In this document: piece after piece, positions 1 to 64,000 of the stretch | Numbering within the stretch: position 1 is the stretch's first letter | Layout of the letters: the number at the start of each line of letters is the position of its first letter | NCBI RefSeq assembly: GCF_944390595.1 | Contig: NZ_CALXRN010000119.1 | Coordinates: forward strand, 1-64,000 | DNA from: an uncultured Brachyspira sp. | GTDB lineage: Bacteria > Spirochaetota > Brachyspiria > Brachyspirales > Brachyspiraceae | Length of the DNA stretch: 64,000 nucleotides | Direction: 5' to 3' | The notes under the pieces: model-generated | What the model saw: only the letters and a program-made list of their open reading frames with translations | Told to the model about the DNA's origin: nothing | Database searches by the model: none | Made by a program: the position numbers and the translations under genes

Positions 1-8
1 AATAAAAT

Positions 9-40
9 CGGTTTAAACCTATTTGCAGATCTAAACCGAA
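9..40. terminator. Possible hairpin at window edge
   Basis: The arms CGGTTTA and TAAACCG enclose a 17-base loop just downstream of the minus-strand PepSY-like gene that ends at 78. There is no clear T-run, so it could be a weak terminator for that gene or for a gene beyond the left edge. Confidence 0.35.
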
Positions 41-77
41 ATACTATATTAATTAAAGAGATACAAATGAAAAAAAC

Positions 78-461
78 TTATGCCAATAATTCTCCGTTAT
101 AGCCTATACATAAATCTAATGAATTGCTTAATTTTACTCTGTAGAAATTGATTCTTTTATTAACTTCAAATACAAATACTTTTTTATCTTTATATTTTTT
201 CATTACAGATTTAACTCTGTTGGCTATGTTTTTTGGCAAAGCATTTTCTGATATACAGTCATCGCTGCTTATATAATTCCAATCTCCTCTTTTATCAAAG
301 TTAATATAAGTTCCATTGTTTAGTTTAACTTCGTATTCATCTTTAATTTTATCAATATAAACTATTTTTGTTTTGCTGTAATTAGCAGCTATAAATCTTC
401 TAGCATTCTCTGGTAATTGGCTAGGTGTTACTTTTATAAAAAGGTTTAAAGTGTTTGTCAT
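78..461 (-). CDS. PepSY-like (DUF2874-type) protein without signal peptide
   Basis: The 127-residue product carries two PepSY-like half-repeats (about 14-65 and 75-127), each with the pattern 'LP..a..fi...y', a central 'yevkLnnGt.inFd..GdW' and a second 'yrVkLsns....i..nGel'. It is clearly a paralogue of the protein at 38681-39112, which has a signal peptide. This one starts straight into the domain, so it looks cytosolic. A GGAG site lies 7 bases before the ATG. DUF2874-type proteins are usually periplasmic and of unknown role; they are related to PepSY and beta-lactamase-inhibitor folds. A palindrome sits just after its promoter. The function is unknown; the family call is fairly sure. Confidence 0.75.
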   Translation of the reverse strand: MTNTLNLFIKVTPSQLPENARRFIAANYSKTKIVYIDKIKDEYEVKLNNGTYINFDKRGDWNYISSDDCISENALPKNIANRVKSVMKKYKDKKVFVFEVNKRINFYRVKLSNSLDLCIGYNGELLA

Positions 462-483
462 AGTGTATCTCCTTATAGGGTAT

Positions 484-504
484 ATTGTAAAATCTCTTTA
501 CAAT
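484..504. promoter_or_regulatory. Perfect palindrome, candidate operator
   Basis: The 8-bp arms ATTGTAAA and TTTACAAT are separated by ATCTC. On the minus strand the site lies just downstream of the -10 of the PepSY-like gene, around the expected transcription start, as a repressor site would. Confidence 0.45.
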
Positions 505-508
505 TATT

Positions 509-536
509 ATTATAACAGATTACCCATTTTATGCAA
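509..536 (-). promoter_or_regulatory. Sigma-70-type promoter for the PepSY-like gene
   Basis: On the minus strand TTGCAT (531-536) is followed after 16 bases by TATAAT (509-514). The gene-free stretch from 462 to 822 (361 bases) otherwise holds only AT-rich DNA with several scattered TTTACA/TGTAAA words. A 74-codon reading frame there is low-complexity Ile/Tyr/Lys and is not a credible gene. Confidence 0.5.
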
Positions 537-822
537 TATTTTTTTACAATTATTTTACATTATTTTTATATTTATTATAAAAATAGGATATATAAAATAC
601 ATTTACTACATATATAGGTATTATTGTAAAATTTATGTAAAGAAAATAGTAAAATTCATTGATTATAATATGTAAGTTTCAAAAATAAAGCATAATTTCA
701 TATAAAAAATAGAAAATAATACTCTATTGCAGACTTTTATAAAATATGTTATCTTATTCTAAATTTTTTTTATACAAATAGAAAACTTTTGATAATAAAT
801 AATTAAATATGGATTTTACTCT

Positions 823-2142
823 ATGAAAATAGTGAATATAAATGAGGCTCTCGATTATATATATTCTTTTATGGGAAAGAAAAACTTACATAAGGAAGGT
901 TTTGACCATATAAATAATGTACGAAATATATTAAATACTTTAGGATATAAACAAACATTTGATGTAATACATATAACAGGAACTAAAGGAAAAGGCTCTA
1001 CTACATTAGTATTATCACACATGTTAAAACATTCCGGATTTAAAACAGGTGCTTTTATATCTCCTCATATAATAGATGAAAGAGAAAGAATATCGATAAA
1101 TGATGAATGGATCAGCGAAAAAGATTTTGTTTATATAACAAATAAAATAAAAAATATAGTAGATAATGATAATTATATATATGAGAATATAACTGTATTT
1201 GAAATATTCACAATAATAGGATTATATTATTTTTATATGCAGGAAGTAGATTATGCATGTGTAGAAGTTGGTATAGGAGGAAAATTAGACTGTACAAATG
1301 TAGTGGATTCTGCTATAAGCATATTAACATCAATATCTTATGATCATACTCAAATACTTGGAGACACAATAGAAAAAATAACAGAACAAAAAGCAGGAAT
1401 AATTAAACCAAACTCAACGGTAATATCAGCGTATCAGGAAGAAGATTCAAGAAATATGATAAAAAATATATCAGAAAAACAAAACTCAAAATTATATATT
1501 TTTAAAAAAGATTTTGATGCAGAAATTATAAAAAACAGCAATGAAAATTTAGAGTTTATTTTTAAAGAGAATAACAAAGAATATACTTTTAATACAACAT
1601 TATTAGGAGAGCATCAGGCAGAAAATATTTCATTATCATTTAAAGCATTTAGAATACTATTAGAAAAAAGAAAAAATATAAAAAATACAGAAAAAATATA
1701 TGCAAGTGCAATTAATTCATTAAAGACATTTGATATAAAAGCACGTCTTACATTCATGCAAAGAAATCCTGACATAATAGTAGATGGTGCTCATAATGCA
1801 AAGTCACTAGATAGAGTATTAAAAACAATTTATAAATGGTATAAAGATATTATAATATTATTTGCTCCTTTAAACGAAAAAGATGTTAATGGCATGTGCA
1901 AAGTATTAAAACAATATAATTCTATAATAATATTGAGTTCTTCAAATAATATAACCTACAAAGAAACAGACAGTTATAAAGTATATGAGTATTTAAAAGA
2001 CTATGATAATATTAAGCATATACCAAATTTTAATGAAGCTATTGAGTATATGAAAAAACTTTCTAAAGAAAAAAGTATGCCGGCATTAGTTATAGGCTCA
2101 TTATATGCTGCAAGCGATTTTATTAATGCTTATAAGAAATAG
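823..2142 (+). CDS. folC: Folylpolyglutamate synthase / dihydrofolate synthase
   Basis: This cytosolic Mur-ligase-family enzyme adds glutamate to dihydropteroate or folate with ATP. The ATP-binding loop GTKGKGST is at residues 53-60, the family segment EVGIGGKLDCTN at about 146-157, and DGAHN, which opens the C-terminal domain, at about 320. The 439-residue length is normal for FolC. The start codon has only a weak GGA upstream. It is a single-gene unit followed by a strong hairpin and then convergent genes. No other folate gene lies nearby. Whether it performs both activities or only polyglutamylation cannot be told from sequence. Confidence 0.93.
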   Translation: MKIVNINEALDYIYSFMGKKNLHKEGFDHINNVRNILNTLGYKQTFDVIHITGTKGKGSTTLVLSHMLKHSGFKTGAFISPHIIDERERISINDEWISEKDFVYITNKIKNIVDNDNYIYENITVFEIFTIIGLYYFYMQEVDYACVEVGIGGKLDCTNVVDSAISILTSISYDHTQILGDTIEKITEQKAGIIKPNSTVISAYQEEDSRNMIKNISEKQNSKLYIFKKDFDAEIIKNSNENLEFIFKENNKEYTFNTTLLGEHQAENISLSFKAFRILLEKRKNIKNTEKIYASAINSLKTFDIKARLTFMQRNPDIIVDGAHNAKSLDRVLKTIYKWYKDIIILFAPLNEKDVNGMCKVLKQYNSIIILSSSNNITYKETDSYKVYEYLKDYDNIKHIPNFNEAIEYMKKLSKEKSMPALVIGSLYAASDFINAYKK

Positions 2143-2143
2143 A

Positions 2144-2163
2144 GGGATATATTAATATATCCC
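2144..2163. terminator. Hairpin terminator between folC and a convergent gene
   Basis: A perfect 20-bp palindrome runs from GGGATATAT to ATATATCCC, starting two bases after the folC stop. A T-run follows about 15 bases further on. It could serve both convergent genes. Confidence 0.6.
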
Positions 2164-2194
2164 CCTATAATAAAACTTTTTTCGATATAAGATA

Positions 2195-2908
2195 TTAAAT
2201 TTCTATAAATTCTTTTCTTTTAGAACCGCCAAAATTAAATAAATCTAAATGTATTCCTATTTGAGCTCCTATATCCACAGAACCTAGTTTTCCAGGATAA
2301 TTATATCCGTATCCTAAAGAACCCAAATTATCTTTTACTCCAATATAAGGTATATCAAAATTAACGTATAATGATAAACTGATAAATACTATATTGATTC
2401 CAGTATAAAGTCTAACATAAGGTATCAAAACATCATTGAATCTTCCAGAAAGAGCTGATATTTTTCTGTTACTATCTCCTTCAGTATATTTACCTGAGAA
2501 AGGAATTTTCACACCTCCTCCAATACCTAATTGGAATAATAAAGGACGCCATTCTAAATTAAGCCCTGTCATAACACTGTCAAATTCATGAGTATAATTT
2601 CTAGAATCAGCTGTTATAAATTTAAATGTATCTCTATACCAACCTACATCTAAACCTAAAGATATTGTATGTGTTCCGTCTCCTATATTAAAATTAACTC
2701 TAGGATGAAATATAACTCCAACTTCAAATGAAGTTTTAGGGCTAAAATTCACATTAGGATCAACACCACTTTCTGGATAAAAACTAGGAATACTTCCGCC
2801 TAATGGTATATACATCCCAATACCAAGTGAATGAGAATATGCTAATGATGATATCATTAGAAATAAACTAATTAATACAAACTTTTTCATATATTTCCCC
2901 TTTTTCAA
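2195..2908 (-). CDS. Outer-membrane beta-barrel-like protein, paralogue A
   Basis: The 237-residue product has an N-terminal signal peptide (cleavage probably after 'AYS', about residue 25). Alternating hydrophobic/polar strands rich in Gly, Tyr and Phe follow, as in small outer-membrane barrels. It aligns along its whole length with the next gene upstream on this strand (3160-3840): shared blocks are IPLGGSIP/VPLGGSIP, FEVGVIF, WYRDTFKF, HEFDS(V/I)MTGLN(L/I)EWRP and FQLGIGGGVK. A more distant relative is at 43493-44248. An internal start at the second Met-Lys (residue 7) is possible. No function is known; surface exposure is inferred. Confidence 0.75.
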   Translation of the reverse strand: MKKGKYMKKFVLISLFLMISSLAYSHSLGIGMYIPLGGSIPSFYPESGVDPNVNFSPKTSFEVGVIFHPRVNFNIGDGTHTISLGLDVGWYRDTFKFITADSRNYTHEFDSVMTGLNLEWRPLLFQLGIGGGVKIPFSGKYTEGDSNRKISALSGRFNDVLIPYVRLYTGINIVFISLSLYVNFDIPYIGVKDNLGSLGYGYNYPGKLGSVDIGAQIGIHLDLFNFGGSKRKEFIEI

Positions 2909-2992
2909 TTTGTATAAAAAGATTTATAAGGAAAAATAATATTAATAGAAAATATTGTCTAATTAATACTATTGCTACATAAACCTACTTTG

Positions 2993-3021
2993 AGAATAAA
3001 GTTTTTCTATATAAAAGTCAA
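2993..3021 (-). promoter_or_regulatory. Promoter for barrel paralogue A
   Basis: On the minus strand TTGACT (3016-3021), a 17-base spacer and TATTCT (2993-2998) precede the gene, giving a 5' leader of about 78 bases. Confidence 0.5.
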
Positions 3022-3159
3022 CATGAAAATATGTTTTAAAAATACAATAACTTAGTATAGAATAATAACATTAAAAACTGTTCTATTCATAACTAAATTT
3101 TATATAATATTATAAAACTCTTTCTTATAATTATTTATTTAATTATAAGATAATATTTC

Positions 3160-3840
3160 TTATTTACTTTTTCCAAATTCTAATAAAGGTAAATAAATAC
3201 CTATCTGAACACCTACATCAAAAGCTGCAAGCTGACCAGGATATTTATATCCGTAACCTAATGAACTAATATTATCTTTTATTTGAACATAAGGTATATC
3301 AACATTCATGTATAATGATAAATTAACAAAATAGAAATTTACACCTGCATAAAGTTTCAAATAAGGTATAATGACAGGAGTATTAAATCTTTCTGCTAAC
3401 TTATCTCCGCTTAATTTAGTACCGATATCCCCTTCCAAATATTTGCCGGAGCAAGGAAATTTAACACCGCCTCCAATACCTAATTGAAATAATGAAGGTC
3501 TCCATTCAATATTAAGTCCTGTCATAATACTGTCAAATTCATGTATGAATTTTTGTGAATTATTATGAAATTTAAATGTATCTCTATACCAGCCGAAATC
3601 CAAAGATACAGCTATATAATGAAATTTACCTAATTCAAAATAAAGTCCGGGCTGAAATATAACACCCATTTCAAATGACCATTTTTCTTCTCCTATTGTA
3701 GCTGGTTCGTAAAGTTTATTGGGCAAGAAACCAGGTATACTTCCTCCTAACGGAACATACAAACCCATTGCAAAATAATGAGAATAAGCTAAAGCTGATG
3801 TCATTAGAAATAGACTAATTAGTATGATAATTTTTTTCAT
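3160..3840 (-). CDS. Outer-membrane beta-barrel-like protein, paralogue B
   Basis: The 226-residue secreted protein has a signal peptide of about 20 residues (MKKIIILISLFLM then SALAYS). The mature part is built from short amphipathic strands with repeated aromatic-Gly patterns. It shares the block order of the protein at 2195-2908, so the pair arose by tandem duplication. Variation between the two is concentrated in likely loop segments (for example residues 40-55 and 130-145). The gene has its own promoter and a leader of about 150 bases. A porin, adhesin or structural role are all possible; none can be chosen from sequence. Confidence 0.75.
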   Translation of the reverse strand: MKKIIILISLFLMTSALAYSHYFAMGLYVPLGGSIPGFLPNKLYEPATIGEEKWSFEMGVIFQPGLYFELGKFHYIAVSLDFGWYRDTFKFHNNSQKFIHEFDSIMTGLNIEWRPSLFQLGIGGGVKFPCSGKYLEGDIGTKLSGDKLAERFNTPVIIPYLKLYAGVNFYFVNLSLYMNVDIPYVQIKDNISSLGYGYKYPGQLAAFDVGVQIGIYLPLLEFGKSK

Positions 3841-4000
3841 ATTTTTTCCTTAATAGTAAATAAAAAATATTTAGGTATACAATAGAAATAATCTATAGAT
3901 AAATAATAAATGAAATTTGAAAAATGTATAAAAGACTTTTAAAAAAGAAATTTAAATATCTCATAAATTAATTCTACAAAACTTTCATAACCTTAATTTA

Positions 4001-4029
4001 AGTATAGATAATTTTTATACAAAAGTCAA
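4001..4029 (-). promoter_or_regulatory. Promoter for barrel paralogue B
   Basis: On the minus strand TTGACT (4024-4029), 17 bases, then TATACT (4001-4006). The resulting leader is about 150 bases, longer than for most genes here. Confidence 0.55.
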
Positions 4030-4049
4030 TATAAGAATATATATTTTGA

Positions 4050-5312
4050 TTATACAATACCTTGGTATTTATTAATAATACTTATAGTTCTTTGAGAAGC
4101 TCCGTTATTTTGTCTTAACAGATTATATGCTTTTTCAGATAGTTCGTCTCTAAGTTCTTTATTTTTATATGCAAGTTCTATAGTTTCATGCAATTTATTT
4201 TTATCTTCGCAAGTAAATACAGCATCTTTCATATACTCATAAATATCTATAAAATTATACATATATTTGCCAACTATAACAGGCTTCTTGAAATATATAG
4301 CCTCTAGTATATTATGTCCGCCTACATTTCCTATAAAAGTACCGCCCATAATAACCAAATCAGATAATTTATACCAATTTAATAATTCGCCTATAGTATC
4401 AATTATTATTCCGTCTTCGGAACTATTTTCATAATCTGTATAAAGAGGCAAATTATATCCTAGTTTGGAAGCAGTATTTTGTATATCTTCTCCCCTATTA
4501 ATATCTCTTGGAACTATTACAATATAAACATTATCTTTTATTCCAAGCATATCAATTGCTTTGAGTATTATCTCCTCTTCATTAGAATGAGTACTTCCTG
4601 CTGTTATAACAAATTTATTAACTGGTATTCTATTCTCTAAATCATCTATTTTTTTCTCATTGGCATAATAATTTATATCATATTTTAAATTTCCGGTAAC
4701 GGTTATAAGTCCCTCAGGCATTCCTATACTGATCATATTTTCTTTATCTATATGGCTTTGGGCAAGAATCTTTGTATACATATTAAAATAGGGTTTAAAG
4801 AAAAATTTAAAATTTTTATAGCCTTTTATTTCTTTCTTTCCAATTCTTCCATTTATCATATAAAGAGGTATTAATTTTTTATGAAGCATATAAATAAATG
4901 TAGGCCATATCTCAATTTCAGCTATCATTACATATTCAGGAGATATTAAATTAATAAGTTTATTTATCATATGAGGATAATCCAATGTTAAATAAAATAA
5001 TTCAACCTTTTCCCCATAGTTTTTTTTAGCTATATCATATCCGCCGACAGTAGTAGTTGATAAATAAACACTGTATCCTCTCTCTATTAAAGTAAAAACT
5101 ATTTCTTTTACAGCAACTATCTCGCCTACACTTACAGCATGTATCCAAACAGCATTTTTATTATTTTCTTTGGGATATATAAAACCTAATCTTGATAAAG
5201 CGCCTTTTCTAATAGGTTTATTAAAAATCATCATTATAGAAAAACATATAAATATTATAGGATAAATAATATAACCAAATACAGTATATATAAACATTAA
5301 AATTTTTTGCAT
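4050..5312 (-). CDS. kdtA: 3-deoxy-D-manno-octulosonic-acid transferase
   Basis: KdtA/WaaA transfers Kdo from CMP-Kdo to lipid A precursors at the inner membrane, starting the lipooligosaccharide core. An N-terminal membrane anchor occupies residues 5-30. The family segments WIHAVSVGE (about 55-63), AEIEIWP (about 131-137) and AGSTH followed by EEE (about 239-248) are present, and a GGHNILEA nucleotide-sugar motif lies near 330. The 420-residue length is typical. It follows a small membrane protein by 18 bases, so they are probably cotranscribed. Together with gmhA and the GT9 enzyme it shows that a Kdo-heptose core is made. No CMP-Kdo synthesis gene is in view. Confidence 0.93.
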   Translation of the reverse strand: MQKILMFIYTVFGYIIYPIIFICFSIMMIFNKPIRKGALSRLGFIYPKENNKNAVWIHAVSVGEIVAVKEIVFTLIERGYSVYLSTTTVGGYDIAKKNYGEKVELFYLTLDYPHMINKLINLISPEYVMIAEIEIWPTFIYMLHKKLIPLYMINGRIGKKEIKGYKNFKFFFKPYFNMYTKILAQSHIDKENMISIGMPEGLITVTGNLKYDINYYANEKKIDDLENRIPVNKFVITAGSTHSNEEEIILKAIDMLGIKDNVYIVIVPRDINRGEDIQNTASKLGYNLPLYTDYENSSEDGIIIDTIGELLNWYKLSDLVIMGGTFIGNVGGHNILEAIYFKKPVIVGKYMYNFIDIYEYMKDAVFTCEDKNKLHETIELAYKNKELRDELSEKAYNLLRQNNGASQRTISIINKYQGIV

Positions 5313-5330
5313 TTATAAAAACCAAACCAT

Positions 5331-5618
5331 TTATATTATTATAGATACAGCAGTTAATATAATTATAACAGCATATATCAGAAATGAAATAATAGCTTTC
5401 ACAATAGCATGCTGTTTTCTAGTACCCCATTCGCATTTTGAAGCAATAATTATAAAAGAAATAAATAATGATATCTCTATTATGTTTAAAATGATAAAAA
5501 TAATACCATATACGCCGTTTCTAAGATTATTATGTTCTATGATATAATACGCCACTATTGGAAAAAGCATGATTATTGAAGTATTAATCAATTTATGTAT
5601 TAAAAGGTATTTATTCAT
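5331..5618 (-). CDS. Small membrane protein upstream of kdtA
   Basis: The 95-residue product has three likely transmembrane helices (about 9-28, 35-60 and 70-94) separated by a short loop with CEWGTRKQH. I do not recognise the family. It lies 18 bases upstream of kdtA on the same strand and behind a strong promoter, so it probably starts that operon. The ATG is only about 7 bases after the -10 hexamer with no Shine-Dalgarno site, which suggests a leaderless message. A role near lipooligosaccharide assembly would be guesswork. Confidence 0.6.
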   Translation of the reverse strand: MNKYLLIHKLINTSIIMLFPIVAYYIIEHNNLRNGVYGIIFIILNIIEISLFISFIIIASKCEWGTRKQHAIVKAIISFLIYAVIIILTAVSIII

Positions 5619-5625
5619 AGTTTTT

Positions 5626-5653
5626 ATTATACTAAATAAATATATTATGTCAA
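5626..5653 (-). promoter_or_regulatory. Strong promoter giving a probably leaderless transcript
   Basis: On the minus strand TTGACA (5648-5653), 16 bases, TATAAT (5626-5631). The start codon of the next gene is at 5618, so transcription would begin within one or two bases of the ATG. Confidence 0.6.
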
Positions 5654-5755
5654 TTAATTAATATAAAATAATAGACTTTCTATTAATTATAAAACTAATA
5701 GAAAGCCCAAATTTGTGTAATGTACAATTAATTTATATAAAAAATAAAAAGCTAA

Positions 5756-6601
5756 TTATAGAAGTTTCTGATCTTTCATAGCTGTATATAAAGAATCGTA
5801 TCCTCTAAGTTCTTTTTCACCAACTATAATCCATTGATTTAATCCTTCCATAGCCATCATTTTTTTAATTATAGGATCATCTTTACTTTGAGAAGTAAGC
5901 ATTTTTACAAATGAATCTCCCAATTCTTTATCAAAATCAGGCATAACTGTAAAATTACAGTGACAAAATTCAGGACCAGTATAAAATGATACAAGCTCTC
6001 CGTCAGGATATAATCCTTCCTCAAGTATGCGTATCCAAGTAGTAGAACCTATACTTCCAGCATCCAATGCCCCGCTTTTTATATCATCTAATACATGCCA
6101 TTCGCTTTTTCCTGTATCTCCATGTTTGCCTAAATCTGTATTGTAACGAATTATGTTAACACAGTTAGCGTCAGCATCTGAATTAATATCTATTTCTTTT
6201 ATTGGCAATCCTGATTCTTTAATGTAATGTATAGGCAATATAGCAGCTTGTGAAGAATCGAAACTTCCAACTCCAAATTTTTTACCTTTTAAATCATCTA
6301 AATTTTTTATTTTGCTGTCTTTCCTAACAATAAATTTACTAGTAAAGTTAGTATCAGTATCCCTCATAGCTAAAGCTCTAGCCTTATCATTAGTAGCATG
6401 CAAAACTTTAATCCAAGCTACATTCGTATTCCAAGCTATATCTATATGACCTTTCAATAAAGAATCAACCTGTCTTTCATAATTAGAAAATAAAACATAA
6501 TCAAGTTTTAATCCATGTTCATTACTGTAATCTCTTATTATATCCCATATACCTACAACCTTGGGATCATAAGCAACAGCTCCAAGTAATAATGTTTTCA
6601 T
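5756..6601 (-). CDS. PhnD/SsuA-type binding protein lacking a signal peptide
   Basis: This is a type II periplasmic-binding-protein fold of the phosphonate/PhnD group. The first lobe starts at LLLGAVAYDP and includes a segment (about 50-62) reading 'LLKGHIDIAWNTN'. A hinge-type 'LDDLKGKKFGVGSFDS' and the second lobe with 'DIKSGALDAGSIGS' follow. The ATG at 6601 has a perfect AAGGAG site; a longer in-frame reading to 6661 adds residues with no support. From 6601 there is no signal peptide or lipobox, so it should stay in the cytoplasm, unlike transporter-linked PhnD proteins. No ABC permease or ATPase adjoins it. It sits 32 bases after an acyl-CoA-dehydrogenase-like gene. A ligand sensor or carrier is possible; the ligand is unknown. 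Confidence 0.75.
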   Translation of the reverse strand: MKTLLLGAVAYDPKVVGIWDIIRDYSNEHGLKLDYVLFSNYERQVDSLLKGHIDIAWNTNVAWIKVLHATNDKARALAMRDTDTNFTSKFIVRKDSKIKNLDDLKGKKFGVGSFDSSQAAILPIHYIKESGLPIKEIDINSDADANCVNIIRYNTDLGKHGDTGKSEWHVLDDIKSGALDAGSIGSTTWIRILEEGLYPDGELVSFYTGPEFCHCNFTVMPDFDKELGDSFVKMLTSQSKDDPIIKKMMAMEGLNQWIIVGEKELRGYDSLYTAMKDQKLL

Positions 6602-6633
6602 TTTTATCTCCTTAAAATAACATTTCTTATATA

Positions 6634-7749
6634 TTATGAAACTATAGCATCCCCAAGCCAAATTTTTAATACATCAATACCAGGAGCCATTACAGGAGCA
6701 GCCAAAGCATCCCTCATATATCTTTCTAAAGGCAATCTTTTTGCATAAGCGTTGCCGCCTCCTAATTTCATAGCTTTTTCACAGCAGTATATTCCTGTTT
6801 CTATAGAATTAATTCTGCATCCGAAAACTTTTAAAGTTGCATCAGCTTCTTTATTATCAACAGCATTAGCAGCAGCAAAAGTAAAATCAACAGCAGCCTG
6901 CATCCTTGTATATATTTCAGCTAAATTAACTCTAACCATTTCTATATCAGCCAATGCTCTTCCGTCTGTGTATTTCCTGTTTTTTGTATAATCTAAAATA
7001 CAATTATATGCTTCTCTGGCAAGTCCGCTGTAAACCGCACCTAATCCTAAAACAAAATATGCCACAATAGCAGCAGACTGGTTTCCGCCGTCTCCTTCTT
7101 TACCAACTCTATAGAATGTATCCATTTCAATATCATTATAGCAAACAGGCATAGAAGCATTACCTCTCATTCCTAAACCGTTCCATTTATTTTCTTCATG
7201 AACTATACCTTTAGAAGAATTATGAACTAACCAATTATTTAAAGTACCTTTATTTTCACATGAGTTTGTAAGAGTTAAATAATAATCAGCAAATAAAGCA
7301 CTTGTTACAAAACTTTTTCTTCCTTTAAGAATTATTTTATCACCTGATTTTGTTTCTATCATATCAGGGCTTCCAAAGTGAGTACCGCTGCCGCTTTCAC
7401 TATAAGCTAAAGCAATAGCTATTTCTCCTTTTGCAATTTTTGGAAGAAATTCTTTTTTCTGTTCATCTGTACCAAATAATACAATACATAAAGTTCCGAC
7501 ATTATGCATCATATAGCATAAAGCTGTAGTAGCACAGTAATTAGCTAAAGCATGAACAACCTCAGCATGTTCTTTAGCTCCTCCTCCCATACCGCCGTAT
7601 TCTTTAGGAATCATTAATCCCATATAGCCTTGCTTCCTCAATTCATTATAGGCTTCTTTAGGAAATCTTCCGTCTCTGTCTACCTCTTCCGTATAAGGTG
7701 CAACATGTTTTTTAGCAAATTCAATCGCATCATCAAATACTTTACTCAT
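6634..7749 (-). CDS. Acyl-CoA dehydrogenase-fold flavoprotein, atypical active site
   Basis: The full acyl-CoA dehydrogenase layout is present in 371 residues: N-terminal helical domain with PKEYGGMGG (48-56), the FAD-contacting 'ALAYSESGSGTHFGS' segment (113-127), the beta-domain, and C-terminal helices ending in KLGGGNAY and RYMRDA. The catalytic glutamate normally six residues after RDA, in an EGT motif, is replaced: residues 354-357 read MAPG. The alternative glutamate of isovaleryl-type enzymes also looks absent (NRKYTDG at 257-263). It may therefore be a flavin monooxygenase or another reaction rather than a beta-oxidation enzyme. The ATG at 7749 has a GGAG site; an upstream in-frame start lacks one. 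No electron-transfer flavoprotein gene is nearby. Confidence 0.8.
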   Translation of the reverse strand: MSKVFDDAIEFAKKHVAPYTEEVDRDGRFPKEAYNELRKQGYMGLMIPKEYGGMGGGAKEHAEVVHALANYCATTALCYMMHNVGTLCIVLFGTDEQKKEFLPKIAKGEIAIALAYSESGSGTHFGSPDMIETKSGDKIILKGRKSFVTSALFADYYLTLTNSCENKGTLNNWLVHNSSKGIVHEENKWNGLGMRGNASMPVCYNDIEMDTFYRVGKEGDGGNQSAAIVAYFVLGLGAVYSGLAREAYNCILDYTKNRKYTDGRALADIEMVRVNLAEIYTRMQAAVDFTFAAANAVDNKEADATLKVFGCRINSIETGIYCCEKAMKLGGGNAYAKRLPLERYMRDALAAPVMAPGIDVLKIWLGDAIVS

Positions 7750-8077
7750 TTGAATTCTCCTTTTTAATATTTGTAATTTATTTAAGAAAGCCAAACATCA
7801 TCAAATCATATTATGATATGATAAGAAACGTTTAAACATATCTTCACATAATAAATAATTCTTTCGATTTTATATAAAATTGTAAGCGTAATATACTAAG
7901 CCCCGCAATATATTAAAATCATAGCTTTGAAATAAAGCATCAGCAATATTTGTAACGTTTTATTCTTTTGTTCTATTGAGTAAGATATAAACTAAGAAAA
8001 TTTAATGGCATTATAAAAGACATTATTCATTTTTCATTCTCCAAAATATTTGTAATTTAATAAGTACAATTAATATA
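7750..8077. promoter_or_regulatory. Leader region with three copies of AATATTTGTAA
   Basis: This 328-base gene-free stretch has the 11-mer AATATTTGTAA at 7766-7776, 7945-7955 and 8045-8055. On the minus strand the first and last copies each precede a GGAGAAT ribosome-binding site by a few bases. The inner one is followed by the ATG of the acyl-CoA-dehydrogenase-like gene. The outer one is followed by an ATG that hits a stop after four codons. This may be a duplicated leader, a decayed gene start or a set of regulator sites. Confidence 0.4.
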
Positions 8078-9268
8078 TCACATAAAATTAGGCGTATGCC
8101 TTTTGGATATATCTACAGCCAAATCCTCATCTATACCAATATCAACAAGTCTTTGAACTCTATTAGTATGCATTTTCTCTTTAAGCTCTCCAATAAGCTC
8201 CATACCTCTTCTATATTGATTATATGAAGTACCGCCTCCTGCAAGAAAAGCCATAGATTCTATTAAAAGAGTAGACTCTCCATTTAATTCGTCTAAATAT
8301 TCTTTCCTTTTAAAAACAGCTTCTTTTAAAATACTAACTTTTTTAGGATTATATTTTAATACCTGTTTAACATGATTCATTCCATAAGCAACATGTCTTG
8401 ATTCATCTATTCTAACCAATCTTAAAAGTTTTTTAGTTGCTTCATCTTGAGTATATTTTTCTAAGAAATTCAATAAATCTACAAAAGTTCCTTCACCCAT
8501 TATATGAAGCAAAAAGCTGGATTTGAGATAATTATCTTCTTTATATAAAGTATAAAGAGAATTCTGTGTTATTATAGATGAATATTGAACTCCCATACCA
8601 TTTATGTTTGCCCTTCTAATAAAAGCGTCTATATGTCTTGCTTCATCATTCATTAATGATGATAAAAACAAAGGAATCTCATAAAAATACGGACTTACTT
8701 TAGATATAAATTTGCTAGGCACATACAAAGCAGAAAATTCATTTTCTGTTAAATATGTCATAATTTGTACTATAGCAAATTCCATATCCTTATCATAATC
8801 AGGTATTTCATTCCAATCTATATCAACAGAACTGTTCCATTGACTTTTCTTAGTATCTTCATAAAGTTTTGTAATATTATTATTCCATATATCTTCTTTA
8901 TAATTTAAATCAAATCCATAATCCGGAGAACCATTTTCAGGAACACAATTTCTTGGAGCAAGCCCTATATTTGATGTAGGATAACTAGATAATTCCGTTT
9001 TATTAGCATCAAATTTAGGAAAACTATTGCTGGATTTTTTCTTAATATAATAACTATATAATTCTTTATTCTTCTTTTTATCAAAAAAAGTTTCTCCTTT
9101 AAATATGCAGTATGATTTCAAATCATCTTCTAAATTATCAAAAAATGAAACTATTTCTATGATATCATCTTTGTTTGAAATCAAAAGAGAATTTTCTATT
9201 CTAAAGAAAAAAGATTTACCTATAGGAATATCTCCTAAAAATATACTTCTGTTTACATTGAAGTCCAT
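8078..9268 (-). CDS. Ferritin-like diiron protein, oxygenase or R2-like
   Basis: The 396-residue protein has the six-ligand carboxylate diiron signature: a Glu in TENE (175 or 177), EARH (E209, H212), a Glu in MGEG (E259) and ESRH (E289, H292), all in long helices. The pattern is that of ribonucleotide reductase R2, R2-like oxidases and AurF-type N-oxygenases. There is an unusual N-terminal region of about 150 residues before the ferritin-like core, and I see no tyrosyl-radical context that would make it R2. No R1 subunit gene is near. A good AAGGA site supports the start. It lies on the same strand upstream of the ACAD-like and PhnD-like genes. Family sure, reaction unknown; O2 or peroxide consumption is one idea. 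Confidence 0.75.
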   Translation of the reverse strand: MDFNVNRSIFLGDIPIGKSFFFRIENSLLISNKDDIIEIVSFFDNLEDDLKSYCIFKGETFFDKKKNKELYSYYIKKKSSNSFPKFDANKTELSSYPTSNIGLAPRNCVPENGSPDYGFDLNYKEDIWNNNITKLYEDTKKSQWNSSVDIDWNEIPDYDKDMEFAIVQIMTYLTENEFSALYVPSKFISKVSPYFYEIPLFLSSLMNDEARHIDAFIRRANINGMGVQYSSIITQNSLYTLYKEDNYLKSSFLLHIMGEGTFVDLLNFLEKYTQDEATKKLLRLVRIDESRHVAYGMNHVKQVLKYNPKKVSILKEAVFKRKEYLDELNGESTLLIESMAFLAGGGTSYNQYRRGMELIGELKEKMHTNRVQRLVDIGIDEDLAVDISKRHTPNFM

Positions 9269-9674
9269 AAAACATCCTTAAAATTAAGTGTAATATAATA
9301 TTTTATTAAATAAGATTTTTTAGAATAAACTCACGGTTTACTTATAATGACAATGTCTCGGGAAAATAAAAATGCTGACTAAGATATGATAATATTGAAA
9401 TACTTCCTGATAAATACATGTTAATATATCCTAATAATAATTAATCACATCGATTTTAATATAATAACATATAAATTTATTAATGTCAATATTTGCCGAT
9501 AAACTTATAATATAATATAAAAAATTTTTAAATGATATTATTATAATTTACTTAGAATATACATTATTCATATAAAATTAAAAAATTATGATACTATTTA
9601 CTATTTTTTAATAATAATATATTATTTAATCATTTGCATTGTTAATTTTTTGTTCAAATAAAAGGGGCATCTTT
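9269..9674. other. Gene-free AT-rich stretch
   Basis: I see no credible gene in these 406 bases between a diiron-protein gene and a divergent chemoreceptor. The octamer GCCGATAA (9495-9502) equals the flagellar sigma-28 -10 consensus and points to the chemoreceptor. The nearest TAAA (9472-9475) is 19 bases away rather than the usual 15, so the match is only suggestive. Confidence 0.35.
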
Positions 9675-11492
9675 ATGTTAAAAAGTAAAAAAAATAGCTT
9701 AGTGTTAAAATTTTTGATACCATATATGGCAGCACTATTTATAATATGCAGTAGTATTTACATAATGTATATTCCGCAATATAAAACAAGATTTATAAAT
9801 TCAAATAAATACAATATAACTGATATATCATCTAAATTAGAAAATAATATAGAGTCTATATATGGAAGAATAAATATATTTTGTTCTTATGTTGAAAAAG
9901 AAACAGATCACAATAAACTATTAGAAGTGTTTGCCAATGTTTTGAAAAATGAAGAAGATTTAATGAATATCTTTTATGCAGGTACTATACCATATAAAGA
10001 TGGCGGAATTGTATTAAATACTTTAGGACAACTGCCAAGTGATTATGATCAAACTACTAAAGAATGGTACAAAACGGCATTAGCTTCACAAGAAATTGTT
10101 ATATCTGAACCTTACATAGATGCAGGTACAGGAAATATAGTAATAACATTTTCAAAGGCTATATATATTAATGGGCAATTGTATGGAGTAATTGGAATAG
10201 ATGTAGATTTTATAAAAACTATTGACGGGATATTGGAACAAAGCAAAAATTATAATTATGATGTTAGTATAATAAATGATTCCGGACTATATTTGTTTAA
10301 TAAAAATGAAAACTACATGTTAAAAGAAAATATATTTAGTGATAATAAAATATCAATACATAAAAATAATATATTAAACAATAGAAACTACTATTGGATA
10401 GAAAAAGCTAATTCTTATATTACATCAAAAATAGGAAATACTAAATGGAATTTAGTAGTAACCGTAAATAATGAAGAATTAAAATCATCATTATTAAAAT
10501 TACTTATATTAATTATATCTGTATTTATAGTGTTATCTGCTATAGAAACTATATTAGTTCTTTTAATAGCAATTCCTATATCAAGCACATTAGACAATAC
10601 CATATCAATAATAAATAATATGTCCATGGGAAATTTCAATACATCATTTGATAAAAAAGAATTAAATAAGAAAGATCAGACAGGAGATGTTGTAAGAGCC
10701 TTAAATAATATGCAGGAGAAACTTGGGGATATAATATTCAATATGAAAGATGAAATAAATGGTATTAATAATGCAGTTAATATAATTACAAATGGAAATA
10801 TAAATCTATCAGACAGAGCCAATTCTCAGGCTAGTTCATTAGAAGAGTTAACAAGGTCTATAGAATTTGTATTTTCATCTTTGAAGGATACAGCAGATAA
10901 TGCAGGAAATGCCAAAAAAATGAGCGAAAGTGTTTCTACTTCTACACAAAATGGAGTAAATGCTATAAACTCAACATCCGAAAGTATGTCAGAAATATCC
11001 GAAGCAAGTAAAAAAATATCTGATATTACAAAGATAATAGAATCTATTGCTTTGCAAACTAATATATTGGCATTAAATGCTTCTGTAGAGGCAGCACGTG
11101 CCGGAGATCAAGGAAAAGGATTTGCTGTTGTAGCATCTGAGGTTAGAAACTTAGCAATTAATGTAGGAAATGCTGCTAAAGACATAACAAGCATAGCAAA
11201 TGAAACAGTAGAAAAAATACAAAACGGAAGTGCTGCTGTTCAAGCATCATCATATATATTAAATCAAATAGAATCATCTGTTAATGATGTGCTTACTTTA
11301 TTGACTGAAATATCAGATGCCATTATAGAAGAAGAAAACAGCATATCTCAAATAAATACAGCTGTTATAGAAATAAACAGAATAACTCAGGATACATCAA
11401 AAATAGCTAATGAAGGAGCCAATGCAAGTAAAGATGTATTAGATAAATCTAATAATATAGTTTCACAGGTTTCATATTTTAATTTTAATTAA
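9675..11492 (+). CDS. Methyl-accepting chemotaxis protein
   Basis: The 605-residue transmembrane chemoreceptor has TM1 at about 13-33, a periplasmic dCACHE-type sensor (about 35-275, with 'WYKTAL....[23 protein letters not shown]' features), TM2 at about 277-303, a HAMP region and the cytoplasmic signalling domain. The conserved hairpin tip reads [21 protein letters not shown], giving Ser where most receptors have Ala. The start at 9675 follows AAAGGGG by 7 bases; an upstream in-frame ATG has no such site. CACHE domains typically bind small metabolites such as amino or organic acids; the ligand here is unknown. It would act through CheA/CheW, which are not in the window. Confidence 0.93.
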
Positions 11493-11502
11493 AGCATTGA
11501 TT

Positions 11503-12540
11503 TTATATTTTTGCTATTAATTTTGATGCTATAAGAGAAGCATCCAAGTTTTCAATACATACATGATTATTAGGACAGTTTTTTCTTTTATAGCATCTAG
11601 CACATTCCAAATTTTCAACTCTTACAGTCTCTGAATTTTTTGCTATAGGTCCTACTCTAACCTCGCTTGTAGGCCCGAATAATGCTATAAGAGGCTTTTG
11701 AAATGCACATCCTGTATGCATTGGAAAAGAATCTACAGTAACCATGCCTTTAGAATTTTTTATTAAATATGCAAGCTCAGGCAAATTAAAAAGTCCGGAA
11801 CTATTTAAAACATTATCAAACCCTTTAACTATATCCAAACACTTTTCATTATAATCAGACGTAGCAGAAACTATTATTTGTATATCTCTTAATTTTTGTA
11901 TCTCTTTGATTATTTCTCTTGATTTATTCACAGATAAATCTTTTGTATCCCATCTTGAAAATGGAGATAAAACTATATATTCTTTGCTTATATTAAAATT
12001 GCTTTCAATATTATATTTTATATGTTCTATTTTTTTATTGAAATCTTCTTCTATAGTCTTAGGTAAAAAATAATCCAAATCCGTGCCGTCATCCGGACAA
12101 TTAATAAATTTTAAAAAAGATATAAGACCTACTATGGCATTTATATCCTTATAATAATTACTTTTAAGTCCAAACCATTTTCCTTTAGCATATTTTTCTT
12201 TAGCATGACATAAATACAAAAAAATTACGCTTCTTTCAAGTCCCTGCAAATCCATAGCTATATCATAATACTCTTTTCTTACTTCTTTTATATGAGATAA
12301 AAATTCTCTTATAGTAGAAAAAAACATTGACGGAGATTTAAAAATTTCATTTTCATATTTATATATATCCAATACATAAAGTTTATTTATATAAGGATTA
12401 TTCTCAAGTATTCCTAAAGCACGTTTATCCGTTACTATATCTATAGTGCAGTCAGGCTTCCATTTTTTTAATGCTCTTATAACAGGAGTCATGTGAAGAA
12501 CATCCCCAAGTGAAGTTTGCTTTATTAAAAGTACTTTCAT
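11503..12540 (-). CDS. GT9 heptosyltransferase-like enzyme
   Basis: This 345-residue glycosyltransferase family 9 (WaaC/WaaF/RfaQ type) protein adds heptose to the lipooligosaccharide core at the cytoplasmic face. The N-terminus 'LLIKQTSLGDVLHMTPVIRALK' and the C-terminal donor site (DSFPMHTGCA then LFGPTSEVRVGP) are family hallmarks. A Cys-rich tail (CARCYKRKNC...C) follows, as in many GT9 proteins. The ATG at 12540 follows AGGTTG at about 10 bases. It fits with gmhA and kdtA nearby. Which heptose position it modifies cannot be told. Confidence 0.88.
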   Translation of the reverse strand: MKVLLIKQTSLGDVLHMTPVIRALKKWKPDCTIDIVTDKRALGILENNPYINKLYVLDIYKYENEIFKSPSMFFSTIREFLSHIKEVRKEYYDIAMDLQGLERSVIFLYLCHAKEKYAKGKWFGLKSNYYKDINAIVGLISFLKFINCPDDGTDLDYFLPKTIEEDFNKKIEHIKYNIESNFNISKEYIVLSPFSRWDTKDLSVNKSREIIKEIQKLRDIQIIVSATSDYNEKCLDIVKGFDNVLNSSGLFNLPELAYLIKNSKGMVTVDSFPMHTGCAFQKPLIALFGPTSEVRVGPIAKNSETVRVENLECARCYKRKNCPNNHVCIENLDASLIASKLIAKI

Positions 12541-12639
12541 TATAAATACAACCTATATCATTATTAATATAAATAATAATATACACTTTTTTATAATATA
12601 TCAATAATAATAAAAAATAAAAAATTACTATAAAAAGTA

Positions 12640-12668
12640 TTGACAAAAATTACTTTATAGAGTAATAT
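12640..12668 (+). promoter_or_regulatory. Strong promoter for the ABC binding-protein gene
   Basis: TTGACA (12640-12645), 17 bases, TAATAT (12663-12668). The -10 lies inside a long palindrome, so the promoter is probably switched. Confidence 0.7.
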
Positions 12669-12683
12669 TACTATATAAAGTAA
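12650..12683. promoter_or_regulatory. 34-bp near-perfect palindrome over the -10
   Basis: The left half is TTACTTTATAGAGTAAT and the right half ATTACTATATAAAGTAA. They are reverse complements except at one symmetric position. It overlaps the -10 and the expected start of transcription of the gene at 12717, the geometry of a repressor operator. Confidence 0.6.
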
Positions 12684-12716
12684 TTAAACTAACAATTCTA
12701 AATAAAGGATAAAATT

Positions 12717-13679
12717 ATGAAAAGGAATATTATTATAATATTAGTTATCGTATTGATTACGAGTTTCAGTATAAGCAAGGCAAATATAGGAAAATCAAAA
12801 AATGAAGATATAATCAAAATAGGAATAAGCCAAATGATAGAACATGAGGCATTAGATTTAATTTATAAAGGTATAGAAGATGAACTAAATCTATACTATA
12901 AAAACAGCAATAAAAAAATAGTTATAGATTATCAAAATGCTCAGGGAGAACAGGCGAACTGCACTACAATAGCACAGAAATTTGTAAATGATAAAAAAGA
13001 TATAATAATAGCAATAGGCACTCCTTCAGCTCAATCAGCTGTAAATTTAACTAAAGATATACCAATAATAGTTTCAGGTATAGGAGATCCTATAGGAGCA
13101 AAATTGGTTACAAATTTAAATAAACCTAATGTTAATGTAACTGGAACAATAAATCTTCCTCCTATAGAAAAACAAATAGAGCTTATGCATACATTAATGC
13201 CTAATGCTAAAAAAATAGGACTTTTATACTGCTCAAGTGAAATTAATTCTTCATATCAAATAAAGCTGGCAAAAGAAAAATTAGAATCATTAGGACTTGA
13301 ATATGTTGACTTAACAGTAGCAAATGCAAATGAAATACAGCAAATAATGCTCAGTGCTGTTAATAAAGTGGATGCTATATTTTCACCTACTGATAATATA
13401 ATAGCAAGCAGTATGGCTAATGTTGCTATGATAGAAGAAAGTGAAAAACTCCCTGTTGTATGTGCTGATGCTTCAATGACAAAAATAGGCGGTACTGTAA
13501 CTTATTCTGTAGATTATTATGAAATGGGTAAAGTTACTGCTGAAAAAACAATAGAAGTTTTAGAAGGAATAAAAGATATAAAAAATATACCATTAGAAAC
13601 TGTTGATAGTTATAATTTTATAGTTAATACTAATATGATAACTAAATTAGGATTAATCATACCAAATAATATTTACTAA
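12717..13679 (+). CDS. ABC transporter substrate-binding protein, PF04392 (TrpX-like) family
   Basis: The 320-residue exported protein has an N-terminal hydrophobic segment (residues 4-17) without a lipobox cysteine. The ABC_sub_bind fold follows: 'IKIGISQMIEHEALD' at the start of lobe one, 'IIAIGTPSAQSAVN', 'PIIVSGIGDPIGAKLV', 'LPPIEKQIELMHTLMPNAKKIGLLY', 'PTDNIIASSMANV' and 'GGTVTYSVDYYEMGKVTAEK'. Members bind hydrophobic or amino-acid ligands; the TrpX branch takes tryptophan, but the ligand here is not proven. The usual permease and ATPase genes are absent on both sides, so partners must be elsewhere. Regulation by the palindromic operator is likely. Confidence 0.85.
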   Translation: MKRNIIIILVIVLITSFSISKANIGKSKNEDIIKIGISQMIEHEALDLIYKGIEDELNLYYKNSNKKIVIDYQNAQGEQANCTTIAQKFVNDKKDIIIAIGTPSAQSAVNLTKDIPIIVSGIGDPIGAKLVTNLNKPNVNVTGTINLPPIEKQIELMHTLMPNAKKIGLLYCSSEINSSYQIKLAKEKLESLGLEYVDLTVANANEIQQIMLSAVNKVDAIFSPTDNIIASSMANVAMIEESEKLPVVCADASMTKIGGTVTYSVDYYEMGKVTAEKTIEVLEGIKDIKNIPLETVDSYNFIVNTNMITKLGLIIPNNIY

Positions 13680-13724
13680 TTAAGCTAAAAAATAATTCCA
13701 TATTTAGAATTCTACTACATAATA

Positions 13725-13757
13725 TAGGGCTTACAATAATAATTATTGCAAGCCCTA
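13725..13757. terminator. Bidirectional hairpin between convergent genes
   Basis: The arms TAGGGCTTaCAATAAT and ATTATTGcAAGCCCTA pair except for one A/C mismatch. The hairpin lies between the binding-protein gene and the convergent gmhA. The T-run is poor on both strands. Confidence 0.6.
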
Positions 13758-13778
13758 CTTAGTATAAATAAAGTATTA

Positions 13779-14405
13779 TTATCTATTTTCTTTAAAAAAG
13801 TGTTCCTCTACACTTATACAAATTTCATGGTATATAACTTCATGATATTCCTGAGATATATGGGTTTCTTTTGCAGGTGCCTTAATTGCAATATCAGCCA
13901 TTTCTGCAAGTTTACCGCCATTTTCATTTGTAAAGGATACAACTTTTATTCCCATAGCCTTAGCGAGTTTAACAGCATAAATAATATTCTTAGCATTTCC
14001 AGATGTGCTTATAGCAATAAAAACATCTCCTTTATCTCCAAAACCTAATAACTGCTGTGCAAACACCAAATAAGGTTCTTTATCATTGAGATATGCACTT
14101 GAAAGTCCAAGATGAGAAGTTAAAGCAACAGCTCTCAATGGAGATTCCAAATTATCAGCTATATATTCTCCCTCATCCATTTTTAAAAGTTCTTTTCTTA
14201 TATCCTCTTTTATAGGGCGTTTTTTTAGAAAACTTTTTAATAACTCTCCTGCTATATGCTCGCTGTCGCAGGCACTTCCTCCATTTCCAGCTATTAAAAC
14301 TTTTCCTCCGTTCTCATAACATTTTATTATCTCATCTATAGCATTTTCTATAGCTTTTTTCATAGGCTCTAATTTAGGCACTCTTTCAATTAATTGTTCT
14401 ATCAT
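13779..14405 (-). CDS. gmhA: Sedoheptulose-7-phosphate isomerase
   Basis: GmhA converts sedoheptulose 7-phosphate to D-glycero-D-manno-heptose 7-phosphate, the first step of ADP-heptose synthesis. The SIS-domain phosphate loop GNGGSACDSEH lies at 40-50 and STSGNAKN at about 133-140. The zinc-site residues H50, E54, Q185 and H193 keep the family spacing. The length of 208 is slightly over the usual 190-195, through an insertion around 60-85. AAGGAAG precedes the ATG. It follows the HExxH membrane-protein gene by 42 bases and may be cotranscribed. It feeds the GT9 heptosyltransferase at 11503-12540. Confidence 0.9.
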   Translation of the reverse strand: MIEQLIERVPKLEPMKKAIENAIDEIIKCYENGGKVLIAGNGGSACDSEHIAGELLKSFLKKRPIKEDIRKELLKMDEGEYIADNLESPLRAVALTSHLGLSSAYLNDKEPYLVFAQQLLGFGDKGDVFIAISTSGNAKNIIYAVKLAKAMGIKVVSFTNENGGKLAEMADIAIKAPAKETHISQEYHEVIYHEICISVEEHFFKENR

Positions 14406-14447
14406 TCTAACTTCCTTAAATTAATATCAATAAATTATATACAAGTT

Positions 14448-14888
14448 TTATATTTTAACAAGTAAATTATACTTTATATCATTATATATATCTTCTCTGC
14501 TTACAGTATCAATATTCTCATAAAATCTAGCCTGTTTTTCAAAAGGATTATAAGTATAGCCATATTTGATGCTATACATAATATATAAAAATAAAAATTT
14601 ACAAAACCCCAAATATTCTATTTGATATATATGTATAAGCTCATGTCTGAATAAATTACTGCTGCAGTCAATATTGTCAAAAATATATCTAGTTTTTACA
14701 TGTATTCTTTTTGTAAACGGATTTGTTATAGCTATAAAATCTATATTAGAAATCTTACTTGAAATAATTAAACTTAAACTTAGCAATGAATTAAAAACAT
14801 AAACAACATCGCCTACTTTTTTAGTTTTCTTTATTAGCGTATAATATAGAATAATTACTAATAGAAATAATATAACAATATATAACAC
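14448..14888 (-). CDS. Membrane-anchored HExxH protein
   Basis: The 146-residue protein has a transmembrane segment at residues 2-20 and, in the middle, RHELIHIYQIE, an HExxH zinc-peptidase-like motif (about residues 81-91) followed by another hydrophobic stretch. It starts with GTG that shares its G with the TAG stop of the upstream ankyrin gene, so translation is coupled. The motif resembles minimal 'H-E-[LI]-x-H-x-x-Q' proteins of unknown function that lack a recognisable third ligand. Real peptidase activity is uncertain. I do not recognise a named family. Confidence 0.65.
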   Translation of the reverse strand: MLYIVILFLLVIILYYTLIKKTKKVGDVVYVFNSLLSLSLIISSKISNIDFIAITNPFTKRIHVKTRYIFDNIDCSSNLFRHELIHIYQIEYLGFCKFLFLYIMYSIKYGYTYNPFEKQARFYENIDTVSREDIYNDIKYNLLVKI

Positions 14889-15556
14889 TATTCTACAGCA
14901 CCATAACCGCTTAAAAACTCTATCAAACTGTCAGGCTTTTTATAATTTTCTTTGACATATGAAAGAGCAGTTCTTCCATTTTTATCTTTGGAATTTACAT
15001 TAATACCATTGTCGCATAATATCTTAGCTACAGGAAGCATATTCTCGCTTTTATCAGCGGACATAAAAACCATAATTAAAGCATTATCCCCATCATTATT
15101 TAGAGCATTAATATTAACCTTATAATCAATTAAAGTTTTAACCACATCAGGATAAAGCTTATATGAAGCAACATGTAAGGAGGTTTCACCATACATGTTG
15201 GATGAATTTACATCAGCTCCATTTTTTAGCAGCATTTTTACAATATCATTGTGCCCCCCTGAAGCAGCCATTATCAAAGCATTATAACCTACTTTATCAG
15301 AGATATTAACACTTGCTTTAGAATTTACAAGCAGTCTTGCAACAGCAGAATGTCCATGATGGGAGGCAAGCATTAACCCGGTTACTCCATCTTCAGTTAC
15401 AGCATCAATATTAACTTTCTTATTAATAAGGGAAACAACTGTTTCATATTGCCCTTCTTCGCATGCTTTTAAAAATTTTGTTTCATTATCTGTTAATGGA
15501 TAAAGAATAGAACAAAATAAAAATACAAAAATAAAAATTATATTCTTCATAAACAA
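14888..15556 (-). CDS. Secreted ankyrin-repeat protein
   Basis: A signal peptide (residues 1-20, ending near 'LYP') is followed by about five ankyrin repeats in 222 residues. Repeat cores include 'DGVTGLMLASHHGHSAVARLLV', 'VGYNALIMAASGGHNDIVKMLL', 'YGETSLHVASYKLYPDVVKTLI' and 'NGRTALSYV'. Ankyrin repeats bind proteins, and export implies a periplasmic or outside partner. ATG codons at 15556 and 15550 both follow AGGTTG. It heads a coupled unit with the HExxH gene. Multi-copy ankyrin proteins are common in host-associated spirochaetes; a role here is not known. Confidence 0.85.
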   Translation of the reverse strand: MFMKNIIFIFVFLFCSILYPLTDNETKFLKACEEGQYETVVSLINKKVNIDAVTEDGVTGLMLASHHGHSAVARLLVNSKASVNISDKVGYNALIMAASGGHNDIVKMLLKNGADVNSSNMYGETSLHVASYKLYPDVVKTLIDYKVNINALNNDGDNALIMVFMSADKSENMLPVAKILCDNGINVNSKDKNGRTALSYVKENYKKPDSLIEFLSGYGAVE

Positions 15557-15752
15557 CCTATATATTATAGTTAACTAATGCATAATATAAAATATAATTA
15601 AAATGAGATTTGTAAAAAAAATTTAATTATATTCTTTAAATAAAACCCTAAATTATAAATATATATCCTAAATAAAAATACATTTTATAATCAATAATAA
15701 TTAATGCATCATTTATAATATATAAAAAAATTTTTTTTTATCAAATATTTTA

Positions 15753-16409
15753 TTATGATAAATATTTTTGTTCAAAAACTTTTAAGGGCTTATTAAATTG
15801 CCTTGCTATAAATCCAACACATACAGCAGCAACCAAAGTTCCTTCCCTTACACCTTCCAAATGCCCTAAATAAATCAAAACAGTAACTATAGAAATTAAT
15901 ACTAAAGTAACATCAAAAGCTATTTTTGTATTACCAAATTTTACCGGAAATACCTGACATATTGCTAAAACTACACCTTCTCCAGGAGTTGTAACCAATT
16001 TAGCCATTACCTCTATACTAATACCCAAACCAACTAAAAATATGCCCAAAAAACATATAATCCATTGCTGAAAATAATTTGAGCATGTTATATCTTTTAT
16101 CAAAAATTGAGAAAAATCTATCATTATACCAAATATAAAAAGTGCCGGTATTTGAAGAAGCTGAAACCAATTATATTTTTTTCTCAAAATAAGAATCTGT
16201 AAAATGATAAATATTATATTAATAATAATGGTTGTTGCTCCGACAGATAATCCTGAAATACTGCTTGTAACATAAGGTACACTTGATATAGGAGAAGTTC
16301 CTAATGATGCCTTTATAGAAAAAGCTATTCCCAAAGACATCAATGCAAAACCTATCAGCAAAATAATAATTCTCTTTAAGAAATGATCTTTTAATATTTG
16401 TTTATTCAT
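15753..16409 (-). CDS. YczE/YitT-type membrane protein
   Basis: The 218-residue integral membrane protein has five or six helices. The family features are the first helix 'LLIGFALMSLGIAFSIKASLGTSPISSVPYV' and the later 'LVGLGISIEVMAKLVTTPGEGVVLAI'. YczE-like proteins have no firm biochemical role; some lie beside regulators and affect secondary-metabolite or export functions. The ATG overlaps the end of the MarR gene by 8 bases and has its own GGAG site, so the two form one regulated unit. Confidence 0.8.
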   Translation of the reverse strand: MNKQILKDHFLKRIIILLIGFALMSLGIAFSIKASLGTSPISSVPYVTSSISGLSVGATTIIINIIFIILQILILRKKYNWFQLLQIPALFIFGIMIDFSQFLIKDITCSNYFQQWIICFLGIFLVGLGISIEVMAKLVTTPGEGVVLAICQVFPVKFGNTKIAFDVTLVLISIVTVLIYLGHLEGVREGTLVAAVCVGFIARQFNKPLKVFEQKYLS

Positions 16410-16851
16410 TTTCCGCTCCGTTTTTATTATTTGATAAATTTCCGTATATTTTTAATAATAATGTTTTTAATAATGTAATTTCATCGTCAGATAATTTTTC
16501 TATAGCTCTGCTTTCAACTTCATTAAAAATTACCTGCATTTTATCAGCAGCTTCAATCCCCTTATCAGTTAAAGAAACATAAAGAGAACGTCTGTTTCCT
16601 TCATGCTGTTTTCTAACTATTAAGCCTGCATTCTCCATACCAAGCAAAATACTTCCAACTGTAGCCTGTTCAATTTCACAATAATTGGCTATTGTTTTTT
16701 GATCCATTTCCTTAAATTTTGATAAACAATATAAAATTTTAGGCTGTCCGGATGTGAGTCCTATCTTATTCGCATTAAACATTATATTTTTAGCGAATAC
16801 AGAATTTGACTTCATTAATAAATAATGTAAGCTCTCCAATAGTAAGCTCAC
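16402..16851 (-). CDS. MarR-family transcriptional regulator
   Basis: The 149-residue winged-helix regulator carries 'IGLTSGQPKILYCLSKFKEMDQKTIANYCEIEQATVGSIL' (helices 2-4) and the wing 'VRKQHEGNRRSLYVSLTDKG'. The start taken is GTG at 16851, which has no clear ribosome-binding site; a TTG at 16839 or ATG at 16815 are alternatives. It precedes and overlaps the YczE-like gene and is divergent from trxA. Palindromes at the promoter suggest it represses itself, and perhaps reads out a lipophilic or oxidising signal as MarR proteins often do. The signal is unknown. Confidence 0.85.
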   Translation of the reverse strand: MSLLLESLHYLLMKSNSVFAKNIMFNANKIGLTSGQPKILYCLSKFKEMDQKTIANYCEIEQATVGSILLGMENAGLIVRKQHEGNRRSLYVSLTDKGIEAADKMQVIFNEVESRAIEKLSDDEITLLKTLLLKIYGNLSNNKNGAENE

Positions 16852-16861
16852 TTATAATAAG
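16851..16861. promoter_or_regulatory. Palindrome CTTATAATAAG at marR start
   Basis: An 11-bp perfect palindrome abuts the putative marR start codon, ten bases from the second palindrome over the -10. The two could be half of a MarR operator pair. Confidence 0.35.
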
Positions 16862-16870
16862 AATTAAAAT

Positions 16871-16911
16871 AATAAGATAGCTTATTATACTAAAAAACAA
16901 AAATAAGTCAA
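16871..16911 (-). promoter_or_regulatory. marR promoter with palindromic operator
   Basis: On the minus strand TTGACT (16906-16911), 16 bases, TATAAT (16884-16889). The palindrome AATAAG-ATAG-CTTATT (16871-16886) overlaps the -10, as expected for autorepression. Confidence 0.6.
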
Positions 16912-16955
16912 TATAAAATACCCTATCCTTGTATACTAAAAAAATAAAAAAGTTA

Positions 16956-16983
16956 TTGACTTTTAAAAAAGTTCGATTATACT
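16956..16983 (+). promoter_or_regulatory. trxA promoter
   Basis: TTGACT (16956-16961), 16 bases, TATACT (16978-16983), about 28 bases ahead of the trxA ribosome-binding site GAGGA. Confidence 0.65.
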
Positions 16984-17017
16984 AAAAAGTATAAATAATA
17001 AATGAGGATGAACAAAT

Positions 17018-17335
17018 ATGTCAGTATTAGAATTAAAAACAGATAATTTTGAACAAGCTATATCTGGAGATAAAGCTATATTAGTAGACTTTTTTGCAGA
17101 ATGGTGCGGACCTTGTAAAATGCAGACACCTGTATTGCATAAAGTAGCAGAAGAATATGCTGATAAAATGGGATTTGGTGCTGTTAATGTTGATGATTGT
17201 GAAGATATAGCAGCAAAATATGGAGTTCAGTCTATACCTACTTTATTAGTATTCAAAAGCGGAGAAGTTGTTAAAAGAGCTGAAGGAATGAAAAATGAAG
17301 CTCAATTAAAAGAATGGTTAAAAGAATATCTATAA
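17018..17335 (+). CDS. trxA: Thioredoxin
   Basis: This 105-residue cytosolic disulfide reductase has the active site WCGPC at 29-33, a cis-proline in SIPT (about 74-77) and the C-terminal helix typical of thioredoxin. It reduces protein disulfides with electrons from thioredoxin reductase, which is not in this window. GAGGATG lies ahead of the ATG. It forms a single-gene unit with its own promoter and a strong terminator. The divergent MarR gene shares the intergenic region, but there is no direct sign that it controls trxA. Confidence 0.95.
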   Translation: MSVLELKTDNFEQAISGDKAILVDFFAEWCGPCKMQTPVLHKVAEEYADKMGFGAVNVDDCEDIAAKYGVQSIPTLLVFKSGEVVKRAEGMKNEAQLKEWLKEYL

Positions 17336-17359
17336 TTTTTTAATTGCAAAGTAATTTTT

Positions 17360-17393
17360 AAGCCTAATTTTATTATAAATTAGGCTTTTTTTT
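17360..17393 (+). terminator. trxA terminator
   Basis: The arms AAGCCTAATTT and AAATTAGGCTT are followed by an eight-T run, a textbook intrinsic terminator. Confidence 0.9.
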
Positions 17394-17416
17394 ATTCTAA
17401 ATTGATATATAATAAG

Positions 17417-17453
17417 AACATGTTTTGAAAATAAATTATGGGTGAAACATGTT
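17417..17453 (+). promoter_or_regulatory. Inverted repeat spanning a start codon
   Basis: AACATGTTT (17417-17425) and AAACATGTT (17445-17453) are perfect reverse complements. The second arm contains the ATG of the HU-like gene and the weak ribosome-binding site GGGTG is in the loop. It could be a protein-binding palindrome or an RNA hairpin that limits translation. Confidence 0.35.
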
Positions 17454-19245
17454 TATAAACAATAATAAATTAATAGAAAATATTTCAAATGAATTTGATA
17501 TAGAAAAAGAAGAAGTCAATAATATAATAAATAACCTGTTTGGAAATATATCTCTGTCTATACTTAATGGCAAAAAATTTTATATGGATAAGTTGGGTGT
17601 AATAAGTATAGATGATAATTTAAATGTCGTTCTATCAAATAATGAAGAAAATTTCGATGAATCATTAGAATCTATCGATGTAAAAAACAATGATATTAAA
17701 AACATATTTTTAGAAAAATCTATATATAAAAGCATATTTAAAAACATAAAAGATATTTCCAGAGAAGAAGAAGTACATATAGAAAATTTTGGTTATTTTC
17801 ATAGCTCTTCAATATCATTTAAAATAGATCCTATTTTTCAAAATATAATATCTATTAAATTTAATAAAGATGATAAAGATAATTCAAATATAAATAATGA
17901 TGATTTAATAAAAAAACTAGATACAACATTAGAAGATATATGTAATAAGGAAAAAGGAACTAGTAATAATGAAAATAAAGAAGTAGTCGAAGATATATTA
18001 GATGAATTAGATAATAGAGCAAATATAGAAAATACTCATGAAAATTATGAAGAAGATATGGTAGAAATTGTTGATGATAATAATTATAACGATGACAGTT
18101 ATAACGAAGAAAATGATGATTCAATAGATAATAATGTGATAGGAAATATATGGAAAAACCAATCTTGTGAATCTAATATTGAAAATAATAATGAAGAAGA
18201 ATATAACAATAACTATACAATAGATGATATAATAAATAGTAATGAAAATTACATAGAAGATAATATAATAGAAGAGGATACTATAGAAGATAAAGAAGAA
18301 AGAGAAAATGACTATCCTGAAATGAAAGAACATACAAAAGAAGAGTTATTAGATATAAATAATTTTGATAGTTCAGATTTAAAAAATATTGATGAAGGAA
18401 GGATTGAAGAAAATATGGAAAAAGAAATAAATGACAAAACGTCTTCACAAGAAGAATTATTAAATGCTAGCAGAAGCAACGAAGATTTACTAGAAACTTC
18501 TAAAAGAGAAAGTTTAGAAGTATTAAATAAATATGAAAATGAAATAAAAAATGTTCAGCAATCAAGTACAGATAGTAAGAAAAATAATATTCAAAAAAAA
18601 TCGTCAAGTCTATTTGGCGGAATTCTAAAAGTTGTTTGTATAATAATATTTATATTAATAGTAGGTGTAATTATATCTAATTACTATAATAAAAGCAGCA
18701 GTATTTCAGCCAGTAATAATGTAGAAAATCAAAAATTATATGATATAGTTAATACATATTTTAATGAAATTAATTCTACTAGCTTATCATACATAACTTC
18801 TAAGGATATGTATTATTGGGATATAGCAAAATCTTTATATGGCGACGCTACTTATTGGCCTTTAATATATTCATATAATAGCGGAGAATATAAAATAAGC
18901 AATATAATAAAAAAAGGCAGCAGTATTTCATATAAAAGTTTGCAGAAGCCTACTTCTACAAAAGATATAAAATTATTAAATAATACAATATCAAAATCTT
19001 ATATATCAATTTATCCTATATTGGTTAATGATAAAAAACTTAGCCATTCATTATGGGCTTTAAAATTATCTGCCTATTATGATATTAATGTATTTAAAAA
19101 TAATGCTTCAATTATGCCGGAACAAACATATAATGATATTTTGAGAGAAAACAACGGCATAAAAAACATATACAGTGATATGGTAAATAATGAAAATGTA
19201 TTTGTCTCATTTATTGAAAACATCAAACAAAAATTAGGAATTTAA
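17449..19245 (+). CDS. HU-like / acidic linker / TM / LysM-like protein
   Basis: The 598-residue product has an uncommon layout. Residues 1-60 look like an HU/IHF monomer ('LIENISNEFDIEKEEVNNII' and 'NGKKFYMDKLGVISI'). A second degenerate HU-like unit spans about 80-142, with 'EEVHIENFGYF'. A long Asp/Glu/Asn-rich linker (about 145-385) follows. One transmembrane helix lies at about 390-412, and beyond it a LysM-like segment (about 450-495, with 'YYWDIAKSLYGDATYWPLIY') and a further unknown region. Topology would place the HU part in the cytoplasm and the LysM part in the periplasm. It is followed after 2 bases by the NAD(P)HX repair gene. HU-plus-wall-binding proteins are known in Bacteroidetes (HU-CCDC81-SPOR). 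DNA binding is not shown. Confidence 0.75.
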   Translation: MFINNNKLIENISNEFDIEKEEVNNIINNLFGNISLSILNGKKFYMDKLGVISIDDNLNVVLSNNEENFDESLESIDVKNNDIKNIFLEKSIYKSIFKNIKDISREEEVHIENFGYFHSSSISFKIDPIFQNIISIKFNKDDKDNSNINNDDLIKKLDTTLEDICNKEKGTSNNENKEVVEDILDELDNRANIENTHENYEEDMVEIVDDNNYNDDSYNEENDDSIDNNVIGNIWKNQSCESNIENNNEEEYNNNYTIDDIINSNENYIEDNIIEEDTIEDKEERENDYPEMKEHTKEELLDINNFDSSDLKNIDEGRIEENMEKEINDKTSSQEELLNASRSNEDLLETSKRESLEVLNKYENEIKNVQQSSTDSKKNNIQKKSSSLFGGILKVVCIIIFILIVGVIISNYYNKSSSISASNNVENQKLYDIVNTYFNEINSTSLSYITSKDMYYWDIAKSLYGDATYWPLIYSYNSGEYKISNIIKKGSSISYKSLQKPTSTKDIKLLNNTISKSYISIYPILVNDKKLSHSLWALKLSAYYDINVFKNNASIMPEQTYNDILRENNGIKNIYSDMVNNENVFVSFIENIKQKLGI

Positions 19246-19247
19246 AA

Positions 19248-20789
19248 ATGAAAGTTGTAACAACAGATGATTTAATAAATATAGATAAAAAAACTATTGA
19301 AAAAATACCATCTATACTTCTTATGGAGCATGTTGCAAGTGAAATATTTTATCTATTATTAAGAAGACATAGAAAATTATTATATAATAAAACTGTATAT
19401 ATATTTTCTTCTGTAGGAGGAAACGGAGGAGATGGGCTTGCTATAGCTAGATATTTAATAAAAAATGGGTATGATGTAAATATTTATATTACAGGAAATC
19501 TTGACAGAGTAAATAAAGATACTTATGCTAATTTTAATATACTAAAATCAATTAATGCTGATATAACATATTTAAATAGCGAGGAAACTGTAAGAGAAGC
19601 AGTTGAATCCATAGAAAAAAAATCTATAGTTATCGATTCATTATTTGGAACAGGAGGAAACAGACCTCTTGAAGGAATACAAAAATTATTAATAGACAAA
19701 CTCAATGATCTTGATGTAATTAGAATAGCTATAGATATGCCTTCAGGTTTAGCTTCTAAAATTAATGATAATGAAAATATTTATTCATGTTTTAAAGCTC
19801 ATGAAACTTATACAGTATGTTTTGCTAAAGATATATTTTTCTTATACAGAACTAGAGAATATATAGGAAAATTATTTATAATAAAATCAGTATTTCCAGA
19901 TCATATATTGGATAGCTGGGAATATAAAGCTAAATTGATAGATTATAATGAAAAAATAAATATAAATAGAAATGCATTTTTCAGCAAAAGAGAACAGGGA
20001 ATGCTTGCTATTATAGCAGGCAGCGGTAATTATATAGGTGCTGCAATATTATCAGCACATGCTGCTTACAGACTAGGTGTAGGATATATAAGATTGTATG
20101 TACCTAATGGAATAGTAAAAAATATAAGAGATGCTGTAATGTCAACAATGCCTGAAATAGTTATTATAGGTGTAGGACAAGAAAATCAAATGTATTTCAC
20201 AGAAAATGATGTGGATATAGTAAATGATATAAATAAAAACGATGCATGCATAATAGGTTCCGGTATAGGAAGAGAAATGCCTACAGAAGTTTTTGTAAAC
20301 ACTATTATAAAGCAAATAAATATACCTACTGTAATAGATGCGGATGCTTTATATTTAATGTTTGAAAGCACTCTTCATGAACTTAATCATAATTTTATAC
20401 TTACGCCTCATATATATGAATTTGAAAAATTAACAAGAATAAATCATATAGAAGCATTAGAAAATCCTTATGATGCATTATTAAAATACAGACAAAAAAC
20501 AAATGCTGCTTTAATTTTAAAAGATGCTGTAAGTTTTTTAATGCATTATGATGATATATATATAAATTATAATCCAAATGTTTCTATGGGTAAAGCAGGC
20601 ATGGGAGATGTTCTTGCTGGATTTATAGGAGCATTGCTTGCCAGAAGATTAAATGAATTAGATGCTTCTAAACTAGCATTAATCATACAAGCAAAATCTT
20701 TTAGAATATTATCAAAAAAACTAGGCAATGATTATATTCAGCCTAGCGACTTAGCAGATATTTCATATAGAATACTCAAAAGGATATAA
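19248..20789 (+). CDS. nnr: Bifunctional NAD(P)H-hydrate epimerase / ADP-dependent dehydratase
   Basis: This cytosolic metabolite-repair enzyme restores damaged NAD(P)H. The N-terminal YjeF epimerase domain (about 1-220) has the signature 'GGNGGDGLAIARYL' and 'DSLFGTGGNRPLEG'. The C-terminal ribokinase-fold dehydratase domain (about 235-513) has 'IAGSGNYIGAAILSAHAAYRLGVGYIRLY' elements and the nucleotide site 'NPNVSMGKAGMGDVLAGFIGALLA'. The 513-residue length matches the fused bacterial form. The ATG lies two bases after the stop of the HU-like gene, and the next gene starts 5 bases after its stop, so all three form one operon. Confidence 0.93.
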   Translation: MKVVTTDDLINIDKKTIEKIPSILLMEHVASEIFYLLLRRHRKLLYNKTVYIFSSVGGNGGDGLAIARYLIKNGYDVNIYITGNLDRVNKDTYANFNILKSINADITYLNSEETVREAVESIEKKSIVIDSLFGTGGNRPLEGIQKLLIDKLNDLDVIRIAIDMPSGLASKINDNENIYSCFKAHETYTVCFAKDIFFLYRTREYIGKLFIIKSVFPDHILDSWEYKAKLIDYNEKININRNAFFSKREQGMLAIIAGSGNYIGAAILSAHAAYRLGVGYIRLYVPNGIVKNIRDAVMSTMPEIVIIGVGQENQMYFTENDVDIVNDINKNDACIIGSGIGREMPTEVFVNTIIKQINIPTVIDADALYLMFESTLHELNHNFILTPHIYEFEKLTRINHIEALENPYDALLKYRQKTNAALILKDAVSFLMHYDDIYINYNPNVSMGKAGMGDVLAGFIGALLARRLNELDASKLALIIQAKSFRILSKKLGNDYIQPSDLADISYRILKRI

Positions 20790-20794
20790 TAAAG

Positions 20795-21352
20795 TTGCCT
20801 AGAGAAGTTTATGACCCTCAAAAACCAGAATTAGAATTTCATGCTAATAGAAAAGCAAAGCCTCCAGCTCCAAAAAGAGAGGTTAGTATATTCGCAAGAA
20901 GATGGTTTATGTTTTTATACGGTACATTCTTAACTGTTGCTGTAATTGGTATTTTATTATATAAAAGAGGCTTTTTTAATGATTTGCCTATATTTGCTGC
21001 ATTAAGAGTAAATAATGCTATAGAGGTGAAAATAAATAAAGTTGAATTTTATGATGACGGTGCTATCATAACTACAATAGAAGTAGAAAATATTAATTAT
21101 ACAAACAGCAGCAGCATAAAAAATCTTAAAGCTAATTTATCGCTTTATAAAAATAGAAAATTGATATTTTCAGGAAATGATTCATTTTATAATGTAAATT
21201 TTCCATTGGGACAAAGAATAGGATTTCAAATGCCTTTTGATAAAAGCTACTGGATGGAAGCAAATAATTTACAAGTTGTGCTTTATGTAGATACTAATTT
21301 AACAACCACAAACTATATCAATATAAGCAAGATGAAAAAGCCTACATCATAA
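20795..21352 (+). CDS. Single-pass membrane protein of unknown function
   Basis: The 185-residue product starts with TTG, has a basic proline-rich N-terminus, one transmembrane helix (about 38-58), and an outside beta-rich domain (about 75-180). Its pattern 'VKINKVEFYDDGAIITTIEVENINYTNSSS' resembles LEA2-like or FxLYD beta-sandwich folds, but I cannot confirm the family. It is the third gene of the HU-like/nnr operon, with AAGGA about 12 bases upstream of the TTG. The presence of two membrane proteins with extracytoplasmic domains beside nnr suggests an envelope role for the outer two genes. Confidence 0.65.
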   Translation: MPREVYDPQKPELEFHANRKAKPPAPKREVSIFARRWFMFLYGTFLTVAVIGILLYKRGFFNDLPIFAALRVNNAIEVKINKVEFYDDGAIITTIEVENINYTNSSSIKNLKANLSLYKNRKLIFSGNDSFYNVNFPLGQRIGFQMPFDKSYWMEANNLQVVLYVDTNLTTTNYINISKMKKPTS

Positions 21353-21387
21353 TAATAAATACTCTAAAAAATTATATTGTATAATAA

Positions 21388-21756
21388 TTAATTAGAAGTA
21401 CCTATATTAGTATTATTAGTAGATATAATATTACTAGATTCTAACGGCTGAGTTTGATTACTTGCAGTCTGAGGTGCTGTTTGTGTCTGCTGAGCAGTAT
21501 TGTCTGTTGTAACATTTTCAAAAGCTGTTTTTTGACTGCTTATAGCAACAGATATTAATAAAGCACCTACTACAAATATAGTAGATAAGAAAGTAGTAGC
21601 CTTTGTTAAAGCATTTCCCCTTTGGCTTCCTAATACATTAGCCTGAGCACTTGAGAATAAACCTTCAGCTTTACCGCCTTGTATAATGATAATTAATATT
21701 AATAATACGCAAACGATAGAATAAACTATTATTCCAAGAGTTAGTAAAGCATTCAT
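21388..21756 (-). CDS. secG: Preprotein translocase subunit SecG
   Basis: The inner-membrane Sec channel subunit has TM1 at about 4-26, the conserved cytosolic loop 'IIIIQGGKAEGLFSSAQANVLGSQRG' region (about 20-47) and TM2 at about 55-72. A Gln/Thr/Asn-rich tail of about 45 residues follows, which is common in longer SecG proteins. The ATG follows AAGGA. It stands downstream of hydE but has its own promoter. Confidence 0.92.
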   Translation of the reverse strand: MNALLTLGIIVYSIVCVLLILIIIIQGGKAEGLFSSAQANVLGSQRGNALTKATTFLSTIFVVGALLISVAISSQKTAFENVTTDNTAQQTQTAPQTASNQTQPLESSNIISTNNTNIGTSN

Positions 21757-21803
21757 AAAGATATATTCCTTAAATATAATTATTTTTTTATTTTAATTGT
21801 GTA

Positions 21804-21831
21804 ATTATATCATTTATAAAATTTTTTTCAA
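21804..21831 (-). promoter_or_regulatory. secG promoter
   Basis: On the minus strand TTGAAA (21826-21831), 16 bases, TATAAT (21804-21809). The -35 lies only 4 bases beyond the hydE stop. Confidence 0.6.
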
Positions 21832-21834
21832 GTA

Positions 21835-22965
21835 TTAATTAATATTAATTCTTCTGTTTATATCAAAATCTCCACGCATACCTGTAAGAATATAGCCTAT
21901 ATCCTGCATATTTTTTTTAAGACTTTCTACCCCTTCTGCAGATTCAGTTCCTGTTGCTATTTTATCATTATAAAGCAAATATTTTTTTCTTACATCCATA
22001 GGTGATAAATTAGGCATAACAACATTAGAACCATGAAGTATGCCAAGTTCTCTGCCGCCTTCTTTAATTGTACCTAAAGCCGTAGTAGCTGGTATTAATG
22101 CCAAAGGAAAAATTAAACGAAGCATGCTTATAAGTATTAAAGTAAGTTCTAATTCTCCCTTTTTTTCATTGGCAAATGGCGTGTCTTTATGAGGAAGAAA
22201 AGGGCCTATTCCTATCATTTCAGGTTTTATTTCCTGCATAAAAACAAAATCATCAGCAATATTTTCTAAAGTTTGATAAGGGCTTCCAACCATTATACCT
22301 GTGCCTGTTTGATAACCTAATTTTTTCAAAGTCCTTAAACATTCTTTTCTATTTTCTAAACTCATATCATTAGGATGAAGTTTTGAATAATGCCAATTAT
22401 CTGAAGTTTCATGTCTAAGTAAAAATCTATTGGCACCTTTTTCCTTCAATGCCTTATAATATTCTTCTTCTTTTTCTCCTATTGATAATGTTAAAGCACA
22501 ATCCGGATATTTTGTTTTAATTGCTTCAACTATATCAGACATTATATTTATATTATAATAAGGGTCTTCACCGCCCTGAAGTACAAAAGTTCTAAACCCT
22601 ATTTCATAACCAAGTTCGCAGCATGATAAAATATCATCTTTATTCAATCTATAATGCTCTGCATTTTTATTGCTTTTTCTTATTCCGCAATATATACAGT
22701 CATTTTTACAATAGTTAGTAAACTCTATAAGCCCACGCATAAAAACATATTTGCCGAATACTTTATCAGCTTTTTCTCTTGCCTTTACTCTTAAATATTC
22801 TTTTAAATTTTTTACTTCTTCTTTTTCTTCATCATTGAAATTTTTTATATTGATATTATTATCATATTCAAAAGATGATAAAAGAGTGAAAGCATCTTCT
22901 CTTGATATTTTTTCTTCTATTTCTATTTTATTAATAATTTCTTTTGCTTTATTTATATTAATCAA
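21835..22965 (-). CDS. hydE: FeFe-hydrogenase maturase HydE (radical SAM)
   Basis: HydE is a radical SAM enzyme that helps build the azadithiolate-bridged diiron subcluster of FeFe hydrogenase. The CxxxCxxC cluster motif is at C86, C90 and C93 (CKNDCIYC). 'QGGEDPYY' and 'RHETSDNWHYSKLHP' are HydE/BioB-like segments. The 376-residue length is normal. Translation starts at TTG with AAAGGA about 9 bases before. The gene is last in the TM1266-hydG-hydF-hydE set, 27 bases after hydF. Confidence 0.93.
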   Translation of the reverse strand: MININKAKEIINKIEIEEKISREDAFTLLSSFEYDNNINIKNFNDEEKEEVKNLKEYLRVKAREKADKVFGKYVFMRGLIEFTNYCKNDCIYCGIRKSNKNAEHYRLNKDDILSCCELGYEIGFRTFVLQGGEDPYYNINIMSDIVEAIKTKYPDCALTLSIGEKEEEYYKALKEKGANRFLLRHETSDNWHYSKLHPNDMSLENRKECLRTLKKLGYQTGTGIMVGSPYQTLENIADDFVFMQEIKPEMIGIGPFLPHKDTPFANEKKGELELTLILISMLRLIFPLALIPATTALGTIKEGGRELGILHGSNVVMPNLSPMDVRKKYLLYNDKIATGTESAEGVESLKKNMQDIGYILTGMRGDFDINRRININ

Positions 22966-22992
22966 ATTTATATTTCCTTTATTTAAAATAAA

Positions 22993-24177
22993 TTATATAT
23001 ATTGAACACCATTAATCTTTGCTATAGTCATGCCGTAATTAGTTATAGGTACATTCTGTTCTTCGCATATTCTTATTCTATTTAAAATATGTTTTCTAGT
23101 ACCCATACATCCTCCGCAATGTATAACTAAATCATATTTTGATAAATCTCTTGGAAAATCATTACCTGCAACATAATCTATACTAAAATCAAATCCGAAT
23201 TTCTTTTTTAATAAATTAGGAATTTTTACTCTTCCTATATCACCTTCAAGCGGTATATGAGTGCAGCTTTCTGCTATTAATATTTTACTCTCATTTGTTA
23301 GACTATCTATAAAATCAGCACCTCTTTTGTATACTTCTTCATTTCCTTTATAACGAGCAAAAAGAACTGAAAAAGAAGTTAATAAACTTTCTTTAGGTTT
23401 TAATCTTTCTACCTCTTTAAAAACTTGAGAATCTGTTATTATCACTTTAGGTGCCTTACTTAATGCTTTTAATGCATTTTCAAATTTATCAAATGTCGAA
23501 GCAATTATTACAGCTTTATTGTCTAAAATATCTCTTATAGTTTGAACTTGAGGAAGAATCAATCTGCCTTTAGGAGCTTGAATATCCTGAGGCATAACAA
23601 GCATTACAATATCATCTTCTTTTATTATATGTCCTGTTATACTTATTTCTTCTGTTTTAGGTATAGTTAATTTTATAGTTTCTATTAATTTATCTATATT
23701 AATTTTATTATCAGCACTTATTGAAACTGTTTCTAAATCAAATATATCTTTTATATTTTGTTCTATATTTTTATAATCATTATTTAAATCTATTTTATTT
23801 AAAATGGCTATAATTGGTATCTCTAAACTTGTAAGTTCATTTTTCCATTTCAACTCTAACAAATAATCATTATCTTTAAAAGAAGCATCAAAAACAAGCA
23901 AAGCAATATCAGCTGACTCCATTATTTTTTTAGTTCTTTCTATTCTTAAAGCTCCAAGCTCACCCTCATCATCAAAACCTGCAGTATCAACAATAGTACA
24001 TGCTCCCATACCATTTATTTCTATAGCCTTTTTTACAGGGTCTGTAGTTGTTCCTGCAGTATTAGAAACTATTGCTATATCCTGATTTGCAATTGCATTT
24101 ATAATACTTGATTTACCTGCATTTCTTCTTCCAAATATTGCAATATGAGTTCTGTTTGAATTTGGTGTATCATTCAT
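22993..24177 (-). CDS. hydF: FeFe-hydrogenase maturation GTPase HydF
   Basis: HydF is the GTPase scaffold on which the diiron subcluster is assembled and delivered to HydA. The P-loop GRRNAGKSS is at 16-24, the switch region 'NTAGTTTDPV' near 39-48, DTAGFDD near 62-68 and NKID near 121-124. The C-terminal cluster-binding residues appear as CTH and HCGGC, with the typical downstream 'NYG'. I start at 24177 because AGGAAC precedes it and HydF proteins begin just before the P-loop; an upstream in-frame ATG at 24240 adds unsupported residues. Confidence 0.93.
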   Translation of the reverse strand: MNDTPNSNRTHIAIFGRRNAGKSSIINAIANQDIAIVSNTAGTTTDPVKKAIEINGMGACTIVDTAGFDDEGELGALRIERTKKIMESADIALLVFDASFKDNDYLLELKWKNELTSLEIPIIAILNKIDLNNDYKNIEQNIKDIFDLETVSISADNKINIDKLIETIKLTIPKTEEISITGHIIKEDDIVMLVMPQDIQAPKGRLILPQVQTIRDILDNKAVIIASTFDKFENALKALSKAPKVIITDSQVFKEVERLKPKESLLTSFSVLFARYKGNEEVYKRGADFIDSLTNESKILIAESCTHIPLEGDIGRVKIPNLLKKKFGFDFSIDYVAGNDFPRDLSKYDLVIHCGGCMGTRKHILNRIRICEEQNVPITNYGMTIAKINGVQYI

Positions 24178-24278
24178 ACTTGTTCCTATAAATAAAATTA
24201 ATTCAGCTTTCTTAATGAATGTATATTTTATTACAAACAATTAAGAAAACTGAATTAATTATAAATGAGTAATATTAA

Positions 24279-25703
24279 TTAAAATTTAAAATCTCTTCTG
24301 CCCTCATCTATACCTTTTAAAGCATCTACTAATTTTGCTTTTACCTTTTCATTAGGTACTTTTTCTATTTCATTTTCCATAACTTTATCTATTGATTTTT
24401 TAGTATCATCTTTGGCATAATCATTCTCATATTCTTTTAAAGTTATTATAGCATTAGCTTGGCAGAAATTTTTTATTTGTCCGCTCTTAGCGAAAGCCAT
24501 AAATCTATCTCCTGTTCTGCCCTCTCTGTAACAAGCTGTACAGAAGCTAGGTAAATAATCTATATCAGCAAGCCATTTTATAATATCATCAAGAGAACGG
24601 TTATCTGAAATTTCAAATTGTTTAGAATTTTCTTCTTCCTCTTCAACATATCCTCCAACGCTTGTTCTTGATCCTCCGCTTATTTGAGAAACTCCAACTT
24701 CTAAAGCTTCCTCTCTCGATTTTTGGCTTTCTCTTGTAGAAACTATTATTCCAGTATAAGGAACAGCTATTCTTAAAACTGCAACTATTTTTTTGAATAA
24801 ACTATCAACTATAGCATTAGGGAAACTTTTAACATCAACATCATCAGTAGGTCTTATTCTTGGAACACTTATAGTATGAGGGCCACATCCGAAAGTATCT
24901 TCTAAATGTTTAGCATGATAAAGCATAGCAGTAAAATCATATTTATAATCATAAAGTCCGAATAATACACCTATACCAACATCATCAATTCCGCCTTCCA
25001 TAGCTCTGTCCATTGCCTCAGTATGATATTCATAATTACTTTTTGGTCCGCTTGGATGAACTTTCTCATAAGTTGGTTTATGATATGTCTCTTGGAATAA
25101 TACATAAGTACCGATACCAGCATCTTTTAACTTTTTATAGTTTTCTACTGTAGTTGCAGCTATATTAACATTAACCCTTCTAATAGCACCGTTTTTATGC
25201 TTTATACTATATATTGTTTTTATAGACTCAAGTAAATATTCCATACTAGCATAATCAGGATCTTCTCCTGTTTCTAATGCAAGTCTTTTATGTCCCATAT
25301 CCTGCAATGCAATAACCTCTGCTCTAATCTCATCTTGAGTTAATTGTTTTCTAGCTATATGTTTGTTTTTAGCATGATAAGGGCAGTAAACGCATCCGTT
25401 AATACAATAATTTGATAGATAAAGAGGAGCAAACAAAACTATTCTTTTTCCGTATATTTCTAATTTTATTTTCTTTGCTATTTCAAACATTTCATTTTCT
25501 ACATTTTTATCATCGCAAAGAAGCAAAGCCAATGCCTCATTAGGCTCAAGACCTTTCATCTCTTTAGCTTTATCCAATATATCTCTTATATTGTAATTTC
25601 CGCTTTCCACCTGAGATATAGTTTTTAAAATTTCTTCATCATTAATAAATTCATTTGCATTTCTTGATTTTGAATCATATTTAAATAAAGTGGCTGAAGA
25701 CAT
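24279..25703 (-). CDS. hydG: FeFe-hydrogenase maturase HydG (radical SAM tyrosine lyase)
   Basis: HydG cleaves tyrosine to make the CO and CN ligands of the H-cluster. The radical SAM motif CxxxCxxC is at C100, C104 and C107 (CINGCVYC). The second-cluster motif CxxC...C near the C-terminus (about residues 392-417, CTAC then KNFC) separates HydG from ThiH. The 474-residue length is typical. The ATG follows AGGAG. It is 36 bases downstream of the TM1266-family gene and upstream of hydF. Confidence 0.95.
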   Translation of the reverse strand: MSSATLFKYDSKSRNANEFINDEEILKTISQVESGNYNIRDILDKAKEMKGLEPNEALALLLCDDKNVENEMFEIAKKIKLEIYGKRIVLFAPLYLSNYCINGCVYCPYHAKNKHIARKQLTQDEIRAEVIALQDMGHKRLALETGEDPDYASMEYLLESIKTIYSIKHKNGAIRRVNVNIAATTVENYKKLKDAGIGTYVLFQETYHKPTYEKVHPSGPKSNYEYHTEAMDRAMEGGIDDVGIGVLFGLYDYKYDFTAMLYHAKHLEDTFGCGPHTISVPRIRPTDDVDVKSFPNAIVDSLFKKIVAVLRIAVPYTGIIVSTRESQKSREEALEVGVSQISGGSRTSVGGYVEEEEENSKQFEISDNRSLDDIIKWLADIDYLPSFCTACYREGRTGDRFMAFAKSGQIKNFCQANAIITLKEYENDYAKDDTKKSIDKVMENEIEKVPNEKVKAKLVDALKGIDEGRRDFKF

Positions 25704-25739
25704 AGTATAACTCCTAATAATTAAACTGTTGAATATAAA

Positions 25740-25991
25740 TTATTTTTTACCGGCATAAAGTGCTTTTGCTGAAACACCTTCAATCATGCCTAATTTACCA
25801 GTCAAACTATTAATTTTATCATTAGGAGCATTTAAAACTATACTGATTATATTTATATTTTCTTCTCTATATGGAATACCCATTCTTCCTATAATAAAAT
25901 CGCTGTAATCATGTAAAATTTCATTCACCTTTGAAACTCCATCAGTGTCTTCAATTATAATACCCACAACAGCAATCCTACTATTTTCCAT
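25740..25991 (-). CDS. TM1266-family iron-only hydrogenase system regulator
   Basis: The 83-residue ACT/ferredoxin-like-fold protein of the TM1266 (putative iron-only hydrogenase system regulator) group shows 'IAVVGIIIED', 'HDYSDFIIGRMGIPYREENINIISIVLNAP' and 'LGMIEGVSAKAL'. The family is almost always next to HydEFG genes, as here, where it leads the operon. The regulatory activity is assumed from NikR-like folding rather than shown. The ATG has no close ribosome-binding site. Confidence 0.85.
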   Translation of the reverse strand: MENSRIAVVGIIIEDTDGVSKVNEILHDYSDFIIGRMGIPYREENINIISIVLNAPNDKINSLTGKLGMIEGVSAKALYAGKK

Positions 25992-26061
25992 AAATAAAAC
26001 AAATATAAAATAAAATTACCTTTATGATAAACATTAATAGTTATTCACTTAGGCTAATAAT

Positions 26062-26090
26062 ATTATAGTAATTATTATTAATTTTGTAAA
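26062..26090 (-). promoter_or_regulatory. Promoter of the hydrogenase-maturation operon
   Basis: On the minus strand TTTACA (26085-26090), 17 bases, TATAAT (26062-26067). It would drive TM1266, hydG, hydF and hydE. Confidence 0.6.
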
Positions 26091-26113
26091 TAGCTTTTAA
26101 TTAATAAAATATA

Positions 26114-27954
26114 TTATTTTTCTATTTTAAAGAAACTTACAATTGATTGTAATTCTTTAATTTCATTAAATAATGATATAGATGAAGCTGTAGATTCTTC
26201 AACTAATGCCGCATTCTCCTGAGTAATAGAATCCATTTCCATAACAGCTTTATTAACTTGGGAAACGCCTGACTGCTGTTCTAATGCTGCAGAACTTATA
26301 TCCTTGATTATATTTGCTGTTTCTTCTATATCATTTTTTATACCTATAAATAATTGTTCCTGACTTTCAACTATTTTATTTGCTGCATTAATTTTTTCAT
26401 ACACTTGATTAACTAATTCTGTAATATCTTTAGCTGAATTCTGACTGCTCTGTGCTAAACTTCTTACTTCACTAGCTACAACAGCAAATCCTTTTCCCTG
26501 CTCGCCTGCTCTTGCTGCTTCTACTGCTGCATTAAGTGCTAATATATTAGTTTGAAAAGCAATACCCTCTATAACTTTAATAATATCTTTTATCTTCTCA
26601 CTATAATTACTAACCTCATGCATACTATTTACTGTTTCTGATACAACTAAAGAGGCATTCTCCACTGATTCTTTACAACTATTCATCATTTGATTGCCTT
26701 TAACTGAATTATTAGTTGACATAGATATGGCAGAAGATATTTCTTCCATAGAAGAAGCTGTTTCTTCAAGATTAGCAGCAGTATTTTCCGCTTTATGGGC
26801 TAAATCCTTATTTCCTGAAGCAAGGCTATTAGCTACCTGAGCCATTTTATCAGTATTATACAAAGTAGTTTCGATTACTTCTATAAGTTTATGTTTCATA
26901 ACATGGAAAGAATTTGATAATTCGCCAAGTTCATCTTTCCTATTTAGTTTTCTATTGTACATAATAAGTCTGCCTGATGCTATCTCTTTAGCCTATTCTA
27001 CAATAATATTAAGCGGTTTTATTATGCTTTTCGTAAATATAAATACTACTAATGTCATAAGAAGCATAGATATTATACCAATAATTACACTTGTTATTAC
27101 TATGGATTTATTAATTTCATAAATCTCTTTTTCATCCATTGCATAGGCAACTATCCATGGCTGAACTCTCATTTTTTTATAATATCCGGCTCTTACATGA
27201 TTATTAAAAGAATACTTCAATCCGCCTTCTTCTAATCCGCTTTCAATAATTCTTGTATATTCATCAGGTGCCTGCTTATTTATTTCTGCAGGATCTGTAT
27301 CCATAGTAACTATAGAATTTTCATTTACAGTTATTATTCTTCCTGTTCTTCCTAATTTTACATGGGCAAAATATTGCTGATGTATAACAGCACCTTGTAT
27401 AACAATTATTAAATATCCTATAATATTATTTTCAAAATCGAGAACTTCTATACCCATTGCTAAAGTAAGTTCTCCAGTTGTCGGAGATACTGTAAGATTT
27501 CTGCCGAAAGCATATTCCTCACCGCTCTTTAATCTTTCCCATAAATAAGGTCTGTACTGAGATATATTTTGACCATATAAAGTACCGTTTCTATCTAAAA
27601 GATATTACCGTTAGTATCTGATACATAAATATTTTCTACATACGGATTTCTTTTAACAAATAAATCTAAATCAATTAATCCTAATTTTTTATAAACATCA
27701 TCATTCGATATTAAAAAATTTCTAATATTTGCGCTGCTGGCATAAGATACCGAAACCATAACCTGTGCATCTAATATAGAGTCAAATAAATTAGCATATC
27801 CTTCTGCTGTATTCTGAAAACCTGTACCTATACTTTTAGTTATACCTTTATTAGAAAAATATATCGATGCCGCAAGTAAAAAACCTAACATTAATATAGC
27901 CATAAAACTAATTGTTACCGGAAGCTTAAAAGATAAACTATGAATTTTTCTCAT
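26114..27954 (-). pseudogene. Chemoreceptor pseudogene (frameshift plus stop)
   Basis: Three consecutive pieces together match the intact chemoreceptor just upstream (28124-29962) from MRKIHSLSFKLP to the shared end SFFKIEK. Near 27594-27600 one base is missing: NGNIF is followed by TAG, but the next frame continues LLDRNG and stays open through the CACHE domain. At 26993-26995 an in-frame TAG replaces the glutamate codon of IVVE-E-AKEI in the sister gene. Beyond it the HAMP and signalling domain (with [19 protein letters not shown]) are intact. Its promoter and GGAG site remain good. Decay looks recent. A sequencing error could explain one lesion but hardly both. Confidence 0.85.
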
Positions 27955-28026
27955 AATAAACTCCAATTATTTATTAATGAGGGATAATAAACACTAAAAA
28001 TCGACAAAACCCTAATTATGTATATT

Positions 28027-28054
28027 AGTATACTCAAAAAAAATCAATTGTCAA
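28027..28054 (-). promoter_or_regulatory. Promoter retained by the chemoreceptor pseudogene
   Basis: On the minus strand TTGACA (28049-28054), 16 bases, TATACT (28027-28032), close to consensus. Confidence 0.6.
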
Positions 28055-28123
28055 TAAAAATTTATTATTTATAATACATTTTATAAACAATAAATTTTTA
28101 TTGATATATGGATTGAGATAATA

Positions 28124-29962
28124 TCATTTTTCTATTTTAAAGAAACTAATAAGCTCTTGTAAATGCATAGCATCATTATATAATGATATAGAAGATGCTG
28201 TAGATTCTTCAACAAGTGCTGCATTTTCCTGTGTTAATGTATCCATTTGCATAACTGCATTATTAACCTGTGATACTCCTTCTTTTTGTTCAACAGCAGC
28301 TTCTGTTATAATTCTTATAGTTTCAGCTGTTTCTTCTATTTGCTCTTTTATACCAACAAATAATTGTTCCTGACTTTCAACTATATTGTTAGCCTTATTA
28401 ATTTTTTCATATACTTGATTAATTAACTCTGTTATATCTTTTGCTGAATCCTGACTGCTCTGTGCTAAACTTCTAACTTCACTTGCTACAACAGCAAAAC
28501 CTTTACCCTGCTCGCCTGCCCTTGCTGCCTCTACTGCGGCATTAAGTGCTAATATGTTAGTTTGGAAAGCAATACCTTCTATAACTTTAATAATATTTTT
28601 AATTTTCTCACTATCAGAATTAACATCATTAATACTTCTCACTGTCTCTTCTACAACTGATGCCGCATTCTCTATTGCTGCCTTACAGTCTTTCATCATC
28701 TCATTGCCTTTAACTGAATTATCTATAGATACGGTAATTGCAGCTGCTATTTCTTCCATAAAAGAACCTGTCTCTTCAAGACTTCCAGCTGTACTTTCTG
28801 CTTTTTCAGCTAAATCTTTATTGCCATTAGCAAGACTATTGGCAGCCTGTGCCATTTTATTGGATTCTTCCAAAGAATTCTCTATAATTTCTATAAGTTT
28901 ATACTTCATATTATGAAAAGAAAGAGATAATTCTCCTATCTCATCTTTTCTTTTTAATTTTCTCTTATGCATAACAAGTCTTCCATTTTCTATTTCTTTA
29001 GCTTCTTCTACTACAATAGAAAGAGGTTTTGTAATGCTCTTTGCAAATAAGAACATGATTACAATTAAAACTATTATAGATATAATAGCTACAATAACAG
29101 TAATACCAATAGTTGATCTTATCTGCTCGTAAATTTCATCCTCATTCATGGCATAAGTTACTATCCAAGGCTGAACTTTCATTTTCTTATAGTATCCGAT
29201 TCTTATAATATTTCCATTTCTATAACTGTAAGGACCCTCAACTGCAGAACCATTAAATATATTTTTGTACTCAGTAGGTGCTGCTTTATTTATATTATTA
29301 GGATCCATATCCATAGTAACTATAAAATTTTCATTTACAGCAACTATTCTTCCGCTTCTTCCTAATTTAACCTCTGAAAAATAATGATCATGTATAACAG
29401 AACCTTTAACAGTAGTTACTAAATAACCTATTGTATTATTACTAAAATCTGTAATTATAGATCCAACACCTAATGTTATTTCACCTGAAACCGGTGATTC
29501 TCTAGGGCTTCCAAAAGCAGCTTTTTCTCCTGATGAAAGTTTTTTCCATAAATGAGGTCTTATATCAGACATTACTCTATTTCTTAAAGCCTCTGATGTG
29601 GTAAGAAGCACATTTCCTTCTTTATCCGTCAAATAAATACTTTCCACATAACTATTCTTTTCTATAAAATCTGCCATATCTCTTTCACTATAAGCTCTGG
29701 AAATATCATCTCTAGAAATCATATAATTTCTAATATTAGCATCACTAGCATAAGAAGTGGCAAGCAGCATCTGTGATTCTGTTAAAGCATCCAATAAATA
29801 AGCATAACCTTCTACTGTATTTCTAAATCCAACATTTATTGACTCTGTGATACCTTTGCTTGAAAAAAATAATGAAATGGCTAAAAGCACAACTATTATA
29901 ACAACACTAATAAAACTAATAGATAATGGTAATTTAAATGCTAAACTATTTAATTTCTTCAT
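28124..29962 (-). CDS. Methyl-accepting chemotaxis protein (dCACHE)
   Basis: The 612-residue chemoreceptor has TM1 at about 12-32 and a periplasmic dCACHE sensor (about 35-275, with '[13 protein letters not shown]' and 'GKV'-type PAS-like strands including '[22 protein letters not shown]'). TM2 lies at about 285-308, then HAMP, and a signalling domain with the tip [19 protein letters not shown]. It is the intact sister of the adjacent pseudogene. Both carry the same C-terminal end SFFKIEK without a CheR-docking pentapeptide. It is a single gene with its own promoter. The ligand is unknown. Confidence 0.93.
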
Positions 29963-30008
29963 AAATACCCCCTATTATTATAATAGAATATATTATATTT
30001 TAATTTAT

Positions 30009-30037
30009 AATATAGTAAAATTTATACTGATTGTCAA
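30009..30037 (-). promoter_or_regulatory. Promoter of the intact chemoreceptor
   Basis: On the minus strand TTGACA (30032-30037), 17 bases, TATATT (30009-30014). Confidence 0.6.
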
Positions 30038-30185
30038 ATTATATTACAATAATTAGATTTTTAATATAAAAAAGTAAAAATAAAATACATCTGAAAATTA
30101 ATTAATATTTCTTTAAAAATAAAATATTTTAAATTTACAAAATTCAATATGATTGTTTATATTATATCAATAAATAATTCATTGA

Positions 30186-30213
30186 TTGACTATTTATAAC
30201 TTTACTATAGAAT
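30186..30213 (+). promoter_or_regulatory. pbpC promoter close to the start codon
   Basis: TTGACT (30186-30191), 16 bases, TAGAAT (30208-30213). The ATG is at 30221 with no Shine-Dalgarno site, so the message is probably leaderless. Confidence 0.45.
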
Positions 30214-30220
30214 TATATTT

Positions 30221-32812
30221 ATGGAAAAAATAATTAGAAGAACATCATTAACAATAATATATACAATATTATTATCTGCTGTAATATTATCAGTTATATT
30301 CTTACCTAAAGGATATAATTTTTATAAACAATGCAGAGAATATATTAATAAGCCATTTTCAAAAAATGAATTAAGAATTGATGAAGAAAGAGCTTTAAAA
30401 ATATATGATAGAAATTCAATACTTGTATCAACAATATTTCCAAAGCATGGCGGATTTTTTGAGGAAGTTAAATATGAAGATTTATCAACAAATCTGATAA
30501 ACGCTGTTGTAAGCGCAGAGGATAAAAATTTCTTTAATCATAACGGAATAGATTATAAAGCCATAATAAGAGCATTTTTATCAAATTTAATAAGCGGAAG
30601 AGTAGTATCAGGAGGAAGCACAATAACGCAGCAGCTTGCTAAAAGCATAATACCCCGTGAAAGAACATATATAAATAAATTCTATGAAGCTCTTGATGCC
30701 ATAAGGCTAGAAAGAAATCTTACAAAAGAACAAATACTTACAGAATATTTAAATAGAGTATTTTTGGGAAATAACTGCTACGGTGTAGGTGCAGCAAGTG
30801 ATTTATACTTCAATAAAAAAGCAAAAGATTTAAATATTAATGAATCTGCAATGATTGCTTCTATAATAAAATCAGGAACAAAATTTAACCCATATAAATA
30901 TGAAGATAAATTAACAGAAAGAAGAATATACGTATTAAATGAAATGAAAAATAATAATCTTATTACAGAAGAAGATTGCACTAAATATATAAATGAAAAA
31001 CCAAAAGTTTATGATGATAAAGATAAATATACTTTTAAAGCTCCTCATTTTACAATGTACGCAAAAGAATCTTTAGAACAATTAAAGTATACAGGCGTAA
31101 CTGAATTAAGAACTACATTAGATTATAAGATGCAAAAAGAAGCAGCTTTAGTAATAAGCAATGCTAGTCAGTCTCTTCATATTTTTAATGTACGCAATAT
31201 ATCATGTGTAATATTAAATGCTAAAACAGGCGAAGTTCTTACAATGATAGGTTCTATGGATTACTTTGATTCTGAAACTCATGGAGCAGTTAATGGAGCT
31301 ACAGCATTAAGACAAGCAGGAAGTACTTTAAAACCTTTTATGTATGCATATTTATTTGATAAGGGAGAAACTCCGGCATCAGTTATAGCAGATATTAAAA
31401 CATATATTAATTCTCCTGGAGGAGATTATATACCTGAAAACTTTGATCATAAATACAGAGGCCCTGTTACTATAAGAGATGCATTGGCTAATTCTCTTAA
31501 TATACCTGCTGTTAAATGGCTTGCTAGATACAGTATAAAAGATTTTCAAAATATACTTTTAAAATCAGGATTAAGCTCCATAGATAAAAATCCGGATCAT
31601 TACGGATATTCTTTGGTTTTAGGAAGTGCCGAAGTACGTTTAGTTGATTTAGCCTCTGCATATACTATATTTCCAAATTCCGGAACATTTATAAATAATT
31701 ATTCCATAACTTCATTAAAAAAAGCTAATGGAGAAGTTATAACTCTTCCTAAAAAAACTACAAGAAAAGTTATATCCGAAGAAAGTGCATATTTAATAAC
31801 AAGCATACTTTCTGACAGAAATGCAAGAATGGGATCTTTTAGAAGCTACAAAGGAATAGTTTATCCATTTTCAGTAGCTATAAAAACTGGAACTTCAAAG
31901 GGTTCAAGAGATGCTTGGGCTATAGGATACACAAAAGATTATATAGTAGGATTATGGCTTGGAGATTTTGCAGGAAGTGAGATGATAAATATAACAGGAG
32001 GAAATGGTGCTGTTCCTATACTTTATGATTTATTTATCATGCTTAACAAAAGCCAAAAAGAAACAAAATGGGATAAACCTAATACTATTATAAAGAGAGA
32101 AATATGTCTTATAAGCGGAAAACTTAGAGGGGAATTCTGTAAAGAAACAAGAATAGAAGAATTTTCACATATAAGTGTTCCTAAAGAAGAATGTGATGTA
32201 CATAACTTATATATAAAAACAAATTCTGACGGATCTATCAGTGAAAAAGTTTTTGTTAATCTTCCTAGTGAATATAATGGCTGGATTAAAGAACAGCAAT
32301 TAGAACGCCCTACTTTAGAATGGACAAAAGTTAATAACATATATGCATATAATAGAATGAAAAATACCATAAATAATCAAAATATTAATTTAGGAACTCA
32401 TACTGAAAATATTACAGAAAATAATTTAGCATACGATTACAGCGAAAGACCTCAAATGAATTTAAATGCTGTAAATACACCTTTGGCATCATCTGAAAGA
32501 AATATTAATAATAATGTAAACAATATAAAAGAAAGACTTTCAATAAAAGAACCTACTGACAATTCTGTATATAAAATTGATTCTACCCTTCCTATGGAGT
32601 ATCAAAATATATTCATATCTTCATATATACCAAAAAATGTTGTAAGTGCTTCTTTATACTGCAACAATGAAATAATAGCCAATATTGATGATTTAAAAAA
32701 AGAATATATAAAATGGAACTTAAAACAAGGTGATTATACTTTTTATATAGAAGCAAAAACAGAAGAAGGGGAAATAATAAAAAGTTCTACTGTAAAAATA
32801 TATGTACAGTAA
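30221..32812 (+). CDS. pbpC: Penicillin-binding protein 1C
   Basis: This bifunctional peptidoglycan synthase is anchored by one N-terminal helix (about 10-28). The glycosyltransferase GT51 domain shows its catalytic Glu in AEDKNFF (E100) and GGSTITQQLAK (about 132-142). The transpeptidase domain has the nucleophile motif STLK (about 367-370), SLN (about 424-426) and KTGTS (about 555-559). A C-terminal BiPBP_C-type region (about 770-863) follows a Asn/Thr-rich linker with a CxxxxC-containing insert. The 863-residue length suits class A PBP1C. No SD is visible at the ATG. Confidence 0.93.
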   Translation: MEKIIRRTSLTIIYTILLSAVILSVIFLPKGYNFYKQCREYINKPFSKNELRIDEERALKIYDRNSILVSTIFPKHGGFFEEVKYEDLSTNLINAVVSAEDKNFFNHNGIDYKAIIRAFLSNLISGRVVSGGSTITQQLAKSIIPRERTYINKFYEALDAIRLERNLTKEQILTEYLNRVFLGNNCYGVGAASDLYFNKKAKDLNINESAMIASIIKSGTKFNPYKYEDKLTERRIYVLNEMKNNNLITEEDCTKYINEKPKVYDDKDKYTFKAPHFTMYAKESLEQLKYTGVTELRTTLDYKMQKEAALVISNASQSLHIFNVRNISCVILNAKTGEVLTMIGSMDYFDSETHGAVNGATALRQAGSTLKPFMYAYLFDKGETPASVIADIKTYINSPGGDYIPENFDHKYRGPVTIRDALANSLNIPAVKWLARYSIKDFQNILLKSGLSSIDKNPDHYGYSLVLGSAEVRLVDLASAYTIFPNSGTFINNYSITSLKKANGEVITLPKKTTRKVISEESAYLITSILSDRNARMGSFRSYKGIVYPFSVAIKTGTSKGSRDAWAIGYTKDYIVGLWLGDFAGSEMINITGGNGAVPILYDLFIMLNKSQKETKWDKPNTIIKREICLISGKLRGEFCKETRIEEFSHISVPKEECDVHNLYIKTNSDGSISEKVFVNLPSEYNGWIKEQQLERPTLEWTKVNNIYAYNRMKNTINNQNINLGTHTENITENNLAYDYSERPQMNLNAVNTPLASSERNINNNVNNIKERLSIKEPTDNSVYKIDSTLPMEYQNIFISSYIPKNVVSASLYCNNEIIANIDDLKKEYIKWNLKQGDYTFYIEAKTEEGEIIKSSTVKIYVQ

Positions 32813-32823
32813 TAAAAATAGTA

Positions 32824-32851
32824 TTGACAATAATTTTTATACCGATAATAT
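32824..32851 (+). promoter_or_regulatory. Promoter for the FecR-domain gene
   Basis: TTGACA (32824-32829), 16 bases, TAATAT (32846-32851), separating this gene from pbpC, which ends 11 bases before the -35. Confidence 0.6.
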
Positions 32852-32887
32852 TAATAGTGTGATATGTATTTTTGACGGAGTTTATTT

Positions 32888-33643
32888 ATGAACAAGAAAA
32901 TTATTTCCATATTATTAATAGTTTCTATGGCTTTGACTTTGCAATCAGCTTATAAAACAAATCAATACATGAAAGTTGTTGAAGTTAAAGGAAAAGTAAA
33001 AATATCTTCTCAAAAAGCTATAGTAAAACCTGCACAAAATGGCGACTTATTATTTACCAAAGATAATATATCCACTGAAAAAAATTCTTCTCTAACTTCA
33101 TATTTAGAAAGCAATAATATTTTTAAAGTAAAAGAAAACTCTTCATTAAATATAGATGAATCCTACGATAAAACAGGAAATACAAAGTTATCATTAAATA
33201 CCGGAGATTTTATAATCGTAGTTTCATCAAATGCCAAACCTGGCAGTGTAACTGTATTAACTCCTAATGCAGATGTTGCTGTTAATGGAACTGCTTTAAT
33301 TTCATATACAAATGGAAATACTAAAGCTCAGTTTTTATATGGAAACGGCAAAGTTAATGGAACTGATGTTAATCAATTCAGTGAAGTAAATATAGATAAT
33401 TCAAATAAATTATCTATAAAAAATATAGAAATAAATGCTTCATTAACTAATACTATTAATGAAATAGCTGCTATGCCTTATATAGAAACTATAGTACCTG
33501 ATGCTGCAAAAATAAAAAATTACTATAATTATAATAATGCACCTGTATCAGAAACTAATACCATAGTAGAAATTGAAAAAGATTATTCTGCAAACACTAA
33601 TGAAAACAGAACTACTTTGATTATAACCAATCAGACAAAATAA
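32888..33643 (+). CDS. Secreted FecR-domain protein
   Basis: The 251-residue protein has a signal peptide (about 1-20, ending at QSA). A FecR-type beta domain (about 28-165) shows 'VVEVKGKVKISS', 'KPAQNGDLLFTKDNISTEKNSSL' and 'VLTPNADVAVNGTALISY'. The classical FecR has a cytosolic tail and transmembrane helix for sigma-factor control; this one lacks both, as do many spirochaetal FecR-domain proteins, so signalling is doubtful. A periplasmic structural or ligand-binding role is as likely. GACGGAG precedes the ATG. Confidence 0.82.
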   Translation: MNKKIISILLIVSMALTLQSAYKTNQYMKVVEVKGKVKISSQKAIVKPAQNGDLLFTKDNISTEKNSSLTSYLESNNIFKVKENSSLNIDESYDKTGNTKLSLNTGDFIIVVSSNAKPGSVTVLTPNADVAVNGTALISYTNGNTKAQFLYGNGKVNGTDVNQFSEVNIDNSNKLSIKNIEINASLTNTINEIAAMPYIETIVPDAAKIKNYYNYNNAPVSETNTIVEIEKDYSANTNENRTTLIITNQTK

Positions 33644-33679
33644 TAAAATGCCTGCATTTATATGTCATTTATAAAAACT

Positions 33680-33707
33680 TTGACAAATAAAAAATAGAGT
33701 ATATAAT
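33680..33707 (+). promoter_or_regulatory. tetR-comEC promoter
   Basis: TTGACA (33680-33685), 16 bases, TATAAT (33702-33707), a full consensus match. The GGTAAATAATAA leader ends at the tetR ATG. Confidence 0.7.
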
Positions 33708-33742
33708 ATAATCAAATATTTCTTTGTAAAGGTAAATAATAA

Positions 33743-34312
33743 ATGACTGCTCGAGAACAAATAGTAAATGCTGGTAAGAAATTGTTTAAGAAATATGGTT
33801 TTAAAAAAGCATCGATGAGCGATATTGCTTTAATGGTTCATAAATCCAAAAGCAGTATATATCATTATTTCAAAAGCAAAGAGGAAATATTTTTTGCAAT
33901 AGCTGAAAATGAAGCAAATGACCTAAAAAGAGAATTATATGAGGCCATAAAAAAAGAAGATACAGCAGAAGCAAAATTAAGAGCCTATATATTAACAAGA
34001 CAAAAAGGATATATAAAACTTGCCAATCTATATGAAGCATTGCATAGTGAAATATTTGAAGACTTTACTCTTATAGAACACATGAGAGCACAGTATCATA
34101 AAGAAGAATATAATACCATTAAAATGATACTTAGAAACGGAATGAAAAAGGGCTTATTTAATATAGATTTAAGATTGGCTACAGAATCTATTTTAGCTAT
34201 AATAAAAGGTTTTGAAGTGGAATGGGCTAAAAATAAAAATCCGGAAAATTATGAAAAAGATTTATATACTATGATAAACATTATATTCTATGGTATAGTT
34301 AAAAGAGATTAA
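33743..34312 (+). CDS. TetR-family transcriptional regulator
   Basis: The 189-residue regulator has the N-terminal HTH 'GFKKASMSDIALMVHKSKSSIYHYFKSKEEIF' (about 20-52), where 'SSIYHYF' is the recognition helix. A divergent C-terminal ligand domain follows. TetR proteins usually repress efflux or lipid genes upon ligand release. Here it precedes the ComEC-like gene by 10 bases and probably shares its transcript. The ligand and targets are not known; self-regulation is plausible but I see no clear palindrome at the promoter. Confidence 0.88.
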   Translation: MTAREQIVNAGKKLFKKYGFKKASMSDIALMVHKSKSSIYHYFKSKEEIFFAIAENEANDLKRELYEAIKKEDTAEAKLRAYILTRQKGYIKLANLYEALHSEIFEDFTLIEHMRAQYHKEEYNTIKMILRNGMKKGLFNIDLRLATESILAIIKGFEVEWAKNKNPENYEKDLYTMINIIFYGIVKRD

Positions 34313-34322
34313 TAATTTTATA

Positions 34323-35909
34323 ATGAAAAAACTTTTTATATACCCTCTTACATATATAGTTTATATAACAATATTATTTTCTGTTGGAATATCATTAGCA
34401 TTTCTAATAAAAAACTTTGAATTTATTTATATTTCTTCAATAACAGCATTCATACTCATAATAGTTTCTATAATATTAGTGTTAAATAATAAAAACAACA
34501 TATCAATAATAATATTAATATTATCATGCATATTTATAGGCTATAGCTATACTATGATACGATATTATGATATATTAAAAAATCCTCTTAATGAATTTGA
34601 TAAAGAAATAAAAGCATACAATGCAAAAATATTACAATATGAAGGTGTTATAGGATTTAGAGATAGATATATTGCTTATGTAGATAAAGTTTATGATGGT
34701 ACTAATTGGTACAATTATTCTGGTAATATAAGACTTTATAACAGCTCGTTAAAGCCATTATATATAAATGATGAAATAACAGTATCTTCAAAATTAAATC
34801 TATACAAAAATATATTAACTAATGATGATATTTACCCTTCAAAACTCATAACAGAAATACTTGCTGACAGAATGCTTTACGGAGCAGCAAGCATATACCA
34901 ATATAATAATTTTGTAATTCAAAAAGAAGGTTTTTCAGCAATTAACTATATAAATAATTATGCTCTAAAAGTTAGAAATATAGCAAAAAAATCATTAGGT
35001 GCTAATATGAAAGCTATACCTTATACAATAGCACAAGGAATAGTTATAGGTGATAAAAATATAATACCATATCATATAAGAAAGTATTTTATAGATTCCG
35101 GTATATCTCATATATTGTCAATATCAGGACTTCATATTTCTATGGTGCTTTCTATATTGTTTTTGTTATTATCATTTTTCCCTATAAATTTTTATAATAG
35201 AATATTAATATCAACAATAATAACTGTTATAATATATCCCCCTATTACACTATTTTCTATTTCTATAGTAAGATCAAGTATAATGGCTATATGCTTACTC
35301 ATATCATATTATTTTGATAGAAACAGAAATTCTATTAATGCATTATTCTTATCAGGTCTTATAATTTTAATAATGAATCCAAATTCAATAAAAGATATTA
35401 GTTTTCAATTTTCATTTTTAGCTACACTTGGAATCATATTATATTATCCGATATTCAATTTATATATCATAAAAAATATAAGAAATATAAAAATAAATAA
35501 CAAAATTATTAATATAATAAAAAATTCAACAATTAAATTATTGGAATTTTTATCTATAAATATATTTGCTCTTATAACAGTAATTCCTCTTAGCATACAT
35601 CACTTTTCAATATTAAATATAACTTCTATAATAGCAAATATATTCGCTGTACCTTTATCATTTATAATATTATCATCATCATTAATAACAATAATAACAT
35701 ATCAAATATATACACCATTATCTATTTACCCATCAGCATCAACAGAATTTTTTACAAATATATTAATAGAATTATCTAAAAAATTTAGTAATATAAGTTT
35801 TCTTAAATATGAATTATCATTAAATTTGTACAGTGCAATATTAATAACTTTTATTTTAGTATTAATAGGTATAATTATAAGAATAAAAATGAATAAAATT
35901 AAAGAATAA
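34323..35909 (+). CDS. comEC: ComEC/Rec2-type membrane channel without the MBL domain
   Basis: The inner-membrane DNA-uptake channel family is recognised from the 'Competence' domain: 'GIVIGDKNIIPYHIRKYFIDSGISHILSISGLHISMV' (about 238-275) and the helix bundle after it. About ten transmembrane helices are visible over 528 residues, with an N-terminal loop between helices 3 and 4 in the periplasm (about 95-235). The C-terminal metallo-beta-lactamase domain of many ComEC proteins is absent; the protein ends after the last helix. Competence has not been seen here; a channel with no nuclease is known in other short versions. It lies just after tetR. Confidence 0.85.
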   Translation: MKKLFIYPLTYIVYITILFSVGISLAFLIKNFEFIYISSITAFILIIVSIILVLNNKNNISIIILILSCIFIGYSYTMIRYYDILKNPLNEFDKEIKAYNAKILQYEGVIGFRDRYIAYVDKVYDGTNWYNYSGNIRLYNSSLKPLYINDEITVSSKLNLYKNILTNDDIYPSKLITEILADRMLYGAASIYQYNNFVIQKEGFSAINYINNYALKVRNIAKKSLGANMKAIPYTIAQGIVIGDKNIIPYHIRKYFIDSGISHILSISGLHISMVLSILFLLLSFFPINFYNRILISTIITVIIYPPITLFSISIVRSSIMAICLLISYYFDRNRNSINALFLSGLIILIMNPNSIKDISFQFSFLATLGIILYYPIFNLYIIKNIRNIKINNKIINIIKNSTIKLLEFLSINIFALITVIPLSIHHFSILNITSIIANIFAVPLSFIILSSSLITIITYQIYTPLSIYPSASTEFFTNILIELSKKFSNISFLKYELSLNLYSAILITFILVLIGIIIRIKMNKIKE

Positions 35910-35912
35910 AAA

Positions 35913-35938
35913 AGCGTACCTAAAAAACTAGATACGCT
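35913..35938. terminator. Bidirectional terminator
   Basis: The arms AGCGTA and TACGCT flank a 14-base loop. T-runs follow on the minus strand in particular. It serves comEC and the convergent FMN-binding-domain gene. Confidence 0.7.
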
Positions 35939-35958
35939 CATAACTTACCTAAATCTAA

Positions 35959-36315
35959 TTACTTAGCAGGAGTTAATTTAGTTAATGCATCTTCAACTAA
36001 TGCAACCCAAGTAGCACCGCTTACGCCATCAACATAAATATTGTTAGCTTTGATCATTTTGTCATAAGCAGCTTTTCCTCTAGCAGGACCGCTACTATGT
36101 GCACATTTTGTTAATACAACTTTTGTTAATTTACCGCCAGCAACAGTAACTTTAGCTTGGTAGTCGCCTTTAGAAGTTTTGTAAGTAGCTTTATAATTTC
36201 CTAAGTATGTGCCGTCAGGTACTTTAGCTAAATTAACTTTACCTTGAGCAAATAGGAACATGCTAGCTGAGAAAACAACAACAGCAACTAAAATCATGAT
36301 TTTTTTAAGGCTCAT
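35959..36315 (-). CDS. Exported FMN-binding-domain protein
   Basis: The 118-residue protein has a signal peptide (about 1-23, FAQ cut) followed by a short FMN_bind (PF04205) domain: 'DGTYLGNYKA', 'YQAKVTVAGGKLTKVVLTKC' and the flavinylation-type motif 'VDGVSGAT' (about 97-104). In this family FMN is attached by phosphodiester to the Thr of SGAT by ApbE. It may therefore carry electrons outside the cytoplasm. No ApbE, Rnf or Nqr gene is in the window. AAGGG precedes the ATG. Confidence 0.78.
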   Translation of the reverse strand: MSLKKIMILVAVVVFSASMFLFAQGKVNLAKVPDGTYLGNYKATYKTSKGDYQAKVTVAGGKLTKVVLTKCAHSSGPARGKAAYDKMIKANNIYVDGVSGATWVALVEDALTKLTPAK

Positions 36316-36387
36316 ACGATTTCCCTTTTTTTAATATAGTTATATAATAAAACTTAATTACTATAAAAAAGTAAAATAACTGTAAAA

Positions 36388-36813
36388 TTAATTTAGAATT
36401 TTTTTAATATTACCTTCTCTAAGTAAAGAAAGTAAATTATCATATTCTACAGTGGTTTTAATTTGATAATACCTGTCATCTATAAAGTTTGAATATTCTA
36501 TTTTTATATACTTTTCTACCACATCCTTTAAATCATTAACATTATTATTTTTATTTGGTAATTCTTTTACAAAAGCATTTTCTATCTTCACTTTAGATAA
36601 AGCTAAAGCAGCATTAAAAGCACTTTCTTTTGCATCTTCTTTATTAGCAGTAAAACCATTAGGATATCCTATTGATGTTGTTACAAATTTATCTTCATTA
36701 ATCCAGCCATCATTAAAATTAATATTTGATGATGTTTGTGTATTTTTTTCTACAGATTTGCATGATATAATAAAGAAAATCATCATAACAACATAAAAAT
36801 ATTTCATATTCAC
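36388..36813 (-). CDS. Putative lipoprotein, LPP20-like
   Basis: The 141-residue product has a lipoprotein signal peptide with lipobox 'FIISC' (Cys about 18). The mature domain resembles LPP20-like proteins of spirochaetes and Helicobacter: 'GYPNGFTANKEDAKESAFNAALALSKVKIENAF' and the later 'YYQIKTTVEYDNL'. The family name is tentative. Located upstream of the FMN-binding-domain gene on the same strand with a 72-base gap holding its own AT-rich promoter. It should sit in the outer or inner membrane; no function is known. Confidence 0.65.
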   Translation of the reverse strand: MNMKYFYVVMMIFFIISCKSVEKNTQTSSNINFNDGWINEDKFVTTSIGYPNGFTANKEDAKESAFNAALALSKVKIENAFVKELPNKNNNVNDLKDVVEKYIKIEYSNFIDDRYYQIKTTVEYDNLLSLLREGNIKKILN

Positions 36814-36873
36814 TCCTATATGACTGTACTGTTAAAATATTCGTCAAATTTTAATTTTTTTTAACTATATAAT

Positions 36874-36903
36874 TTTACATAATTATTAATTTTAGAGTAT
36901 AAT
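36874..36903 (+). promoter_or_regulatory. Promoter for the propeller-like gene
   Basis: TTTACA (36874-36879), 18 bases, TATAAT (36898-36903), about 47 bases before the start codon. Confidence 0.45.
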
Positions 36904-36949
36904 TGTTCCGATTATATAGAAAAATATATAAATTTTACCAGGAATTATT

Positions 36950-38575
36950 ATGAAAAGATTATACATTATATCTATTATCTTTCTTTCATTATATGTAAGA
37001 GCATTCAGCCAAATATACACATTGCAAAATGGAGAGAAGCTAACCAACTCATATATACTTTCAGAAACTAACTATGCTATAGTTTTAGAAAAAAACACAG
37101 CTAATGAAGGCAGAACGTATGACATTTTATATAAAAACACAAGATTAACTGGATATAAAGATGCAGGTATAATAAGAATTTTGCCTAATGGTACATTAGT
37201 AGCAACAATGCTTAAGACTTCTCTTGCTAAAGATATGTGGGTTATAATATATGGAAATATAGAACAGGAATTCGATTCAATAGAAAGAGAGATATTTTCA
37301 AGCAATAATTCAATAATATTTGCAAGATTAATGGATTATGGTGTTGCTGTTATAAACGGAGAGGCAAAGGTACAATATTCAGAATTATTTGACAGTGTTA
37401 TAAATGATAATAATTATGCCTTTTCATATTCAAGAGACGGTCAGTATTTTGTAAATATTAACGGAGAAGAAAAGCAGGTAATTGCAAAAGTAAATAAATT
37501 AAAATTTTCCAGCGATGGAAAAAATATAGTATATGTTATAGATGCAGAAGAAAATGCTGTTATATTTAACGGTGTTAATGACAGCGAAAGTTTTAAATTA
37601 GTTGATGATTTAGCATCATATAATGACAACAGTATGGCTTATGCTGTAAAAATTATACCAAATATGATGGATACTAATAATATGACTAATACCAATATGA
37701 TTAGTACAAATAATATTACTAATAATACTGATAATACTAATGAAATTCAAACTGATGTTGTAACAAATGTTTCTACAATAACAAATTACAATTTATCAAA
37801 TATAAGTATTTATACAAATGAAGAAGGTATTACTGTCAAAGGACAATCAAATACAATAGCATTAATGATGGTGACAAATGTTATAACAAACATAAGATAT
37901 AATGAACTTCCATCCTTACCTCCTGCTGCTGATGCAACAAACATTATAGCGAGTAATGAATTTATAATGACAAGTGTTATTGCAAACGGCAGAAATTATG
38001 GAGAGTTTAATATGGTAACTAATATGTCATTCTCTCCAAACGGAAAAACTTTGGTATTTATAAATGTAAATACAAATAATACTATGCAGTTGTATGTAGG
38101 CGGAAATATGACTACCAATTATGATGTAATACATAATTATAAATATTCTGATGATAGCAAATTATTAGTATATGGAGCTCAAACTAATGGAGTATCTTTT
38201 GTTGTTATTAATGGAAGAAGACTGCCTAGAAATTATGAAAAAATAAATGATTTCTATTTTTCAACAAATAACAGTTTAATTTATAATGCTACTAAAAACA
38301 ACAGAGAATTTATAATAGGAGATGACTTTGAAAGTCCTTCATACAATAGAATTACATCTTTCAAATTTTTAGGTGAATCATTTGCATTTACTGCTGAGAG
38401 ACTTGGAAAATATTATTATTTCATCTTAAATAAGAATGCTTCATTAAGAAAAGAATTAGGCGGATATGATTATATTTCATCTATGGATAATAATCAGGAA
38501 TCAGCAATATCTATAGTATCTGATAGTAAGAATATATATATTATTAAAGACGGTGTAATAATGACTAACCAATAA
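36950..38575 (+). CDS. Secreted TolB/WD-propeller-like protein
   Basis: The 541-residue protein has a signal peptide (about 1-20). Repeated short units look like beta-propeller blades: 'FSSDGKNIVYVIDAEENAVIFNG', 'FSPNGKTLVFINVNTNNTMQLYV', 'YSDDSKLLVYGAQTNGVSFVVINGRR' and 'FSTNNSLIYNATKNNREFIIGDD'. These 'F S . D . . . ' blocks are typical of TolB/PD40 repeats. Between residues 243 and 285 lies a Thr/Asn-rich low-complexity insert. No enzymatic motif is visible. Propellers usually bind proteins or glycans; the partner is unknown. A terminator follows directly. Confidence 0.7.
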   Translation: MKRLYIISIIFLSLYVRAFSQIYTLQNGEKLTNSYILSETNYAIVLEKNTANEGRTYDILYKNTRLTGYKDAGIIRILPNGTLVATMLKTSLAKDMWVIIYGNIEQEFDSIEREIFSSNNSIIFARLMDYGVAVINGEAKVQYSELFDSVINDNNYAFSYSRDGQYFVNINGEEKQVIAKVNKLKFSSDGKNIVYVIDAEENAVIFNGVNDSESFKLVDDLASYNDNSMAYAVKIIPNMMDTNNMTNTNMISTNNITNNTDNTNEIQTDVVTNVSTITNYNLSNISIYTNEEGITVKGQSNTIALMMVTNVITNIRYNELPSLPPAADATNIIASNEFIMTSVIANGRNYGEFNMVTNMSFSPNGKTLVFINVNTNNTMQLYVGGNMTTNYDVIHNYKYSDDSKLLVYGAQTNGVSFVVINGRRLPRNYEKINDFYFSTNNSLIYNATKNNREFIIGDDFESPSYNRITSFKFLGESFAFTAERLGKYYYFILNKNASLRKELGGYDYISSMDNNQESAISIVSDSKNIYIIKDGVIMTNQ

Positions 38576-38591
38576 AACTCCATTCTATATG

Positions 38592-38624
38592 ATGCGTAAA
38601 TCTTTTTAGGTTTACGCATTTTTT
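38592..38624 (+). terminator. Terminator of the propeller-like gene
   Basis: The arms ATGCGTAAA and TTTACGCAT are followed by a six-T run. Confidence 0.85.
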
Positions 38625-38633
38625 ATATATAAA

Positions 38634-38666
38634 AAAACGACAGGTTATAATTACCTGCCGTTTTTT
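38634..38666 (-). terminator. Terminator of the secreted PepSY-like gene
   Basis: The arms AAAACGaCAGGT and ACCTGcCGTTTT form a hairpin with T-runs on both strands. It stands 15 bases past the stop of the minus-strand PepSY-like gene. Confidence 0.8.
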
Positions 38667-38680
38667 AATAATTCTAAAAA

Positions 38681-39112
38681 TTAATCGTCAAATTTTTGTC
38701 CCATTAATTGTCCGTTTCTAGATACAACAAGTTCCATCATATTATTTAATTTTAGTTTATAGTTTCCCCATTCTTTTTCGGCATCTATTATAGCAGCCTG
38801 AGGATGTGCACTTTTTACAGCTCTAATTACAGCAGCAGGAAAAGCACTTTCAGGGATAGGTGTATATTCACTATCTATATTAACCCACTCTCCATTAGAT
38901 AAGAAATCTACTGACACACCATTAGACAATTGAACATCAAATTTTCCTCCATCTCTTTCAACTTTCCATATCTGAGCACCTGGAAATGTTTTTTGTATGA
39001 AAGCTTTAGCATTTGCTGGTAATGATGATACTGGGACTACAAAATCATCAGCAAATAAATTTGAAATGGATAATACCATTAATGATATAAATAAAACAAA
39101 TAATTTTCTCAT
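38681..39112 (-). CDS. Secreted PepSY-like (DUF2874-type) protein
   Basis: The 143-residue protein has a signal peptide (about 1-21, ending LFA) and two PepSY-like half-repeats, with 'LPANAKAFIQKTFPGAQIWKVERDGGKFDVQLSNGVSVDFLSNGEW' split over the first and 'FPAAVIRAVKSAHPQAAIIDAEKEWGNYKLKLNNM' in the second. It is the exported paralogue of the cytosolic protein at 78-461. Function unknown. A 17-bp palindrome lies on its promoter. GGAGAG precedes the ATG. Confidence 0.82.
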   Translation of the reverse strand: MRKLFVLFISLMVLSISNLFADDFVVPVSSLPANAKAFIQKTFPGAQIWKVERDGGKFDVQLSNGVSVDFLSNGEWVNIDSEYTPIPESAFPAAVIRAVKSAHPQAAIIDAEKEWGNYKLKLNNMMELVVSRNGQLMGQKFDD

Positions 39113-39156
39113 GATTACTCTCCTTAATTTTTATTATTTGAAATTATTTAAAAATA

Positions 39157-39173
39157 GTAAGTATTATACTTAC
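39157..39173. promoter_or_regulatory. 17-bp palindrome over a -10 hexamer
   Basis: GTAAGTAT-T-ATACTTAC is perfect and contains, on the minus strand, TATAAT (39163-39168). It lies 45 bases upstream of the secreted PepSY-like gene and could be its operator. A good -35 is not visible. Confidence 0.45.
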
Positions 39174-39205
39174 ATATTATACAAATAAGTATATAAAAAA
39201 TAACA

Positions 39206-40237
39206 TTAATTATCAAGATTTAATTGTGCTATTTTTACAATAAGTTTTTTTATATCTTTAGAAAGAGGAGCTTTTACTTTAATATTTTCGTTTGTAATAG
39301 GATGAGGAAATTCTAGCTTATATGCATGTAAAGCCTGCCTATCAAAAAAACCTTCCGGAATAATATTTTTCTCTATAAAATCATCAAAAACTTTAGGGCC
39401 ATATTTTCCATATATTTTATCCCCAACCATAAAAAGCCCTTTAGAATACAGATGAACTCTAATCTGATGCATTCTTCCAGTATAAAGCCGAGCCATAACA
39501 ATAGCATAATCCCCTATTCTTTTTACTGTTTTAAATGATGTTTTTGAATATTTAGAACCTTCTACTTTTTCTTTATGTAATGTTTGAAATCGTCTATAAT
39601 ATTTATGCCCGCTTTCAAGCATATATCCTTCTACAGTAAATTTATCTTCAATATTTTCTGCATTTTCTACTACAGCAATATAAGTTTTTTTAATACGTCT
39701 TTTTTTATTATCATTAGATATCTTTCTTCCTGCAATCATAGCACAAAATTTAGAAGCTACATTAGAACTTCTTGAAAGCACAACACATCCGCTAGTCTCT
39801 CTGTCAATTCTGTTAAGCATATTTATATTGCATCCAAGCATCTGCTTAACAATAGTATGCAATGTATTATGATAATATTTTCCTGAAGGTATAACAGGTA
39901 AATTTGCGGGTTTATTAGCTATTATTAAATCTCCGTCATCATATATTATAGTTACATCCCTATCAACTTCAGGTTCTTTCATTCCTATAATATGATAGGC
40001 TATTTCATCACCCTTTTTAACTGTTCTAGTATACTTTATTCTTTGTCCATTAAGCAAAACTAAACCTTGTCCTATTAAATCCTGCCACTTGTTTCTAGAA
40101 TAATAAGAAAATCTATCCCCCATATATTTATCAAGTCTAATATTATCAATATCTTCTTCTATACGGCATTTTCTTATAACAGATTTTTGATACATCTCTT
40201 CAATATTTGAATGCAGTTTATTCTTAGCTTTTTTCAT
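39206..40237 (-). CDS. RluA-family pseudouridine synthase
   Basis: This cytosolic RNA-modifying enzyme has an N-terminal S4 RNA-binding domain (about 28-90: 'IRLDKYMGDRFSYYSRNKWQDLIGQGLVLLNG'). A RluA catalytic domain follows with the conserved aspartate in 'NRIDRETSGCVVLSR' (about 140-154) and 'TGRMHQIRVHL' (about 256-266). The 343-residue length is a bit over RluD. Which rRNA position it modifies cannot be assigned. It is transcribed alone from a strong promoter that probably gives a leaderless message. Confidence 0.9.
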   Translation of the reverse strand: MKKAKNKLHSNIEEMYQKSVIRKCRIEEDIDNIRLDKYMGDRFSYYSRNKWQDLIGQGLVLLNGQRIKYTRTVKKGDEIAYHIIGMKEPEVDRDVTIIYDDGDLIIANKPANLPVIPSGKYYHNTLHTIVKQMLGCNINMLNRIDRETSGCVVLSRSSNVASKFCAMIAGRKISNDNKKRRIKKTYIAVVENAENIEDKFTVEGYMLESGHKYYRRFQTLHKEKVEGSKYSKTSFKTVKRIGDYAIVMARLYTGRMHQIRVHLYSKGLFMVGDKIYGKYGPKVFDDFIEKNIIPEGFFDRQALHAYKLEFPHPITNENIKVKAPLSKDIKKLIVKIAQLNLDN

Positions 40238-40245
40238 AGATTATT

Positions 40246-40273
40246 ATTATACTAATATAATGAAAATTGTCAA
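40246..40273 (-). promoter_or_regulatory. Promoter of the pseudouridine synthase gene, leaderless
   Basis: On the minus strand TTGACA (40268-40273), 16 bases, TATAAT (40246-40251). The ATG at 40237 begins 8 bases after the -10. Confidence 0.6.
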
Positions 40274-40335
40274 AATAATCATGGGCAGAAGAATTAATCC
40301 CCTGCCCACAACAAACAAACTTACCAACAAACTAA

Positions 40336-41622
40336 TTAGATTATAGTCCCGCTTTTAATTATTGTATTTTTAGGAAGTATTACTATACCATCCCTAATAC
40401 AATAAAATTCACTATCCTGATGCTGTATTTTTTTCTTATTTGTAATAACAACATCATTACCTATTCTTACATTCTTATCTATTATAACATTTTTTAATGT
40501 ACATTTCTTACCAATACCTATTTTAGGCAAATGCTTGACATTAAGCCTTTCAATATCATCACTGTCTTCATAATAGTCGCTGCCCATCATAATAACCCTT
40601 TCTAAAGTAGAGCCGGTTTGAACAACAGAACGTACGCCTATAACGCATTCTTTTATAGTAGCATTTTCAATCCTGCATCCGTCAGCTATAATACTTGAAG
40701 TTACTGTAGCTTTTTCAACTTTAGAAGGAGACAAATAACGTACATGTGTATATATAGGAGCATTTTCATCATAAAAATCAAAAGGAGGATTTTTACTTCC
40801 AAAAGATATATTAGCTTCAAAATATGCCTTAATAGTTCCTACATCCTCCCAATATCCCTGGAAAGCATAGCTGAATACTTTATATTTCTTTATTGCTTCC
40901 GGTATAATATCTTTACCAAAATCTATCATAGAACCGTCAGACAAAATTTCTTTAAGTACATTACGTCTAAATACATATATACCCATAGAAGCAAGATATT
41001 CTTTTTTTGGATTTTCTATATTAAACATTTTCTTTTGATCTTCTGTTAATTTTAAAGAATTAAGTACATCATCTTCTTTAGGCTTTTCATGGAAATTTGT
41101 AATCTGCCCTCTTTTATTTACAAGCATTACACCAAATCCTTTAGCGTCTTCTCTAACAACTGGAACAGTTCCAACAATTATATCTGCACCTGTTTCAAGC
41201 ATATGCTGAAGCATTACATTATAATTCATACGGTAAACTTGGTCTCCAGAAAGTATAACTACATTGTTAACAAATTCACTGTCAAAATGTTCCCAATTTT
41301 TTCTAACAGCATCGGCAGTACCCTGATACCAATCTATATTAGTATCTGTCTGTTCTGCTGCAAGTATACTTACATGCCCGCCTGAAAAATTATCAAATCT
41401 ATAAGCATTATATATATGATTATTTAAAGAAGCACTATTAAATTGTGTAATAACATATATGTTTCTGAATCCGCTATTAATACAATTAGATACTGGTATA
41501 TCTATCATTCTATATTGACCGCCTAGAGATACAGCTGGTTTGGAACGTGCTTTTACTAATGGATAAAGCCTTGTTCCTCTTCCTCCTCCGAGTATCAAAG
41601 CAACAGTATTAAATGATCTCAT
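40336..41622 (-). CDS. glgC: Glucose-1-phosphate adenylyltransferase
   Basis: GlgC makes ADP-glucose for glycogen synthesis in the cytosol. The N-terminal nucleotide-binding signature 'LGGGRGTRLYPLVKARSKPAV' is at about 11-31. 'WYQGTADAVRKN' (about 98-109), 'GDQVYRM' and 'EKP' (about 185) give the sugar-nucleotide site. The left-handed beta-helix tail starts near 290. The length of 428 is standard. Glycogen synthase and branching enzyme genes are not near. Allosteric control by glycolytic intermediates is usual for GlgC. Confidence 0.95.
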   Translation of the reverse strand: MRSFNTVALILGGGRGTRLYPLVKARSKPAVSLGGQYRMIDIPVSNCINSGFRNIYVITQFNSASLNNHIYNAYRFDNFSGGHVSILAAEQTDTNIDWYQGTADAVRKNWEHFDSEFVNNVVILSGDQVYRMNYNVMLQHMLETGADIIVGTVPVVREDAKGFGVMLVNKRGQITNFHEKPKEDDVLNSLKLTEDQKKMFNIENPKKEYLASMGIYVFRRNVLKEILSDGSMIDFGKDIIPEAIKKYKVFSYAFQGYWEDVGTIKAYFEANISFGSKNPPFDFYDENAPIYTHVRYLSPSKVEKATVTSSIIADGCRIENATIKECVIGVRSVVQTGSTLERVIMMGSDYYEDSDDIERLNVKHLPKIGIGKKCTLKNVIIDKNVRIGNDVVITNKKKIQHQDSEFYCIRDGIVILPKNTIIKSGTII

Positions 41623-41730
41623 AAAAAAACTCCAATAAATTTTCTAAAAACTAAATGGTTATATTATTAAGTATAGTAAAAAAATAAGGGTTTTTCAAGA
41701 ATCAAATAATTTATCAATAATTATAATATT

Positions 41731-42516
41731 TTATATTATATTGAAATGTTTTAAAGCCTTGTATACACCGTCATTATCAACATCATCTGTGATATAATCA
41801 GCTATATTTTTTACGCTTTCATTAGCATTACCCATAGCAACACCTATAGCAGCATGTTTAATCATACTTATATCATTGCCGCCGTCTCCAAAAGCTATTG
41901 TTTCTGATATATCTATATTATAATACTCTATAATCTTATCTATACCTATATGTTTGCCGCCGCCTTTCGTATTAACATCTGTAAACAATGGATGCCATCT
42001 ATTTGATTCGCAATTTTTAAATATTTTTGACATTAATTCTTTTTCTTTTTCTTCACCAACAAATAAATTTATTTGGAGAATATTGTCAATATTCTCTTCC
42101 AAAAAATCATAATAATTATCTACAACTGGTATTGGAAGATTTATAGATTTAGAAACTTTTTCAACTTCATCAGTTTTATAGTTTATAAATATACCCTTGT
42201 TCATCATGATAGAACATGGGAACTGCTCTTCATTTTTAAGATAATTAATTAATGAATATACTTCCTCTCTTTGTATGCCGTTTTTATATATTTCTTTATC
42301 TCCTATAAAACAGTTGCATCCATTAGCTGTTATATATCCGTCAAACTCTAAATTATCCAAATTATTTATATGTGTCTTTATTCTTCCTGTAGCTATAAAA
42401 AGTTTAATTCCCTTTTCTCTTAATAATTTCATAGCTTCTTTTGAAGAATCTGAAACTTTATGAGTATTAAAACTAACTAAAGTACCGTCTATATCAAAAA
42501 ATACTGCCTTTATCAT
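41731..42516 (-). CDS. Cof-type HAD phosphatase, copy 1
   Basis: The 261-residue cytosolic HAD-IIB hydrolase has motif I 'FFDIDGTLVSF' (Asp 8 and 10), motif II 'ATGR' (about 42-45) and motif IV 'GDGGNDISMIKHAAIGVAMGNAN' (about 210-232). The cap in the middle decides substrate. Cof-like enzymes dephosphorylate sugar phosphates, FMN or PLP. The adjacent gene (42539-43342) is a close tandem duplicate, with 22 bases between. The substrate cannot be read. Confidence 0.9.
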   Translation of the reverse strand: MIKAVFFDIDGTLVSFNTHKVSDSSKEAMKLLREKGIKLFIATGRIKTHINNLDNLEFDGYITANGCNCFIGDKEIYKNGIQREEVYSLINYLKNEEQFPCSIMMNKGIFINYKTDEVEKVSKSINLPIPVVDNYYDFLEENIDNILQINLFVGEEKEKELMSKIFKNCESNRWHPLFTDVNTKGGGKHIGIDKIIEYYNIDISETIAFGDGGNDISMIKHAAIGVAMGNANESVKNIADYITDDVDNDGVYKALKHFNII

Positions 42517-42538
42517 AATAAAATATCCTAAATAAACA

Positions 42539-43342
42539 TTAATCTATTAAATTAAAATGCTTCAATGCATTATAAATACCATCTTCATCAACACTATCTG
42601 TTACATAGTCTGCAACTTCTTTTACATCATCATTAGCATTACCCATAGCAACACCTATAGCAGCATGCTTAATCATACTTATATCATTGCCTCCATCACC
42701 AAAAGCTATTGTTTCTGATAAATCTATTGAATAATATTCTATGATCTTATCTATACCTACATTTTTACCGCTGCATTTAGGATTTACATCCGCAAATGAA
42801 AAATGCCATCTGCTTGCTGCAGAATTTTTTAAAACATTACTCATTATATCCTTTTCTCTTTTCTCATCTACAAAAATATTTAACTGTAATATATCTTTAT
42901 AATTATTAGTTATATAAGAATCAAAATCTACAGCTTTAGGAGGTTTTACATTCGCCATACCATAAAGCATGTTAATTATATCATCTGTATAATTAATATG
43001 AACAGAATTGCTTGTTACTACAGAGCATGGAAATTTATTTTTCTCATCTTTAACATAATTCATTAGAGAAAATAAGTCTTCTTTGTTGAAAGATACCCTA
43101 AAAATCTCTTTTAAATCTTTGCCCTCTTTAACAAAACAGCATCCTCCATTAACTGTTATATATCCGTCTAATTCAATATCTTCTAAATTATCTATTTGAA
43201 ATAATGCTCTTCCGCTTGCAACAAATATTTTTATACCTTTTTCTCTAAGTTTCTTTATAGAATCTTTGGAAGATTCAGAAATTTTATGAGTATTAAAGCT
43301 TACTAAAGTACCGTCTATATCAAAAAATGCCGCCTTTATCAT
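42539..43342 (-). CDS. Cof-type HAD phosphatase, copy 2
   Basis: The 267-residue sister of the neighbouring protein has the same blocks: 'FFDIDGTLVSFNTHKISESSKD' at the start and the 'GDGGNDISMIKHAAIGVAMGNAND' end. The catalytic residues are intact. Cap-region differences (about 80-180, for example 'CCFVKEGKDLKEIFRVSF') suggest different substrates. It is the first gene of the pair, so both are likely transcribed from one promoter (TTGAAA/TATAAT about 50-75 bases upstream). Dosage or divergence are both possible reasons for the duplication. Confidence 0.9.
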   Translation of the reverse strand: MIKAAFFDIDGTLVSFNTHKISESSKDSIKKLREKGIKIFVASGRALFQIDNLEDIELDGYITVNGGCCFVKEGKDLKEIFRVSFNKEDLFSLMNYVKDEKNKFPCSVVTSNSVHINYTDDIINMLYGMANVKPPKAVDFDSYITNNYKDILQLNIFVDEKREKDIMSNVLKNSAASRWHFSFADVNPKCSGKNVGIDKIIEYYSIDLSETIAFGDGGNDISMIKHAAIGVAMGNANDDVKEVADYVTDSVDEDGIYNALKHFNLID

Positions 43343-43427
43343 TATTTAACTCTCAATATTTTTTAATTTTTATAATGTATAGATTATATATCTAAAAATA
43401 TTATTTTCAATTATTATAGTTATGAAT

Positions 43428-43465
43428 AAAAAAAGATACCCTAAATTAATTAAGGTATCTTTTTT
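43428..43465 (-). terminator. Terminator of the third barrel gene
   Basis: The arms AAAAAAAGATACC and GGTATCTTTTTT make a hairpin with T-runs on both strands, 28 bases past the stop of the minus-strand barrel gene. Confidence 0.8.
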
Positions 43466-43492
43466 ATATTACATCATTTTATACTTTTATAT

Positions 43493-44248
43493 TTACTTTG
43501 TACTAGGTCCGAATTTAAATCCTAACTGTAAACCTACATCAAAACTTGAATAAGATATATCATCAACAATTAATCTATTAGCATTCACTACATTATTAAT
43601 AGTATATAAATTAGGTTCTACACCAAAATCATATCCTAAATATAAGCCTATATTAAATGCCAACTTTTCGGTAAAGAAAATAGAATAATCAAAAGTAAAT
43701 TTTAAATATGGTATTATTGTAGATCTGAAATTTCTTTTCATATAATCTGAATTTATCTTTGTATCAGTTGTGATAGAACCTACTTTATTACGAAGATTTC
43801 CAGATACTGGAATTTTAACACCTCCGCCAAGACCTATAGCAAAATTATAAAAATTAAACTTAGGAAGTATACCTAGCTGTACACTGTCAAAAGAATATGT
43901 TTCAGATATATTTTTACTAAGTTTGTTAATATAAGAATAAGTATCATGGCTGTAACCTATTTCACCAAGAACACTTAATCCAAGATTACCAGTAAACTTA
44001 AACATATAACCAAGCTGTGCTGTTACTCCTATATCAAAACCTACTCCTCCATTTCTTCCAATTCCATTACGTATAGCACCATTCAAAATTATATCCTGAT
44101 TTTCACCGTAATCAGTTAAATCATAATCATAAATACCAACACTCATTCCAATAGGAACATTTAATATAAATTCAAATCCTCCGTCAATAGCAAAAGATGT
44201 TGCACTTATAGCTACAAAGGCAAAAATAGAAAGTATTATTTTTCTCAT
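43493..44248 (-). CDS. Outer-membrane beta-barrel-like protein, paralogue C
   Basis: The 251-residue protein has a signal peptide (about 1-20, ending SFA). The remainder has alternating strands: 'FEFILNVPIGMSVGIY', 'IGVTAQLGYMFKFTGNLGLSVLGEIGYSHDTYSYI', 'YSFDSVQLGILPKFNFYNFAIGLGGGVKIPVSGNLR' and 'FDVGLQLGFKFG'. The order and the 'GIGGGVK/GLGGGVKIPVSG' block tie it to the pair at 2195-3840, though more distantly. Unlike them it stands next to a large gene-free stretch. Function unknown; an outer-membrane location is inferred. Confidence 0.72.
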   Translation of the reverse strand: MRKIILSIFAFVAISATSFAIDGGFEFILNVPIGMSVGIYDYDLTDYGENQDIILNGAIRNGIGRNGGVGFDIGVTAQLGYMFKFTGNLGLSVLGEIGYSHDTYSYINKLSKNISETYSFDSVQLGILPKFNFYNFAIGLGGGVKIPVSGNLRNKVGSITTDTKINSDYMKRNFRSTIIPYLKFTFDYSIFFTEKLAFNIGLYLGYDFGVEPNLYTINNVVNANRLIVDDISYSSFDVGLQLGFKFGPSTK

Positions 44249-44925
44249 AATATTTTCAACTCCAATATGATATTTTTTTAATATAATAATACTTTAACAC
44301 TAAAAATATAATTAACAATAGTAAAATTATAATTATTGTAAAATAATACTTAAAAAAGCCAAAAAAATTTACAAAAAATGCAATAAAAATGAACTTTGTT
44401 CAATTTTAGCGTTAAAAAACAAATATTGCAGTTTGAAATTTAATAGAGTTTTTAAAAATAAATAATTTTAATTCGTTAAAAAATTATAAACTAATAATAC
44501 ACTTGATAATATTATTTTTTATATAAATACTCAATTATGCACTATTTAAAATTAAAGTGTGCTGCAAATATAAAAAACTAATATCCGCAACACAAAAAAG
44601 AAACACTGATTTTATCAAAAGACATAGTAAGATTCTATATTTAATTCATATAGATATAGAAAAATTATAAACTGATAAATAATTAACAGCATAACTCCTA
44701 TACTATTATAACTATAATTATGATTACTATATAATAAATTTTAAAAATGTCAATAAAATATATTATAAAAAATAAATTTATATAATTATATTTGTAATTA
44801 TTTATATATATTAATTAAATTATGTAAGAAATATCTTATAAATATGATACTTGACAATTTATTATTTTATAGTATAAAGATTTCCATAATACAAAACCAA
44901 TACAATATGTCTTAAAGGAAGCTGA
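44249..44925. other. 677-base gene-free region with a minus-strand promoter
   Basis: No substantial gene is visible. On the minus strand TTGACA (44748-44753), 16 bases and TATAGT (44726-44731) make a good promoter. Downstream of it, AGGAG-TT-ATG opens a 25-codon frame (44615-44692) with a hydrophobic first half. A hairpin with 8-bp stem follows (about 44554-44590). It could be a small RNA, a small-peptide gene or a long leader of the barrel gene. The plus-strand promoter for the methyltransferase occupies the right end. Confidence 0.4.
44851..44878 (+). promoter_or_regulatory. Promoter of the methyltransferase gene
   Basis: TTGACA (44851-44856), 16 bases, TATAAA (44873-44878). Confidence 0.6.
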
Positions 44926-45759
44926 ATGAAAAAAGGTAAAAAATCAGAAATAAAAAAACTGAGAGTAAAAACACATAAAAACCTTTTATTAGTCAAAGGA
45001 AACAGTGAAGAAGATAAAAAAAAATTAGAAATAATAAGAGATATATTAATAAATGATGAAAATAAGGATAAGGCAGATTTACATAATTATTTTTTAGAAA
45101 ATAAGGGAGAAGCCATTTTTAAACATCTTCCATTCTTTGATATATACGAAAGACATTTTGCTAAATACAGAGGAAAAGATATTAATATGATGGAAATTGG
45201 TGTAGGAAGCGGCGGTGCTGTGAAGATGTGGCGAGAATATTTTAGAAACAATAACCCCGAAGCTAATGTTAATATATATGCTATAGATAAGAATCCTAAA
45301 TGCAAGCAATTTGAACAAGATAATATAAAAATATTTATAGGCTCTCAGGATGACAGAGATTTTTTAAAAGAAGTAAAAAACCAAATTCCAAAATTAGATA
45401 TATTAATAGATGACGGCGGACATAGAATGAATCAGCAGATAACAACATTTGAAGAGATGTATGAACATATAAAAGATGATGGTATTTATTTATGCGAAGA
45501 TGTTTATACTTCATATTGGCCTAATTTCGGAGGAGGGTATAAAAATCCTAATTCATATATAGAATACACAAAAAATTTAATAGATTATCTTAATGCATAT
45601 TGGTCTACAGTAGAAGATGATTTGTATCCTAATAGTTTTACTGACAGCACCTACTCTATTCACTATTATGACGGAATTGTAGTTATAGAAAAAAGAAAAA
45701 GAGATACAAGATACAATGATATATGTCAGCAGGCTATTATAGGTAAAACTAAAGAATAA
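44926..45759 (+). CDS. SAM-dependent methyltransferase (CmcI/TylF-like)
   Basis: The 277-residue cytosolic class I methyltransferase has a SAM loop 'MEIGVGSGGAVKMWREYF' (about 90-107), an acidic residue after strand 2 ('YAIDKNPKCKQF', about 124-135) and the metal/catalytic segment 'LIDDGGHRMNQQITTFEEMY' (about 165-184). 'YLCEDVYTSY' follows. This arrangement is that of CmcI/macrocin-3-O-methyltransferase-type proteins seen in glycan or natural-product clusters. The substrate is unknown. AAAGGAAG precedes the ATG. It is isolated from glycosyltransferases, so glycan methylation is only a guess. Confidence 0.82.
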   Translation: MKKGKKSEIKKLRVKTHKNLLLVKGNSEEDKKKLEIIRDILINDENKDKADLHNYFLENKGEAIFKHLPFFDIYERHFAKYRGKDINMMEIGVGSGGAVKMWREYFRNNNPEANVNIYAIDKNPKCKQFEQDNIKIFIGSQDDRDFLKEVKNQIPKLDILIDDGGHRMNQQITTFEEMYEHIKDDGIYLCEDVYTSYWPNFGGGYKNPNSYIEYTKNLIDYLNAYWSTVEDDLYPNSFTDSTYSIHYYDGIVVIEKRKRDTRYNDICQQAIIGKTKE

Positions 45760-45787
45760 AAACAATTCTTTTAAAAAGAAAATATAT

Positions 45788-46597
45788 TTACTTTTTAAAA
45801 TGTAAGAATAAAGACTTAAATAATATTATTATTACAAAAGCTATTATACTTATTAAAACTATAGTAGCCCCTGGTTTTAAGCCCTCATAATAAGAAATGA
45901 ATATTCCAAGTATAGTAAAAAATAAATTAAACAGAACAGCATATATAATAGTTTTTTTATAACTTCCTGCTATCTGCATAGAGCAAGCAACAGGAACAAC
46001 CATCATTGAAGATACAATTAAAGCACCCACAGCCCTTGCTGATATTGATACTGTAACAGCTGTAAGTATAGTAAAAATAAAGTTTATTCTATTAACAGGG
46101 ACTCCTGAAAGTTTCGCAAGTCTTTCATTAAATATTATATAAAAAATCTCTTTATATAAAAATATAAAAATAAGTATAGATATTAAACTTATAAATATAA
46201 CTAATCTAAGTTCAAAATCGCTTACAGCAACTATGCTTCCAAATAAAAAACTATTAAAATTAGAATTATTTGACACAAAACCGGAAAGCATACCGGCTAA
46301 ACCAATAGATAATGACATTATAATAGATATAGACATCTCTCCGTATTTAGCAATTTTTTTTCTTATAAACTCAATAGAAAGAGCAGCCAATATACAAAAT
46401 ATAATAGAAGCTAATATTGGATTTATGTTAAATACAAGTCCGAATGTAACTCCTGCAAGAGAAGTATGCGATATAGCATCCCCTATCATAGAAAGCCTTT
46501 TTAATACAACAACAACCCCAATGCAAGGTATAATTACAGCAAGCATAATACCTACTATAAAAGCCTTACGCATAAAATCATATTGAAATATTTCCAT
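45788..46597 (-). CDS. znuB: Zinc/manganese ABC transporter permease
   Basis: The 269-residue inner-membrane permease of the ABC-3 family has about eight helices. Family segments 'LSMIGDAISHTSLAGV' (about 32-47) and 'ARAVGALIVSSMMVVPVACSM' (about 186-206) are clear. It forms the channel for a divalent metal. It is the third gene after the binding protein and ATPase. GGAG at the end of znuC serves as its ribosome site. Specificity for zinc over manganese is inferred from operon order and the binding protein. Confidence 0.9.
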   Translation of the reverse strand: MEIFQYDFMRKAFIVGIMLAVIIPCIGVVVVLKRLSMIGDAISHTSLAGVTFGLVFNINPILASIIFCILAALSIEFIRKKIAKYGEMSISIIMSLSIGLAGMLSGFVSNNSNFNSFLFGSIVAVSDFELRLVIFISLISILIFIFLYKEIFYIIFNERLAKLSGVPVNRINFIFTILTAVTVSISARAVGALIVSSMMVVPVACSMQIAGSYKKTIIYAVLFNLFFTILGIFISYYEGLKPGATIVLISIIAFVIIILFKSLFLHFKK

Positions 46598-46606
46598 TTA
46601 TAAATA

Positions 46607-47368
46607 TTACTCCATATTATTAAAAAAACAGCAAGAACAAACATCATTGTTATGAGGATGTTTATGCTTATGAGAAAGTTCTATATCTATTTGTTTTTTA
46701 GCAAGTTCAACTAAACTTCCGTCTTCAAAACAAAATATTCTATTTGATATTTTTGACACTCTTTCCACATCATGTGTAACCATTACTATAGATACCTTTT
46801 CATTTTTATTTAAATCCTGCAGTATATTATATATTAAATCTATAGTTTCCGCATCCACTCCGTTTATAGGCTCATCAAGAACAAGCAAATTAGGATTGGA
46901 TATTAAAGTTCTGGCTAAAAAAACTCTCTGTATTTGTCCTCCGGAAAGTTTAGATATCATTCTGTCTTTATATTTATCCATACCCAAAAGCTGCAGTACA
47001 TTCATAACTTTATCTTTATGCTTCTTATTTGGAAATTTAAATAAACCAATATCAGCAAAATTATTTGACATTACTATTTCATAAACTGTAGCCGGAAAAT
47101 TTGCAATTTTAGAATATGCATTCTGTTCTAAATATCCTACCTTTCTCCAATCTTTAAATTTACTTATATCCTCTTCATATAGTTTTATACTTCCTCTGTA
47201 TTGATGAAGTTCTCCTAAAATAAGTTTTAATATAGTACTTTTTCCAGCTCCGTTTGAACCTATTATAGATACAAAATCTCCGCTGTTAATATCAAAACTT
47301 ACACATCTTAATATATCAACAGATGTGTATCCAAAATGCACATTTTTAAATTCTATAACTTTACTCAT
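46607..47368 (-). CDS. znuC: Zinc/manganese ABC transporter ATPase with a His/Cys tail
   Basis: The 253-residue ATPase has Walker A 'GSNGAGKST' (about 37-45), the signature 'LSGGQIQRVFLARTL' (about 141-155), Walker B 'LLVLDEP' (about 161-167) and the switch His in 'VMVTHDVERV'. After the usual end there are about 28 extra residues with 'SHKHKHPH' and 'CSCC', a likely metal-binding tail that ZnuC proteins usually lack. It follows znuA by 5 bases. Confidence 0.9.
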   Translation of the reverse strand: MSKVIEFKNVHFGYTSVDILRCVSFDINSGDFVSIIGSNGAGKSTILKLILGELHQYRGSIKLYEEDISKFKDWRKVGYLEQNAYSKIANFPATVYEIVMSNNFADIGLFKFPNKKHKDKVMNVLQLLGMDKYKDRMISKLSGGQIQRVFLARTLISNPNLLVLDEPINGVDAETIDLIYNILQDLNKNEKVSIVMVTHDVERVSKISNRIFCFEDGSLVELAKKQIDIELSHKHKHPHNNDVCSCCFFNNME

Positions 47369-47373
47369 ATATT

Positions 47374-48240
47374 TTAATTAAGTCCGTTAGTTAAAGATAA
47401 AAAGTTTTTTTCCATTACAGAAAAATAATCCTCTCCTGCATTAATATATTCTTCACTTAAAGACTCTATAGGATTTAATGTATATATTTTAGCTCCTGAC
47501 TCTTTAGCTATAGAATCTACTAGTCTGGAACTTGAAAAATCTTCGTAGAATATAGCTTTTATATTATTATTTTTTATGAAAGATATTGTTTCAGACATGG
47601 ATTTAGGATCTGCTTCATCCCTTGCAATAGCAACCTGATTTAAAGAATACTCTTTGCAAAAATGTCCGAATGCAGGATGAGTTACAACCAAATTAGTATT
47701 TTTAACATTGGATAAATAATTTCTAAAAGTATTATCCAATTCATCTAAACGTATTGCATATATATTGTAATTAGAATTATAATAATCAGCATTGGTAGGA
47801 TCTGCTTCCATAAAAGCATTTTTAATATTTTCCATTTGTTTTTTTGCTTTAATTGGAGAAAGCCAAAAATGAGGATCAGCTTCTTCATTAATAATTCCAG
47901 AAGAAGCCTCAACATATTTAATATCTTTTATACTATCTTTAACTGTATCAACCCAATGCTCCATACCTCCGCCATTATATATAAAAAGATTAGCTTTAGT
48001 TAAATTTGCCATATCTTTAGAAGTTATTTCAAAATCATGCGGCTCAGCACCGGCAGAAGTCATATTATAAACATCTGCCTTTTCTCCGCCTATCTTTTTA
48101 GCAAAATCATAAATAGGATATATACTTGCATATACTTGAATTTTATTATCTGCTGTATTAGCTATATTGTTATTTGAAGTATTGCTATTACAACTAATAA
48201 TTAAAAATGTACTAATTATAATTGTTAAAATTTTTTTCAT
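47374..48240 (-). CDS. znuA: Zinc ABC transporter binding lipoprotein
   Basis: The 288-residue cluster A-I binding protein has a lipoprotein signal peptide with lipobox 'LIISC' (Cys about 17). Likely metal ligands are the His of 'GAEPHDFEI' (about 67), of 'VVTHPAFGHF' (about 186-194) and the acidic end 'TLNPIESL'. The His-rich loop of many ZnuA proteins is missing: 'SSGIINEEADPHFW' has no run of histidines. It heads the operon znuA-znuC-znuB. The promoter is covered by a large palindrome. Confidence 0.9.
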   Translation of the reverse strand: MKKILTIIISTFLIISCNSNTSNNNIANTADNKIQVYASIYPIYDFAKKIGGEKADVYNMTSAGAEPHDFEITSKDMANLTKANLFIYNGGGMEHWVDTVKDSIKDIKYVEASSGIINEEADPHFWLSPIKAKKQMENIKNAFMEADPTNADYYNSNYNIYAIRLDELDNTFRNYLSNVKNTNLVVTHPAFGHFCKEYSLNQVAIARDEADPKSMSETISFIKNNNIKAIFYEDFSSSRLVDSIAKESGAKIYTLNPIESLSEEYINAGEDYFSVMEKNFLSLTNGLN

Positions 48241-48255
48241 ATTGTATAAAATCCT

Positions 48256-48297
48256 TTATTAAAGTATTATAATTTCAATATTATAATACTTTAATAA
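48256..48297. promoter_or_regulatory. 18-bp perfect inverted repeat at the znuA promoter
   Basis: TTATTAAAGTATTATAAT (48256-48273) and ATTATAATACTTTAATAA (48280-48297) are perfect reverse complements with a 6-base spacer. It lies 15 bases upstream of znuA and covers the -10. A Zur- or Fur-type operator is likely. Confidence 0.65.
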
Positions 48298-48308
48298 TCA
48301 AATTTCAA
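48280..48308 (-). promoter_or_regulatory. znu operon promoter
   Basis: On the minus strand TTGAAA (48303-48308), 17 bases, TATAAT (48280-48285). The -10 is inside the right arm of the inverted repeat. Confidence 0.6.
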
Positions 48309-48411
48309 TCTGTTTTATTATACTAACATTTTAATAATATATGAAAATACATTATTAAATATAAGAACTTTTTACCGAAAATATTAATAGTATTATATTA
48401 TTAGGATAATT

Positions 48412-48807
48412 ATGAAGTATATTGTAGGATTTTTAGCTGCTGCTGTATTCATAGTTTCATGTACTACAGCACCAATAGCTCAATCAGATGGAAATAATCT
48501 TCATGGCAAGAAATACAAACTTGTAAGTATGTACCCGGAGATGAATATTACTATAGAGTTCACATCAGATACAATTTCCGGATTTTCTGCTGTAAATAAT
48601 TATTCATCTTCATATATGATTGACGGAGATATTTTTAATGTGCTGTCTATAGTAACAACAAGAAAGTTAGGCTCGGACGAAGAAAATAGTGCTGAAAAAA
48701 AATATCTTGAAATGCTTAAATCCGCAACATCATATAAGATCAGCGGCAAAAATTTAATAATATATACATTATTATCAAGTGAAAATTTAATTTTTGAAGA
48801 GATTTAG
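48412..48807 (+). CDS. META-domain lipoprotein, copy 1
   Basis: The 131-residue protein has a lipoprotein signal (VSC, Cys about 17) and a META/HslJ-like domain: 'GKKYKLVSMYPEMNITIEFTSDTISGFSAVNNYSSSYMI', 'VTTRKLG' and 'YLEMLKSATSYKISGKNLIIYT'. The family name is from HslJ and Leishmania META; the role is unknown, linked to heat or drug stress. It is followed by a paralogue whose reading frame overlaps its end, so this looks like a tandem duplication. Start supported by alignment rather than a strong SD. Confidence 0.8.
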   Translation: MKYIVGFLAAAVFIVSCTTAPIAQSDGNNLHGKKYKLVSMYPEMNITIEFTSDTISGFSAVNNYSSSYMIDGDIFNVLSIVTTRKLGSDEENSAEKKYLEMLKSATSYKISGKNLIIYTLLSSENLIFEEI

Positions 48808-48817
48808 AGTATTGTTA

Positions 48818-49228
48818 ATGATAAGAAAATTTATAGCACCTGTATTATTTATTATTATATTCCTTATAATTTCATGTGTTTCAACTAGCAAATCAATAGC
48901 TATATCTACAAGCACACTTAATGGAAAAACATTCCAGCTTACTAATATGTTTGAGGGAAGAGGCATAACAATATCATTTTATAATGAAGAGTTTTACGGA
49001 TACAGCGGATTCAATACATATCTAGGCGAATATGAAATGAGAAGAGGAAACATAATTATATTAAAAAATATGGCTGTAACAAAAATGGGCGGAACATCTG
49101 AAGCAGTTGAAATAGAAAAGCAATATATAGAATTATTAAGCAAAGCCTCATCAATAGAGCTTACAAGCAATACGCTAACAATAATAACATTAGATGATGA
49201 AAGACTAGAGTTTAAAAGAATAAAATAA
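48818..49228 (+). CDS. META-domain lipoprotein, copy 2
   Basis: This 136-residue sister of the preceding protein has lipobox 'LIISC' (Cys about 20) and the same domain, with 'GKTFQLTNMFEGRGITISFYNEEFYGYSGFNTYLGEYEM' and 'YIELLSKASSIELTSNTLTIIT'. The ATG at 48818 gives the standard lipoprotein signal; a TTG start at 48794, overlapping copy 1 by 14 bases, adds an unlikely MKRFRVLL prefix. Sequence drift between the two is large, so duplication is old. Confidence 0.8.
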   Translation: MIRKFIAPVLFIIIFLIISCVSTSKSIAISTSTLNGKTFQLTNMFEGRGITISFYNEEFYGYSGFNTYLGEYEMRRGNIIILKNMAVTKMGGTSEAVEIEKQYIELLSKASSIELTSNTLTIITLDDERLEFKRIK

Positions 49229-49236
49229 TATAAAAA

Positions 49237-49965
49237 ATGAAAAATAAAAAAATCATATATTTTATAATAGGTATAATTATATTTATTGCATTATGGTCTT
49301 TTATTTCTATAAAAATTAATTCAGAAATAATATTCCCAAATATACAAAGCATATTAAAAAGATTATTAGAAATAGTATCAGAAAAATCATTTTATAAAGA
49401 TTTAATTTCCAGTATGATAAGAGTATTAATAACATTTGCATTATCATTTTTATTGGCATTAGTTTTTGGAATAATATCAGGTATATTTAAAAATATTAGA
49501 TATATATTAATGCCTATAATAAATTTTATACGTACAATACCAACTATACCATTAATATTAGTTGCTGTAATATGGTTTGACAATAATACAGTTCCCATAT
49601 TTGTATCTATGCTTGTAATATTTCCAATAATGTATGATTCTGTATGCAATGGAATAATCAATGTTGATAAAAATTTAATAGATATGTCTTTATCCTACAA
49701 TGTATCTTTAAAAACTCAAATAATCAATCTATATATACCATTTATAAAACCATACATATTAACTGGAATATCTCAATCTATGGGTATAACTTGGAAAAGT
49801 ATATTAGCTGCAGAAATACTTGCAATTCCAAGTCTAGGTATAGGAACAAAATTATATGAATCTCATTTATATTTAGATACTATTTCATTGTTTGCATATT
49901 GTCTTATAGCTGTTATATTTAATGGAATATTTGAAATTGTTATAAGGATTAATAATGACAGATAA
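49237..49965 (+). CDS. ABC transporter permease (SsuC/TauC/ThiX type)
   Basis: The 242-residue inner-membrane permease of the BPD_transp_1 family has six helices. 'ALSFLLALVFGIISGI', 'IRTIPTIPLILVAVIWFDN' and the coupling loop 'TGISQSMGITWKSILAAEILAIPSLGIGTKLYES' are typical of the nitrate/sulfonate/taurine subgroup. It overlaps the ATPase gene by 11 bases. No substrate-binding protein is adjacent, so the substrate (sulfonate, thiamine precursor or other) is open. It lies 8 bases after META copy 2. Confidence 0.82.
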   Translation: MKNKKIIYFIIGIIIFIALWSFISIKINSEIIFPNIQSILKRLLEIVSEKSFYKDLISSMIRVLITFALSFLLALVFGIISGIFKNIRYILMPIINFIRTIPTIPLILVAVIWFDNNTVPIFVSMLVIFPIMYDSVCNGIINVDKNLIDMSLSYNVSLKTQIINLYIPFIKPYILTGISQSMGITWKSILAAEILAIPSLGIGTKLYESHLYLDTISLFAYCLIAVIFNGIFEIVIRINNDR

Positions 49966-50641
49966 TAATATATTTAAATTAGAAAATATAAATCTATCAT
50001 ATAATGATTTAACAATATTTCAAAATTTCAGTATAGAATTTCATTTAAATAAAATAAATATAATATTAGGTTCATCAGGATGCGGTAAAACTTCTCTTTT
50101 AAATATAATATCATCAAAAATAGATAAAAAGGATCAGGCATTCGTATATCAGGAACCTAGATTATTAAATTTTTTCAATTCCTATAAAAATATAGAATAT
50201 ATTTTAAAAGATAAGATAAAAGATAAAAAAGAAAGAGACAAAAAAATAATATCATCATTAGAGATAGTCGGACTTGAAAAAAACATATACTCGAAACCAG
50301 AAGAACTCAGCGGAGGAATGAAGCAAAGATTATCATTGGCGAGAGCTTTAGCTTATGATTCAAATTTTATACTAATGGATGAGCCTCTTCAAGGACAAGA
50401 CATAAAAAGAAAAAAAGAACTTCTTGACATAATTAAACAAATACAATTAAAAAGAAATAAAACATTTTTTTATGTTACGCATGATGTATCAGAAGCTGTT
50501 ATACTAGGAGATTATATATACATATTATCTAATCATAATAACAGCACTAAATTAATATTTAATACTCATATAAAAGAGAATGAGTTAAATAATAAATTGG
50601 AATTACAATCATCACTTACAAATATATTAATTAATAATTAA
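49955..50641 (+). CDS. ABC transporter ATPase (SsuB/TauB type)
   Basis: The 228-residue ATPase has Walker A 'GSSGCGKTS' (about 40-48), a Q-loop in 'FVYQEPRLL' (about 63-71), the signature 'LSGGMKQRLSLARAL' (about 112-126) and Walker B 'FILMDEP' (about 132-138). The ATG is inside the permease end, showing translational coupling. It powers the permease next to it. Confidence 0.88.
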   Translation: MTDNNIFKLENINLSYNDLTIFQNFSIEFHLNKINIILGSSGCGKTSLLNIISSKIDKKDQAFVYQEPRLLNFFNSYKNIEYILKDKIKDKKERDKKIISSLEIVGLEKNIYSKPEELSGGMKQRLSLARALAYDSNFILMDEPLQGQDIKRKKELLDIIKQIQLKRNKTFFYVTHDVSEAVILGDYIYILSNHNNSTKLIFNTHIKENELNNKLELQSSLTNILINN

Positions 50642-50663
50642 ATATATTAAAGCAATATTATTA

Positions 50664-52058
50664 CTATTTATTAATAAAAAATCTATTAATATAGTCTATA
50701 ACAAATATAGCCAAAACTATAAAAGGCAAAATATAAGTTACATAGAATCTAGCCCATTTAGGAAACTTGATACCTTTTCCTATATCTGCTTCTTTAATAA
50801 AATTATCCCATCCCCAGCCGAATTCTCTTGTACAGAATATAAGTATAATTATACCTCCGATTGGAAGAAAATTATTACTTACTAAAAAATCAAGTCCGTC
50901 AGCTATTGTGCTGCCTTCTCCAAGAGGTTTTATAAATGATAATATATTAAATCCTAAAGCTGTAGGCAAACTTAATATAAATATGCTTACAGCAACTATT
51001 ATAGTAGTTTTTTTACGGGGCATTTTAGTTTCAGACATAGTAAATGCAATAATATTTTCAAATACTGCTATTATAGTTGTTAATGCCGCCATTGATAAGA
51101 ATAAGAAGAATAATGCACCCCATAATCTTCCTAAAACCATAGAATTAAATATATTAGGTAAAGTCAAAAATACTAATCCTGCTCCTTCACCTGGATTAAT
51201 TCCAAAAGAAAATGTTGTAGGGAATATAACAAGACCGGATAAAAATGCTATTAATGTATCAAGCCCCATAACCATTACAGATTCGCCTGTAAGAGAATAG
51301 TTTTTATCTATATAGCTTCCGAATATAGTCATAGCTCCTATTCCAAGGCTCAAAGTAAAGAATGACTGTCCTATAGCAGCATAAGCAACAGAGAAAAATC
51401 CTTTAATACCTCCGCTGAACATTTTATCTAAATCAGGAAGCAAATAAAATTTAAGTCCTTCTTTAGCATTTGGAAGTGTAACAGCTCTTATTATAAGAAC
51501 AAAAAGAACTAATAAAAGAAGCGTCATCATAACTTTAGTAACCTTTTCAACTCCATTTTCAAGCCCCATCATACATACAAATGTTGCTATTACAACTGTT
51601 ATAGTCATCCATAATATTAAAGTAGATGGAGAAGCTAAAACAGAATTAAAAAACTCACCTACCTGCTGAGGATTAAGACCTTGAAGTTTTCCCATAGCCA
51701 TAAAATAACAATATGATAAACACCATCCTGCTATAGTAGTATAAAACATCATAAGAAGTACACATCCGAATAATTGTATGTATCCTACTATATGCCATTT
51801 ATATCCTGGTTTTTGTAAAGCTCTGTAAGAACCTGCTAAATCTCTTTTACCCGCTCTTCCGACAGAAAATTCCATCACAAGTATAGGAAGACCTAATATT
51901 ACAAGAGATATCAAATAAAGAAGTACAAAAAGAGCACCGCCGTACTTTCCTGTAATATAAGGAAATCTCCATACATTGCCCAACCCTATAGCACATCCTG
52001 CTGAAACTAATAAAAATCCTAATCTGCTTGAAAGTTTTTCTCTATCATTATTATGCAT
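50664..52058 (-). CDS. Sodium-dependent NSS/SNF transporter
   Basis: The 464-residue sodium symporter of the neurotransmitter family has about 11-12 helices. The family signature 'GCAIGLGNVWRFPYITGKYGGALFVLLY' is at about 20-47, with 'AGWCLSYCYF' and 'DTLIAFLSGLVIFPTTFSFG' later. Bacterial members such as LeuT, MhsT and Tyt1 take up amino acids. The substrate here is unknown. It stands alone on the minus strand, convergent to the ABC genes. Confidence 0.9.
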   Translation of the reverse strand: MHNNDREKLSSRLGFLLVSAGCAIGLGNVWRFPYITGKYGGALFVLLYLISLVILGLPILVMEFSVGRAGKRDLAGSYRALQKPGYKWHIVGYIQLFGCVLLMMFYTTIAGWCLSYCYFMAMGKLQGLNPQQVGEFFNSVLASPSTLILWMTITVVIATFVCMMGLENGVEKVTKVMMTLLLLVLFVLIIRAVTLPNAKEGLKFYLLPDLDKMFSGGIKGFFSVAYAAIGQSFFTLSLGIGAMTIFGSYIDKNYSLTGESVMVMGLDTLIAFLSGLVIFPTTFSFGINPGEGAGLVFLTLPNIFNSMVLGRLWGALFFLFLSMAALTTIIAVFENIIAFTMSETKMPRKKTTIIVAVSIFILSLPTALGFNILSFIKPLGEGSTIADGLDFLVSNNFLPIGGIIILIFCTREFGWGWDNFIKEADIGKGIKFPKWARFYVTYILPFIVLAIFVIDYINRFFINK

Positions 52059-52131
52059 ATCAATACCTATAATTTATTTTAAGTAATAATTAATAATAAT
52101 TAAAAAATATAAAAAATAATATTTAGAATAT

Positions 52132-52746
52132 TTAATTATTAGAAATTTTCAAATTATTTATATAATTAGTATATATATTTATATCGTTAGTATTTTCTAT
52201 TAAAATAAAATTAACTCTTCTGTTTTCTTCATTATTTGTATAAATATTTAATAAATCTTGAAGAGCATAATTTGTAAATTTAGATAAATTAGATGATTTC
52301 ATATTAAAATATACTGTTTCACATCTTTTATATGATAAATCCTCTATATCTTTTCTATTATAAAGAAATAATATATCATCCTTTTTATTTTCTAAAAACA
52401 TATTTTCATTATCAGATATATGTCCCTCTATAATTATACTCATAATGTTAGTATTTTGGGATAAACTGCTCACATAATTTATAGTATTATTGTATCTATT
52501 TAAATCCAAATAACTGCTGTTTGATGTAAACAAAATGGCATCCGGAACCACTAATAATTTACCCCTCTCTGTCATTATATACTCATATTTTGTTTTATTA
52601 GTTTCAGGGACAGTAATTTCTTTAGGAACTTCAACTTTTGGGGGTTTTGTTTTTTTGGCAGTTGATATAACTATTGCCCCATAAGAATTCAAAACTATTA
52701 ACAATAATATAGCTGACATAGTTATAAATGATTTTCTTTTTAACAT
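52132..52746 (-). CDS. Divergent OmpA-like secreted protein
   Basis: The 204-residue protein from the ATG at 52746, which follows GAAAGG, has an N-terminal hydrophobic signal or anchor (about 5-24) and a Pro/Lys-rich segment. It then shows an OmpA-like pattern: 'AILFTSNSSYLDLNRYNNTINYVSSL', 'SIIIEGHISD' (the usual hIEGHTD) and 'RKDIEDLSYKRCETVYFNM', 'RRVNFILI'. The peptidoglycan-binding Asp and Arg are partly retained (D of 'ISD', R of 'YKR'), so binding is uncertain. The call is tentative. Confidence 0.6.
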   Translation of the reverse strand: MLKRKSFITMSAILLLIVLNSYGAIVISTAKKTKPPKVEVPKEITVPETNKTKYEYIMTERGKLLVVPDAILFTSNSSYLDLNRYNNTINYVSSLSQNTNIMSIIIEGHISDNENMFLENKKDDILFLYNRKDIEDLSYKRCETVYFNMKSSNLSKFTNYALQDLLNIYTNNEENRRVNFILIENTNDINIYTNYINNLKISNN

Positions 52747-52864
52747 ATAAAAACCTTTCAAATCATATTATACAATATATTTAAAAAATTTAAATATCGT
52801 ATTTATGTCATCAATTAATTAGAGTCAAAAGTAAAAAAAAATTATGTATTTTTACGTTAGAAAA

Positions 52865-52892
52865 TTGACAATAAGAAAAATAACATTATACT
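52865..52892 (+). promoter_or_regulatory. ppdK promoter
   Basis: TTGACA (52865-52870), 16 bases, TATACT (52887-52892), with a GAGGAGA ribosome site just before the ATG at 52958. Confidence 0.7.
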
Positions 52893-52957
52893 ATATAAAG
52901 TAGTATATTTTTAACTTTATGTAAATATTTTATTATAATCAATGAGGAGAATTTATT

Positions 52958-55942
52958 ATGGCATCAAAAAAGATGGTTTACTTCTTTGGTAATGGTAAAT
53001 CTGAAGGTGCAAAAGAAACTAAAGCACTTTTAGGGGGTAAAGGCTTAGGACTTGCTCAAATGACTGAAAGTAAAGTTCCTGTACCTGCTGGTTTTACAAT
53101 TACTACAGAAGTGTGTGATTATTACTCAAAAAACAAATCATATCCTAAAGGATTAGAGAAACTAGTTGATGAAAATATTAAAAAACTAGAAAAAGCAATG
53201 AATATGCAGTTTGGAAATGCTGAAAAACCATTGCTTGTATCTGTACGTTCAGGAGCTGCTATATCTATGCCTGGTATGATGGATACAATACTTAATTTAG
53301 GTATTAATGAAAATGTTGTAGAAGGCATAATAAAGAAGACTAACAATCCAAGATTTGCTTGGGACGCTTATAGAAGATTTATACAAATGTTCGGCGATGT
53401 AGCTATGGGCGTTGATCATGATAAATTTGAAGAAATTTTAGAAGAAAAAAAACACTCTATAGCTTCAAGAGTAGGAAAAACAGAAAAAGAAGTAAAAGAT
53501 ACTGATTTAGATGTAGAAGATTTAAAAGAAGTTGTAGCTAAATATAAAGACATGTACAAAAGAGAAATGGGAGAAGATTTCCCAGATGATCCTAAAGTAC
53601 AGTTATGGCATGCTATTAATGCAGTATTTAGAAGCTGGAATAACCCTAGAGCTGAAGCATACAGAAAATTAAATGATATAAGAAATTTATTAGGTACAGC
53701 TGTTAACGTTCAGGCTATGGTATTCGGTAATATGGGAGATACTTCTGCTACAGGAGTATGTTTCTCACGTAACCCAGCTACTGGTGAAAACAAATTCTAC
53801 GGAGAGTTCCTAATCAATGCTCAAGGAGAAGATGTAGTTGCCGGTATTAGAACTCCTCAGGAAATTACACTTGAAGGAAGTATAGAATGGGCTAAAAATA
53901 ACGGCATAAGTGAAGAAGAGAGAAAATCTAAATACCCTTCTCTTGAAGAAGTTATGCCTAATGTATACAAACAATTAGTAAGTTATAAAAACCAATTAGA
54001 AAAACATTACAGCGATATGCAGGATATGGAATTTACTATACAGGAAGGCAAACTTTATATGCTTCAAACACGTAATGGTAAAAGAACTGCTGCTGCTGCT
54101 GTAAGAATAGCTGTTGAACTTGCTGAAGCTAAAATAATTTCTAAAGAAGAAGCTATAATGAGAGTTAATCCTTCTGATTTAGATCAGCTGCTTCACCCAA
54201 TGTTTGATCCTAATGCTAAAAAAGGTGCTAAAGTTCTTGCTAAAGGATTAAACGCTTCTCCTGGTGCTGCTGTTGGTAAAGTAGTATTTGCTGCTGACAG
54301 AGCTGAGGCTATGAAAGAAGCTGGAGAGCAGGTTGTACTTGTTCGTATAGAAACTAGTCCTGAAGATATTAAAGGTATGAATGCTGCTGAAGGTATATTA
54401 ACTGCTAGAGGCGGTTCTACTTCACATGCTGCAGTTGTTGCACGCGGTATGGGTAAATGCTGTGTTGCAGGATGCAGTGCTTTAGAAATTGATTATTCTA
54501 ACAAATGTATGAAAGTTGGTGAAGAAACAGTTAATGAAGGCGACTATATTTCTATAGATGGTTCTACTGGAGAAGTTATGCTTGGTAAAGTAGCTACTAA
54601 AGAAGCTGAAATGTCTGAAGACTTCAAAAAACTTATGGAATGGGCTGATTCTATCAGAAAATTAGAAGTACATACTAATGCTGATACACCTCATGATGCA
54701 AGCATTGCTAGAAGCTTTGGTGCTGAAGGTATAGGTTTATGCCGTACTGAGCATATGTTCTTCAATGCTGACAGAATTAAGAGTGTAAGACAGCTTATAC
54801 TTGTTGCTGAAGAAGTTAAGCAATTAAAAGAAAAAATAGAAGCTGCTGAAAAAATCGGAGATAAAAAAACTATAGAAGAGCTTGAACCTCTATATAGAGA
54901 GCCTAGAAAACTTTACGATGATGCTTTGGATAATATACTTCCTATGCAAAGAGAAGACTTTATTGGAATATTCACTGCCATGAATGGATATCCGGTAACA
55001 GTTAGACTTTTAGATCCGCCTTTGCATGAGTTTATACCTCATGAAGATTCTCAATTACAAGAGCTTTCCAATGAAATGAATGTTTCTTTTGATAAATTAA
55101 AAGCTATTAGAGATTCTTTACATGAATTTAACCCAATGCTTGGTCACAGAGGATGCCGTCTTGGGATTACTTATCCTGAAATATATGATATGCAGGCTAA
55201 AGCTATTATTGAAGCTGCTGTTAAAGTTAAGAAAAGCGGAGTTGATGTTCATCCTGAAATAATGATTCCTCTTGTTGGTACTTTAAAAGAGCTAAAAATG
55301 ATAAAAGAAAGAATTATCAAAATAGCTGAGGAAGTATTTGAAAAAGAAGGCACTAAAGTTGCTTATAAAGTAGGTACTATGATAGAAGTTCCTAGAGCTG
55401 CTTTAACTGCTGATAAGATCGCTACAGAAGCTGAATTCTTCTCATTCGGTACTAATGACTTAACTCAAATGGGAGGCGGTTTCTCAAGAGATGATGCAGG
55501 TAAATTCTTAAAAGACTATGTTGATAAAGAAATATATGAAAAAGATCCTTTCCAATCATTAGATCAGGAAGGTATAGGAGAGCTTTTAAGAATAGCTGTT
55601 ACTAAAGGAAGAGCTGCTAACAAAAAACTTACTATCGGTATTTGCGGTGAGCATGGAGGAGATCCTTCTACAGTTATGTTCTGCCATGATATAGGATTAG
55701 ATTATGTAAGCTGTTCTCCTTACAGAGTACCTATAGCAAGACTTGCTGCTGCTCAAGGAGCTATAAAATCTAAACCAGCTAAAAAAGCATCTGCTGCAAA
55801 AAAACCAGCTGCTAAAGCTAAATCAGCAAGTGCTAAAAAAACTGCTGCTAAAGTAGAACCTAAATCTTCTGCTAAAAAAGCAACTGTTAAAAAAGCTCCT
55901 GCTAAAAAGACTGCTGCTAAAACTACAGGCAAGAAAAAGTAA
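52958..55942 (+). CDS. ppdK: Pyruvate phosphate dikinase with a Lys/Ala-rich tail
   Basis: This cytosolic enzyme interconverts pyruvate, ATP and phosphate with PEP, AMP and pyrophosphate, in glycolysis or gluconeogenesis of anaerobes. The N-terminal ATP-grasp domain (with 'VSVRSGAAISMPGMMDTILNLG', about 87-108), the swivel histidine in 'GGSTSHAAVVARGMGKCCVAGC' and the PEP-binding C-terminal barrel with 'CGEHGGDPSTV' are intact. Catalytic length ends near residue 936. Residues about 937-994 form a Lys/Ala/Ser/Pro tail of 58 residues like histone H1 or AlgP repeats. Codon use of the body favours highly expressed genes. Own promoter and terminator. Confidence 0.95.
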   Translation: MASKKMVYFFGNGKSEGAKETKALLGGKGLGLAQMTESKVPVPAGFTITTEVCDYYSKNKSYPKGLEKLVDENIKKLEKAMNMQFGNAEKPLLVSVRSGAAISMPGMMDTILNLGINENVVEGIIKKTNNPRFAWDAYRRFIQMFGDVAMGVDHDKFEEILEEKKHSIASRVGKTEKEVKDTDLDVEDLKEVVAKYKDMYKREMGEDFPDDPKVQLWHAINAVFRSWNNPRAEAYRKLNDIRNLLGTAVNVQAMVFGNMGDTSATGVCFSRNPATGENKFYGEFLINAQGEDVVAGIRTPQEITLEGSIEWAKNNGISEEERKSKYPSLEEVMPNVYKQLVSYKNQLEKHYSDMQDMEFTIQEGKLYMLQTRNGKRTAAAAVRIAVELAEAKIISKEEAIMRVNPSDLDQLLHPMFDPNAKKGAKVLAKGLNASPGAAVGKVVFAADRAEAMKEAGEQVVLVRIETSPEDIKGMNAAEGILTARGGSTSHAAVVARGMGKCCVAGCSALEIDYSNKCMKVGEETVNEGDYISIDGSTGEVMLGKVATKEAEMSEDFKKLMEWADSIRKLEVHTNADTPHDASIARSFGAEGIGLCRTEHMFFNADRIKSVRQLILVAEEVKQLKEKIEAAEKIGDKKTIEELEPLYREPRKLYDDALDNILPMQREDFIGIFTAMNGYPVTVRLLDPPLHEFIPHEDSQLQELSNEMNVSFDKLKAIRDSLHEFNPMLGHRGCRLGITYPEIYDMQAKAIIEAAVKVKKSGVDVHPEIMIPLVGTLKELKMIKERIIKIAEEVFEKEGTKVAYKVGTMIEVPRAALTADKIATEAEFFSFGTNDLTQMGGGFSRDDAGKFLKDYVDKEIYEKDPFQSLDQEGIGELLRIAVTKGRAANKKLTIGICGEHGGDPSTVMFCHDIGLDYVSCSPYRVPIARLAAAQGAIKSKPAKKASAAKKPAAKAKSASAKKTAAKVEPKSSAKKATVKKAPAKKTAAKTTGKKK

Positions 55943-55975
55943 TAAAATATTTATATAAAAAGGATATAGGGTTTA

Positions 55976-56011
55976 CATATTTATGTAAGCCCTATTTTTT
56001 TATTTTAAATA
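55976..56011 (+). terminator. ppdK terminator
   Basis: The arms ATAGGGtTTACATA and TATGTAAgCCCTAT pair with a G-T wobble and are followed by a seven-T run. Confidence 0.85.
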
Positions 56012-56051
56012 ATAATATAATATTGAATAAAAAAAATAATAAGAGGATTAA

Positions 56052-56882
56052 ATGAAATATATATCTAATTTACATACTCATACTACTTATTGTGATGGAA
56101 AAAGCACTATAGAAGAAAATATAATACAAGCTATAGATAAAAAGTTTATAAGCTTAGGTTTTTCAGGACATTCTCATTTCGATAAAGATACATGTTCTAT
56201 GTCTGAAGAAAATACTGTAAAATATTTAGAAGATTTAAAAAAATACAAAAACATATATAAAGATAAAATACAAATTTATATTGGTATAGAAGGAGATTAC
56301 TATTCTAATTTAAATAAAGAAACTGATGAAGAAATGGAGCTTGATTATAGAATAGGCTCTGTACATTATATTAATGATAATGATAACAATTATTTTCCTA
56401 TAGATATGTCTAAAAAAACTTTTAATGAAGCAATAAAACATTTTGGTAATTTAAAAGAAGTTATTTATAGATATTATGATAATGTAATAAAAATGATAGA
56501 AACTCAAAAACCTGATATTATAGGACATTTGGATTTAGTAAGAAAATATAATTTAAATAAAGAATATTTCACAGAAGAAGAAGATTGGTATACAAAAAAA
56601 GTTGATGAAGTAATAGAAGTTATTGCCAAAAATAGAAATATTGTTGAAGTAAATACTAAAATTATGAACAAGAACAATTTAGATGCACATTATCCTAATA
56701 AAAATACAATAAGAAAGCTATTAAATAAAAATATACCATTAACTATAAATTCAGATGCTCATAATGCATGTAATATAGATCATTGTTATATTGAAGCTGC
56801 TGAAGAATTAAAAAAATTAGGAGTACAATCTATAAAAATCTTAATGGACAATAAATTCCAAGATGTAAGTATAAACAGTTAA
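56052..56882 (+). CDS. PHP-domain phosphoesterase (HisJ-like)
   Basis: The 276-residue cytosolic metal-dependent hydrolase has the PHP signatures 'NLHTHTTYCDGKST' (about 5-18), 'GFSGHSHFDKD' (about 37-47), 'GIEGDYY' (about 78-84), 'IGHLDLVRKY' (about 157-166) and 'NSDAHNACNI' (about 237-246). HisJ members hydrolyse histidinol phosphate. Other his genes are not near, so the substrate could be different. AGAGGA precedes the ATG. Confidence 0.85.
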   Translation: MKYISNLHTHTTYCDGKSTIEENIIQAIDKKFISLGFSGHSHFDKDTCSMSEENTVKYLEDLKKYKNIYKDKIQIYIGIEGDYYSNLNKETDEEMELDYRIGSVHYINDNDNNYFPIDMSKKTFNEAIKHFGNLKEVIYRYYDNVIKMIETQKPDIIGHLDLVRKYNLNKEYFTEEEDWYTKKVDEVIEVIAKNRNIVEVNTKIMNKNNLDAHYPNKNTIRKLLNKNIPLTINSDAHNACNIDHCYIEAAEELKKLGVQSIKILMDNKFQDVSINS

Positions 56883-56890
56883 AAAATAAA

Positions 56891-56923
56891 AAGCATAGGA
56901 ATATTTTTTAATATCCTATGCTT
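56891..56923. terminator. Terminator of the PHP gene
   Basis: The arms AAGCATAGGaATAT and ATATCCTATGCTT form a hairpin with one bulged A, placed between convergent genes. Confidence 0.75.
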
Positions 56924-56943
56924 ATATTCTTATTTAATAAAAA

Positions 56944-57699
56944 TTAATTAGTCTCTGTTAAAGTACCAGTAATTTTTATTATATTATTTTCATAAGTAGC
57001 TTGTAAATCGCCTTGCCAATAAGGAACACCGTCTTTAGCTTTATCAACTATTAAAGAAGCAGCATCTTTATTGAAATCAAAATCATTTGTAGCAACAGCT
57101 TCACTTCTTTTAAAGTTTTCTGTACCGCCTCCGATTTTGAAAATTCCATTGCTGTCTGATTTCATTTCAAAAATATATGGCTCAACTGTTTTTCCGCCAG
57201 CATGAACAAATCTAATAGTGATTACACCATCATCGCCTTTTGTTATTCCAGTTCCTGTTACTTTAGGACCAGTAGTACCATCAACTGTTCTTTGAGCAAT
57301 ACCTGAACCAGACAAACCATCATCTATATATCTAGCAGCATTAGCAGTACCGAATAATAAAAATTGTCCCATACTAACTTCCATTCTATTATTCAATACA
57401 TTGTTATCTGTTGATCTGTATTTGTTTAATAGATCTGGAGTTCTTGTAGGCATAGAAGCACCTGTAGCAGCATCTATTTTACCGTCTATATCACCATAAG
57501 AACCTGTAATTTTCAAATAAGAGTTACTGCTTATTGAAGCATTGTTAGTGTCTCCAACTATAGCTTGAAAATCTATAGTGATAGTTCCTGCTGCATTAGT
57601 ATTAGCTGATGCAGTATTTTCTGTTGTTGTTTCTGTTTTTTGTCCGCCGCATGCAGCTGCCAAAACAGAAATAGTTAAAATGATAAAAATCTTTTTCAT
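56944..57699 (-). CDS. Tandem lipoprotein, copy 1
   Basis: The 251-residue lipoprotein has a signal peptide with lipobox 'AAAC' (Cys 17) followed by GGQK. The mature part has an N-terminal low-complexity Thr/Ala segment and a beta-rich domain with 'TIDFQAIVG', 'GSYGDIDGKIDAATGASMPTRT', 'GDDGVITIRFVHAG' and 'AKDGVPYWQGDLQATYENNIIKITGTLTET'. It duplicates the next gene upstream on this strand. The DAATGAS segment recalls the FMN-attachment motif, but with Ser in place of Thr. Function unknown. Confidence 0.75.
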   Translation of the reverse strand: MKKIFIILTISVLAAACGGQKTETTTENTASANTNAAGTITIDFQAIVGDTNNASISSNSYLKITGSYGDIDGKIDAATGASMPTRTPDLLNKYRSTDNNVLNNRMEVSMGQFLLFGTANAARYIDDGLSGSGIAQRTVDGTTGPKVTGTGITKGDDGVITIRFVHAGGKTVEPYIFEMKSDSNGIFKIGGGTENFKRSEAVATNDFDFNKDAASLIVDKAKDGVPYWQGDLQATYENNIIKITGTLTETN

Positions 57700-57720
57700 G
57701 GTCTATTCCTTTAATTAAAT

Positions 57721-58461
57721 TTATTTTGTCTCTGTAAGAGTACCATTAATTTTTAATATATTATTTTCATAAGTAGCTTGTAAATCACCTTTCCAATAAG
57801 GCATTCCATCTTTAGCTTTATCTGTTACAAAAACAGCATCGTCAAAATTTATATTACTGTTTGTATCAATTGGATTTTCGCTTCTTCTGTAATTTTCATT
57901 TCCATTTCCAATAGTTAATACTCCATTAGTATCTGTTTTTATTTCAAACAAATATCTAGCATGAGCAAATCTAATAGTTATAACTCCATCTTCTCCTTTT
58001 GTAATTCCTGTACCGTTAATAACTGCCTGAGTATTTGGCTCATCTCCTCTTCTTGAAGTTTTAGCAAAACCATTGCCGGATACTCCGTCAGATACATATC
58101 TATCTGCAGATGCTGTAGCGAATAATAACAACTCAGATATTCCAAGCTCCATTTTAGAATTTAATAAGTTATTATCAGGAGCTCTGTATTTATTTAGTAA
58201 ATCAGGAGTTCTTGTAGGCATAGAAGCCCCTGTAGCAGCATCTATTTTACCGTCTATATCTCCGTAAGAACCTGTTACCTTAAGGTAAGCATTTTCACTT
58301 ACAACAGCATTATTTGTAACTCCTTCTCCGAACATTGCTTGGAAATCAATTGTCAATGTTCCTGGTTCTGCAGTATTAGAAGGAGCTGACGTTTCTGATT
58401 TTTGCCCGCCGCATGCAGCTGCCAAAACAGAAATAGTTAAAATAATAAATATTTTTTTCAT
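57721..58461 (-). CDS. Tandem lipoprotein, copy 2
   Basis: The 246-residue sister has an identical signal peptide and start of the mature part (MKKIFIILTISVLAAACGGQK) and the same DIDGKIDAATGASMPTRT block. Differences cluster at about 22-55 and 125-165, where this copy has 'SRRGDEPNTQAVI'. The 21-base gap between the genes and the high identity at the 5' end point to recent tandem duplication with partial conversion. Shared promoter at 58492-58520. Confidence 0.75.
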   Translation of the reverse strand: MKKIFIILTISVLAAACGGQKSETSAPSNTAEPGTLTIDFQAMFGEGVTNNAVVSENAYLKVTGSYGDIDGKIDAATGASMPTRTPDLLNKYRAPDNNLLNSKMELGISELLLFATASADRYVSDGVSGNGFAKTSRRGDEPNTQAVINGTGITKGEDGVITIRFAHARYLFEIKTDTNGVLTIGNGNENYRRSENPIDTNSNINFDDAVFVTDKAKDGMPYWKGDLQATYENNILKINGTLTETK

Positions 58462-58491
58462 GTCTTTCCCTTTTGATTTTTAATAATGTAT

Positions 58492-58520
58492 ATATTAATA
58501 TATTATTAATTTTATGTCAA
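58492..58520 (-). promoter_or_regulatory. Promoter of the lipoprotein pair
   Basis: On the minus strand TTGACA (58515-58520), 17 bases, TAATAT (58492-58497). Confidence 0.6.
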
Positions 58521-58620
58521 AATAATTTTTACAAATGTATATATTAAATATTAGTTATATATATTTAAAAAAATTATAATTAGTATATAATTAATTAAAT
58601 AACTGTCACTTGGAGAATAT

Positions 58621-59658
58621 ATGCAATATTTAAAAGAAACAATGTTTTGGAATAATAGCTTATTTCAATATATAGTATTTGTAATCATATTTGCTATAGC
58701 AATGATTTCAATGAATTTAATTTTACTATTTTTACTTAAAATATTACTTAAAGTAAATACTAAACTTCAAAACCTTTTTATTACTGATTTAATAAAAAGC
58801 ATTAAAAAAAGAACAAGACCTATTATATTATTAATATCATTATCAATAGCAAGATTAAGTTTGAACTTGCCTGAAAATTTAAACAAGTATTTTGGAAAAA
58901 TAGTTATAGTGTTTATTATTATATTTATAATAATGTTTATATGCGACTTTATTACAAACTTTACAAACAACTATTTATCACAAAAAAAAGATGTTGTAAT
59001 ATCAGATGGAATTATAACTATATTAAAAGTAGTGGTATGGATTATAGGATTTTTAACTATACTATCAAATCTAGGAGTTAACGTTAATACCTTTATTACA
59101 GGACTTGGTGTAGGAGGTGTTGCTGTAGCATTTGCCGCACAAAGTATAATAGCCGACTTATTCAATTACTTTGTAATAGTATTTGATAAGCCCTTTTTAA
59201 AAGGTGATTATATTCAAATAGATCAGGACTTAGGAACTGTAGAATATATTGGTGTAAAATCAACACGTATTAGAAGAAACAGCGGTGAGCAGCTTTTAAT
59301 ATCAAATACTAATCTGCTTGCTTCTAGAATACAAAATTATAGAGTTTTAGAAAAAAGAAGAAAATACATGATGGTAGGAGTTGAGTATTCAACACCATTA
59401 GAAAAATTAAAAATGATACCTGATGTAGTAAAAAAAATAATAGAAAGTACAGAAAATACTGAATTTTATAGTGCAAGATTTATAGAATTTGCTGATTCTT
59501 CTCTTAATTTTGAGGTTATATATCATGTTACAATACCTGATTATGCAGAATATGTAAGAATAGTAGAAGACGTAAATTATAAATTAGTAGATGAATTTAA
59601 TAAATTAGGAATAAACTTTGCATTCCCTTCAAGAACAATTTATATGAGCAAAGAATAA
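58621..59658 (+). CDS. MscS-family mechanosensitive channel
   Basis: The 345-residue inner-membrane channel has several N-terminal helices (about 12-38, 65-85, 95-118, 135-155). The pore helix and beta-domain signature is 'LGVGGVAVAFAAQSIIADLFNYFVIVFDKPFLKGDYIQI' (about 161-199), followed by 'GTVEYIGVKSTRIRR'. MscS channels release solutes on hypo-osmotic shock. GGAG precedes the ATG. The gene is next to an aldo/keto reductase on the same strand with a 31-base gap. Confidence 0.92.
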   Translation: MQYLKETMFWNNSLFQYIVFVIIFAIAMISMNLILLFLLKILLKVNTKLQNLFITDLIKSIKKRTRPIILLISLSIARLSLNLPENLNKYFGKIVIVFIIIFIIMFICDFITNFTNNYLSQKKDVVISDGIITILKVVVWIIGFLTILSNLGVNVNTFITGLGVGGVAVAFAAQSIIADLFNYFVIVFDKPFLKGDYIQIDQDLGTVEYIGVKSTRIRRNSGEQLLISNTNLLASRIQNYRVLEKRRKYMMVGVEYSTPLEKLKMIPDVVKKIIESTENTEFYSARFIEFADSSLNFEVIYHVTIPDYAEYVRIVEDVNYKLVDEFNKLGINFAFPSRTIYMSKE

Positions 59659-59689
59659 TACTAAAAAATTATAAAAGGAAAATAATTAT

Positions 59690-60550
59690 ATGGAAAATTA
59701 TTATCGATTAAAGTCATCAAATATTATGCCTAAATTTGGAATTGGAACTTGGGGTATGGGAGAAAAAGAAGAAAGCAGAGAAAAAGAAATAGATACAATA
59801 GTTTTCGCCTTACAAAATGGCATAAGATTAATTGACACTGCAGAAATGTATGGAAATGGAGAAGCTGAAAGATTAGTTGGAGATGCTTTAAAAAAAGTTG
59901 AATACAAGAGAGAAGAACTCTATATAATATCAAAAGTTTATCCGCATAATGCAGGAAAAGATAATATATTTAACAGTTTAGAATCTTCTTTAAAACGTTT
60001 AAACCTCAACTATTTAGATATGTATTTGCTTCATTGGAGAGGAAGAGTACCTTTAAGTGAAACAGTTGAATGTATGGAAAAAGCTAAAAAAGATGGGCTT
60101 ATAAAAGATTGGGGAGTTTCAAATTTTGATGTAGACGATATGAAAGAATTGAAATATGTAAAAGACGGAGATAAATGCACTGCTAATCAAGTATTATATC
60201 ATTTAGGGTCAAGAGGTATAGACTTTGATTTAGCTCCATATATGAAAAAAAACAATATTGCTTTGATTGCGTATTGTCCTCTAGCTCAAGCAGGAAGATT
60301 AGGAAAAGATATACTAAAAAATAATGTTCTTATAAGCGTAGCAAAAAAACATAATGCCTCCCCTGCTCAGATAGCACTTGCTTTTATTTCGACTTTTGAA
60401 AACAGAATACCAATACCTAAAAGTTCTAATAAAAAGCGTACATTAGAAAATATAGAGTCACAGAATATTATGCTTAGTGATGAAGATATAGATATTTTAA
60501 ATAAAGAATTTCCAGAACCTAATAAAAAAATACCTTTGGATATAGTATAA
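59690..60550 (+). CDS. Aldo/keto reductase
   Basis: The 286-residue cytosolic NAD(P)H-dependent reductase has the (alpha/beta)8 layout. The tetrad is in 'LIDTAEMYGNGEAERLVG' (Asp about 48, Tyr about 53), the Lys of 'IISKVYPHN' (about 83) and the His of 'MYLLHW' (about 115). C-terminal 'IPIPKSSNKKRTLEN' binds the cofactor's phosphate or adenine. The substrate is unknown. AAAGGA precedes the ATG. Confidence 0.9.
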   Translation: MENYYRLKSSNIMPKFGIGTWGMGEKEESREKEIDTIVFALQNGIRLIDTAEMYGNGEAERLVGDALKKVEYKREELYIISKVYPHNAGKDNIFNSLESSLKRLNLNYLDMYLLHWRGRVPLSETVECMEKAKKDGLIKDWGVSNFDVDDMKELKYVKDGDKCTANQVLYHLGSRGIDFDLAPYMKKNNIALIAYCPLAQAGRLGKDILKNNVLISVAKKHNASPAQIALAFISTFENRIPIPKSSNKKRTLENIESQNIMLSDEDIDILNKEFPEPNKKIPLDIV

Positions 60551-60589
60551 ATATTCTACTAACTTGAAATTATATTTGGAGCCAATTCT

Positions 60590-61582
60590 ATGAATTATTA
60601 TGATTATAACAATTTAATAGATAAATTAGTTTGTATTATACCTTTAAAACAATATAGAAATGCAATTAGAGATATTTTGCAAAAAAGCATAAAAAGTTAC
60701 TATAGAACCGAATATCTTATCAATCTATATAATTCAAATAGCCATACAGAAAATGATTTAATAATTTTATGGGTTGGCGGTGGATTATGCGGACAAATAA
60801 GAAAATATATATTAGGAAAATATATATATATAAAATATAACAAAAAAGTAAAATATGATTTAAATTGGTATAAGTATAATGGAATGGATGATTATAAAAA
60901 ATTAAATAGAAACTTTGATCTTCTAAATATTTTTCCAGATTTAGATTTTGAAATAGCTACAGATGATGAAATAAATATATACAAAAGTTGCTTTGAAATT
61001 GATTTACCACCCCTTTACGATTTTTCTAATCTAATAGAAAATAATAAAAAATTGTATTTATCTGGAACACCAGATGACAGAAATTGTTTTTTTGAAATAA
61101 AAAATATTATTTTAGACAAGCTAAATTTTGATAAGTATTTACTTAATAGATTAAATGCAAAAAATAAACTTATATTGGAAGAGATAAAAAATAGTAATTC
61201 TGTATCTATACATATCAGAAGAGGAGATTTTCAAATCTACGGTTTTTTAGATGATCATTATTATATTGATTCAGTTAAAAATATAATAGAAAAATTATCC
61301 CCTAATATACCTAAATTTTTCTTTTTTTCAGATGATTCAAAATATGTTAAAAAAAATATATTAAATAATTTACCAACAAAATATGAATATATAGTTGTAG
61401 AAGAAAATGATAATGATGCTGGATATATTGATTTATATCTAATGATGAATGCTAAACATCAAATAGCTTCTAATGGTTCATTTGGATATTTTGCTTATTG
61501 TTTTAATAAAAATAAAAATAAGATTTTAATATCTCCTGAAAATATGAGATATTATTATATGAACAATATTGATAATATTTAA
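60590..61582 (+). CDS. GT11 alpha-1,2-fucosyltransferase-like enzyme
   Basis: The 330-residue glycosyltransferase has the GT11 signature HxRRGD in 'SIHIRRGDF' (about 205-213), a downstream 'KFFFFSDDSKYVKK' and the C-terminal 'NAKHQIASNGSFGYFAYCFN' motif. These enzymes transfer fucose from GDP-fucose in a surface glycan. The N-terminal half (1-190) is divergent, with few matches. GGAG precedes the ATG. A second sugar-transferase-like gene lies 21 bases to 81 bases after, depending on its start. No GDP-fucose genes are in view. Confidence 0.82.
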   Translation: MNYYDYNNLIDKLVCIIPLKQYRNAIRDILQKSIKSYYRTEYLINLYNSNSHTENDLIILWVGGGLCGQIRKYILGKYIYIKYNKKVKYDLNWYKYNGMDDYKKLNRNFDLLNIFPDLDFEIATDDEINIYKSCFEIDLPPLYDFSNLIENNKKLYLSGTPDDRNCFFEIKNIILDKLNFDKYLLNRLNAKNKLILEEIKNSNSVSIHIRRGDFQIYGFLDDHYYIDSVKNIIEKLSPNIPKFFFFSDDSKYVKKNILNNLPTKYEYIVVEENDNDAGYIDLYLMMNAKHQIASNGSFGYFAYCFNKNKNKILISPENMRYYYMNNIDNI

Positions 61583-61663
61583 AAATTATTTCCAAAAAAA
61601 TAATTGAAAAATAAATCTACATATAGTAGAATAATTAATTATAAAAAACTATATGGTTTTTAC

Positions 61664-62713
61664 ATGTACAAAAACAAAAAAATATATTTACTTTCTTTTT
61701 TTAGTTTTAACCTTTATCCAACATCCTTAAGATTTTTAGAGCAAGCTAATGAATTTAATATTTTTGATAATATATTTCTATACAATGAATATACACTGCC
61801 TAAAGATGAACAATTTGATAATATATTGAAAAGTAAGTTAAATGCTAATATTAGAGGTTTCGGCTATTGGTGTTGGAAACCTTTTATTGTATTAAAAACT
61901 TTAGAAAACATAGAATATGGAGATATATTAGTATATGCTGATATAGGATGTCATTTAAGTAAAAATGGCATGAATAGATTTTATGAATATTTAGATACTG
62001 TTATTGAAAATAATAGTATGTGTGCCATTTTAGGTACAAAAGAAAAAACATTTACAAAAGCTGATTTATTCAATTATTTTAATAAATTAGATGATAAAAA
62101 TATAACAGATACTTGTCAAAGACCTGCTACTTTTTTTATTTTGGAAAAAACGGATAAAAATATTGATTTTGTCAAAAAGTGGCTTCAAGTTTTTTATGAT
62201 GATTTTTCATTAGTAGATGACAGCCCATCAAAAATACCTAATTTTGAAGGTTTTATGGAAAATAGACATGATCAAAGTGTATTTTCCGTACTTTCTAAGA
62301 TATATGAATTAAAAGCCATAACATCTTACGAATTTGATTCCAAAGATTATAAATATCCAATATTATTTATGCGTGATAAAAAAGATATATACGATTTTAT
62401 TATAGATAAAACATGCGGAAAATCAATAAAAAAAATTTCTTGGTTTATATCATCATTTGAAAAAAGAGAAACTTTTAGAAAATATATTAAACTAAATTTA
62501 AAACAGTTAATAATAATATATTTTACTGAAAACAAAGATTTTAAAAAATTTAATTATACAGGATGTAATAATTTATTACTAGATATTTTAATAAAATTGT
62601 CTATTATAAAACTTAAAAAAGAGTTAATATCAGGAATAAAAAAGAATAAAGGTACTATAGAATTTACTATAAATAAAATGAATAAATATACAAATCCTTT
62701 CCAAAATATTTAA
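61664..62713 (+). CDS. Glycosyltransferase-like protein with GYWCWKP motif
   Basis: The protein has 'KIYLLSFFSFNLYPTSLRFLEQANEF' at the start, 'GFGYWCWKPFIVLKTL' and the DxD-like 'ILVYADIGCHLSKNG' in the middle and 'ENRHDQSVFSVLSKIYEL' later. These features recur in unnamed proteins of capsule and lipooligosaccharide clusters, with a GT-A-like nucleotide-sugar fold. The start is uncertain: the ATG at 61664 aligns with this group, while an in-frame TTG at 61604 has no ribosome site. Neighbours are the GT11 gene and galT. A sugar-transfer role is inferred, not shown. Confidence 0.65.
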   Translation: MYKNKKIYLLSFFSFNLYPTSLRFLEQANEFNIFDNIFLYNEYTLPKDEQFDNILKSKLNANIRGFGYWCWKPFIVLKTLENIEYGDILVYADIGCHLSKNGMNRFYEYLDTVIENNSMCAILGTKEKTFTKADLFNYFNKLDDKNITDTCQRPATFFILEKTDKNIDFVKKWLQVFYDDFSLVDDSPSKIPNFEGFMENRHDQSVFSVLSKIYELKAITSYEFDSKDYKYPILFMRDKKDIYDFIIDKTCGKSIKKISWFISSFEKRETFRKYIKLNLKQLIIIYFTENKDFKKFNYTGCNNLLLDILIKLSIIKLKKELISGIKKNKGTIEFTINKMNKYTNPFQNI

Positions 62714-62761
62714 TTCTATTTACTCATATTACATTTTTTATATTACATATATATTTTTGTA

Positions 62762-62789
62762 TTGTTTATTATAAAAAAAAGTATATAAT
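62762..62789 (+). promoter_or_regulatory. galT promoter
   Basis: TTGTTT (62762-62767), 16 bases, TATAAT (62784-62789). An AAGGAG site precedes the ATG at 62830. Confidence 0.55.
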
Positions 62790-62829
62790 TAGAATTAGAT
62801 AAACCCAGCTATGATAAGGAGAATTTAAT

Positions 62830-63804
62830 ATGGCAGAATTGCGTTACAATCCATTATTAGGAGATTATGTTATGACAGCAAGTCATAGACAATCTCGACC
62901 ACAAATGCCTCAAAACTATTGTCCATTTTGTCCAGGAAGCGGTAAAGTTCCAGATAATTATGATGTTCATAAATATGACAATGATTTTCCGGCTTTATCT
63001 TTTGAGCCTCCTTATCCTGATTCAGTAGATAATGGTAAATTATTTAAAACAGCTCCTGCCATTGGTAAATGCGAGGTTATATTATATTCTCCTGACCATA
63101 CAACAACATTGCCTGAACTTCCTGTTGAACATATTGCTAAACTTGTTGCTTTATGGCAGGAAAGAATGAAAGCTATAGCAGAAAATAAAAAAATAAAATA
63201 TATAATGCCTTTTGAAAATAAAGGAGAAGTTGTAGGTGTTACAATGCCTCATCCTCATGGTCAAATATATGGTTATAGCTGGATCCCTTTGAGAATAAAG
63301 AGAAAAATAGAAATGGCGGCAAGCTATTATAATGTTCATTGCAGAAATTTATTTATGGATATGATAGAACAGGAATTAAATGACAATAGAAGAATAATAT
63401 TTGATAATGAACATTTTGTATGTTTCCTTCCCTTTGCATCTGAATATCCTTACGGTATAATGATAATGCCTAAAAAACAAACAATTTCTATTACAGATTT
63501 TAATAAAGAAGAAAGCGTATCTCTTGCTGATGCTTTGAAAAAGGCTACTTCAACATTAGATTTATTATTTGATATGAAATTTCCTTATATGATGTGTATG
63601 TATAGTGCTCCTGTAAATGATGGTTTTAATTATAAAGATATATGGAATTATCATATAGAATTTTTTCCGCCTATGAGAAGCAAAGAAAAACAGAAATTTA
63701 ATGCTTCTTCTGAAACGGGTGCTTGGGCTCCTTGCAACCCTACCAGCCCTGAAGAAATGGCTGCTCAATTAAGAACTGCCTACATTAGGCTTATGGGAAT
63801 GTAA
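62830..63804 (+). CDS. galT: Galactose-1-phosphate uridylyltransferase
   Basis: This Leloir enzyme swaps UMP between UDP-glucose and galactose 1-phosphate. The 324-residue HIT-superfamily protein has the catalytic HPHGQ at about 138-142 and zinc-ligand cysteines in 'CPFCPGSG' (about 32-39). The C-terminal 'IEFFPPMR' segment is the sugar-binding strand. galK and galE are not in view. The next gene begins with GTG immediately after its stop, so translation is coupled to a GT2 glycosyltransferase. Confidence 0.93.
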   Translation: MAELRYNPLLGDYVMTASHRQSRPQMPQNYCPFCPGSGKVPDNYDVHKYDNDFPALSFEPPYPDSVDNGKLFKTAPAIGKCEVILYSPDHTTTLPELPVEHIAKLVALWQERMKAIAENKKIKYIMPFENKGEVVGVTMPHPHGQIYGYSWIPLRIKRKIEMAASYYNVHCRNLFMDMIEQELNDNRRIIFDNEHFVCFLPFASEYPYGIMIMPKKQTISITDFNKEESVSLADALKKATSTLDLLFDMKFPYMMCMYSAPVNDGFNYKDIWNYHIEFFPPMRSKEKQKFNASSETGAWAPCNPTSPEEMAAQLRTAYIRLMGM

Positions 63805-64000
63805 GTGTCGCTAAAAATTACAATCATTATTCCTCATAGAATTGGTGAAAATATACAGCATACATTAGAAGGGGTATATCTATCTAATTATCCCATAGAA
63901 AATATAGAAATTTTTCAAGCTGAAGGGACTCATCCTACAGTTCAAAGAAATGAGTGTATTAAACAATCTGCCGGAGATATAATTTACTTTATAGATAATG
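63805..64000 (+). CDS. Glycosyltransferase family 2, N-terminal part (cut by window)
   Basis: The GTG at 63805 starts directly after the galT TAA. The 65 visible codons read 'SLKITIIIPHRIGENIQHTLEGVYLSNYPIENIEIF', then 'GTHPTVQRNECIKQSAGDIIYFIDN', a GT2 (GT-A fold) start ending just before the expected DxD. The rest lies beyond the right edge, so sugar donor and acceptor cannot be judged. Confidence 0.75.
   Translation, partial: MSLKITIIIPHRIGENIQHTLEGVYLSNYPIENIEIFQAEGTHPTVQRNECIKQSAGDIIYFIDN

Follow-up and report, generated by a model that had tools for sequence, protein, structure and literature searches.

The window, by which we mean the whole 64,000-nucleotide stretch of Brachyspira DNA analysed here, contains a gene whose product is confirmed by computation as a bitopic membrane protein composed of two HU folds, an acidic linker, one transmembrane (TM) helix, a divergent LysM domain and a helical end. 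Judging from sequence, we assign a probability of roughly 0.55 to the reading that this protein would connect peptidoglycan in the periplasm with the cytoplasm, its tandem HU units serving for docking or scaffolding, and that it derives from a probable tether between nucleoid and cell wall.

HU is a near-universal DNA-packing protein. A physical link between the chromosome and peptidoglycan has long been proposed, and few proteins have been defined that would provide one.

The gene and its parts

The features discussed below, all on the plus strand, are as follows.

17360-17395, plus strand: intrinsic terminator between trxA and the HU-LysM gene (11-pair stem, then a T run)
17449-19245, plus strand: HU-HU-linker-TM-LysM gene (ATG start, 598 amino acids, one open reading frame)
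17449-17679, plus strand: first HU unit (residues 1-77), which lacks arms and has a net charge of -10 (PF00216; AlphaFold2 model)
17680-17868, plus strand: predicted second HU unit (residues 78-140), which lacks arms and has a net charge of +2 (AlphaFold2 model)
17869-18603, plus strand: acidic linker, about residues 141-385 (charge count; conserved short motifs)
18619-18675, plus strand: transmembrane helix, residues 391-409 (mean hydropathy 3.2, predicted N-in)
18781-18948, plus strand: LysM-related domain, about residues 445-500, predicted extracytoplasmic (homology to L039 and L040; profile matches)
18964-19242, plus strand: helical domain at the C-terminus, residues 506-598 (in other families, conserved together with LysM)
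19248-20789, plus strand: nnr, which encodes an NAD(P)HX epimerase/dehydratase and follows in the operon after a 2-nt gap (PF03853, 5e-29; PF01256, 2e-37)
20795-21352, plus strand: gene for a small protein with one TM helix, third in the operon (Pfam gives nothing notable)

Among the relatives compared, the closest to the 598-residue protein is L002, from B. alvinipulli ATCC 51933, with 93% identity along its length. A search with a profile of the C-terminal region recovers the gene in each of the 29 Brachyspiraceae genomes searched. Relative to L001, dN/dS is about 0.18 in HU1, 0.14 in HU2, 0.42 in the linker, 0.1 in the transmembrane helix, 0.21 in the stalk and LysM domain and 0.16 in the C-terminus. 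Given the ratios of 0.1-0.2 outside the linker, together with the presence of the C-terminal region in every genome, we conclude that the observation is not due to chance.

Two HU units without arms

The preliminary description of this DNA had proposed two HU-like units at the N-terminus, and both are upheld. The first matches PF00216 over residues 4-54, above the curated cut-off, with an E-value of 7.5e-8 when the N-terminal 149 amino acids are searched and 1.1e-4 for the whole chain. The second has no Pfam match of its own in the window protein; it is assigned as a probable HU unit from an AlphaFold2 model and from relatives, single members of which have significant HU matches in both halves. 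By sequence, a profile of the N-terminal region matches HU and IHF chains (best 3e-5).

Structure prediction had been suggested for this end of the protein, and the model of residues 1-146, although drawn from a shallow alignment of ten Brachyspira sequences, has a mean pLDDT of 83.7 and a pTM of 0.81; its order of elements, a-a-b-b-b-a followed by a-b-b-b-a, is that of two HU units. HU1 comprises helices 6-16 and 20-39, strands 44-46, 50-54 and 60-63, and helix 69-73; HU2 comprises helix 83-104, strands 109-111, 115-118 and 123-126, and helix 128-139, and its residues G115, F117 and F124 are invariant. Foldseek against the PDB pairs the model with HU chains (1riy, 1huu and 2o97, probability 0.85-0.97), but these fold matches are not significant, none having an E-value below 0.09.

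As regards membership of HU/IHF, the fold is present (by PF00216 for the first unit and by the model for both), and the extended basic beta-arms are absent: in the model, the strands that would bear the arms are connected by short turns, one of 5 residues and the other of 4. The pair also lacks the NP tip motif and carries a net charge of -8. HU arms are reported to be required for DNA binding (PMC5683647). Canonical DNA binding is therefore unlikely for this protein, and the nucleoid end of a bridge is putative. HU2 is slightly basic, however, and this unit may yet contact DNA.

At least eight Brachyspira genomes carry two tandem HU pairs, that is four units, instead of one pair. In most of the four-unit relatives (L041, L042, L043, L044, L045, L049 and L050) the linker is shorter and much less acidic, and one four-unit relative has a neutral first HU pair. 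In L051, from a complete genome (G006), a single frameshift at about 4594-4610 splits the gene inside the second HU pair. If real, it would argue against a strict need for the gene; sequencing error and phase variation are the alternatives.

Linker, membrane helix and the LysM end

A very acidic linker of about 240 residues had been described, and the count agrees: residues 141-380 have a net charge of -51, with 74 aspartates and glutamates and 45 asparagines among 240 residues. Two conserved motifs lie within it, EVVEDILDELD (178-188) and YPEMKEHTKEELLDINNFD (289-307). The linker motif YPEMKEYSKEELLDINNFD is present in a single copy in the window protein, where it differs by one or two changes, and in three copies in L046. 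A motif of the type V-[VI]-[ED]-[DE] follows HU2, and it can be traced as VIDE in the outgroups, VIEEDLDDI in L040 and VVEDILDEL in the window protein.

Residues 391-409 form the sole transmembrane helix, there being no second one in the 598-residue chain. Its flanks carry four net positive charges in the preceding 15 residues and one after it, a positive-inside bias that predicts a cytoplasmic N-terminus and an outer C-terminus. The earlier proposal of a single helix with the two ends of the protein on opposite sides thus agrees with the prediction.

The outer segment had been called LysM-like, and HU and LysM profiles had been named as a means of checking both ends. PF00216 finds HU1, as reported above, but the Pfam LysM family (PF01476) has no match in the window protein itself. 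The LysM identification is instead made by homology, through relatives from another family of the order that do match Pfam LysM (L040 at 2.7e-8 and L039 at 3.3e-6) and that can be aligned with the window protein along the LysM domain. Eight positions are invariant between them, seven of which lie in the LysM domain (Y448, W457, K461, Y464, Y469, W470 and N477). In addition, the C-terminal profile matches solved LysM proteins in the PDB (6e-5), and it matches the C-terminal profile of the outgroups at 1.5e-5 over 107 columns that cover the LysM domain and the helices. The domain is thus probably a divergent LysM, predicted to lie outside. Because its core has diverged beyond a Pfam match, peptidoglycan binding is not certain. 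The helical domain that follows belongs to no Pfam family that we could find, and the structure model of the C-terminus, which has a pLDDT of only 47, was left out of the fold search.

Gene neighbourhood

The gene order is trxA, terminator, HU-LysM gene, nnr and the small single-TM gene. The scan of the region for terminators gave two, where 0.6 would be expected. Downstream, at 21835-25703 of the window, three adjacent minus-strand genes resemble, by eye, the [FeFe]-hydrogenase maturation genes HydE, HydF and HydG, and appear ordinary.

The preliminary description found it odd that the gene is joined in an operon to an NAD(P)HX-repair gene. The close spacing of the two genes is real, and nnr adjoins the HU-LysM gene in every Brachyspira neighbourhood examined and also in one other genus (L037). 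One could therefore explain the HU-LysM gene by a functional coupling with metabolite repair. But nnr is not adjacent in two sister-genus genomes (L036 and L038), in family f2 or in the other families examined. With adjacency confined to Brachyspira and a single further genus, the link to nnr is probably not functional, and we regard the coupling as very improbable. The small TM gene, in contrast, adjoins the HU-LysM gene directly in the two sister-genus genomes that lack the neighbouring nnr (L036, 3033-3587; L038, 2822-3406), and in L037 it lies just beyond nnr. Since it is retained where nnr is missing, it is the better candidate for a partner.

A two-gene form in other spirochaetes

We searched the spirochaete phylum with the C-terminal profile and then with outgroup profiles, and read the loci so found. 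In eight other families (f3, f4, f12, f13, f16, f19, f23 and f31) there is an overlapping gene pair, consisting of a small HU gene followed by an HU-TM-LysM gene. The small gene encodes 72-102 residues, and its end overlaps the start of its neighbour by 4 nt in L092, L089, L100, L152 and L153 and by 11-14 nt in L091, L133 and L134; the starts are less certain in L094 and L090.

The cassette resembles the window protein in having an HU pair, one transmembrane helix and an extracytoplasmic LysM, in the same order. In f3, f16 and f31 the likeness extends to the helical C-terminal domain, which is clearly common to these three families, and to the VIDE motif after the HU domain. The LysM of f12 and f19 is divergent and has no Pfam match; f19 is linked by profile comparison (6.9e-6). 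The two forms differ in that the upstream HU is a separate overlapping gene in the cassette and is fused in Brachyspirales. They differ also in that most cassettes retain the arms and have mostly basic HUs. The tethered HUs elsewhere are usually full length (PF00216 5-90 of 90, with E-values down to 2e-20), and most have a net charge of +3 to +15 over their first 100 residues; most of the small HUs have +7 to +16, and those of f13 and f23 are armless. Finally, most of the cassette genomes checked, unlike those of Brachyspiraceae, also have a free canonical HU elsewhere.

The two-gene form looks ancestral, and we infer that in Brachyspirales the two HUs became a single chain. The domain-for-domain orthology of the two forms, which we draw from architecture, the shared motif and weak profile scores, should be taken as probable. 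In the two-gene form we have a directly testable candidate for a link between chromosome and peptidoglycan. A tblastn search of plasmids with an outgroup HU-TM-LysM protein gave no match.

Two other loci deserve mention. L039 (3380-4312, genome G029) is a TM-LysM-helical relative that has no HU at all, in a genome with two canonical HUs, the reverse of the situation in Brachyspira. In L164 (2337-3212, genome G036) an HU domain ends a 291-residue open reading frame of another architecture.

Census of canonical HU

According to PMC5683647, HU occurs ubiquitously among bacteria. In the 29 Brachyspiraceae genomes, five of which consist of one or two contigs (G006, G008, G012, G016 and G019), PF00216 finds no canonical HU or IHF, and every recognisable HU match is the HU-LysM protein. 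A profile of canonical spirochaete HU likewise gives no match there even at an E-value of 1, but no positive control was run for this profile, and the claim of absence rests on the PF00216 searches. Of 20 other spirochaete genomes put through the same PF00216 search, 19 gave a match of 1e-16 or better; the remaining one is an order relative (G030) in which the fused protein accounts for the sole match.

In the sample of the phylum, 247 of 296 genomes have a PF00216 match at 1e-8 or better, and the 49 without one include all Brachyspiraceae. About 19 further genomes, some of them incomplete, also lack a match, and loss of HU is thus not proven to be unique to Brachyspiraceae. The best PF00216 match in f31 genomes (e.g. 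G146, G157 and G172) is weak, at about 1e-9 to 1e-10, and f31 may be a further lineage with no HU other than an unusual one.

We tentatively suggest, with somewhat less confidence than we attach to our main reading, that Brachyspiraceae gave up free HU, and that their sole HU-superfamily protein, fixed through the inner membrane to the cell wall, acts at the envelope, either as an armless holder of the chromosome or as a wall-linked protein scaffold derived from a chromosome tether. These host-associated spirochaetes, having no detectable canonical HU, present a natural experiment on the loss or repurposing of HU.

What the protein may do

In the ancestral form, the soluble and the anchored HU would heterodimerise on DNA, and the chromosome would thereby be tied to the wall. 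Brachyspirales would then have fused the two HUs and come to do without the arms and the free HU. The HU pair would have become mainly a module for docking proteins or for scaffolding, much like the CCDC81-type HU domains, and might still engage the nucleoid indirectly or through a surface other than the arms. A long, acidic, motif-bearing tether would join this pair to the membrane helix, with the LysM and helical domains placed in the periplasm. We give most weight to the docking or scaffold role. This reading as a whole, descent from a tether included, is favoured by the armless HU fold, by a net charge of -8 as against the mostly basic HUs elsewhere, by purifying selection, by the N-in topology, by the gene pairs in eight families, by the similarity of the C-terminal profiles and by the series of motifs after HU2. 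The protein-binding module GliD, as the closest structural neighbour of the model, also speaks for it, though at an E-value of 0.09.

The main rival is a direct DNA tether in Brachyspira as well: the tandem HU would bind DNA through the HU body or helix surfaces, in place of free HU, and the acidic linker would keep that binding weak and reversible. It gains from the fact that the window protein carries the only HU-superfamily match found in Brachyspiraceae, from the armed and mostly basic HUs of the ancestral forms, and from relatives with four HU units, one with the neutral first pair. We nevertheless consider it unlikely in view of the missing arms, the acidic HU1 and the missing NP tip motif. 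The bridge from nucleoid to wall that was first proposed for this protein is well motivated for the ancestral two-gene form, with its full-length arms and mostly basic HUs, but less so for Brachyspira, where the arms are gone and the charge is negative. One might also suppose that the function resides in the LysM and helical parts, acting in the periplasm on the wall or in division, and that the HU pair is only a regulatory or oligomerisation appendage. Across Brachyspirales the LysM region and the helical end do rank with the best-conserved parts of the protein, and L039, whose genome encodes free HU, has both of them and the membrane helix but no HU. But purifying selection on the HU units is just as strong (dN/dS 0.14-0.18), and these units are duplicated in some species, which makes this possibility less likely still.

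Comparison with known systems

Our literature searches found nothing relevant that joins Brachyspira with LysM or histone-like proteins, nor anything for the combinations of HU, LysM and nucleoid that we tried. Canonical HU/IHF proteins (PF00216) have the HU fold in common with the window protein, which differs in being armless, acidic, tandem and membrane-anchored. The lipoprotein or secreted LysM proteins of spirochaetes (e.g. L095-L099) share its LysM of the W-P-x-I-Y-x-x-N type, but they have no HU and a different N-terminal region.

Over its whole length, the tandem HU model is matched best by GliD, from the gliding motor of Mycoplasma mobile (PDB 9io5), with a TM-score of 0.63 over 146 columns and a Foldseek probability of 0.99, although at an E-value of 0.09 the match is not significant. 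Going by the size and copy number given in PMC11864180, chains R-W of 9io5 are probably GliD. Five of these (R, T, U, V and W) resemble the model with TM-scores of 0.58-0.63. GliD has instead been related to the b and delta subunits of F-ATPase (PMC11864180). It is a soluble motor subunit and a protein-binding module, whereas the window protein is anchored in the membrane.

The nearest described idea, as the preliminary description held, is that of the HU-CCDC81-SPOR proteins of Bacteroidota, reportedly the subject of work by Burroughs et al. in 2017. The choice is a fair one as to plan, but SPOR has no Pfam match in the window protein or its relatives. With LysM replacing SPOR, the window protein is not a member of that group. 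At E<=1, PF18175 hits 17 of the 21 relatives; it lies above its cut-off in one of those tabulated (L050, 41 bits) and scores 14.7 bits on the N-terminus of the window protein; a phylum search with it gave no match above the cut-off, and returned mostly ordinary HUs and the known family. HU-CCDC81-SPOR proteins consist of an N-terminal tandem of CCDC81-like HU domains, a linker, a transmembrane helix and a peptidoglycan-binding domain outside, and CCDC81-type HU domains are regarded as protein-docking or scaffold modules. The window protein follows the same overall plan, its HU pair being possibly of the CCDC81-like type, with a LysM and a helical domain in place of SPOR and with a long acidic linker.
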